Assembly (NCBI GenBank): GCA_003218375.1
Contig: QHNH01000016.1
Coordinates: 149,707-182,944, forward strand
DNA: 33,238 nt
Reading direction: 5' to 3'
From: Verrucomicrobiota bacterium
Lineage (GTDB): Bacteria; Verrucomicrobiota; Verrucomicrobiia; Chthoniobacterales; UBA10450
Shown one piece after another: positions 1-33,238 of the stretch (its first letter is position 1; the number at the start of each line of letters is the position of its first letter). The position numbers and the translations under genes are program-made. Below the pieces are notes generated by a model. It saw only the letters and a list, made by a program, of their open reading frames with translations. It ran no database searches and was not told the DNA's origin.

Positions 1-507
1 CGCGGTGTCAAAGAACTCGATCGCTTTGTCGTACTGCTCTCGACCGTAATCGGCGATTCCGGCTTCAACTAAGATCGAAGCATTGTCCGGCACGAGTTTG
101 AGTGCGATTTCTGCGGACGCTTTGGCGTCGTCGAAACGGCGAAGGCCCCGGAAGGACGCTATCTTCCATTTTAACGCGTCCACGTTCTTCGGCTCATGCT
201 TGAGTACGGTGTCGAAAGACTCGATCGCTTTTTCGTATTCTTGCCGTTCGTACTCAGCAAAGCCGCGCTCAAGTAGCAAGACGACATTGTCCGGCAAGAG
301 CTTGAGCGCATTCTTTACCGCTTTTTCGGCTTCGACAGAACGTCCAAGCTGGCGAAGGCAGAATGCGGACAGATACAAAGCGCCGGCGTTTTTCGGATCA
401 CTTTGCAACACCCGCAAGGCAAGGCTCTGTGCTCGCGCAAAGTCGTTGCGGTCGGCGTAATCGAACGCCTGCGTCACGAGGTCTTCTATCTCCGGGGAAC
501 CCTCCAT
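1..507 (-). CDS. Tetratricopeptide-repeat protein, N-terminal part
   Basis: Reading leftwards from an ATG at 507-505, 169 codons stay open to the window edge, so the C-terminus is missing. The translation starts MEGSPEIEDLVTQAFDYAD and consists of helical repeats of about 34 residues. These carry the TPR pattern: A/G-x-x-x-Y at helix turns, a 'DPKNAGALYLSAF' or 'EPKNVDALKWKIA' type helix start, and 'YEKAIESFDTVL' / 'YDKAIEFFDTA' second helices. At least four repeats are visible. No signal peptide or membrane segment is seen in this part. TPR arrays are protein-binding scaffolds; a specific partner cannot be named. The gene is divergent from trpA across about 100 nt. Family call is confident; function unknown. 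Confidence 0.8.
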   Translation of the reverse strand, partial: MEGSPEIEDLVTQAFDYADRNDFARAQSLALRVLQSDPKNAGALYLSAFCLRQLGRSVEAEKAVKNALKLLPDNVVLLLERGFAEYERQEYEKAIESFDTVLKHEPKNVDALKWKIASFRGLRRFDDAKASAEIALKLVPDNASILVEAGIADYGREQYDKAIEFFDTA

Positions 508-611
508 CTTTCAGACTTACCTATGCGGCTTCGGCGTGATTAAATCACATGCCAGGTTGGCATCCAATCGCAATTTAAAGGTCTGCTTTTCATTGACTCG
601 GAGCTTTTCAG

Positions 612-1430
612 GTGCGAACGCGCCCGGTAATTTTCGATCACGTGCCAAACCGGATCGACCATTGCTTTTCCCAACTGCGCGCGCAAAAGCGTACAGGATT
701 TATTCCCTACATTTGCGCCGGCGATCCGAGCCTGAACAAGACCGTCGATCTCGCTCTCGCGCTGGAAAAAGCCGGCACCGACATCCTCGAGCTCGGAATT
801 CCCTTTTCCGATCCGCTCGCCGACGGCCTCGTTAATCAACTGGCGGCCCAGCGCGCCTTGGAAGCGGGCGCCACTGTTCCGGGCGTCCTCGATTGCATCC
901 GCCAAATCCGGACGCGCTCGCAAATCCCGATCGTTCTCTACACCTACCTGAATCCGATCTTCCAATTCGGATTCGAACGTTTTCATCGCGAGGCGAGCAA
1001 CGCCGGCGTCGACGGCCTTTTGATCCTCGATCTTCCGCCGGAGGAAGATCAGCCCAACGACGGCCCCTTCCATATTCGCCTGATCGCGCCGACGACACCG
1101 CCCGAGCGCATCGAACAAATTTGCGCGCGTGCGGCCGGGTTCATCTACTACGTTTCGCGCGAAGGCGTGACCGGCATCCAAAGCAGCATCGCTTCGTCTG
1201 TTCGCGATCAAGTCGCGCTCATCCGCCGACACACGACGTTGCCGATCGCGGTCGGTTTCGGAATTTCGACGGCGGAACAAGCGAGCGAAGTCGCACAGGT
1301 CGCGGATGCGATTGTTGTCGGCAGCGCCATCGTTCAAAGAATCAGCGAGAACGCAACGGCCCCGAGCATGCCGGAAAGAGTGGGCGAATTCGTGGCCTCG
1401 CTCATTCGCGCCGCGAAAGCAGGATTATGA
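612..1430 (+). CDS. trpA: Tryptophan synthase alpha subunit
   Basis: Catalyses the aldol cleavage of indole-3-glycerol phosphate to indole and glyceraldehyde-3-phosphate; indole is passed to TrpB. Visible hallmarks are the 'DILELGIPFSDPLADG' segment with the catalytic Glu and Asp of the family, 'LILDLPPEE', 'APTTPPERI', 'YYVSREGVTG', and the phosphate-binding 'AVGFGIST' and 'VVGSAIV'. At about 270 residues it is full length for this TIM barrel. The start chosen is GTG at 612, preceded by GGAG at 600-603. A second GTG at 642 would match the E. coli N-terminus better and cannot be excluded. The loop after 'LDLPPEE' is short compared with many homologues. No trpB lies nearby in the window. Confidence 0.95.
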   Translation: MRTRPVIFDHVPNRIDHCFSQLRAQKRTGFIPYICAGDPSLNKTVDLALALEKAGTDILELGIPFSDPLADGLVNQLAAQRALEAGATVPGVLDCIRQIRTRSQIPIVLYTYLNPIFQFGFERFHREASNAGVDGLLILDLPPEEDQPNDGPFHIRLIAPTTPPERIEQICARAAGFIYYVSREGVTGIQSSIASSVRDQVALIRRHTTLPIAVGFGISTAEQASEVAQVADAIVVGSAIVQRISENATAPSMPERVGEFVASLIRAAKAGL

Positions 1431-1455
1431 GCACGAGCAGCAGCTTCGCCGCCGA

Positions 1456-2232
1456 TCACATCCCGCATTCGTCCCGGACTTCGCGGCGGTTCGAGCGCGT
1501 GCTGAGCAGACGCGCGAGATAAGAGTCCGTGGCCGCCATCCTGGAAACGCGCGCCAGGTTCTGCGGCGAATCGAGCCGGGAAAAAACGGCGTAAACAATC
1601 TTGCTGCGCGGTACGCTCTTTTCGCCGTAGCCGCCCGGTATATTGCTCGACCAGAACTTGACGTGATCAATCCCGTCTTTCTTTTCCATTCCAAGGTAAA
1701 TCACGGAATGGCCGTGCTCCGCTTTTCCGACTTCCGGCGACCAGAAGATTTTCATGAAATCCCCCGGCTGGGCATTAGCGAAATCGTCGAAGTTCTGCCC
1801 GAGATCCAGCTCTTTAAAAAGGCGCGCGGTGCCGGGACCGTTCGCGTTCCAGCGGCCCCAGATCCCTTCACCATCGCGCTGGTCGCGAATCAGAAGGCTT
1901 TGGAGCGTGGCAAGGTCGAGCCGGAGAGCGTCGCGGGCCCGGAGCGCTTCAATGGTTTTGATGAAGACCAGGTAGGTCGCGCCGGAGCAATAACTCGGCG
2001 AAGCGAAATTAGGAGCGACCGTAAAGATGCCCGATTCGAAATGGGCCGCCCTTTGCAGACGCAGGGTCGCGGCGCGCGAGGCTGAATATTGCCCGCCCTT
2101 CGGCATCGAATTCACCTGCTCGAGAATGAGCCGGTTAAAAGGTCCCGGCGCTCGCTGCGCGAAACAGGGCGCGGTGCCAACGAAAAGCCCGAGGGCGACA
2201 ATGATTTTCGTGAGGCTGCGTCTCAAAACCAC
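1456..2232 (-). CDS. Secreted NlpC/P60- or CHAP-like cysteine peptidase (tentative)
   Basis: The mature part begins near 'QRAPGPFNRLILEQ' after a signal peptide (basic start 'LRRSLTK', hydrophobic core 'IIVALGLFVGTAPCFA'). A nucleophile-like Cys sits in 'SPSYCSGATYLVF', followed by 'NAQPGDFMKIFW' and 'EHGHSVIYLGME', then 'VKFWSSN'. This Cys - PGD - GH - Asn order resembles the NlpC/P60 and CHAP amidase folds that cut cell-wall peptides. I assign the family from motif order only. The start is uncertain: GTG at 2232 or TTG at 2226; no good ribosome site is seen. The open frame continues upstream into the repeat at 2275-2404, which is unlikely to be coding. Convergent with trpA. Confidence 0.6.
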   Translation of the reverse strand: MVLRRSLTKIIVALGLFVGTAPCFAQRAPGPFNRLILEQVNSMPKGGQYSASRAATLRLQRAAHFESGIFTVAPNFASPSYCSGATYLVFIKTIEALRARDALRLDLATLQSLLIRDQRDGEGIWGRWNANGPGTARLFKELDLGQNFDDFANAQPGDFMKIFWSPEVGKAEHGHSVIYLGMEKKDGIDHVKFWSSNIPGGYGEKSVPRSKIVYAVFSRLDSPQNLARVSRMAATDSYLARLLSTRSNRREVRDECGM

Positions 2233-2274
2233 GCCGTCACAAATAAGCGCAATTGACTCAGGGGCAACGGCAGA

Positions 2275-2404
2275 AAGCACCAAGCACCAAGCACCAAGCA
2301 CCAGAGAAGCACCAAGCTCCAAACATCAAAACGATCTGCGGCAATGCGTTGGAGCTTGGAATTTGGAGCTTCTCTGGAGCTTGGTGCTTGGAGCTTGGAG
2401 CTTT
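2275..2404. repeat. Inverted repeat, family C (copy 1)
   Basis: The left side is built of short tandem units (CACCAAG, repeated) ending in AGCTCCAAA. The right side is their reverse complement (TTTGGAGCTT, CTTGGTGCTTGG). The whole can fold into a long imperfect hairpin. It fills most of the space between the peptidase-like gene and dapF. A second copy with the same units lies at 9474-9607. No coding capacity or transposase is associated with it. Confidence 0.85.
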
Positions 2405-2447
2405 TCCCGTGTTTGGCTTTGCTGGCACTTTGTGGTAACCAACGGCC

Positions 2448-3251
2448 ATGCTGCGTTTCAGCAAGATGAACGGCGCCGGGAACGATTTCGTCCTGATCGA
2501 TAATCGGTTGGGCGATTTGCGGCTGGCCTCCGATCAGATCGCGAAAATTTGCGACCGCCATCGCGGGGTGGGTGCGGATGGCGTGCTGTTGCTGGAGCGC
2601 GCCACTAACGGCGCTGATTTCCGGATGCGCTACTACAACGCGGACGGCGGCGAAGCGGAAATGTGCGGGAACGGCGCTCGTTGTTTTGCGCGTTACGCGA
2701 GCCGGGTTGCTGGCCCGAAGGACGAACTGTCTTTCGAAACGCCGGCCGGTGTGATCGGCGCGACGCTACAAGGCGAGCTGGTCCGTCTCCAGATGAGCGA
2801 GCCGAAGGATTTGCGGCTCGGGATTACGATTCAATTGTCTGACCGGCAGATCGCGGCGCATTTCATTAACAGCGGCGTGCCGCATGTCGTCGTCCCGGTC
2901 GATGACCTGACGAAAACGGACGTGCTTGGACTCGGTTCCGCGATTCGACGTCATGAGCTTTTCGCCCCGAAAGGCGCGAACGTGAATTTCCTGAAGGAGC
3001 GCGGCGAACGCCAGATTGCGATTCGCACCTATGAACGCGGGGTCGAAGACGAGACGCTCGCCTGCGGCACCGGCGTGGTGGCGAGTGCGCTGATTTTTGC
3101 GGCGCTGAAAAATGTGAGCGGACCGATCGGCGTCCTGGTTCGCGGTGGGAACGAGCTTCAGGTCGGCTTCGAAAAGACCGGCGATCAATTTAAAAACGTG
3201 ACGCTGACCGGCCCGGCGGATTTTGTCTTCGAAGGAACGATCGACGTTTGA
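2448..3251 (+). CDS. dapF: Diaminopimelate epimerase
   Basis: Converts LL-diaminopimelate to meso-diaminopimelate, the precursor of lysine and of peptidoglycan cross-links; cytoplasmic and cofactor-free. The two catalytic cysteines are visible: Cys73 in 'EMCGNGARCF' and Cys206 in 'LACGTGVVAS'. The N-terminal 'KMNGAGNDFVLID' substrate loop is also present. At 267 residues it is normal length. The ATG at 2448 matches the family start (MLRFSKMNG); the upstream Shine-Dalgarno is weak. It opens a run of same-strand genes (dapF, dapA, dapB, folK, panB). The lead region holds repeat C, so the native promoter is not obvious. Confidence 0.97.
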   Translation: MLRFSKMNGAGNDFVLIDNRLGDLRLASDQIAKICDRHRGVGADGVLLLERATNGADFRMRYYNADGGEAEMCGNGARCFARYASRVAGPKDELSFETPAGVIGATLQGELVRLQMSEPKDLRLGITIQLSDRQIAAHFINSGVPHVVVPVDDLTKTDVLGLGSAIRRHELFAPKGANVNFLKERGERQIAIRTYERGVEDETLACGTGVVASALIFAALKNVSGPIGVLVRGGNELQVGFEKTGDQFKNVTLTGPADFVFEGTIDV

Positions 3252-3262
3252 GGCTCTTCAAC

Positions 3263-3336
3263 TGTAGCGGCGGTCTATGACCGTCGCTCGAAATCGTAAC
3301 AAGGAAAATACTCGGCGGTCATAGACCGCCGCTACA
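3263..3336. repeat. BIME-like inverted repeat, family A (copy 1)
   Basis: Two perfect 21-bp inverted arms (3263-3283 and 3316-3336) begin and end with TGTAGCGGCGG / CCGCCGCTACA. Each arm contains its own mini-hairpin CGGTC-TAT-GACCG. The element starts 11 nt after the dapF stop and ends 4 nt before the dapA ATG, filling the intergenic space. Related copies lie at 15081-15107 and 25510-25580. Confidence 0.92.
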
Positions 3337-3340
3337 GAAA

Positions 3341-4219
3341 ATGTTTCGAGGAACTTTTACCGCGCTCGTGACTCCGTTTCGCGACGGCGAAATCGACGTG
3401 CCGGCGCTCGAGGCGTTAATCGAAGGCCAGATCGCCGACGCCGTCAGCGGAATCATCGCGGTCGGCACGACCGGGGAATCGCCGACGCTTTCCGCGGCGG
3501 AGCGCGAGCAGGTCATTCGGATCGCAGTTGAGATTGGGAAAGGCCGCTGCCAGGTCCTGGCCGGGACCGGATCGAATTCCACCGCCGCCACGATCGCGGC
3601 GACGCGCGCAGCGGAGAAAATGGGCGTCGACGGAATGCTGATCGTCGCGCCCTACTACAACAAGCCGAGCCAGGAGGGACTCTTCCGGCATTTCCAGGCG
3701 ATCGCCCAGGCGACCGCCGCGCCGATCGTGCTCTACAATATTCCCGGCCGCTGCGCGGTCGATATCGGACCGGAAACGGTCGAGCGCCTCGCCATGGATT
3801 GCGCGAACATCGTTTCGATCAAGGAAGCCGGCGGAAGCGTCGATCGCGTGAGTGAATTGCGGGCGCGGTTGCCGGAAGCGTTTACGATTTTGAGCGGCGA
3901 CGATTCGTTGACGCTGCCGTTTCTGTCGGTCGGCGCCGTCGGCGTCGTCAGCGTCGCTTCGAACCTTTTTCCGGCCGAAGTCGTCAACCTGGTCCAGGCG
4001 TTTCGCGCCGGCGACACCAAGAGCGCGCGCGATCAGCACCTGAAAATGTTGCCGATCTTCAAGGACCTTTTCATCGAGCCGAATCCGGTGCCGGTGAAGA
4101 CGGCGCTCTCCTGGCGAGGGGTGATGTCGGCGGAATGCCGGCTGCCTTTGTGCGAAATGACGGCGGCGAACCAGGCGCGCCTGCGCAAAACGCTCGAAGC
4201 TTTTGCCGGAACGGAGTGA
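3341..4219 (+). CDS. dapA: 4-hydroxy-tetrahydrodipicolinate synthase
   Basis: Condenses pyruvate with aspartate semialdehyde, the committed step of lysine/diaminopimelate synthesis. It is a class I aldolase TIM barrel. The Schiff-base lysine is Lys161 in 'IVSIKEAGG'. The proton-relay residues are Thr43/Thr44 in 'GTTGES', Tyr106 in 'APYYNKPS' and Tyr132 in 'VLYNIPGR'. Length (292 residues) is normal. The ATG at 3341 is only 4 nt from the arm of repeat A, and no Shine-Dalgarno is visible, so initiation may depend on coupling to dapF or on the hairpin. The stop overlaps the dapB start as GTGA. Confidence 0.97.
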   Translation: MFRGTFTALVTPFRDGEIDVPALEALIEGQIADAVSGIIAVGTTGESPTLSAAEREQVIRIAVEIGKGRCQVLAGTGSNSTAATIAATRAAEKMGVDGMLIVAPYYNKPSQEGLFRHFQAIAQATAAPIVLYNIPGRCAVDIGPETVERLAMDCANIVSIKEAGGSVDRVSELRARLPEAFTILSGDDSLTLPFLSVGAVGVVSVASNLFPAEVVNLVQAFRAGDTKSARDQHLKMLPIFKDLFIEPNPVPVKTALSWRGVMSAECRLPLCEMTAANQARLRKTLEAFAGTE

Positions 4220-4953
4220 ATACGCCGGTGCGGGTTTTGTTGCTGGGTGCGAAAGGCCGGATGGGCCAGGCGATCGCTGCCGCTGCGGAAAAGGCGGGCG
4301 TGGAAATAACCGCGGGCCTCGATCTCGGTGATGACGTGACGAAACACATCGGCGCGTGCGATGTCGTGATCGATTTCAGCAACCCCGACGCGGTCGAGTC
4401 GCTTTGCCGCGCGTGTCGAGATGCGGCCAAGCCGGCGGTGATCGGCACCACCGGTTACTCGGAAAAAGCGCGCGCCTCGATCGAAGAGCTGGCGAAATCG
4501 ATCCCGGTCGTTTTTTCGCCAAACTTCAGTGTGGGAGTGAACACACTTTTTTGGCTGACCCGGAAAGCAGCGCAGATGCTCGGCGAAGATTTCGATCTCG
4601 AGATCATGGAGATGCATCATCGCTTGAAGAAGGATGCACCGAGCGGGACGGCGAAGAAGCTGGCGGAGATCCTGTGCGAAGTGCGCAAGCTCGATTATGC
4701 GAAGGACGTCCGGCATGGACGTGAAGGCGTGATCGGCGAGCGGCCGGGAAAAGAAATCGGCGTCCACTCGATTCGCGGAGGCGATGTCGTGGGCGATCAT
4801 ACGGTGACGTTTGCCGGGGCGGGGGAACGCCTCGAACTCACGCACAAGGCCTCGAGCCGGGAAACTTTTGCGCTCGGAGCGTTGCGCGCCGCGCGTTGGG
4901 TCGTCGGCAAGCGGGCGGGTCTTTACAGCATGGAAGATTTGCTCGGACTCTAA
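4216..4953 (+). CDS. dapB: 4-hydroxy-tetrahydrodipicolinate reductase
   Basis: Reduces the DapA product with NAD(P)H in the diaminopimelate pathway. The Rossmann glycine motif 'GAKGRMGQ' (about residues 11-18), 'VIGTTGYS', 'SPNFSVGVN' and the catalytic block 'EMHHRLKKDAPSGTA' (His134, His135, Lys139) are all present. The start is set at GTG 4216, which overlaps the dapA stop in GTGA. The open frame runs further upstream inside dapA, but those residues do not resemble the family. A GTG at 4228 is an alternative. Product is 245 residues. The stop TAA shares a base with the folK ATG. Confidence 0.96.
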   Translation: MNTPVRVLLLGAKGRMGQAIAAAAEKAGVEITAGLDLGDDVTKHIGACDVVIDFSNPDAVESLCRACRDAAKPAVIGTTGYSEKARASIEELAKSIPVVFSPNFSVGVNTLFWLTRKAAQMLGEDFDLEIMEMHHRLKKDAPSGTAKKLAEILCEVRKLDYAKDVRHGREGVIGERPGKEIGVHSIRGGDVVGDHTVTFAGAGERLELTHKASSRETFALGALRAARWVVGKRAGLYSMEDLLGL

Positions 4954-5453
4954 TGAGAGCTGGCGTCGCCCTCGGTTCGAATCTCGGCGAACGCCTCGCG
5001 AATCTGCGGAATGCGCGCAAAGACATCGCTTCACTGAGCGGCGTCCTTCCTCCGATGCGTTTGTCGGCGATTTATGAAACCGAGCCGATCGGCTGCGAAA
5101 AAGGCGGGGGGAAATTTCTCAACGCCGTCATCGAATTTGGATATTCCGGCGAACCAGACGCATTGCTGTACGCGCTGGCGGCCATCGAAAAAATGCTCGG
5201 TCGGCCTGGAGCCCACGCGCGAAACGTTTCCCGAACCATCGATCTCGATCTCCTCTATTTCGGCGAGCTGGTGATCGAGACCGGCGAATTGCATTTGCCC
5301 CATCCGCGCATTGTCGAGCGGGAGTTCGTCCTCCGGCCGCTGGCCGATATCCGCCCCGATCTCGTCCTGCCGGAACAAACAGAATCCATCAGCGCGCTCT
5401 TGCTCCGGCTGAGTCCAACGGCCGGAGTGGTGCGCCTCGATTTGGAGTGGTAG
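4953..5453 (+). CDS. folK: 2-amino-4-hydroxy-6-hydroxymethyldihydropteridine pyrophosphokinase
   Basis: Transfers pyrophosphate from ATP to the pterin in folate synthesis. The N-terminal 'GVALGSNLGERLANL' motif and the metal-binding 'RTIDLDLLYFG' block (two Asp) are present, followed by 'LPHPRIVEREFVLRPL'. At 166 residues it is normal length for a single-domain HPPK. The start ATG at 4953 overlaps the dapB stop in TAATG, indicating translational coupling; the longer upstream frame is a dapB shadow. The usual 'WGPRT' is replaced by 'RNVSRT', a tolerated variation. Member of the dapF-panB operon. Confidence 0.95.
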   Translation: MRAGVALGSNLGERLANLRNARKDIASLSGVLPPMRLSAIYETEPIGCEKGGGKFLNAVIEFGYSGEPDALLYALAAIEKMLGRPGAHARNVSRTIDLDLLYFGELVIETGELHLPHPRIVEREFVLRPLADIRPDLVLPEQTESISALLLRLSPTAGVVRLDLEW

Positions 5454-5464
5454 GGTTCGACTCC

Positions 5465-6220
5465 ATGCAGGATTTCCGGGAAAAAAAACGGCGCGGCGAA
5501 CGCGTCACCGCGCTCACCGCCTACGATTACCCGACCGCGCGTCTCCTCGATGAAAGCGGGATTGACGTGATCCTGGTCGGCGACTCGTTAGGCATGGTGG
5601 TTCTCGGCTACGAAGACACCACCCAGGTCACGCTGGCGGAAATGGTCCATCACACCCGGGCCGCGGCGCGCGGAGTGAAGCGCGCTCTGCTTGTCGGCGA
5701 TCTGCCGATCCATACCTACGATGATCCGGCCCAGGCCGTTTCTTCGGCGCGCGCTTTGATCGAGGCCGGCGCGGAGGCCGTAAAGCTGGAAGGCGGCGCG
5801 AGCCACGTTCCGCAAATCGAAGCGATCGTCGGCGCTGGCATTCCCGTGATGGGCCACATCGGCATGCTCCCGCAAAGTGTCCGGGAAGAAGGCGGCTACA
5901 AAATCAAAGGGCGCACCCAGGCCGAAGCCGCCGCGTTGCTCCAGGACGCGGCCGCCGTGGAAAAAGCGGGCGCCTTTGCCGTCGTACTCGAAATCGTCAG
6001 CGCCGAGACCGCGCGGCAGATCACAAGCGCGCTCGAGATTCCGACGATCGGCATCGGCTCCGGTTCGCATTGCGACGGGCAAATTCTGGTCACGCACGAC
6101 CTGATTGGGTTGTTCCCGTGGTTCACCCCGAAATTTGTTTCGCCCGACGCTCGCGTGGCGGATGAGATTCGCAGGGCGGCCCAGGCATTTATCCGGCGGA
6201 CGAAATCGGACAGCGCATGA
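5465..6220 (+). CDS. panB: 3-methyl-2-oxobutanoate hydroxymethyltransferase
   Basis: Makes ketopantoate from alpha-ketoisovalerate and methylene-tetrahydrofolate, the first step of pantothenate/CoA synthesis. Motifs: 'ALTAYDYPTARLLDESG', 'ILVGDSLGMVVLG', 'VKLEGG', 'VMGHIGMLPQSV', 'GGYKIKGRT' and 'IGIGSGSHCDGQILVTHD'. I chose ATG 5465 (MQDFREKKRRG), which matches family N-termini and has AGGG 9 nt upstream. A GTG at 5447 inside the folK end would add six residues. Length about 251. It is the last gene of the operon; folate-dependent PanB next to FolK is metabolically sensible. Confidence 0.95.
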   Translation: MQDFREKKRRGERVTALTAYDYPTARLLDESGIDVILVGDSLGMVVLGYEDTTQVTLAEMVHHTRAAARGVKRALLVGDLPIHTYDDPAQAVSSARALIEAGAEAVKLEGGASHVPQIEAIVGAGIPVMGHIGMLPQSVREEGGYKIKGRTQAEAAALLQDAAAVEKAGAFAVVLEIVSAETARQITSALEIPTIGIGSGSHCDGQILVTHDLIGLFPWFTPKFVSPDARVADEIRRAAQAFIRRTKSDSA

Positions 6221-6234
6221 CGCTCCGTCCCCGA

Positions 6235-6289
6235 ACGGCACGAGGGCGTGCCGTCTCCATGATTTGGAGCCGGCCTGCCCTCAGGCCGG
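6235..6289. repeat. Three tandem short hairpins after panB
   Basis: Three palindromes follow each other: ACGGCACG-aggg-CGTGCCGT (6235-6254), CTCC-N7-GGAG (6255-6269), and CCGGCCTG-ccct-CAGGCCGG (6270-6289). The outer two are perfect 8-bp stems with 4-nt loops. There is no T-run, so it is not a classical intrinsic terminator, although it could still shape the 3' end of the dapF-panB transcript. It resembles REP-type elements. Confidence 0.75.
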
Positions 6290-6337
6290 TGGTGTTTGAC
6301 ATTGAACGGTCGGTGCCGGTTGGTTTCTAACAGCTAG

Positions 6338-7399
6338 ATGAGGACATCCGAGTTCACGGACTTCGAGGAAGCGTTGCTCCAAGGGAAAAAGCAACGGAAC
6401 TGGCTCTTCGTGGGGCTTCTGATTTCGCTCGCCTTGCATGGAGCGCTCTGCGGCTATTTTTACCGGACCACTCTTCTTTGGGCGCCGCCGCAGACCGAGG
6501 AGCGCGTCCAGGTTCCGACCTTCAAGGTGAGGACTGTCGAGATGCAGCCGCTCGACAAACCTAGCGCCGCTGACACCAATCCGGCGGCGAAACCGGAGCC
6601 GGACAAGACGGATGTCCAGTTGCCAGATGAGAAAAAGTCGTTTGATCAACTTCTCGATGATGTCCACGCGAGCACCGCGTTGCCGGACGATACGCGCGAT
6701 GTTTTGCCCGAGACGCCGAAGGTGGAACAGAATCCGGATTCGGTGATGACGGAGATCGAGCAAAGCAGCGCCCAGTCTCTTTCGAAAAGTCCGAACGCGA
6801 CCCGCGAGCAGAATTTGCTGAACGACTCCGCGACTTCGGGCCGGCCCCAGCCGGCCTTGACGGGCACCGAGCTGGCGACGAGCACCACGATCAAACGCCC
6901 GAACACGTTCACCAAACTTCCCGGCGACAGCGCCGGGCCGACCCGCAACAAGGTGCCGGGCTTCAGCGATCTGGATTCGTTGCTCTCGCAGAAAGGGCCG
7001 CTCGGCTCCGGTACGAAATTGCGGATGCCGGACGATCAGCTTTTCCCCTACGACAGCGCCGACCTGCAGCCGAGTGCGATCTCGCAATTACAAAAGCTCG
7101 GCACCCTGATCAAGCGCAACCCGAAGGCGACGTTTAGCGTCGAGGGCTACACCGATTCGCTGGGCACGCCCGATTACAATCTCGAGCTAAGCCAGCGCCG
7201 CGCCGACAGCGTGAAGCAATATCTCGTCGACGTGATGGGTATCAATCCGGCGCAGATCGAGACGAAGGGATATGGCGCCAGCAAGTTTCTCGTCCCCCCG
7301 CGTTCCGTCGCGGTGAATTCCCCTGAAGAACAAGCCGAGATCGAACGCCAGCGCCCGAACCGCCGCGTCGTCATCGTCGTCCATACGGACGCGCGGTAG
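6338..7399 (+). CDS. Membrane-anchored OmpA-domain (peptidoglycan-binding) protein
   Basis: A single N-terminal membrane helix ('WLFVGLLISLALHGALCGYFY', about residues 22-42) follows a short cytoplasmic head. A Pro/Asp/Thr-rich, disordered linker runs to about residue 230. The C-terminal OmpA/MotB-type domain has 'LFPYDSADLQPSA', 'FSVEGYTDSLGTPDYNLELSQRRA' and 'QIETKGYGASK', including the Asp and Arg that hold meso-diaminopimelate. The anchor plus linker plus OmpA plan suggests an envelope-spanning tether rather than an outer-membrane barrel. It lies next to diaminopimelate genes and a secretion operon, but a link is only inference. Start ATG 6338; hairpins precede it. Confidence 0.85.
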   Translation: MRTSEFTDFEEALLQGKKQRNWLFVGLLISLALHGALCGYFYRTTLLWAPPQTEERVQVPTFKVRTVEMQPLDKPSAADTNPAAKPEPDKTDVQLPDEKKSFDQLLDDVHASTALPDDTRDVLPETPKVEQNPDSVMTEIEQSSAQSLSKSPNATREQNLLNDSATSGRPQPALTGTELATSTTIKRPNTFTKLPGDSAGPTRNKVPGFSDLDSLLSQKGPLGSGTKLRMPDDQLFPYDSADLQPSAISQLQKLGTLIKRNPKATFSVEGYTDSLGTPDYNLELSQRRADSVKQYLVDVMGINPAQIETKGYGASKFLVPPRSVAVNSPEEQAEIERQRPNRRVVIVVHTDAR

Positions 7400-7427
7400 T
7401 TGTTTAGTGGACGCCGCTGCCCCTCCC

Positions 7428-7523
7428 TGTCATCCCGAGCGCAGTCGAGGGATCTCTTACTTTGTCTTGCTGCCAGCGCCGGGCAGAAAAATTAGAGGTG
7501 TCTCGACTGCGCTCGACGTGACA
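7428..7523. repeat. Inverted repeat, family E ('CATCCCGAGCGCAGTCGAGGG' type)
   Basis: Arms at 7428-7456 and 7495-7523 share TGTCA at the outer ends and GAGCGCAGTCGA in the centre. Each arm has an inner stem: CCC/GGG on the left and, read in the same orientation, GTC/GAC on the right. The two arms therefore differ by paired changes. When translated in one frame the left arm gives HPERSRG, a string often met in environmental ORF calls. It lies between two convergent genes. Confidence 0.88.
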
Positions 7524-7544
7524 AACAGGAAGCGAAGCGCTAGT

Positions 7545-8153
7545 TCACCAGTTCTTAATCCATTTCGTTTGGTTCGTGCCCGGTGCACCATCGCCAATAC
7601 TCCATAGATCGAAGGTTGGGTTGAACCCGTTTTTTGTGGGATCGGAAGCCTTCATCGTGGAGTAGGCGTAAGGATTTCCAAATGGATCGCGAATCGAGGT
7701 CACGGCCTGAGTTTGATCTTGGGGACTCAGTTGGGTTGGTTTGAAAGGAAAATATGTCTTCGTCTCTGCTGCTCTGTTGTTGTCTGAATCGCCGCTCAGG
7801 TATTCGTATAACTTCAAGCTTGGCGCTTCGTAATTTGAAAGAGTCGTCGTAGTAACATCAAGGTTGTCGGTCACCCCATCTCGAGGATACACCCCGTTAT
7901 CCGCCTTGTAATTCTCCAGCGCGGCCGAGATCGCCGCGATCTCGGCCTCGGCCCGCGAACGCTTTCCTTTCTTCTGCACGTAACTGGAAGTCGCGAGAAT
8001 GAGTCCCGCCAGAATCAGAATGATCACCATCACGACCAGGAGCTCGACGAGGGTGAACGCGGACGCGGCGCGAAATGACGAATGACGAATGACGAATGAC
8101 GAACATTCCCGTTTCGTCATTCCTTCGTCATTCGTCATTCGGGAATTCGTCAT
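7545..8153 (-). CDS. gspG: Type II secretion GspG-like major pseudopilin
   Basis: The prepilin signature 'SA|FTLVELLVVMVIILILAG' is at residues 31-50: a hydrophobic helix with Glu at mature position 5. 'KGKRSRAEAEIAAISAALENY' and a C-terminal 'DLWSIGDGAPG' typical of GspG follow. The -1 residue is Ala instead of the usual Gly. The only in-frame ATGs (8153, 8138, 8120) lie inside repeat B, so the 21-32 residue leader is encoded by the repeat. ATG 8153 is 14 nt after the gspF stop, suggesting coupling. Mature product about 170 residues. It assembles the pseudopilus powered by the adjacent ATPases. Confidence 0.85.
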   Translation of the reverse strand: MTNSRMTNDEGMTKRECSSFVIRHSSFRAASAFTLVELLVVMVIILILAGLILATSSYVQKKGKRSRAEAEIAAISAALENYKADNGVYPRDGVTDNLDVTTTTLSNYEAPSLKLYEYLSGDSDNNRAAETKTYFPFKPTQLSPQDQTQAVTSIRDPFGNPYAYSTMKASDPTKNGFNPTFDLWSIGDGAPGTNQTKWIKNW

Positions 8154-8157
8154 TTCG
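8071..8157. repeat. Inverted repeat, family B (ATGACGA units), copy 1
   Basis: The left side has four tandem ATGACGA units (8071-8103). The right side (about 8110-8157) is the reverse complement in broken form (TTCGTCATT units). Inverted arrangement gives a long imperfect hairpin. It overlaps the first 26 or so codons of the pseudopilin frame and begins about 10 nt from the gspF stop. The second copy is at 27401-27503, again at the start of a gene. Confidence 0.9.
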
Positions 8158-8167
8158 GCGAAGCCGA

Positions 8168-9460
8168 TCAGCTCTGCTGTTGCAACCCGCTGATGATGCT
8201 GATCAGCGGCATGAAGAGCGCGATGACGATCGTCCCCACCACCACCGCCAGGAACACAATCATGATCGGTTCCAGCAGCGAGGTGATCGCGGCCACGGAA
8301 TTGTCCACCTCGTCGTCGTAGACTTCCGCGATCTTCAACAGCATCTCGGGCAACTGGCCCGTCTCTTCCCCCACGTCGATCATGCTGATCACCATCGGCG
8401 GAAAAGCGCCACTCGTTTCCAGCGGCAACACGATCGATTCGCCTTCCTTCACGCTGTCGTGCACCTGGGAGATGGCGCGCGCGATCACGCTGTTGCCGGC
8501 AGTCTCGCGCGTGATCGTGAGCGCCTGCAAAATCGGCACGCCGCTCGTGACCAGCGTTCCGAGGGTGCGCGAAAAACGCGAGATCGCGGTTTTCCGGATC
8601 AGGTCGCCGAAAAGCGGCGCCCGCAGCTTGATGCGATCGAGCACCGCTCGTCCGCCGCGGGTGCGCGCGGCGATTTTGTAGCCGACGATGATCGCCACCA
8701 CCGCGCCGAGCAGGATCGCCCAATGGTTCTGCATGAATTGGCTGATGCCGATGACGAAAAGCGTGATCCCGGGCAGCGGTTTGTCGCCCAGCATGTCATG
8801 GAAAATCGCCTCGAACCTCGGGACGATGAACACGAGCAGGAACGTCATGATCCCGAGAGCGAGCACGAGCACGATCATCGGATACACCATCGCGGCCACG
8901 ACCTTGTTCTTGATCTTCTGGGCCTTCTCCTGGAATTCGGCGAGACGCGTCAGGACCACTTCAAGCACGCCGCCCAGCTCGCCGGCTTTCACCATGTTGA
9001 CGTAGAGATCGTTGAAGATGCGCGGGTGTTGGGCGAGCCCTTCCGAAAACGTGCTCCCGCCCTGGACGGAGTCCGCGAGTTTGTTGATCGTCCCTTTCAA
9101 CACCGGATCGCGCTCCTGTTTCGCGAGCACGTTCAGGCCGCGGAGCAACGGCAATCCGGCATCGATCAAAGTGGCGAGCTGCCTGGTGAAAATCATTAGC
9201 ACCTTCGGCTTCACCGTCTTTCTCTGGAACAGGACGATGTTCTTGCTGCCGGCCTTCCGCTCCGCGCGCGGGGCCTTGGTTTTTTTTGGGCGCGCCGTTT
9301 TCGTCGCTACCGCAGGCGCGGCGCTCTCTTCATAAACGTGAGTCGGGAAGTAACCGGCCCGGCGCAGCTCGCCGATCGCGTCGTTCGTCGAACCCGCATC
9401 GACCAGCCCGGTCGATTCCTGTCCGCGCGCATCGAGAGCGACGTAAGTATAGCGCGGCAT
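8168..9460 (-). CDS. gspF: Type II secretion / type IV pilus inner-membrane platform protein
   Basis: The polytopic platform protein links the cytoplasmic ATPase to the pseudopilus. It has two GspF domains: 'FTRQLATLIDAGLPLLRGLNVL' (about residues 90-112) and the repeat 'FSRTLGTLVTSGVPILQALTI'. Membrane helices lie near residues 195-222 ('YPMIVLVLALGIMTFLLVFIV'), at 'AILLGAVVAIIVGY', and at the C-terminus ('IMIVFLAVVVGTIVIALFM'). 430 residues, slightly long because of a Lys/Ala-rich insert around residues 48-72. Starts MPRYTYVALDARG, the family start. Third gene of the minus-strand operon; repeat C lies 13 nt upstream of its ATG. Confidence 0.94.
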   Translation of the reverse strand: MPRYTYVALDARGQESTGLVDAGSTNDAIGELRRAGYFPTHVYEESAAPAVATKTARPKKTKAPRAERKAGSKNIVLFQRKTVKPKVLMIFTRQLATLIDAGLPLLRGLNVLAKQERDPVLKGTINKLADSVQGGSTFSEGLAQHPRIFNDLYVNMVKAGELGGVLEVVLTRLAEFQEKAQKIKNKVVAAMVYPMIVLVLALGIMTFLLVFIVPRFEAIFHDMLGDKPLPGITLFVIGISQFMQNHWAILLGAVVAIIVGYKIAARTRGGRAVLDRIKLRAPLFGDLIRKTAISRFSRTLGTLVTSGVPILQALTITRETAGNSVIARAISQVHDSVKEGESIVLPLETSGAFPPMVISMIDVGEETGQLPEMLLKIAEVYDDEVDNSVAAITSLLEPIMIVFLAVVVGTIVIALFMPLISIISGLQQQS

Positions 9461-9473
9461 GGATCGCTACGCT

Positions 9474-9607
9474 AAAGCTCCAAACTCCAACATCCAAGCT
9501 CCAAAGAAACACCAAACTTTAAGAAACTAATCGTAACGTCCTTCGCGTTGTTTGGAGCTTGATGTTTGGAATTTCTCTGGTGCTTGGAGCTTGGAATTTG
9601 GAGCTTC
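9474..9607. repeat. Inverted repeat, family C (copy 2)
   Basis: Units AGCTCCAAA and CCAAGCTCC on the left (9474-9520) are answered by TTTGGAGCTTG, GGTGCTTGGAGC and TTTGGAGCTT on the right (9551-9607). Same composition and layout as 2275-2404. It fills the space between gspF and the downstream-copy gspE, ending about 3 nt from the gspE stop codon. Confidence 0.85.
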
Positions 9608-9609
9608 CG

Positions 9610-11298
9610 TCAGGTGTATTTCAGCACTTCCTCGATCGTCGTGTCGCCGGCGAAAATGCTGCGCAATCCGTCCTGCCGCAGCGTCACCATCCCCAGCTCG
9701 ACGGCTTTTTCTTTCAACGTCACCGTGGGCGCTCGTTCGTTGATCAGTTCCCGCAGCGGATCGGTGATCTTCATCAACTCGTAGATACCTTTGCGACCTT
9801 TGTAACCAGTCTGGTTGCAGGTGTCGCATCCTTTCCCGTAGAAAAAATTCTTCGCGCCGATATCGCGACGGGAAAGACCGAGCTGTTCCAGGAGCGCTTC
9901 ACTCGGCTGATATGTCGCGCGGCATTGCGGACAAATGCTCCGGAGCAGCCGCTGCCCGAGCACAGCTTCGAGCGTGGAAGAAATCAGGAACGGTTCCACG
10001 CCCATGTCGATCAGGCGCGTGATCGCGCCCGGCGCGTCGTTCGTGTGGAGCGTGGTGAAAACGAGATGGCCGGTCAACGATGCCTGGATGGAAATCTGCG
10101 CCGTCTCGAGGTCGCGCGTTTCACCCACCATGATCCGGTCCGGGTCCTGCCGCAGAAAGGCGCGGAGCGCCCGGGCGAAGGTGAGGCCGATCGCTTCGTT
10201 CACCGGCAACTGCACGATCCCTTCCAGATCGTACTCGACCGGCTCCTCCGCCGTCAGCAATTTCGAATCGATCGTGTTGATCCGGCGCAGGCAGGAATAA
10301 AGCGTTGTCGTTTTTCCCGAGCCGGTCGGCCCCGTGACAATGAAGATGCCGTTCGGCCGGTGGATGATTTCGAGAACGTAATCGTAGATGTAATCCGGCA
10401 ACCCGAGCGCTTCGAGATCGAGATTGACGGTCGAACGATCGAGCACGCGCAACACCACGCTCTCGCCGAATTGCGTCGGCAACGTCGAGACACGGAGATC
10501 GACATTCCGCCCGGCGACATTTTTCTGGATGCGCCCGTCCTGCGGCAGCCGGCGCTCGGCGATGTTCATGTTCGCCATCACTTTCACGCGGGAAATAACC
10601 GGCAGCGCGAGGTGTCGCGGCGGCGGCGCCATTTCGTAGAGCGCGCCGTCCACGCGGTAACGGATTTTGAATTCGTTCTCGAACGGCTCGAAGTGGATGT
10701 CGCTCGCCCGGTCCTGGATCGCCTGAAACAAAATCAGGTCGACGAACCGGATAATCGGCGTGGCGTTCGCCTCGGCTTCGACGGCGGATGCGCTTTCGTC
10801 CGTGCCGCGCAACGCCAGCAGCTCGCCGGTTTCGCCGAGCTGCTTGAGGATGTCTTCCATGCTCGAGCTGTCGCTGCCGTAGTAACGCTTGATCCGTTCC
10901 TCGACTTCCTCGGCCGGCGCCACGACGACATGCACGTCTTTGCCGAGCGCGAAATGCAAATCTTCCGCCGCCCGCAGATCGAGCGGATCGACCAGCGCGA
11001 CACTCAGGGTATTATCGCTCACCGCGATCGGCAGTGCGCGATGGAGTCGCGCCAGCCCGCCCGGAATCAGTCGCAATATCTCCGGGGAGATTTCGTTTCC
11101 AGTCAGCTCCACGAAGTCCGTCCCGAGCGCGTCGGCGATGACCTGATAAAAACCGTGGTGATCGACGAACCCGCTATCGATCAACGCCTGCTCGATGTTT
11201 TTCCCGTTGAGCTGCGCCTCCTGCAAAACGTCCTCGACCTGCGCGGGCTGAAGAACCCGCTGCTCGACGAAAATATCAGCGACCTGTTGCGCGTTCAT
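9610..11298 (-). CDS. gspE: GspE/PilB-type secretion ATPase, second copy
   Basis: A hexameric AAA-like motor driving pseudopilus assembly. Order: N-terminal MshEN-like domain to about residue 150; 'ASDIHFEPFENEFKIRYRVDG'; 'IAERRLPQDGRI'; Walker A 'GPTGSGKTTTLY'; 'EEPVEYDLEGI' (Asp box); Walker B 'RIMVGETRDLETA'; 'TLHTNDAPGAITRL'; and a zinc-binding CPQC...CDTC pair. The Walker B has Thr where most members have Ile (GEIRD). I place the start at ATG 11298 (MNAQQVADIF). A GTG at 11319 falls inside repeat D and would add seven repeat-derived residues. Clearly paralogous to the gene at 11446-13152. Confidence 0.93.
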   Translation of the reverse strand: MNAQQVADIFVEQRVLQPAQVEDVLQEAQLNGKNIEQALIDSGFVDHHGFYQVIADALGTDFVELTGNEISPEILRLIPGGLARLHRALPIAVSDNTLSVALVDPLDLRAAEDLHFALGKDVHVVVAPAEEVEERIKRYYGSDSSSMEDILKQLGETGELLALRGTDESASAVEAEANATPIIRFVDLILFQAIQDRASDIHFEPFENEFKIRYRVDGALYEMAPPPRHLALPVISRVKVMANMNIAERRLPQDGRIQKNVAGRNVDLRVSTLPTQFGESVVLRVLDRSTVNLDLEALGLPDYIYDYVLEIIHRPNGIFIVTGPTGSGKTTTLYSCLRRINTIDSKLLTAEEPVEYDLEGIVQLPVNEAIGLTFARALRAFLRQDPDRIMVGETRDLETAQISIQASLTGHLVFTTLHTNDAPGAITRLIDMGVEPFLISSTLEAVLGQRLLRSICPQCRATYQPSEALLEQLGLSRRDIGAKNFFYGKGCDTCNQTGYKGRKGIYELMKITDPLRELINERAPTVTLKEKAVELGMVTLRQDGLRSIFAGDTTIEEVLKYT

Positions 11299-11306
11299 GT
11301 CTTCAT

Positions 11307-11423
11307 CTGGGGAGCGCACGCGCCTCGCGTGCTGGCGAGCGCGCCCTCGCGATCGCGAACTTTTCCGAAGATTGTTTTGGCGAGGGCGCCAAAACCAGCA
11401 CGCGAGGCGCGTGCGCTCCCCAG
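11307..11423. repeat. BIME-like inverted repeat, family D (copy 1)
   Basis: Perfect 29-bp arms at 11307-11335 and 11395-11423 are separated by a GC-rich centre. Each arm contains its own perfect hairpin GCACGCG-cct-CGCGTGC. The centre holds further short palindromes such as GGCGAGGGCGCC. One end is 8 nt from the ATG of the downstream gspE. The element at 29103-29224 has the same plan. Confidence 0.92.
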
Positions 11424-11445
11424 AGCTGGATTCTCCCGCTCTTCT

Positions 11446-13152
11446 TCAATTTACATCTCCCAATGTTATCGAAATCACTTCCTCGGCCGAGGTGAGGCCG
11501 GCGAGAACTTTGCGCACGCCGTCTTCGCGCAACGTCCGCATTCCGAGTTCCCGGGCGCGCTGGCGCAGCATTAGGGTCGAGCGCCGGTTGTTGATCATGT
11601 GCCGGACGTTGTCGTCGATGACGAAAATCTCGAAGATTCCCATCCGGCCTTTGTAACCCGTCTGCCGGCATTCCTCGCAGCCGACCGGTTTCATGACCTG
11701 GGCATCGGCCAGCTGCCCTGGCTCGAGGTTCAACGCGCGCAGGTCCGTCTCGCTCAACTCTCCCGGCTGTTTGCAGTTCGAGCAGAGCCGCCTAACGAGT
11801 CGTTGCGCCATGATCGCCCGCACCGAAGAAGCGACCAGGAACGGCTGGACCCCGATGTCCACCAGGCGCGCCACCGCCGATGGCGCGTCGTTCGTGTGAA
11901 GCGTGCTGAAAACGAGATGGCCGGTGAGGCTCGCGTTCGTCGCGATCGTCGCCGTCTCCAGGTCGCGGATCTCGCCGATCATGATCACGTTCGGCGCCTG
12001 CCGCAGAATCGAGCGGAGCGCGACCGGGAAGGTCATGCCGACGTCGGCGTTCACCTGCACCTGGTTGATGCCATTCATCTGGTACTCGATCGGCTCCTCG
12101 ACCGTGATGATCTTGCGGTCCGGTTTGTTGATGTAGTTCAGGCACGAATAGAGCGTGCTCGTTTTTCCCGAACCGGTCGGACCGGTCACGAGCAGGATGC
12201 CGTCGGGCAGGCGCAGCAAGCGCTCGAACGTCTCCTGGTCGTCGCTGAAAAATCCCAGCTCCGGCAGCCCGAGCATCAGGCTCGATTTGTCGAGCACGCG
12301 CATGACGACGCTCTCGCCGTGGTTCGTCGGGATCGTGGAAACCCGGAGATCGATCGGTTTCCGCGCGATCTTCACCTGGATGCGTCCGTCCTGCGGGAGG
12401 CGCTTTTCCGCGATGCTCATCGAGCCGGTCATGATCTTGAGCCGGCTCACGATGGCGGATTGCAGCCGCTTCGGCGGCGCCTGCATTTCCTGGAGAACGC
12501 CATCGATCCGGAACCGGACCCGGAATTTCTTGTCGAGCGGCTCCAGATGCACGTCGCTGGCGCCGAGCCGATGCGCTTCGATGAGAAGCATCGAGACCAT
12601 CCGGGTGATCGGCGCGTCTGCTTCATCAGCGCCGCCGATGTCGCCGCCCTCGACGATCTCGAGACCGAACTCGACATCGTGCCCGATTTGTTGCGCGAGA
12701 ATGTCCGACGCTTCGTCCGCCGTCCCGTAATATTTTATGAGCGCCTGCCGAATTTTTTCCGGGCTCGCGCAGACCAGCTCGATCTCGCGTTGCAACAGGA
12801 AGCTAAGGCTGTCGATCGTGTCGATATCGAGCGGATCGCTCACCGCCACGATCAACCCGCTCTCGCCGAAACCGACCGGGATGACCTTGAAGCGCCGCGC
12901 GTCTTCCGCGCGAATCTGGTTGATCACGTCCGGCGGAATGACCTTGGCCGCGAGATCGACCCAATCCATGTGGGCCTGTGCCGCCAGGCTGCGCGAGACG
13001 TCGACGTCGGAGACGATCCCGTCCTTGATGAGCAAATCGACGGCGTTGCCGCTGCTGCCGTTCAGCCGCGACCTGGCATTCTCGATCTGGGAACGCGTGA
13101 CGAGTCCCGCGTCCTCGAGAAGTTTCAGCACGTAATCTTCTTTTGCCTGCAT
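11446..13152 (-). CDS. gspE: GspE/PilB-type secretion ATPase, first copy
   Basis: 568 residues. N-terminal MshEN-type domain ('LKLLEDAGLVTRSQIENARS', about 1-150), then 'ASDVHLEPLDKKFRVRFRIDG', Walker A 'GPTGSGKTSTLY' (324-335), Asp box 'VEEPIEYQMNGINQVQV', Walker B 'VIMIGEIRDLETA', His box 'TLHTNDAPSA', and a four-Cys zinc site (CSNC at 457-460, then CEEC). All ATPase residues are intact. It is the first gene of the four-gene minus operon and is divergent from the outer-membrane-type gene at 13317. Two ATPases in a row suggest either a dimeric/hetero-hexameric motor or division of work, which the sequence cannot decide. Confidence 0.94.
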   Translation of the reverse strand: MQAKEDYVLKLLEDAGLVTRSQIENARSRLNGSSGNAVDLLIKDGIVSDVDVSRSLAAQAHMDWVDLAAKVIPPDVINQIRAEDARRFKVIPVGFGESGLIVAVSDPLDIDTIDSLSFLLQREIELVCASPEKIRQALIKYYGTADEASDILAQQIGHDVEFGLEIVEGGDIGGADEADAPITRMVSMLLIEAHRLGASDVHLEPLDKKFRVRFRIDGVLQEMQAPPKRLQSAIVSRLKIMTGSMSIAEKRLPQDGRIQVKIARKPIDLRVSTIPTNHGESVVMRVLDKSSLMLGLPELGFFSDDQETFERLLRLPDGILLVTGPTGSGKTSTLYSCLNYINKPDRKIITVEEPIEYQMNGINQVQVNADVGMTFPVALRSILRQAPNVIMIGEIRDLETATIATNASLTGHLVFSTLHTNDAPSAVARLVDIGVQPFLVASSVRAIMAQRLVRRLCSNCKQPGELSETDLRALNLEPGQLADAQVMKPVGCEECRQTGYKGRMGIFEIFVIDDNVRHMINNRRSTLMLRQRARELGMRTLREDGVRKVLAGLTSAEEVISITLGDVN

Positions 13153-13316
13153 GAAGTTCCGGAAGCTTAGAAAAGTTGTCTCGATTATCCAAGCGCCTTA
13201 ACGGCCGCCAATCTGGAAGTTCCTCAGCCTCCCAGATACATCCCTGCTTTACTGACGCCGCGATTTTGAAGACAAGAAAGCCTGCAGCCGGACTACACGC
13301 GAAAACTAATCCGCCA

Positions 13317-13985
13317 ATGAAAAGAATCATTCCCGTCGCCCTCGTCCTGGCGCTTGTGGCCATTTGCGCCCACTCCGCGCGGGGGACTACAAAGGGCCTC
13401 AGCCAGATCGTGACGCCGGACTTGCAGGCGCCCGGGGATTTCTCGCTGAGTTTTCAGGCCGAAAGTATGAAGATCGGAAACCCGTACCAATTGCAGGGTG
13501 AGCTTGGGCTGACCAAATGGGCGGAGGTGGCGGTCTTCAAGGGATTCAAGCCTAACGAGCTAATTTTCGGGACCGAGTTCGCCTTGATCCAGAAAGAACC
13601 GTTTCTGCTTTCGACCGGTTTCGTGAACTGGTCACCGCACAGTCACGTCGATCCCCAGCCTTACATTGAGGCGGGCTACTGGTCCGAGCATCACAAAGTG
13701 ATCGTGGGCGCCATCCACGCCGGCTATCGCAACGAAGCGATCCTCGGTTACGCCTACGACTTCAACAAAAAATTGCGTGCCCAGGTGGATTTCCAGAGCG
13801 GTTCGGGCAATTCAAGCACGCTCGGGTTTACCTGGAACATTACCGACGACTTCCAGGTGAATCCCGCAGTCTACGTCACCAACGACAAGCCCCACGACAT
13901 TCTTGGCTACGTCGTTTTCACCTACACGTTTCATCTTTGGAACAAAGACAAGGCGCGCGACAACGAAAAAGCCGGAGCGCAATAG
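13317..13985 (+). CDS. Exported outer-membrane-type protein of unknown function
   Basis: The ATG at 13317 begins a signal peptide (MKRIIPVALVLALVAICAHSARG), leaving about 200 mature residues. These show alternating hydrophobic/polar beta-strand character and aromatic residues: 'WAEVAVFKGFKPNELIFGTEF', 'PYIEAGYWSEHH', 'AQVDFQSGSGNSSTLGFTW', and a strand near the end, 'LGYVVFTYTFHLW'. This suggests a small beta-barrel or a beta-rich periplasmic protein. I do not recognise the family. The frame is open upstream to 13176, but the upstream residues look non-coding. No clear Shine-Dalgarno is seen. It converges with the barrel gene at 13996, with only 10 nt between. Confidence 0.75.
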   Translation: MKRIIPVALVLALVAICAHSARGTTKGLSQIVTPDLQAPGDFSLSFQAESMKIGNPYQLQGELGLTKWAEVAVFKGFKPNELIFGTEFALIQKEPFLLSTGFVNWSPHSHVDPQPYIEAGYWSEHHKVIVGAIHAGYRNEAILGYAYDFNKKLRAQVDFQSGSGNSSTLGFTWNITDDFQVNPAVYVTNDKPHDILGYVVFTYTFHLWNKDKARDNEKAGAQ

Positions 13986-13995
13986 CGCCACGTTC

Positions 13996-15069
13996 TCAGA
14001 ACCTCACGCCGAAACTGGCCCGCAGACGATAGTCAGGGACGGCTTGAAGCGCGGTGTTATCGATGGAGACGGGCAACTCGGCGGCGAATTCGGCGCTGAA
14101 TTTGCCGTGAGAAGCGATGAGGCGCGGGCCGAGGAAGACGGAGGTGATGCCAGTGTCTTCGGCGGGCTGGCCGCGAAAGCGATCGACGTCCTTGTGCTCG
14201 CCGGAGCAGGCGAATTGGAGGCCGACGATCGTCTGGCGATTCCGCACGAAGTAGTAGCCGGGCCCGCCGCTCCAGGAGAGATCGTTCGCGAAGTTGTACT
14301 GGTGCGCCCCGTCGCCTCGCAGAGTGAACTGGGTGTCGGCCTGAAAGAAAAACGATTTGTAACGGAGAGAAGTTTGTCCGCCAATGATCGCATCGTAGGA
14401 GCCGGTACCGAGAGTGAGATCGTGGCCGTGAATTCCGCTCTCGGGCGCGCCGGGCACGATGACTTCGTTGAATTCTTCCTTGAGACGGCTGGTGCCGCCG
14501 GTGGGAAATTTTATGCCGCCGATCAGGAGAGCTGACGCGGTGAAGTCGGGATCGTGAACTTCGAAGTGTGGGTTCTTCGGATCACCGACGCTCGCCTGGT
14601 GATGTTCGCCCCCGGTCGTGTGAAAGAGAACGAATTTGCCCAGTAACGAAACGTCGCCGAGGCCTGACTCTGTTCCGCGATCAATCGCGAAACCTTCGGG
14701 GCGCGCGAAGGAGCGATAGATGAACGGCACGTTGACCTGCAGAGCGAACCGCGAATTGAAATTGTACCCCGCGACGAACTGCGTGATCGAGCTGTCGAGA
14801 TATTGGCCCGTCGGGTTGTCCACTTCTTCGCCATTGAACTGAAGCGTGCCGAAGTGAGTGAATTGTTCTGCGATTGCGCCGTAGACATGGTTCAGCCAGT
14901 TTCCGCGCTCGATCGCGGCCGGGGCGGTTTGGCCGAAGGCCGAGACGTTTGCTTCTGCCATCGCGTCGATCTGGGGCGTGTAGCAACCGCAGAGATCGCA
15001 GGCCTGCGCCGCTGACACGGCAGCGGCGAACAAGAGCGCAAACAGCGAGGGTCGAAAAGGACGGGGCAT
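13996..15069 (-). CDS. Outer-membrane beta-barrel, transporter-like, with CxxCxC start
   Basis: The signal peptide (basic MPRPFRPS, core 'LFALLFAAAVSAAQA') is followed at once by 'CDLCGCYTPQ', a CxxCxC cluster at the mature N-terminus. This could bind metal or form disulphides, but does not match a lipobox well. The rest is beta-strand rich ('YNFNSRFALQVNVPFIYR', 'GLGDVSLLGKFVLF', 'SALLIGGIKFPTG', 'TSVFLGPRLIAS') and ends in Phe ('RASFGVRF'), the usual outer-membrane assembly signal. It resembles the phenol-degradation-type transporter barrels in general plan only. 357 residues. Repeat A lies 11 nt upstream of the ATG. Last gene of a minus-strand run that includes a TonB receptor. Confidence 0.75.
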   Translation of the reverse strand: MPRPFRPSLFALLFAAAVSAAQACDLCGCYTPQIDAMAEANVSAFGQTAPAAIERGNWLNHVYGAIAEQFTHFGTLQFNGEEVDNPTGQYLDSSITQFVAGYNFNSRFALQVNVPFIYRSFARPEGFAIDRGTESGLGDVSLLGKFVLFHTTGGEHHQASVGDPKNPHFEVHDPDFTASALLIGGIKFPTGGTSRLKEEFNEVIVPGAPESGIHGHDLTLGTGSYDAIIGGQTSLRYKSFFFQADTQFTLRGDGAHQYNFANDLSWSGGPGYYFVRNRQTIVGLQFACSGEHKDVDRFRGQPAEDTGITSVFLGPRLIASHGKFSAEFAAELPVSIDNTALQAVPDYRLRASFGVRF

Positions 15070-15080
15070 GCGGCGTTACG

Positions 15081-15107
15081 GTAGCGGCGGTGGATGACCG
15101 CCGCTAC
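15081..15107. repeat. Family A repeat, single-hairpin copy
   Basis: GTAGCGGCGGT (15081-15091) and ACCGCCGCTAC (15097-15107) form a perfect 11-bp stem with a 5-nt loop. It has the outer sequence of the long family A copies but only one unit. It ends 11 nt before the ATG of the barrel gene (minus strand) and starts 11 nt after the stop of the propeller gene. Confidence 0.85.
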
Positions 15108-15118
15108 ACGAACGCAAG

Positions 15119-16150
15119 TCAATCCTCGGTGATGATTCCGAACAGCCCGTGCGCTTCATCGGCGATGCCGGCGGTGAAATAGACTCCGCCACCAAGCGGG
15201 AGCAGATCCCACAGACCATCGAACTGGAGCGGTGTGCCATCGGCTCGGCTCAGCGTTTCCAGAAAGGCGCCGGTCATCGGATCGTAGTTGTTGATCTTGC
15301 CGTCGCCGAAGTTGCCCACCCAGAGTTTACCTTCGACGAGCGCAAGACCCCAAGGAGCGTTGAGGTTGCCGTTGGAAACGACGCGCCGAAGAAAGTTGCC
15401 GCTCGTGTCGAACGCGTCCACGAAACCATTCCCGGGCCCGGCGACTTCATCTTCCTTCTTCGAGTCCTGGAGCGCGTAGGCGACATAAACCTGGCCGTTG
15501 AGATTGTGGATGCCGAAGGGCGCATAGCCAGCTGGCAGATTCGGATCGACGAAGCCGCCGGGATTCACCGGCTGGAAGTTTTCATTGTAGGTCTCGACGC
15601 GGCCCGCATGGAAATTCGTCACGAAGAGAAAATTGTGGCCGTTGGCGACTCCCAGGGTCGCGCCTTTGTAGATCGCGCGGTTGCTGCCGTCGGTCGTGCC
15701 GTTATCGATGGCGACAATAGCGTGCGTTCCATCGAGCGCCGGGTTCCAACCCGAGATCGTGCCGTCTTCGCTGACGAAGATGAATCGGGCCGGTTGCGAG
15801 TTGCCGTTCTTCGTGACTTTAAAGAACGAGGTGCTGTTGAAGACAATGCCGGTTGGATTGCCGCCCTCTTTGTTTCGCGCGCTGGTCGGAATCGTGACAA
15901 CCAGCGGGTTTTTGCTGCCGTCCTGCCGATAGAGTGTGGAAACGCCGGTGCCGTTATCCGCGACCCAGATCGTGCCGCCGGATGAGGCGGCCATGCCCCA
16001 TGGATTGACGAGATCGCGGTCGGTATGCAGGGCCGCGCCGGCGATGTCGGATTGGAGATTCGACCAGCTGTAGGTATCGGCCCGCGCGGGGAGGGCGGCG
16101 AACAAAACGGTCGTGAGCAATAACAGAACAAGGAAGCGAATTACTTTCAT
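15119..16150 (-). CDS. TIGR03118-like exported beta-propeller protein
   Basis: The signal peptide is 'MKVIRFLVLLLLTTVLFAALPARA'. The mature protein has NHL-type propeller segments: 'DLVNPWGMAASSGGTIWVADNG', 'LGVANGHNFLFVTNFHAGRVETY', 'FGIHNLNGQVYVAYA', 'APWGLALVEGKLWVGNFGDGKINNYD' and 'FDGLWDLLPLG'. 'NPWGMA' near the start and the 'HGLFGII' end recall the TIGR03118 family. I see no PEP-CTERM anchor in this one. The ATG at 16150 has AGGA about 9 nt upstream on the minus strand. 343 residues. Role unknown; a periplasmic or surface binding scaffold is inferred. A structured region lies upstream at 16208-16253. Confidence 0.82.
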   Translation of the reverse strand: MKVIRFLVLLLLTTVLFAALPARADTYSWSNLQSDIAGAALHTDRDLVNPWGMAASSGGTIWVADNGTGVSTLYRQDGSKNPLVVTIPTSARNKEGGNPTGIVFNSTSFFKVTKNGNSQPARFIFVSEDGTISGWNPALDGTHAIVAIDNGTTDGSNRAIYKGATLGVANGHNFLFVTNFHAGRVETYNENFQPVNPGGFVDPNLPAGYAPFGIHNLNGQVYVAYALQDSKKEDEVAGPGNGFVDAFDTSGNFLRRVVSNGNLNAPWGLALVEGKLWVGNFGDGKINNYDPMTGAFLETLSRADGTPLQFDGLWDLLPLGGGVYFTAGIADEAHGLFGIITED

Positions 16151-16207
16151 GGAGAAGATCCTTTCTTCGGGTTGAATTTTGTCTTCCGCACGCAAAGACC
16201 TGCGGCT

Positions 16208-16253
16208 GGGGTCGCAAGCGTTGAAAAGTAACGCGGCTGTTACTTTTGACCCC
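16208..16253 (-). promoter_or_regulatory. Structured intergenic element before the propeller gene
   Basis: An inner 9-bp palindrome, AAAAGTAAC (16224-16232) with GTTACTTTT (16239-16247) around a 6-nt loop, is enclosed by GGGGTC (16208-16213) and GACCCC (16248-16253). It could be an attenuator or 5'-UTR structure for the propeller gene, or a 3'-end structure for the hemerythrin gene, since both are on the minus strand. A further CCCC-GA-GGGG hairpin overlaps its edge. Confidence 0.45.
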
Positions 16254-16280
16254 GAGGGGGTTTCTCCTCTTGGGTTGCGA

Positions 16281-16985
16281 TTAAACCTTCGGCGTGAACT
16301 GGGCGAGATCGTAGATGCCGAGCTTCTTTTCGATCTGCGCAACCTTGTCGACCATCTTCTCGAACCCGTCATCGCCGAAGAGCTCGTCCTCCTTCTTTTC
16401 GAAATCTTCGCCTAACGAGTCGAACTCGTGCGCGCTGACGATGCCGCGAAAGGCCGGGAAGAGCACGGTGTCCTCGCGCGCCTCGTGTGGATTGTACATG
16501 CGGATGAACTGCCGCATCGAGTCGGCCAGCTTGCGGCGGTCATCCGGATTCTTCAGCGCCTGATTCGTGGCGAACTGCGTCGTGATATCCGTCAGCCGGC
16601 GCCCGCCCTGATGTTGCTGCAAGAGCACATCGACGAGGTCGGTGAGCCTGTTCGCTTTCTTGAAGCGCGGGAAAAGGAAGTTTTCCTCCAGCTTTTCGTG
16701 ATAATCCTCGACGAAGTCGCGGATGATCTTCGCCGATTGGGCGATTGGCTCCAGCGGCAAATCCTCGTTCGCTTCCATTCGACGGAGTGCCTCGCCGTAG
16801 ACGAGCAGGATCCGCTTCAGCACGCCATGCTCACGCATCAGGTCCTCCGGCGGCGAAACTTCGTTGTCCTTCTTTTCTTCCTCCTTCCCGAGCAGGTTGC
16901 CCGCTGTCGTGGCGATGGACGAGGCAATGACAATGCCACCGGCCTTGATGAATTTTCTGCGGGTCGAGCGTTCGATCGAGTTCAT
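16281..16985 (-). CDS. Tat-exported hemerythrin-domain protein
   Basis: A twin-arginine leader 'STRRKFIKAGGIVIASSIATT' precedes a four-helix hemerythrin (HHE) domain. Metal ligands are visible: 'REHGVLKRIL', 'DYHEKLEENFLFPRF', 'LLQQHQGGRRLT' and 'YNPHEAREDTVLFPAF', giving His, His, Glu, His, His and Glu. Such proteins bind a di-iron centre and sense or carry oxygen or nitric oxide, or store iron. Tat export would fit folding around metal in the cytoplasm. Start ATG 16985; ATG 17000 would add five residues. It lies 61 nt after the TonB receptor on the same strand, so a shared iron/metal role is a reasonable inference. Confidence 0.87.
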   Translation of the reverse strand: MNSIERSTRRKFIKAGGIVIASSIATTAGNLLGKEEEKKDNEVSPPEDLMREHGVLKRILLVYGEALRRMEANEDLPLEPIAQSAKIIRDFVEDYHEKLEENFLFPRFKKANRLTDLVDVLLQQHQGGRRLTDITTQFATNQALKNPDDRRKLADSMRQFIRMYNPHEAREDTVLFPAFRGIVSAHEFDSLGEDFEKKEDELFGDDGFEKMVDKVAQIEKKLGIYDLAQFTPKV

Positions 16986-17046
16986 GTTATTTAGACGCAT
17001 CTGCCTACTATTCGCTCGATAATCGCGTTCGCCTGGCATGGAAGCC

Positions 17047-19164
17047 TTAGAAGTCGAAGGCGACCGTCCCGTAGAATCCGCGTCGCTGTCCGAACTGCGG
17101 CGCCCCGACACCGATGCCGCTGCCGTCACGCAATTGGTAGGTCTTGTCCAACAAGTTCACGACATCGAACCGAACGAGAACGGAGCTTTTCGCGCCGAGC
17201 TTGAACCGGCGTTGCAGGCTGAGATTAAAGGTCTCGTAAGGACGATTCTTCATCGTGTTGGCAAATCCGCGGCGTAATCCGTTCCCGTAAAGTCCGTCGA
17301 TCGCCGCTTTCCAATCATTCCAAGTGTAAGAAACGCCGGCCGAACCGGTGAAACGTTGATCGTGGTCGAGGAAAACCCAGTGGTTGCTGATGTAGGCGAG
17401 CTCATCGGGATCGAAGAGGAACTGCGCGGAGCTGACCTGGGTTCCGCGGGCCCATTCGTAGCCGGCATTAACGTAAGCGGAGAACGGACCGTGGTCGTAG
17501 CTGGAAGTAATTTCGCCGCCATAGATTTCGCCACGCTCGTAATTGAACGATGAGAGAATGAGGGCCTGGCCGAACTGGCCTTCGTCGAGCGTCGAGTGCG
17601 AACTCTTATAAAACCCGTCGAGTCCAAGGTTAAATCCTTCGGCGATTTGCTGGGTCACGCCGACATCGAAGTAGTGTGCCCGCTCGGAGGTCACCGGTGA
17701 ATTGTCGGTGATCGCCGATTCGTTCGTTGTGCCGGCGAATTTGGCAATCGTGCTTTGATCGACATTTTCCAGCGGCGGCGGCGTAAAGTAGCGCGCGTAG
17801 CCTGCGTGAATCGCAGTCCCTTTGACGGGTTCGTAAACCAAACTAATCCGCGGGCTGAGCTGGTTTTCCGTCGAGAACGCATTCACAAAATCGAGGCGCC
17901 CGCCAAAATTAATGGTGAGCTGCTCGAATGGTTTCCATTCGTCCTGCAAATAGAAACCGTAGAAGTAGCCATACTTTTGACTGTTATCGACGACCCGGAG
18001 CGGGACATCGCTCGTCTGGGTGCCATTCGCGTCGACGGGAAACACGAGGGTCGCTGTGCCGACCGTGGCGTGCTGTTCGCTGAAAATAAAACCGCCCCGG
18101 AGGGTGTGCTGGTCGTTGAGCTTGTAGCTCGAATCGAACTCGAATCCGTTCGAGACAATGTCGCGATCCACCCGCGAAGCGACGCCGTTGAAAATCAAAT
18201 CGCCGACTTCATCCGGACGGAATAACACGGAACTGTAGCGCGTAAAAATGGACGCCTGCATGCTGAAAGCGTCCGCTTTTTTCTGGTAGGTGAGGATCGC
18301 GTAGGAAGATTGTTCGGTCTGGTTCTCGTTGAGCTTCGACGAGTCGAAATCCGATCTTCCCATATCGGTGAATGCGCCCGCTTGCCCCGGATTGTTGGCG
18401 ATCTGGAAGTCGCTGTGATTTCCACTCACGAGAAGCGTGAGGCGGCTCGTGTCATCATAAATGTAGGAGAAATAGCCGAACAGTTTGTATTGGTCGGTAT
18501 CGTCGTGGATCGGGTTGCTGCTGCCGGTGGGATTCTCAATCCCAATGCCGCTATGCAAGTAACTGGTCGACACATAGGAGCTGAGTTTCCCGGTCACGTT
18601 CCCAAACTCGAAGCTCGGCTTGATCGTGTCGAAACTTCCGATGTAAATGGACGCTTCGCTTTGTTGGAAGGCGGCTCCGCTTTTGGTGTGAATGTCAACC
18701 ACCCCAGTGTTGCGGAAGCCGAATTGCGCCGGGAGCGCGCCGGTGATGAGCGAGATGTTGTCGGCGAAGCGCGTCTCGAGTTCCTGGCCGAAGCCGGGAA
18801 TGCTTTCGGGCAGAAGCACGTCGTCGATGCGGTATTGCAGGTTGGCGTGCTCGCCGCGGACGTGCAGTTGTCCGAAGGAATCCTGGGCCACGCCGGGGAA
18901 TCGCAGAATGGTTTGATTGAACGAGGCGTTTTCGCCCTGGGCCTGGGAATCGAGCCGGTCGGGGCCGACCGTGTAACGGGTGGCGCCGAGGCTCGGGACA
19001 ATCTGCTCGCGCGAGATGTCCAGCTCCTGGCTTTGGACGACGACGCGATCAGTCTCAGCCGTGGTGGCCGGGGTGGGTGAGGCCGTTGGTCGAACGGCAT
19101 CCTGGGCAGACGCGAAGCTCGCAATGGCGAACAGCGCTGCTGTGATCATCAGAAATTTTTTCAT
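17047..19164 (-). CDS. TonB-dependent outer-membrane receptor
   Basis: 705 residues with signal peptide 'MKKFLMITAALFAIASFASA'. The plug domain includes 'GENASFNQTILRFPGVAQDS', 'LHVRGEHANLQYRIDDVLLPE' and 'PAQFGFRNTGVVDIHTKSG'. The barrel shows 'WKPFEQLTINFGGRLD', 'LSPRISLVYEP', 'YFTPPPLENVD' and 'DVVNLLDKTYQLRDGSG', with a terminal 'VAFDF' assembly signal. The segment 'DRVVVQSQEL' may be the TonB box. There is no N-terminal carboxypeptidase-like or STN extension. The substrate cannot be read from sequence; the hemerythrin and small His/Cys neighbours hint at a metal or metal complex. It probably begins, or is second in, the minus-strand envelope cluster. Confidence 0.93.
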   Translation of the reverse strand: MKKFLMITAALFAIASFASAQDAVRPTASPTPATTAETDRVVVQSQELDISREQIVPSLGATRYTVGPDRLDSQAQGENASFNQTILRFPGVAQDSFGQLHVRGEHANLQYRIDDVLLPESIPGFGQELETRFADNISLITGALPAQFGFRNTGVVDIHTKSGAAFQQSEASIYIGSFDTIKPSFEFGNVTGKLSSYVSTSYLHSGIGIENPTGSSNPIHDDTDQYKLFGYFSYIYDDTSRLTLLVSGNHSDFQIANNPGQAGAFTDMGRSDFDSSKLNENQTEQSSYAILTYQKKADAFSMQASIFTRYSSVLFRPDEVGDLIFNGVASRVDRDIVSNGFEFDSSYKLNDQHTLRGGFIFSEQHATVGTATLVFPVDANGTQTSDVPLRVVDNSQKYGYFYGFYLQDEWKPFEQLTINFGGRLDFVNAFSTENQLSPRISLVYEPVKGTAIHAGYARYFTPPPLENVDQSTIAKFAGTTNESAITDNSPVTSERAHYFDVGVTQQIAEGFNLGLDGFYKSSHSTLDEGQFGQALILSSFNYERGEIYGGEITSSYDHGPFSAYVNAGYEWARGTQVSSAQFLFDPDELAYISNHWVFLDHDQRFTGSAGVSYTWNDWKAAIDGLYGNGLRRGFANTMKNRPYETFNLSLQRRFKLGAKSSVLVRFDVVNLLDKTYQLRDGSGIGVGAPQFGQRRGFYGTVAFDF

Positions 19165-19326
19165 GAATAATTTTTTTGAAAGTCATTGGTGTGAAGTGCG
19201 GGTTGCTGCGGCGCTCGCAGGGCGAGGGCGCAATGGTTAGGTGGGCGTGCACGGAATCCGTGCCGCAAGGCGCGCGGCGAATCGAAAACGCCGAATCACC
19301 GCGCGAGAACGCGGCTGGAGTCTGTG

Positions 19327-19641
19327 CTAGGCGAGGACCGGTGGCGCGTGCTCGAGAAGGCGCGCGCTCCTGAAAGGCGAAGCGACCCAGACCGGGTGCA
19401 GCGCCGGGACAAAACAGAATTGCAGGACGGGAACAGGAACCGCGACCAGCGGCGCCGGCTCCTGATAGTTGCCGGAGGTGGCGAGCGTCACGGCGCATTC
19501 ATGCCGGGGCGCCTGGGCATCGGAGTGGATCAGCTCGTGCCACTGCGGCATCGCACTGAGGGCGAGCGCCGAGAGAAGCGAAGCACAGAGCCAGGCCGCC
19601 AGCGCTCTGCGAATCACGGTGGGCGTTGATTCCCGTCTCAT
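19327..19641 (-). CDS. Small exported His/Cys-containing protein
   Basis: 104 residues: basic start MRRESTPTVIRR, a hydrophobic segment 'ALAAWLCASLLSALALSA', then 'MPQWHELIHSDAQAPRHECAVTL' with three His and a Cys clustered, and a Pro/Val-rich tail. It sits directly upstream of the TonB receptor on the same strand (162 nt gap). Small proteins of this shape, with HELIH...HECAV, are to my memory recurrent upstream of verrucomicrobial TonB receptors, but I cannot name a family. A metal-binding role is inferred from composition only. Start uncertain: ATG 19641 has no strong ribosome site. Divergent from the gene at 19744. Confidence 0.5.
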   Translation of the reverse strand: MRRESTPTVIRRALAAWLCASLLSALALSAMPQWHELIHSDAQAPRHECAVTLATSGNYQEPAPLVAVPVPVLQFCFVPALHPVWVASPFRSARLLEHAPPVLA

Positions 19642-19743
19642 CGAACTGGATTCTTCGGAGCGTTTGCCCCAAACGCAAGAGCTTTTCGCCGACCGGTGGA
19701 TTAACCGATTTTCTTTTTCGCTCGATTATCGGAAGCTGGCGAT

Positions 19744-20106
19744 GTGAAAGCGCTTTGGGCCGCGGCGATTTTCGGACTGAGTCTTTTGGCGGCGCGTGGC
19801 CAGGAAGTGACGTTGCCGCCGATTGTAGTGACGGGAACGTTCGAGCTGCGGCAGACGCCGTCGACCATCGATCTTTTCACGCTGCATTTGCAGAGACAGA
19901 TGGTGACAAAGCGAACGGTGGAGGAAATGGTAGCGCGGTCGCCGCTCTTCTACGCGCGATTTTGGGCCTACATTCCGATGCGGCTGGAATCGTCCTCTGG
20001 CGATTCTTCGCAGTTCTTCACGCCGAGTTATCTCACGACGGACTATCGGAACGCCGAACGCGCGCTCCAGGAATCACGCAAGCAATCGCTGTTCGACGCA
20101 CGGTAG
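19744..20106 (+). CDS. Small exported protein with TonB-box-like start
   Basis: GTG start at 19744 with GGAAG 8 nt upstream. A signal peptide 'MKALWAAAIFGLSLLAARG' is followed by 'QEVTLPPIVVTGTFELRQTPS', which looks like the mature N-terminus of a TonB-dependent receptor, but the protein stops at 120 residues with no plug or barrel. The remainder ('FTLHLQRQMVTKRTVEEMVARSPLFYARFWAY') is helical and not recognised. Either a stand-alone small envelope protein that mimics the TonB box, or a receptor relic; lack of any barrel remnant downstream favours the former. Divergent from the small His/Cys gene. Confidence 0.6.
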   Translation: MKALWAAAIFGLSLLAARGQEVTLPPIVVTGTFELRQTPSTIDLFTLHLQRQMVTKRTVEEMVARSPLFYARFWAYIPMRLESSSGDSSQFFTPSYLTTDYRNAERALQESRKQSLFDAR

Positions 20107-20122
20107 GCGGCAAGGTGTAGGG

Positions 20123-20277
20123 GCGCGTGTCCTCACGCGCGAAGCTGCTTTGGCGGAGGCGAGATTCCTCCCTTGCGGCTGAGACAGCCGCCGCTCCATC
20201 AGCGGCCGCGATCAACGATCGGCCACAGGGCGCACGAGGCCTTCATGGAATAATCGTCGAGCGCAGCTGCGCCTCGA
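20123..20277. repeat. Cluster of short REP-like palindromes
   Basis: GCGCGTG-tcct-CACGCGC (20123-20140), GCGGCT-gagac-AGCCGC (20175-20191) and an imperfect palindrome around GCGCAGCTGCGC (20257-20277) lie one after another between the small TonB-box-like gene and the porin. The rest of this 299-nt gap (to 20405) shows no gene. It presumably also holds the porin promoter, which I could not place. Confidence 0.65.
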
Positions 20278-20405
20278 ATTCACACAACTGTCACTTCTCC
20301 GCCATCTGTCCGTAACAATCGTTCTCCAGGGTTGCGCATACAGACAAAACGCCGCGGGGCGCAGTGCTCCCGGCCTTAACCCAACCGCAGAAACAAGGAG
20401 AACAA

Positions 20406-21887
20406 ATGTTACGGAATTATTTCGTGTTCATCGCCATCGGGGCTGGCTTGGTCCTCGCCAGCATTAGCGCGCGCGCGCAGGATGCCGGGGCGCTGCTCGA
20501 CCTGCTCGTGAAGAAACGCCTCATCACCGACCAGGAAGCTGAGGAAGTGCGCGGCGAGCTGACCCGCGATGTGGCCACGACTGCGGCTGGCAAATGGAAA
20601 ATTTCAGCGCCGATCACCGAGATCGAATTATACGGCGACCTGCGGATGCGTTATGAAGCCCGGACGGGCGAGGCCGGTTTGCCCGATCAGATCACGCCCG
20701 CGGGTGAGAACACGCAGCGCAATCGCTTTCGCTACCGCTTGCGCCTCGGCCTGCGTGGCACGTTATCGGACGATTGGTTCTTCGGTCTGCGCCTCGAGAC
20801 CAGCTCGAACCCGCGCTCGACCAACGTCACGATCGGCGACGAAGCGAGTGGAGGTCCCTTCTCGAAGGGGAGCGACGGCCTCAACGTCGGCCAGGCGTAT
20901 CTCGGCTACAAAGGCATCCGCGACGTCACCCTCACCGCCGGCCGCATGCCCAATCCGCTCGTTACCACCTCGATGGTCTGGGACGCGGACATCAACCCGG
21001 AAGGGCTCGCGGAACAATGGAAGCACACGTTCAACATCTCGTTAGGCGGCGGCCAGACTTCGGCGGCGACTTACGACAAGGATGGGAAAGCCATCGCGGG
21101 CGTAACCTCGGAGCCGACCAAGATCTCGATCGATCTGTTCGCGAACTTCGCGCAGTTCATTTACGACGATTCTAACCCGGAAGACCCGGTTGGTCCTCGC
21201 TCGGTCACAGGCGGGCGACGCGTTCCAAACGCCGACGCACTTTTGCTCGCGTGGCAGGTCGGCGCGAAGATCAATTTCACCAAGGACGTTTTTCTCCAGT
21301 TCGCGCCGACCGTCTACAATTACACCGGCAACGGCGACAGCTTTAACATCCACTTCGTCGGCGATCCGAATTTCCGGGTCGGCGCCGCGACCGTTTCGCC
21401 TAACCAGACCGGCATCAACAGCCTGTTGGTTTTCGATATGCCCGCGGAGTTCGACTGGAAATTTGGCGAAATCCCGATGCGCGCCTTCGCCGATTTCGCG
21501 GTGAACCTGGAGGGCGACGATCGCGCCATCGCCGCCGGTCATCCGAATAAGGGCGACCAGCGTTACGCGTATCAGGTCGGCCTCGGTATCGGCAAAATTA
21601 AACAGAAACACGACATGTCGCTGGAAGTGTTCTGGCAGCACGTCGAGCAATTCGCGTTGGACCCGAACCTGGTGGATTCCGACCTTTACGATAGCCGCGT
21701 GAACATGGAAGGCGTGGCCATCCGCGGAGGATACGCGATCAGCGATGCCGTGACCTTTAACCTTACCTACGGCTACGGCCGGCAGATCGATCACGATCTC
21801 GGCACCGGCGGCGTCGGCGACGCCTTCACCATCAATCCGCTCAGAAAATATCAGATCTTTCAGGCCGACCTGAATGTGAAGTTCTAA
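20406..21887 (+). CDS. Putative outer-membrane porin (phosphate-locus porin)
   Basis: Start ATG 20406 has AGGAG about 6 nt upstream; the longer frame to 20364 is not needed. A signal peptide (MLRNYFVFIAIGAGLVLASISARA) is followed by a short helical segment 'LLDLLVKKRLITDQEAEEVRGEL', seen in front of many large 'putative porin' barrels. A long strand-rich barrel follows: 'IELYGDLRMRYEAR', 'RLRLGLRGTLSDDWFFGLRLETS', 'VTLTAGRMPNPL', ending 'KYQIFQADLNVKF' with terminal Phe. 493 residues. The position 57 nt before pstS suggests it takes up phosphate across the outer membrane (OprP-like role); this is inference from context. Confidence 0.85.
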   Translation: MLRNYFVFIAIGAGLVLASISARAQDAGALLDLLVKKRLITDQEAEEVRGELTRDVATTAAGKWKISAPITEIELYGDLRMRYEARTGEAGLPDQITPAGENTQRNRFRYRLRLGLRGTLSDDWFFGLRLETSSNPRSTNVTIGDEASGGPFSKGSDGLNVGQAYLGYKGIRDVTLTAGRMPNPLVTTSMVWDADINPEGLAEQWKHTFNISLGGGQTSAATYDKDGKAIAGVTSEPTKISIDLFANFAQFIYDDSNPEDPVGPRSVTGGRRVPNADALLLAWQVGAKINFTKDVFLQFAPTVYNYTGNGDSFNIHFVGDPNFRVGAATVSPNQTGINSLLVFDMPAEFDWKFGEIPMRAFADFAVNLEGDDRAIAAGHPNKGDQRYAYQVGLGIGKIKQKHDMSLEVFWQHVEQFALDPNLVDSDLYDSRVNMEGVAIRGGYAISDAVTFNLTYGYGRQIDHDLGTGGVGDAFTINPLRKYQIFQADLNVKF

Positions 21888-21905
21888 CAACTGGGACTAA
21901 CAATT

Positions 21906-21926
21906 GGGACGGGCAGCGCCCGTCCC
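21906..21926. repeat. Short perfect palindrome between porin and pstS
   Basis: GGGACGGGC-agc-GCCCGTCCC is a 9-bp stem with a 3-nt loop, 18 nt after the porin stop and 18 nt before the pstS start. No T-run follows, so it may stabilise or process the mRNA between the two genes rather than stop transcription. A looser hairpin of similar sequence occurs at 22841-22864. Confidence 0.75.
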
Positions 21927-21944
21927 TCCAACAACAAATAAAAT

Positions 21945-22757
21945 ATGAAACTCACTCATCCCCTAGCCGCTCTCGCACTCGCTTTCGTCACTGTCGAAGC
22001 GCGCGCCGAAAAACTCGTCATCAAAGGCTCCGACACTCTCGGCGCGAAACTCGTGCCGCAGCTCGCCGAGCAATTCAAGGCGCAACACCCCGGCACTACT
22101 TTCGACATCGCTGCCGAAGGCTCGACCACCGGCATCGCCGCGATCATCGATGGCACGGCGCAAATTGGCATGTCCAGTCGGCGAGCCAAGCCCCCCGAAG
22201 TTGCCGCTGCCTCTGCGAAAGGCGTTCATATGAAACCGACGATCGTCGCTTACGATGGCATCGCAGTGATCGTGAACTCGGCTAACTCCGTGAAGAGCCT
22301 GACCAAGAAGCAGGTCGAACAAATCTTTACCGGTGAAGTGACCGATTGGAGCGCGGTGGGCGGATCGGGTGGAAAGATTTCGATTTACACTCGCAATACT
22401 TCTTCCGGCACCTACTCCGATTTCAAGGAGCTGGCGATGAAGAAGCGCGATTATGCGGGCGCCTCGCAGAAGATGGCCGGCAACGAACAGATCGCGGCCG
22501 AGGTCGGCAAAAATCCGAACGGCGTCGGCTACGTCGGCCTGGCTTATACGAAAGCCGGCGGCGTCAAGGTAATGCCGATCGATGGCGTCTTGCCGTCCGT
22601 GCAGAGCGTTCACGCCAAGACCTATCCCTACGCGCGCCCGACGTTCTATTACACCAACGGCGAACCGACCGGTCTCGCCAAACAGTTTCTCGATTTCACG
22701 ATCAGCGGCGCCGGCCAGAAGATCGCCGCGCAGGTCGGCTTCGTTCCAATTCCGTAA
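21945..22757 (+). CDS. pstS: Phosphate ABC transporter substrate-binding protein
   Basis: A periplasmic phosphate-binding protein with signal peptide 'MKLTHPLAALALAFVTVEARA'. Phosphate-loop motifs of the PstS family are present: 'IKGSDTLGAKLVPQLAEQF', 'EGSTTGIAAIIDGTAQIGMSSR', 'TGEVTDWSAVGG', 'YTRNTSSGTYSDFKEL' and 'NPNGVGYVGLAY'. 270 residues, on the short side and similar to the PstS-like/SphX group. ATG 21945. The permease and ATPase genes lie 3.6-7 kb away on the opposite strand, split from it by the arsenic operon. Followed by a strong intrinsic terminator. Confidence 0.94.
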   Translation: MKLTHPLAALALAFVTVEARAEKLVIKGSDTLGAKLVPQLAEQFKAQHPGTTFDIAAEGSTTGIAAIIDGTAQIGMSSRRAKPPEVAAASAKGVHMKPTIVAYDGIAVIVNSANSVKSLTKKQVEQIFTGEVTDWSAVGGSGGKISIYTRNTSSGTYSDFKELAMKKRDYAGASQKMAGNEQIAAEVGKNPNGVGYVGLAYTKAGGVKVMPIDGVLPSVQSVHAKTYPYARPTFYYTNGEPTGLAKQFLDFTISGAGQKIAAQVGFVPIP

Positions 22758-22796
22758 GACAAGACAACGCAGTTAGAACAACAACACGCAGCGGCG

Positions 22797-22833
22797 AAAG
22801 CCCGCCGGCTTCTCCCCGGCGGGCTTTCTATTT
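22797..22833 (+). terminator. Intrinsic terminator after pstS
   Basis: AAAGCCCGCCGG (22797-22808), a 7-nt loop, CCGGCGGGCTTT (22816-22827), then TCTATTT. The 12-bp perfect stem with a T-rich tail ends the porin-pstS transcript before the arsenic promoter. Confidence 0.92.
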
Positions 22834-22872
22834 GGCAAACGCAGGGAGGGCCTCAGCGCCCTGCTTCCTTGC

Positions 22873-22901
22873 TTGACTATATTCCTAAATAGGAATATAG
22901 A
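22873..22901 (+). promoter_or_regulatory. Sigma-70-type promoter of the arsenic operon
   Basis: -35 TTGACT (22873-22878), 17-nt spacer, -10 TATAGA (22896-22901). The start codon of the first gene is at 22908, only 6 nt beyond the -10 box, where transcription should begin. The first gene is therefore probably translated from a leaderless mRNA. No other ATG or ribosome site is available in front of it. Confidence 0.75.
22877..22900. promoter_or_regulatory. Palindromic operator, probably for ArsR
   Basis: CTATATTCCTA (22877-22887), two bases, then TAGGAATATAG (22890-22900): a perfect 11-bp inverted repeat covering the spacer between -35 and -10. ArsR repressors bind AT-rich palindromes placed this way and leave on binding arsenite. 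The arsR gene is the second gene of the operon. Confidence 0.8.
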
Positions 22902-22907
22902 TTTGCC

Positions 22908-23366
22908 ATGAAACTCGCTGATCTGCGCTCCGTCCTCGAAAGGCATCCCGATTCTTTCCCGCGTTTTGTCTTACCGGAAGGCGACTTTATTCCGCCGCAC
23001 GCCCATGTCACCGAGGTCGGCCACGTCGTGAAAAACTTCATCGATTGCGGAGGTGTGCTTGGAAAAAGCGAAACCGTGCTGCTCCAAACGCACGTGGGTC
23101 AGGATACCGACCACCGGCTGAAAACCGACCGGTTCGCGAAGATCCTCGAGCTCGGGAAGCGGGTCCTGCCGCACGACCAGCTCGAAGTCGAGGTCGAATA
23201 CGATTGTTGCGTGGTTGCGCAGTATCCGGTTTCGGAAGCGAAGCCCGCCGGCAAACATCTGGACGTGGTTCTCGGCAAGCGCCGCACCCAATGTCTCGCG
23301 CAGGAGCAACGCAAAGCCGCAGGGGCGACGGAGGCCTGCTGTGCCACCGCGGCGACCTGCTGCTAA
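22908..23366 (+). CDS. DUF6428-like protein of arsenic operons
   Basis: 152 residues beginning MKLADLRSVLERHPDSFPRF. It contains 'PPHAHVTEVGHVVKNFIDCGG', 'DTDHRLKTDRFAKILELG' and 'LEVEVEYDCCVVAQYPV', and ends in a Cys-rich tail 'TEACCATAATCC'. The HVTEVG...FIDCGG block and terminal CC...CC recall the DUF6428 proteins found in bacterial ars operons; function is not established. The tail cysteines and two His could bind trivalent arsenic (inference). It is the first gene after the promoter, probably leaderless, and ends 5 nt before arsR. Confidence 0.82.
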   Translation: MKLADLRSVLERHPDSFPRFVLPEGDFIPPHAHVTEVGHVVKNFIDCGGVLGKSETVLLQTHVGQDTDHRLKTDRFAKILELGKRVLPHDQLEVEVEYDCCVVAQYPVSEAKPAGKHLDVVLGKRRTQCLAQEQRKAAGATEACCATAATCC

Positions 23367-23371
23367 TCCCG

Positions 23372-23782
23372 ATGGATCTCGTTCACATCTACCAATGCTT
23401 CTGCGACCGGACCCGGCTTCGGATCCTGAATCTGCTCTCGCAATCGCCGCTTTGTGTCTGTCATTTCCAGGCGATTCTCGGCGAGTCGCAGGTAAAAATT
23501 TCCAAACACCTCGCTTACCTTCGCGACCGCGGAATGGTGAAGGTGGAGCGCGACCAGAACTGGATGGTTTATTCGCTTCTGGGTAAACCTGCGCCGGAAC
23601 TGGAAAGCAATCTCAAGTGCCTGCAGGATTGCATCCAATCGGATCCTCTCTTCGCCCGCGATCTAGGGAAGCTCGCGTCGATTCGGAAAAGTTGTTGCGA
23701 GCCCAGGACCGCGTTTCACGAATCCGACCGCGACCGGAGACGATATGGCAAAGCAAAACGTCCTTTTCATCTGCGTTCATAA
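23372..23782 (+). CDS. arsR: ArsR-family arsenic-responsive repressor
   Basis: Winged-helix repressor with 'DRTRLRILNLL', then 'LCVCHFQAILGESQVKISKHLAYLRDRGMVKV'. Cys28 and Cys30 form the Cys-x-Cys pair at the start of the recognition helix, as in the E. coli type arsenite sensor. The wing follows: 'RDQNWMVYSLL'. Extra cysteines occur near the C-terminus (CC at 108-109). 136 residues. The start ATG 23372 is the family start (MDLVHIYQCF); the longer open frame upstream is a shadow of the previous gene. The last 38 nt overlap arsC. Confidence 0.92.
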   Translation: MDLVHIYQCFCDRTRLRILNLLSQSPLCVCHFQAILGESQVKISKHLAYLRDRGMVKVERDQNWMVYSLLGKPAPELESNLKCLQDCIQSDPLFARDLGKLASIRKSCCEPRTAFHESDRDRRRYGKAKRPFHLRS

Positions 23783-24203
23783 CAGCGCCCGAAGTCAGAT
23801 GGCGGAGGCCTGGCTGAACGAAATCTGCGGCGATCATTTCGCGGCGGAAAGCGCCGGCCTCAAGCCGGGCACGATCAATTCGCTCGTCGTGGCCGTGATG
23901 AACGAAGCCGGCATCGATCTTTCGGGAAAGAAAACCCGGGCGGTCTTCGACGTTTGGAAGTCCGGCAAGTTGTTTCAATACGTCATCAGCGTCTGCAGCG
24001 AAGCGGAGGCGAAAGGCTGCCCGATTTTTCCCGGCCCAACCACGCGGCTGCACTGGCCTTTTCCCGACCCTTCGCAGGTGACCGGCACCCGGGAGGAAAA
24101 GCTGCAACAGGTCCGGGAGATCCGCGACGCGATCCGGGCCAAGGTCGAGCGATGGTGTGTGGATATCGGCGTCGCTGACGGTGAAGAAGCGGGGCACGGG
24201 TGA
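23745..24203 (+). CDS. arsC: Arsenate reductase, thioredoxin-coupled LMW-phosphatase type
   Basis: Reduces arsenate to arsenite for expulsion. It begins MAKQNVLFICVHNSARSQ, with the CX5R phosphate-binding loop (Cys10, Arg16). The redox relay cysteines are Cys84 and Cys92 in 'ISVCSEAEAKGCPIFPG', one residue further apart than in S. aureus ArsC. The catalytic Asp is in 'WPFPDPS' (Asp108). 152 residues. The start at 23745 has GGAG about 6 nt upstream and overlaps arsR. The stop overlaps the next gene's GTG start as GTGA. Confidence 0.95.
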   Translation: MAKQNVLFICVHNSARSQMAEAWLNEICGDHFAAESAGLKPGTINSLVVAVMNEAGIDLSGKKTRAVFDVWKSGKLFQYVISVCSEAEAKGCPIFPGPTTRLHWPFPDPSQVTGTREEKLQQVREIRDAIRAKVERWCVDIGVADGEEAGHG

Positions 24204-24810
24204 AGAAATACGCCGCCGAATTCATTGGGACGTTCGCACTCGTTTTCGCCGGGACTGGCGCCATCGTCATTAACGAGGTCAGCCACGGCGCGATCACGCA
24301 CGTCGGCATCGCGCTTACCTTCGGCCTCGTTGTGTTGGTGATGATTTACACGCTGGGCGACATCTCAGGCGCGCACATTAATCCGGCCGTCACGATTGGC
24401 TTTTGGCTCTCGCGCCAATTGGCCGGACGCGAAGTGCTGCCGTACATCGTCAGCCAATCCGCCGGCGCCCTCGCTGCCAGCGGGATCGTGCGGCTCCTGT
24501 TCCCGGATAACCGCCTGCTGGGCGCGACTCAGCCAGCCGGCGCCGCGTTGCAATCTTTCGTTTTGGAGTTCTTGCTTACCGCCTTGCTGATGTTCGTGAT
24601 TCTCGCGGTCTCGACCGGTTCGCCGGTCCGATTAGCGGCGCCTCGATGAATCCTGCGCGTTCGCTCGGGCCCGCGCTTGTCTCGGGACAAATCGCGAACC
24701 TCTGGATTTATCTCACCGCCCCCGTCATTGGGGCTGGTTTCGGAGTGCTCTGCTGTCGCTGCATCCGCGAACCCGGTTGTTGTTCAGGGCGCCGTTTCGA
24801 GCGGAGCTGA
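24200..24810 (+). pseudogene. aqpS: Aquaglyceroporin (AqpS-like), frameshifted and internally deleted
   Basis: The first frame (GTG 24200 to 24649) encodes MIP-family helices 1-4: 'EFIGTFALVFAGTGAIV', the first 'SGAHINPAVTIGFWLS', and helix 4 '[20 protein letters not shown]'. The rest continues in another frame from about 24628 to the TGA at 24808-24810: '[19 protein letters not shown]' (second NPA), '[17 protein letters not shown]' and a Cys-rich tail. The stretch expected between helix 4 and the second NPA, roughly 22 residues including helix 5, is missing. A deletion of about 67 nt would explain both the loss and the frame change. AqpS channels release arsenite. Assembly error is possible. 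Confidence 0.82.
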
Positions 24811-25500
24811 TCACTTAGCCGCAGACGCGGAATGCTGGTGCCGGATGTCCTCGGCGGCCGCAGCATACACGGCATCCTCAGCCATGTTCGTCGCGTGATC
24901 GCCGACGCGTTCGAGGCAGCGCGAAACAAAAATCAGATTCAAATAACCGCGCAGCTGTTCCGGATCCTCCGCCATCCGCTCGATCAAGCGGCGACCAGTC
25001 GCGCGGTTCAGCTCATCCAGGCCGTCGTCGCGCGGCACTATGGAACGCGCCAGATCGACGTCGGCGCGGACGTAGGCGTCGATCGCGTCTTTGAACATCG
25101 CCATGGCGTGCGCATGCATCGGCCGGATCAGTTCGGCTTCGGGTAACGCCGGATGCTGATTCAGTTTGCGCGCGCGCCGGGCGATGTTGGTCGCCTGGTC
25201 CGCCATGCGCTCGAGATTCGACGAAAGCTTCATCGCCGAAACCACCCGCCGCAGATCGGACGCGACGGGTTGAAATCGGAGGAGCAGATCGATCCCGTCC
25301 TTGTCGACCTGCTTTTCGAGTTGGTCGATTTCTTCGTCGTCGGCGATCGCAATCGCGCAAAGCTCGTCATCGCGTTGGAGGAGACCGGTAATGGCGCGGT
25401 CGAGGCTGCGCTCCGTCAGGCTCGACATCAGGAGGACGTTATTGCGCAAGGAAGCGAGTGCGTCGTCGAAGGTGCCAAGAATGTGTTTGGGTGCAATCAT
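24811..25500 (-). CDS. phoU: Phosphate-specific transport accessory protein
   Basis: Two PhoU helical-bundle repeats. Metal/partner-binding signatures are 'LERMADQATNIARRA' (first repeat) and 'LERVGDHATNMAEDAVY' (second); 'RFQPVASDLRRVVSAMKLS' is also typical. 229 residues, full length. PhoU links Pst to the PhoR kinase and represses the Pho response when phosphate is ample. It abuts the aquaporin pseudogene end to end with no gap. On the upstream side, repeat A lies 9 nt before its ATG. Confidence 0.96.
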   Translation of the reverse strand: MIAPKHILGTFDDALASLRNNVLLMSSLTERSLDRAITGLLQRDDELCAIAIADDEEIDQLEKQVDKDGIDLLLRFQPVASDLRRVVSAMKLSSNLERMADQATNIARRARKLNQHPALPEAELIRPMHAHAMAMFKDAIDAYVRADVDLARSIVPRDDGLDELNRATGRRLIERMAEDPEQLRGYLNLIFVSRCLERVGDHATNMAEDAVYAAAAEDIRHQHSASAAK

Positions 25501-25509
25501 GTTTTCTTC

Positions 25510-25580
25510 TGTAGCGGCGGTCTATGACCGTCGCATTCTCTTATGTATCAAATCGGCGACGCTCATAGAGCGCCGCTACA
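25510..25580. repeat. BIME-like inverted repeat, family A (copy 3)
   Basis: Arms of 25 bp at 25510-25534 and 25556-25580 differ at two positions only. The left arm has CGGTCTATGACCG, while the right arm in the same orientation has CGCTCTATGAGCG, so the two differences keep the arm's own small stem. It fills the phoU-pstB gap: 1 nt after the pstB stop and 9 nt before the phoU start. Confidence 0.92.
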
Positions 25581-25581
25581 G

Positions 25582-26403
25582 TTAACCGAAACGACCCGTT
25601 ATGTATTCCTCCGTTTGCCGCTGGCGGGGATTGGAAAAGATTTTGGCGGTGCCATCGAACTCGATCAGGCGGCCGAGATAAAAGAAAGCGGTATGGTCGG
25701 AGCAGCGGCCGGCCTGCTGCATGTTGTGAGTGACGATCACGATCGTGTATTGCTGTTTTAATTGCCGGATCAGCTCTTCCACTTTCGCCGTCGCAATCGG
25801 GTCGAGCGCGGAGCACGGCTCGTCCATCAGGATGATCTCGGGCTCGACCGCGAGCGCGCGCGCGATGCAGAGACGCTGCTGCTGGCCGCCGGAAATCCCG
25901 TAACCGCTCACGTGGAGCCGGTCTTTCACTTCATCCCAAAGCGCCGCGGAACGCAGGCTCCGTTCGACGGCTTCGTCGATCAGGGTCCGCTTCGTGATCC
26001 CCGCGATCCGCAACCCGTAGGCGACATTATCGTAAATCGATTTCGGGAACGGATTCGATTTCTGGAACACCATGCCGACCCGCCGCCGGAGATCGACCAC
26101 GTCCACCCCGGGAGCATTGATGTCGATGCCTTCGATCTCGACCGAGCCCCGCGTGATGCGGGCGCCGTCGATGAGATCGTTCATGCGGTTGAGGCAGCGC
26201 AGCAGCGTTGTCTTGCCGCAACCCGAGGGTCCGATGAAGGCGGTCACCGCGCGCGGCGCGATGCTCAACGTCACGTCGTGCAAAACCTGGTGATCGCCGT
26301 AGGCGAAATCCAGCTGCTTGATCTCGATCAGGCCCCGCCGGACTTCGGGCCCGCTCGCAGTGATCTGTGAGGTTTTCTCCGGCATCTCAACGACGCTTAC
26401 CAT
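25582..26403 (-). CDS. pstB: Phosphate ABC transporter ATP-binding protein
   Basis: ATPase of the high-affinity phosphate importer. Walker A '[19 protein letters not shown]', Q-loop '[19 protein letters not shown]', signature '[15 protein letters not shown]', Walker B '[16 protein letters not shown]' and H-loop '[18 protein letters not shown]' are all intact. About 273 residues. ATG 26403 overlaps the pstA stop by 7 nt; ATG 26385 (MPEKTSQ) is an alternative. Part of the minus-strand cluster phoB-phoR-pstC-pstA-pstB-phoU. Confidence 0.97.
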
Positions 26404-27503
26404 GATAGACGACTCCGGCTTCGTTCTCGTAAAACAATCGATGTGAGCGCGATCAGCATCACGAGAAAAAGAAAGACGAACGCGCTGCCGTATTGGACCC
26501 GCTCCGTGTATTCGTTTTGCGGAATCTTCGAGCTGACGACGTAAATGTGATAGGGCAACGCCATCACGCCCTGGAAAAAGAAATCGGTGAAGCGCGCGAC
26601 CTGCCAGGGCATTTCATCTTTCATCGCGTAGGCGGCGGTGAACATAATCGGCGCCGTCTCGCCCGCCACTCGCGCGATGCCGAGAATCGACGAAGTCAGA
26701 ATTCCCGGCAATGCGTAAGGCAAAACGTTTTTGCGGATCGTTTGCCATTTGCTGGCGCCGAGGGCGAGCGAGCCTTCGCGTAAGCCTTGCGGCACGGCCC
26801 GGAGCGATTCCTCGCTCGCGGTAATGATCGCCGGGAGAACCATGAGCCCGAGCGTGAACCAGCCCGCGATGAGCGACACATTCCAGCCGAAGAAAATCAC
26901 GAACAATCCAAAACCGAAGAGACCAAAAACGATCGAGGGCACACCGGCGAGATTGAGGATCGCGATGCGAACCAGCCGGATGAGCGGCCCGTTCCGGCTG
27001 TATTCGCTCAGGTAAATCGCGCTGCTGATCCCAATCCCGAGCGCGAGCGCCATCGATCCGATCACGAGCAGCGCCGTCCCCACGATGCACGGCCAGATGC
27101 CGCCCGCCGAGTAGGCGACACTCGTCGCTTCCACTTCCACTCCGGGATGCACGCTTTTCCAGTCGCGGAACTCGCGATCGCCCAGCGTCATTTTCTTTCC
27201 CGCGAAGTCGAAAACGTAAAGCGTCTGCGGCGCCTGGCTCAGAAACGCCACGTTAATAAAAGGCGCTGTCCTCGTGAACACCGTGCGCCCGCCCTTGATG
27301 CCGATGTCGAGAAAGATATAAGTGGCCGCGGCCAGGATGAGATAGGTGGCGAGCCGGAAGATCCAGAAAGTCAGCGCTTCGAGGAAACGTCCGCGGCCAA
27401 ATGACGAATGACGAATGACGAATGACGAAGGAGAGCCTGCGTTCGAAGCCGTTTCGTCATTCGTCATTCCTTCGACATTCGTCATTCGAGCTTCGTCATT
27501 CAT
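26397..27503 (-). CDS. pstA: Phosphate ABC transporter permease with repeat-derived N-terminus
   Basis: Permease with BPD-type core: '[38 protein letters not shown]' and the EAA-like '[36 protein letters not shown]'. TM1 is '[22 protein letters not shown]', followed by a periplasmic stretch of about 90 residues. ATG 27503 lies 5 nt after the pstC stop. The first 35 or so residues ([12 protein letters not shown] ... [10 protein letters not shown]) are encoded by repeat B and do not resemble any permease. An in-frame start further upstream (27557) overlaps pstC. No ATG lies between the repeat and TM1. Confidence 0.93.
27401..27503. repeat. Inverted repeat, family B (copy 2)
   Basis: Four tandem ATGACGA units (27401-27431) on the left and TTCGTCATT / TCGTCATTCGTCATT units (27452-27503) on the right. 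It is the same as 8071-8157, and again begins a few nucleotides downstream of a stop codon (pstC, minus strand) and runs in frame into the next gene. Confidence 0.9.
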
Positions 27504-27508
27504 CTGCT

Positions 27509-29029
27509 CTACCCAACGCTCATCCGGAACCGCGCCACGAACCGTTGTGCGAGCCAATTAATTCCCAGCGTGATCGTAAACAGCACGAGCCCCACCATGA
27601 AAAGCGCCCGGTAATGCGTGCTGCCCCGCACCACTTCGCCCATTTCCTGGGCGATAATGCCAGTCATCGTGTGGACCGGCTGAAAGACCGCGCCCAGGCC
27701 CTGGCTGAAATCAGGAATGGCGATGCGATTACCGGCGCAAAGCAGGACTACCATTGTCTCGCCGATCACGCGCCCGAGCCCGAGCAACACCGCGGAGACG
27801 ATGCCGGAGAGCGAGGCCGGCACGATAACCCGCGCGATGGTTTGGAGCCGGTTCGCGCCAAGCGCGTACGACGCTTCCTTGAATCCGCGCGGCACATTGC
27901 GAAGCGCATCTTCCGCCAGCGTAAAAATCGTGGGCACCGCCATGAGCGCGAGCAGGCAGCCGGCGGTGAAAATATTCAGCCGCTCGCTGATCGGGAAAAA
28001 CGAGACCCACTTGAACAATGACGATTGCGACGCAGCCCGGATAGCCTGGCCGACCACCGCGATCCCGAAAAATCCGAGGACGACCGAGGGGATCGCCGAG
28101 ATGAATTCGATGTAGGGTTTGATCAATCGTTTCTCGTGGCGGGAAGCGACTTCGCTCACGTAAATCGCCGAGGCCACCCCAAGCGGCACCGCGATCACCA
28201 GGGCGACGATCGAAACCATCACGGAACCGACCAGTAGCGGCACGATCCCGTACCAATCCTGCCAGAAACTCGCCGTCACCCATTCGCGACCGAAAAGGAA
28301 CGAGCTGAGCGACCGATACCACGGGATCGGTTCGTCCGCGGACCATTCCCGCAGTTTCTTCGAGGCAACCGGGAAGCCGGCGAGATAATCGCGCACCGCG
28401 ATTTTCCATTGGTCGAAACTTTTCTGTTCGGCGGTGTCAGGCAATGCCGGCGCGGTCGCCATCAGGTTGGAAACGCTGGCGGTCATCTCGGCGCTGACCG
28501 ATTCGAAAGTTGCGCCGCGCTCTCGCAACGCACGAAGCGCCGTCTCGCTCCCGGAGTTATTGCCCGCCGCCAGTTGTTCCTTCAAGGCGCTCGCCTGTTC
28601 GGTAAGATCGGAAACGAGGCCGTGCAGATTCTCGGCGGTATCGCTGAACCCGGAGGCGAATTGATCGAAGGGTGCGAGCGCCGCGTTGATCTCGTCCGGC
28701 GCGGCGTTTCGTTTTTCCAACGAGCGGACTTCGCGTAAACGGATCTCGCTCAACTTTCGCGAAAGCGCTTCATGCTGTGTGGTGACGGCGCGAATGATGT
28801 CGACGTATTCGAGCCCGGCCTGCCGATAGAGCTGCAGGTTCGCCAGGTTTTGGCCGAAGAACCCGAACCCTTCGCGGAAAAGGAAGATCGTGATCAACGC
28901 GAGCACGATGACGGCGACGAGGGCGTTGCCGCCGAAGAAGGCCTTGATGCCCTGTTCGATCGCCATCTGGGCGCGGCGCGATTTCCTCCGTGCGGGAATC
29001 AAGATGCGGGAGGCGGCGACGCGTTCCAT
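27509..29029 (-). CDS. pstC: Phosphate ABC transporter permease with large periplasmic insert
   Basis: 506 residues against about 320 in E. coli. TM1 is near 33-52 ('[18 protein letters not shown]'). A long, charged, helical and coiled-coil-like segment (about 60-255: '[19 protein letters not shown]', '[14 protein letters not shown]', '[18 protein letters not shown]') comes before TM2 (about 262-285). The core permease follows: '[37 protein letters not shown]' and '[24 protein letters not shown]'. The insert probably lies in the periplasm and may contact PstS. ATG 29029 chosen; ATG 28966 (MAIEQGIK) is a shorter alternative. Confidence 0.94.
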
Positions 29030-29102
29030 GGCGGCCCCAAGTTTCGCGGAAGCGTTAGTCCTCCGGCAACGGCTTTAGTGTTACGTTTGTGTGACACGAT
29101 CC

Positions 29103-29224
29103 GCTCCGGGTAGCGCGCGCGTCTCGCGCGTTGGTTTCGGCGTCTCGCCGAAACAAGCTTTCAGAAAAGTCCGCGATGGCGAGACGTCATCGCCAACGCG
29201 CGAGACGCGCGCGCTACCCGGAGC
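29103..29224. repeat. BIME-like inverted repeat, family D (copy 2)
   Basis: Perfect 32-bp arms (29103-29134 and 29193-29224) each hold a CGCGCG...CGCGCG mini-stem. The centre adds a perfect 9-bp hairpin GTTTCGGCG-tct-CGCCGAAAC (29134-29154) and a partial one near 29178-29194. The right arm overlaps the end of phoR and supplies its stop codon. Confidence 0.9.
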
Positions 29225-30497
29225 CCGCGGCGACGCGAACCGGCAACACCACGCTGATCGTCGTCCCGTTCCCCAGCTCGCTGCTCGCTTCGACGGTGCC
29301 GCCGTGCAATTGCGCAATATGTTTCACGATCGACAATCCGAGCCCGGTTCCACTTTGTTCGCCGCTGCGCGATTTATCGGCGCGATAAAAACGTTCGAAA
29401 ATTCGCGGCAAATCGTTCGGCGAGATTCCGCTTCCCTGGTCCGTCACGCTGATCCGCACCGAATCGCCGGCGGGTTCCGCCCGCAGGAAAATCGTGCCGC
29501 CGGGCTTCGAATATTTCACGGCGTTATCGAGCAGGTTGTAGATCAATTCCTGGAGCCGCGTCTCATCTGCGCGGGGTCGCGGCAGATTTCCGGGGAAATT
29601 CAGGTGCGACTTGAGCTGCTTCGCCGCAAAACGTTTTTCCCAGTCGCGCATGATCGAATGCAACAGCTCCGGGAGATCGACCTCGGATAAAGTCAGCTCC
29701 ATGCCCGGCGATTCGAGCCGGGCCAGGCTGAGGACATCTTCCACCAGCGCGTTCAACCGGTTGGAATGGCGCTCCATGACCTCGAGGATGCGGAGCAATT
29801 CGCCGGGCGGCTGGTGCGGATCGTCGAGCAAAGTCTCGAGATAACCGCGAAAGATGGAGAGCGGGGTGCGCAATTCGTGGGACACGTTCGCCACGAAATC
29901 GCGCCGCATTTTTTCCACCTTCCGGAAATGAGTCACGTCGCGGAATAAAATCACCGCGCCCTTCGTCTCCGCGGAATTTTCACCGAACGGGACCGCGGTG
30001 ACCTCCATCTCGCGCGATTCGGTGCCGCCTCGCGAAATCTCGATCGAACCGCGTTGCGGTTCCTGCTGGCGGATCGCCTCGACGGCGAGGCGATCGGCCG
30101 AGGCGTTATGGACGAGCTCCAGGAGCGTGCCGCCGGAAACTTTTTCCGCGAGCCCGAAGATGCGCCGGAATTCCGGGTTGATGAGCTGGACGTTTCGCCG
30201 TTCATCGATCACGGCGAGGCCATCGGGCATCGCCCCGAGAATTGTTTGCGCGCTCGATTCGCTTTCGCGCGCCCGCTTTTCCAGGTCGCCCCGGCGATCC
30301 AGCAGCGTTTCGAGCGCAAGGCCCACGTGGCGCGCCTCGGGATTACCGCTGATGAGAAACTTCCGGGGCGGCCGTTTCTCGACAATGGCGTCCGCCAATT
30401 CCCGGGCGTCTTTCCAGGGCGCGATCCATTTTCGCCAGACGGCGAGCGCGACGATCAGCCCGACCGCGACGAGCGCGTAAAAGGCGATCCATCCCAT
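29214..30497 (-). CDS. phoR: Phosphate-regulon sensor histidine kinase
   Basis: One N-terminal membrane helix ('WIAFYALVAVGLIVALAVW', 3-21), a PAS domain (about 82-190), then the H-box 'FVANVSHELRTPL' with His207. The ATP-binding part has N-box 'ELIYNLLDNAVKYS', G1 'DQGSGIS', F-box 'RIFERFYRAD' and G2 'GTGLGLSIVKH'. 427 residues. The lack of a large periplasmic sensor is typical of PhoR, which senses through Pst/PhoU. ATG 30497 overlaps the phoB stop in TGATG. The last residues (GSG) and the TAG stop lie in repeat D. Confidence 0.94.
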   Translation of the reverse strand: MGWIAFYALVAVGLIVALAVWRKWIAPWKDARELADAIVEKRPPRKFLISGNPEARHVGLALETLLDRRGDLEKRARESESSAQTILGAMPDGLAVIDERRNVQLINPEFRRIFGLAEKVSGGTLLELVHNASADRLAVEAIRQQEPQRGSIEISRGGTESREMEVTAVPFGENSAETKGAVILFRDVTHFRKVEKMRRDFVANVSHELRTPLSIFRGYLETLLDDPHQPPGELLRILEVMERHSNRLNALVEDVLSLARLESPGMELTLSEVDLPELLHSIMRDWEKRFAAKQLKSHLNFPGNLPRPRADETRLQELIYNLLDNAVKYSKPGGTIFLRAEPAGDSVRISVTDQGSGISPNDLPRIFERFYRADKSRSGEQSGTGLGLSIVKHIAQLHGGTVEASSELGNGTTISVVLPVRVAAGSG

Positions 30498-31189
30498 CAG
30501 CGTTTGGCTTCCCGGATGCGATAGCCGAACCCGCGGACAGTCTCGATCGCGTCGGCCGCTTTGCCCAGTTTCTTGCGAAGCCGTCGCACATGGGTGTCGA
30601 CCGTGCGGGTGTCGATGATGCTTTCGTAACCCCAGACCTCGTTGAGCAACCGGTCCCGTTCCTGCACCCGTCCCTGCCGCCGCATCAGCATGCTCAGCAA
30701 CTTGAACTCGACACTCGTCAGCCGCACCGGCTTTCCGCCGACATCGACGTGATGCCGGGCCGGATCGAGCGTGATCGGTCCGATCGATAATTTCTTTTCC
30801 TCGGTGCTTTCGCCTTTGCCGCGGCGCAGGATCGCGTTCACCCGCAGGACCAGCTCGCGTGGGCTGAACGGTTTCGTCACGTAATCATCCGCGCCGAATT
30901 CGAGCCCCACGATCCGATCGATCTCCTCTGCCTTCGCCGTCAGCATCAATACCGGAATGTCGCGCGTGGCTGCATCTGTCTTCAGCACTTTGCAAATCTC
31001 GAGTCCCGGCATTTTCGGCAGCATCAAATCGAGAATGATGAGCGCCGGCGCTTCTTCCCGCGCCATCCGCAGCCCCGTCGCCCCGTCGGTCGCCATGCTT
31101 AAGGCAAAGCCCGCTTTTCGCAGATGCAGCGACAACAGATCGATCACGTCCTGCTCGTCATCGATGATAAGAATTTTCGTGCTCGCCAT
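30497..31189 (-). CDS. phoB: Phosphate-regulon response regulator
   Basis: OmpR/PhoB type. The receiver domain has Asp10/Asp11, phosphorylated Asp54 in 'LIILDLMLPKMPG', Thr84 in 'LMLTAKAEE', and Lys106 in 'YVTKPFSPRELVLRV'. The winged-helix output domain has 'LTSVEFKLLSMLMRRQGRV' and 'VDTHVRRLRKKLG...IETVRGFGYRI'. 230 residues. The start at 31189 has GGAG 6 nt upstream. A TTGACA hexamer at 31241-31236 on the minus strand may be its -35 element, but the matching -10 is poor. First gene of the cluster. Confidence 0.95.
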   Translation of the reverse strand: MASTKILIIDDEQDVIDLLSLHLRKAGFALSMATDGATGLRMAREEAPALIILDLMLPKMPGLEICKVLKTDAATRDIPVLMLTAKAEEIDRIVGLEFGADDYVTKPFSPRELVLRVNAILRRGKGESTEEKKLSIGPITLDPARHHVDVGGKPVRLTSVEFKLLSMLMRRQGRVQERDRLLNEVWGYESIIDTRTVDTHVRRLRKKLGKAADAIETVRGFGYRIREAKR

Positions 31190-31278
31190 GGCCAGCTCCG
31201 GGGGCCGACCAAGCTTCGCAAAGCGAATGCCCGCTTGTCAAAGATGCGTCACGATACGCGGACGAAAGTGGTAGCGGA

Positions 31279-31541
31279 TCAGAATCGAAAACGATTGTAT
31301 TCCGCGTGCGTGCCGATCCAGAACCACGCTACAATTTCGCCTTCGCGTATGCCCAGGGCACGATGATGATCGCCTATTCGCACCACACAGATGCCGTTCC
31401 GCCGTTCCTCGAATTTTAGAGAGGGATGGAAGGGGTTCTGCTCTGCCGCCAGAGCGCGTATTTCTCGCGGGCAAGTTTTTGAACTCCGGCGGGCAGCGCA
31501 GCGAAATGCTTCCAGAAACGCCGGTGTGTCCGGCCACTCAC
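31279..31541 (-). pseudogene. RelE/ParE-like toxin, frameshifted
   Basis: A GTG start at 31541 overlaps the antitoxin stop in GTGA. The first frame reads 'VSGRTHRRFWKHFAALPAGVQKLAREKYALWRQ' and then meets a stop. The second frame supplies the rest: 'NPFHPSLKFEERRNGICVVRIGDHHRALGIREGEIVAWFWIGTHAEYNRF'. Together they match the usual shape of RelE/HigB-like mRNA-interferase toxins (FW...LP...NPxHPSL...WIGxHxEY). The frame change falls near 31436-31447, where CAGAG is followed by CAGAA; a 5-nt duplication would account for it. The toxin is probably inactive unless frameshifting occurs. Confidence 0.8.
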
Positions 31542-31741
31542 GGCAGGTCTTGGAGACGACCGGCTCTAATATCCTCCCGTACCTCATCGGCCACTGACCG
31601 AAGGCGGCCGTTCTCCGAAAAGTCGCTATCGATCTGTCGATCCCACGCGGCATTATCGCGCTCGCGGATAAAGGCAGCGAGTTCCGTCAGTTCACCAGCT
31701 GAGAGCTTCTCTACCGCGTTCTTTATTTCGGCGAGACTCAT
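31538..31741 (-). CDS. Antitoxin-like small protein
   Basis: 67 residues: 'MSLAEIKNAVEKLSAGELTELAAFIRERDNAAWDRQIDSDFSENGRLRSVADEVREDIRAGRLQDLP'-type order, helical and acidic. The 'AWDRQIDSDFSENGRL' and 'EDIRAGRLQDLP' segments are characteristic of antitoxins paired with RelE/ParE-like toxins that lack a recognised DNA-binding domain name. The start is ATG 31741; the longer frame to 31771 is less likely. The stop overlaps the toxin GTG. With the toxin broken, it may be an orphan on its way to loss or may neutralise a toxin encoded elsewhere. Confidence 0.8.
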   Translation of the reverse strand: MSLAEIKNAVEKLSAGELTELAAFIRERDNAAWDRQIDSDFSENGRLRSVADEVREDIRAGRLQDLP

Positions 31742-31825
31742 TACCGATTGTATCGCGGACGCGATAAGCACGCAATCTCAGGAGCGAGAGCAGGTGACAG
31801 CCGCCGCTACCTGAATCGCCGCGAT

Positions 31826-31867
31826 AAAAAAAATGATCCCGGCAGCGCGCGAACGTGCCACCGGGAT
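31826..31867 (-). terminator. Orphan intrinsic terminator, minus direction
   Basis: Read on the minus strand: ATCCCGG (31867-31861), an 18-nt loop with some internal pairing, CCGGGAT (31842-31836), CA, then eight T. This is a good intrinsic terminator shape for leftward transcription, but I find no gene on the minus strand to its right. The surrounding 31742-32016 gap holds nothing else I can support. Confidence 0.6.
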
Positions 31868-32016
31868 CTGTTCCCCCCAGAACAATCTGAAATTCGTTCC
31901 TCCTGTATAAGCTGGATGTGTACCAGTCTTCGCCGACGCGGGCCGCAAGCGCCGGATAACTTCTGTTGCCTCAATTGTGATGGATCTCGGATCACCGCTG
32001 CGGTAGATCCGACGCG

Positions 32017-32775
32017 ATGCCAGAGAAAGGCCAGCCTACAGCGAGTCTCAAGAAAATTCGAGCCGCTCTTCCACGCTTTGAAATCTACGAATGGCGGCAT
32101 GCTTCCGCGGTCCTCATTACGGACTTTCCGGATGAGTGGAGAGACATCAGAGATGTACTTTCCAGATTCAAACTGCTGAAAAGCCAAGTTTGCGTTGGAG
32201 GAGGCAGCAAAAGCAAAATGGCTGGTTGGATTGATAGCGAGCTCACCGACAACAAAGGTTGGGATGAACGAGAATTCGAAACCGCGATCCGAATTGATAA
32301 AGAGGAAATTCAAAGTCCGACGCACAAGGTGGATTGTTTCAAGAACCGCGTGGGTTTGGAAATCGAGTGGAACAACAAGGATCCGTTTTTCGACCGCGAC
32401 CTAAATAATTTCCGCCTTTTGTTCGATCTTAGGGCCCTGGCGCTCGGCGTCATCGTGACGAGAAGCGATGATCTGCAACCACTGTTCAAGGAACTCGCTC
32501 GAAAGAAACTGAAGAGCAAAACAGCGTTTGGAGAATCGACCACGCACATGGGAAAGTTGCGACCCAGGTTGGAAGGCGGAGCCGGTGGCGGTTGTCCCGT
32601 GTTGGCGATTGGGATTACCGCCAGTTTATTCACCGAAGATATTTCAGACGATGCAGCCAGAAAGCTTCTCGCTCGTCTGGAAGAAGCGAGGGCCAAGAAA
32701 AAAGCGAGGAAGGCTTTAAGTCCACAAGAACTTGACTTGCTTGAAGCCGCGAAGGACGATTCTGAGGAAGAATGA
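32017..32775 (+). CDS. BglII/BstYI-family type II restriction endonuclease
   Basis: 252 residues. 'FEIYEWRHASAVLITDFPDEWRDI' is near the N-terminus. The catalytic block 'KNRVGLEIEWNNKDPFFDRDLNNF' (110-132) contains Glu115, Glu117, Lys121 and Asp residues of the PD-(D/E)XK-like site of this family. 'GVIVTRSDDLQPLFKEL', 'GESTTHMGKLRPRLEGG' and 'GGCPVLAIGIT' follow. A Lys/Arg-rich helical tail ends the protein. BglII cuts AGATCT and BstYI cuts RGATCY; the specificity here is unknown. Start ATG 32017; no clear ribosome site. Base composition is less GC-rich than the upstream genes, which fits a mobile defence gene. Followed 45 nt later by a methyltransferase. Confidence 0.9.
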   Translation: MPEKGQPTASLKKIRAALPRFEIYEWRHASAVLITDFPDEWRDIRDVLSRFKLLKSQVCVGGGSKSKMAGWIDSELTDNKGWDEREFETAIRIDKEEIQSPTHKVDCFKNRVGLEIEWNNKDPFFDRDLNNFRLLFDLRALALGVIVTRSDDLQPLFKELARKKLKSKTAFGESTTHMGKLRPRLEGGAGGGCPVLAIGITASLFTEDISDDAARKLLARLEEARAKKKARKALSPQELDLLEAAKDDSEEE

Positions 32776-32820
32776 CCGCAGCCGAAGTACCTGGTTGCAG
32801 TGGTATTAGGAAATCCCTCT

Positions 32821-33238
32821 ATGACGAAAATCGTTAGCCCGACCCTTCCGACACCCGCAAGCGACCTGAAAGAAAAAATCTGGGGTCGATTCAGTACCGT
32901 TCTAGTCGATCCTCCATGGCAATTCCAAAATCGTACCGGCAAAGTCGCCCCTGAGCACCGGCGACTTTTGCGCTATCCGACGATGGAATTGCAGGAGATC
33001 AAAGACCTGCCCGTCGGCGATCTCGTCGGTTCGCGATCACATCTCTATCTTTGGGTGCCGAATGCCCTCCTCATGGAAGGGCTACAGGTGATGAAAGCGT
33101 GGGGCTTTACTTACAAAGCCAACATCGTCTGGTTTAAAGTTCGCAAGGACGGTGGACCGGATGGCCGCGGTGTCGGCTTTTACTTCCGCAATGTAACCGA
33201 GCTTGTCTTGTTCGGCGCGCGCGGGAATATGCGCACCC
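32821..33238 (+). CDS. MT-A70-family adenine methyltransferase, N-terminal part
   Basis: Starts ATG 32821 and stays open for 139 codons to the window edge, so the C-terminus is missing. The catalytic motif 'VLVDPPWQFQNRTG' (DPPW at about 30-33) is followed by 'YPTMELQEIKDLPVGDLV', 'SHLYLWVPNALLMEGLQVMKAWGF' and 'FYFRNVTELVLFGARG', all typical of MT-A70 proteins that make N6-methyladenine. It is most likely the protective partner of the adjacent nuclease, giving a type II restriction-modification pair. The AdoMet motif I portion expected later in the protein is not in the window. Confidence 0.9.
   Translation, partial: MTKIVSPTLPTPASDLKEKIWGRFSTVLVDPPWQFQNRTGKVAPEHRRLLRYPTMELQEIKDLPVGDLVGSRSHLYLWVPNALLMEGLQVMKAWGFTYKANIVWFKVRKDGGPDGRGVGFYFRNVTELVLFGARGNMRT

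Follow-up and report, generated by a model that had tools for sequence, protein, structure and literature searches.

A GTAG-type REP family with paired stem changes in a Verrucomicrobiota genome, its probable RAYT transposase, and RAYT domains in the reading frames of RecG, CarB and MetH

The short GTAG REPs of Stenotrophomonas maltophilia, which belong to REPtron Sm with its group 3 RAYT, consist of the GTAG tag, an 8-bp palindrome and a 3-nt loop, 23 nt in total (PMC8266576). In vitro, REPs of this layout are cleaved at a CT dinucleotide, and the GTAG tag is needed for cleavage. Much of the cleavage activity is lost upon introduction of a mid-stem mismatch, and the effect of swapping stem bases for their complements is milder (PMC8266576). 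Paired changes in the stems of such elements have been reported before. Nunvar et al. (2010) found that modified REPs in BIMEs retain their palindrome, which they took as a hint that complementary mutations are selected (PMC2817692). Sub-families that differ in which complementary residues occupy the stem, GTAG-1 to GTAG-24, were distinguished by Di Nocera et al. (2013), who already placed Verrucomicrobia (O. terrae) among the GTAG-REP-rich hosts (PMC3733652).

The elements described here, which we refer to as family A, resemble the S. maltophilia REPs in their GTAG tag, 8-bp palindrome and 3-nt loop, in the two inverted REPs that flank a RAYT, in a CT at the presumed cleavage position, and in that pairing in the middle of the stem appears to matter. 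They differ from them in the sequences of stem and loop and in their Verrucomicrobia host, the likeness being one of layout. When compared by description, family A also shares complementary stem changes with GTAG-1 to GTAG-24 (PMC3733652) and with the Stenotrophomonas BIMEs (PMC2817692), as well as the arrangement in head-to-head dimers, the variable spacers and a GTAG that provides a TAG stop codon. The REPINs of Pseudomonas fluorescens (PMC3116915), too, are two inverted REPs that move as a unit with one RAYT; compared to them, family A has about 18 doublets and a spacer that is not conserved. The paired-change phenomenon was thus already described for REPs in 2010, and family A is a further case of a known REP type.

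The window, i.e. the whole stretch of 33,238 nucleotides that was analysed, corresponds to positions 149707-182944 of contig C42 in a host genome (G000) of 3.96 Mb and 52 contigs, which belongs to a Verrucomicrobia lineage of probable soil origin. The family A copies of the window are all intergenic and have the following features.

Copy 1, left REP arm: 3262-3287, plus strand, between dapF and dapA.
Copy 1, right REP arm: 3312-3337, minus strand, ending 3 nt upstream of the dapA start codon.
Copy 2: 15081-15107, no strand, one compact palindrome GTAGCGGCGGT-GGATG-ACCGCCGCTAC that carries a tag at each end.
Copy 3, left REP arm: 25509-25534, plus strand, CT followed by the GTAG tag and the 8-bp stem CGGCGGTC / GACCGTCG (one G.T pair) with the loop TAT.
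Copy 3, spacer: 25535-25555, no strand, sequence not related to that between the arms in other copies.
Copy 3, right REP arm: 25556-25581, minus strand, carrying the compensating pair, CGGCGCTC tat GAGCGTCG.

The left arm of copy 3 reads CTGTAGCGGCGGTCtatGACCGTCGC and the right arm, when reverse-complemented, CTGTAGCGGCGCTCtatGAGCGTCGC. According to the first-pass annotation, these arms differ at two positions that pair with each other. This is precisely what we observed, since the arms differ at exactly 2 of 26 positions, by which CGGCGGTC-tat-GACCGTCG becomes CGGCGCTC-tat-GAGCGTCG, and both differences belong to stem pair 6 of 8. The accompanying proposal that each arm is kept as a structure of its own holds up for family A: the single arms of copy 3 fold at -9.0 and -9.3 kcal/mol, well below shuffles (z-scores of -5.0 and -3.8), and the paired changes preserve the arm hairpin. 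In the fold of the entire 73-nt copy, both differences appear as mismatch bubbles in the duplex between the arms. Because the paired changes break this arm-to-arm duplex, they serve the single-arm hairpin and not the long inverted repeat, and for the same reason the whole 73-nt inverted repeat was ruled out as the conserved unit. In copy 1, the end of the right arm lies so close to dapA (3312-3341, including the start codon) that the ribosome-binding region of this gene would lie within the REP.

Further copies of family A were collected from the host genome by pattern searches, which returned 37 tagged arms as opposed to 1 in the reversed control. Nearly every arm consists of GTAG, an 8-bp stem and a 3-nt loop, the GTAG being located directly 5' of the palindrome, in agreement with the definition of GTAG REPs, which calls for a palindrome of 20-40 bp. 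The approximately 18 doublets, which is few for REPs, are mostly arranged head to head with their GTAG ends pointing outward and are separated by unrelated spacers of, in most copies, about 13-40 nt. A CT dinucleotide immediately precedes GTAG in 25 of 30 arms. At the stem pair that differs in copy 3, a G is present in 29 of the scored arms and is faced by C in all 29, and a C is present in 2 arms and is faced by G in both (Fisher p-value of 0.002). Stem pair 7-21 of family A strongly tolerates G.T.

It has to be considered that the two arms of copy 3 may be of separate origin, a C-type REP (GGCGCTC/GAGCGCC) having been joined to a G-type REP with no double change in place. This is a serious possibility, though less likely than not. 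Both C-type arms of the host genome have a G-type partner, C-type arms are numerous in some sister genomes (among the matches listed, for example, in G001 and G012), and hybrid BIMEs have been described in Stenotrophomonas (PMC2817692). On the other hand, C-type arms make up only 2 of the 37 arms in the host genome, and the right arm of copy 3 is otherwise identical to the left arm.

Covariation was examined in 83 genomes of the same family, in searches that fixed the 5' half of the stem with A, C or T at the position concerned and left the 3' half free. Among the matches listed, the 5'-C sites come from 16 of the 83 genomes, and in REP context 93 of 98 of these sites have G opposite and 5 have C. 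When the 67 distinct REP-like arms were considered, the pair was Watson-Crick in 56, as compared to a mean of 28 and a maximum of 43 in shuffles; when the partner position was slid along the same arms, Watson-Crick pairs were obtained in at most 39. The pair types GC, CG, AT and TA are all present, and mismatched intermediates remain (among the matches listed, 5 C-C sites and several A-C sites). The covariation among genomic copies that the first-pass annotation had put forward as a check was thus found well above the shuffled background. It should be noted that copies within a genome are related and that expansions were counted, so that the covariation is strong evidence for pairing rather than a count of events. 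The independent double changes are fewer than the covarying sites that were counted.

A search of the host genome for Y1/RAYT transposases, which had likewise been suggested, identified a RAYT of 158 amino acids on contig C3 (85672-86145; CDS at L039:1447-1923) that sits between family A REPs, and the TAG stop codon of which is the TAG within the tag of the downstream REP. This protein scored 95.8 bits against the NCBIfam model REP_Tyr_transpos (NF047646; cut-off 80) and 19.2 against the IS200 model NF033573, which is under the cut-off of 55. It matched Pfam Y1_Tnp over the cut-off, and its best, and only, match in the PDB was TnpAREP (4er8). The motifs PDHLH (HUH) and YVRENP (a single catalytic tyrosine with an asparagine four residues on) are present in this protein (P0001). 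As judged from its sequence, the C3 RAYT is one intact HUH single-tyrosine transposase, flanked by the same REPs as those of family A.

RAYT homologs were found in 70 of the 83 family genomes. RAYTs on the branch of the C3 enzyme are accompanied by the family A REP, and the other groups by other GTAG hairpins (CGCTTCGC/GCGAAGCG, CGGYGCTTG and CGCCTCG). In the RAYT tree, the A-type RAYTs cluster, and only 3 changes of REP type occur, which is as few as four types allow. At RAYTs of other lineages, the REP architecture is retained and the lower stem differs, for example GCGCGGTC/GACCGCGC or CCGGGGTC/GACCCCGG. Within 350 bp of RAYTs, a perfect 7-bp hairpin followed 55 of 152 GTAGs; in the background more than 700 bp away from RAYTs, the rate was 0.0007 for any tetranucleotide, and GTAG was not among the leading ones. 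An A-like RAYT with 57% identity and the diverged lower stem GCGCGGTC/GACCGCGC was also encountered on a contig labelled Acidobacteria gp5 (L080), which represents either a transfer or a binning error. Elsewhere in the host genome, several more genes for RAYTs or Y1 transposases (L031, L032, L035, L037, L038 and L041) adjoin palindromic repeats of other kinds, for example CCCAGCGCTTCAGCGCTGGG and GGAGCCGGCACGCCCTCGTGCC.

The paired changes could, in principle, be a mutational by-product of template switching during replication, by which a mutation in a hairpin is copied across the stem without selection for the hairpin. This mechanism is documented for hairpins (PMC8794818), and it would produce double changes in one step, for which selection is not needed. 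However, mutation alone predicts neither the co-divergence of stem and RAYT nor the retention of the tag and the CT site, and as a full explanation template switching is unlikely. Nevertheless, it may supply the double mutations of family A.

The gap between pstB and phoU, in which copy 3 is located, lacks the element in 7 of 7 congeners, both flanking genes being alignable at this site. Copy 1 and family E (see below) appear to be common to the host genome and G020, as judged by the matching distances between the two. The absence of copy 3 bears on the view that what is conserved in each arm is an RNA hairpin, which after transcription would act as a stem-loop and stabilise or end the mRNA between genes of one operon. 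In favour of this view, some copies lie between operon genes, for instance dapF and dapA or pstB and phoU, and stem pair 7-21 is frequently a G.T. Yet the pstB-phoU gap does without the element in the congeners, the GTAG tag and the CT are kept although they lie outside the stem, and the spread of copies is explained by the RAYT association. We therefore regard this view as rather improbable, although a secondary RNA effect of the arms could still exist.

The first-pass annotation had likened both family A and family E to REP/BIME elements mobilised by RAYTs. For family A this reading is upheld by the tag, the doublets and the CT and, at the level of sequence, by the architecture, the covariation, the cognate RAYT, the co-divergence of RAYTs and REPs, and the lack of the element at the orthologous site of related genomes. 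It does not extend to family E, which has no GTAG, no RAYT nearby and arms that fold like shuffles. Family A thus most likely represents non-autonomous REP doublets of the BIME/REPIN type that are moved in trans by the cognate C3 RAYT, family E being a separate miniature element. Points against this account are the low number of copies and the persistence of mismatched intermediates, and the G.T tolerance of stem pair 7-21 would be equally in keeping with an RNA hairpin. It is very probable that the family A hairpin is recognised by a transposase whose gene lies elsewhere in this genome, and this would be why each arm is kept as its own hairpin. The unit read by the RAYT would be the single arm, folded as a single strand with the GTAG tag, the 8-bp stem and the 3-nt loop, and cleavage would probably occur at the CT immediately 5' of the tag. 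A mismatch in the middle of the stem would spoil this substrate, and only arms in which a second mutation has restored pairing would stay mobile or keep their form, and the outcome would be arms distinguished by paired changes. From its homology with RAYTs of known biochemistry, the C3 enzyme is expected to bind and cleave in a strand-specific manner, and selection on the hairpin is the expected cause of the covariation. Selection on the folded single-strand substrate is the simplest account of the paired changes.

Family E is represented in the window by one copy (7428-7523).

Family E, left arm: 7428-7459, plus strand, beginning TGTCATCCCGAGCGCAGTCGAGGGATCTC.
Family E, right arm: 7492-7523, minus strand, reverse complement beginning TGTCACGTCGAGCGCAGTCGAGACACCTC.

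Six differences separate the two arms within their first 29 nt. The statement that these differences form two compensating pairs is correct for four of the six (CC/GG versus GT/AC), and the remaining two, T6C and T26C, break pairs. Among 150 matches listed across the family genomes, 71 arms were of the GT/AC type and 63 of the TC/GA type, and both pairs were Watson-Crick in 141; of the departures from the two main types, 7 were compensated and 9 were broken or wobble. The left/right difference is common to the whole family of genomes; it therefore did not arise recently in the window copy, but is a fixed, family-wide design. When folded singly, family E arms are no more stable than shuffles. 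The arms begin with TGTCAT and have no GTAG tag. In the comparison for a CGTC tag, the right arm of the window reads ACGTCGAG and the commonest arms among the matches listed read ATGTCGAG or ATTCCGAG. A link to RAYTs was rejected, because no family E arm was found close to the RAYT loci scanned, one arm lying at 1.6 kb from a RAYT (L079). A literature search for the core sequence gave no match among the papers covered. We regard family E as a distinct miniature element with inverted repeats, for which no mover was found. It is very improbable that families A and E are both ordinary MITEs that were once moved by a DDE transposase and are now passive. In favour of this reading, both are short with terminal inverted repeats, and E fits the description as it stands and may be such a remnant; for A, the tag, the single-arm hairpins, the RAYT flanked by the same repeats and the co-divergence speak against it.

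The window also contains members of a second REP family.

Second REP family (GGAG tag), left arm: 11309-11335, plus strand, GGGGAGCGCACGCGCCTCGCGTGCTGG.
Second REP family, right arm: 11395-11421, minus strand.
Second REP family (GTAG variant), left arm: 29108-29134, plus strand, GGGTAGCGCGCGCGTCTCGCGCGTTGG, with a stem pair changed from A-T to G-C relative to 11309-11335.
Second REP family (GTAG variant), right arm: 29193-29219, minus strand.

This family has 61 arms in the host genome, tagged with GGAG or GTAG, and among the RAYTs of this genome that were examined it flanks only those inside metH and recG. Other large inverted repeats of the window (2274-2404 with 9474-9606, and 8070-8149 with 27396-27504) consist of short tandem units (AAGCACC/AAGCTCC and AATGACG), the arms being of opposite orientation.

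Three Y1 transposase domains of the host genome lie within the long open frames of RecG, CarB and MetH, without stop codons.

In-frame RAYT domain: C11:24128-24331 (locus L042).
In-frame RAYT domain: C25:57360-57662 (locus L034).
In-frame RAYT domain: C52:6469-6693 (locus L033).

In-frame RAYTs recur at the same sites across the family (loci L157-L216). In 49 family genomes, and leaving aside frames cut by contig ends, most RecG frames measure about 690-760 or 835-989 amino acids and most CarB frames about 1071-1130 or 1318-1388. Where the longer forms were read, most had a RAYT at one site, which is located after RT.ARQEESGPLPLF in RecG and before RRAKKLGFSDRQL in CarB. The inserts in RecG and CarB are bordered by REP-coded peptides, such as GSARVSRVGDGVSPSRT. 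Against the curated RAYT model (cut-off 80), the MetH insert scored 90.3 bits, and the RecG and CarB inserts scored 74.1 and 73.2 bits, just under the cut-off. The catalytic HUH and Y...N are retained in 30 of 31 in-frame inserts. In eight pairs dN was far below dS, and the in-frame RAYTs of RecG, CarB and MetH are under purifying selection. The tree of the inserts contains one CarB lineage and one RecG/MetH lineage, the latter including one CarB insert (L199).

Some genomes (L189, L197 and L207) have short, scar-like in-frame stretches at the insertion site instead. At CarB loci L196, L197, L189, L200 and L207, short REP-like peptides occupy this site in the proteins of some relatives. The CarB of L197 resembles that of L196 minus the RAYT, in frame, as if the insert had been lost.

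Palindromes that are read in frame in DNA-repair and other proteins are known from intragenic REPs and the Rickettsia palindromic elements (PMC3733652). Unlike these, the present cases comprise whole RAYT genes together with REPs in the RecG, CarB and MetH frames. Text searches for earlier reports of in-frame RAYTs in recG, carB or metH, with subscription journals outside their scope, found none. We lean towards the view that in this Verrucomicrobia family the RAYTs and REPs are in-frame residents of recurrent permissive sites in the conserved housekeeping proteins RecG, CarB and MetH, comparable to inteins without known splicing, which would be catalytically intact and may serve REPs elsewhere.

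Within a single lineage, family A shows the covariation of the hairpin, the co-divergence of RAYT and REP and the empty orthologous site together, which makes it possible to tell selection on the hairpin apart from repair by mutation. The in-frame RAYTs matter more, and are more surprising, than the family A REP/RAYT pair. If our view of them is true, they would represent a novel mode of persistence for domesticated transposases, and residence in RecG, CarB and MetH would be a reason why the transposase is not easily lost.
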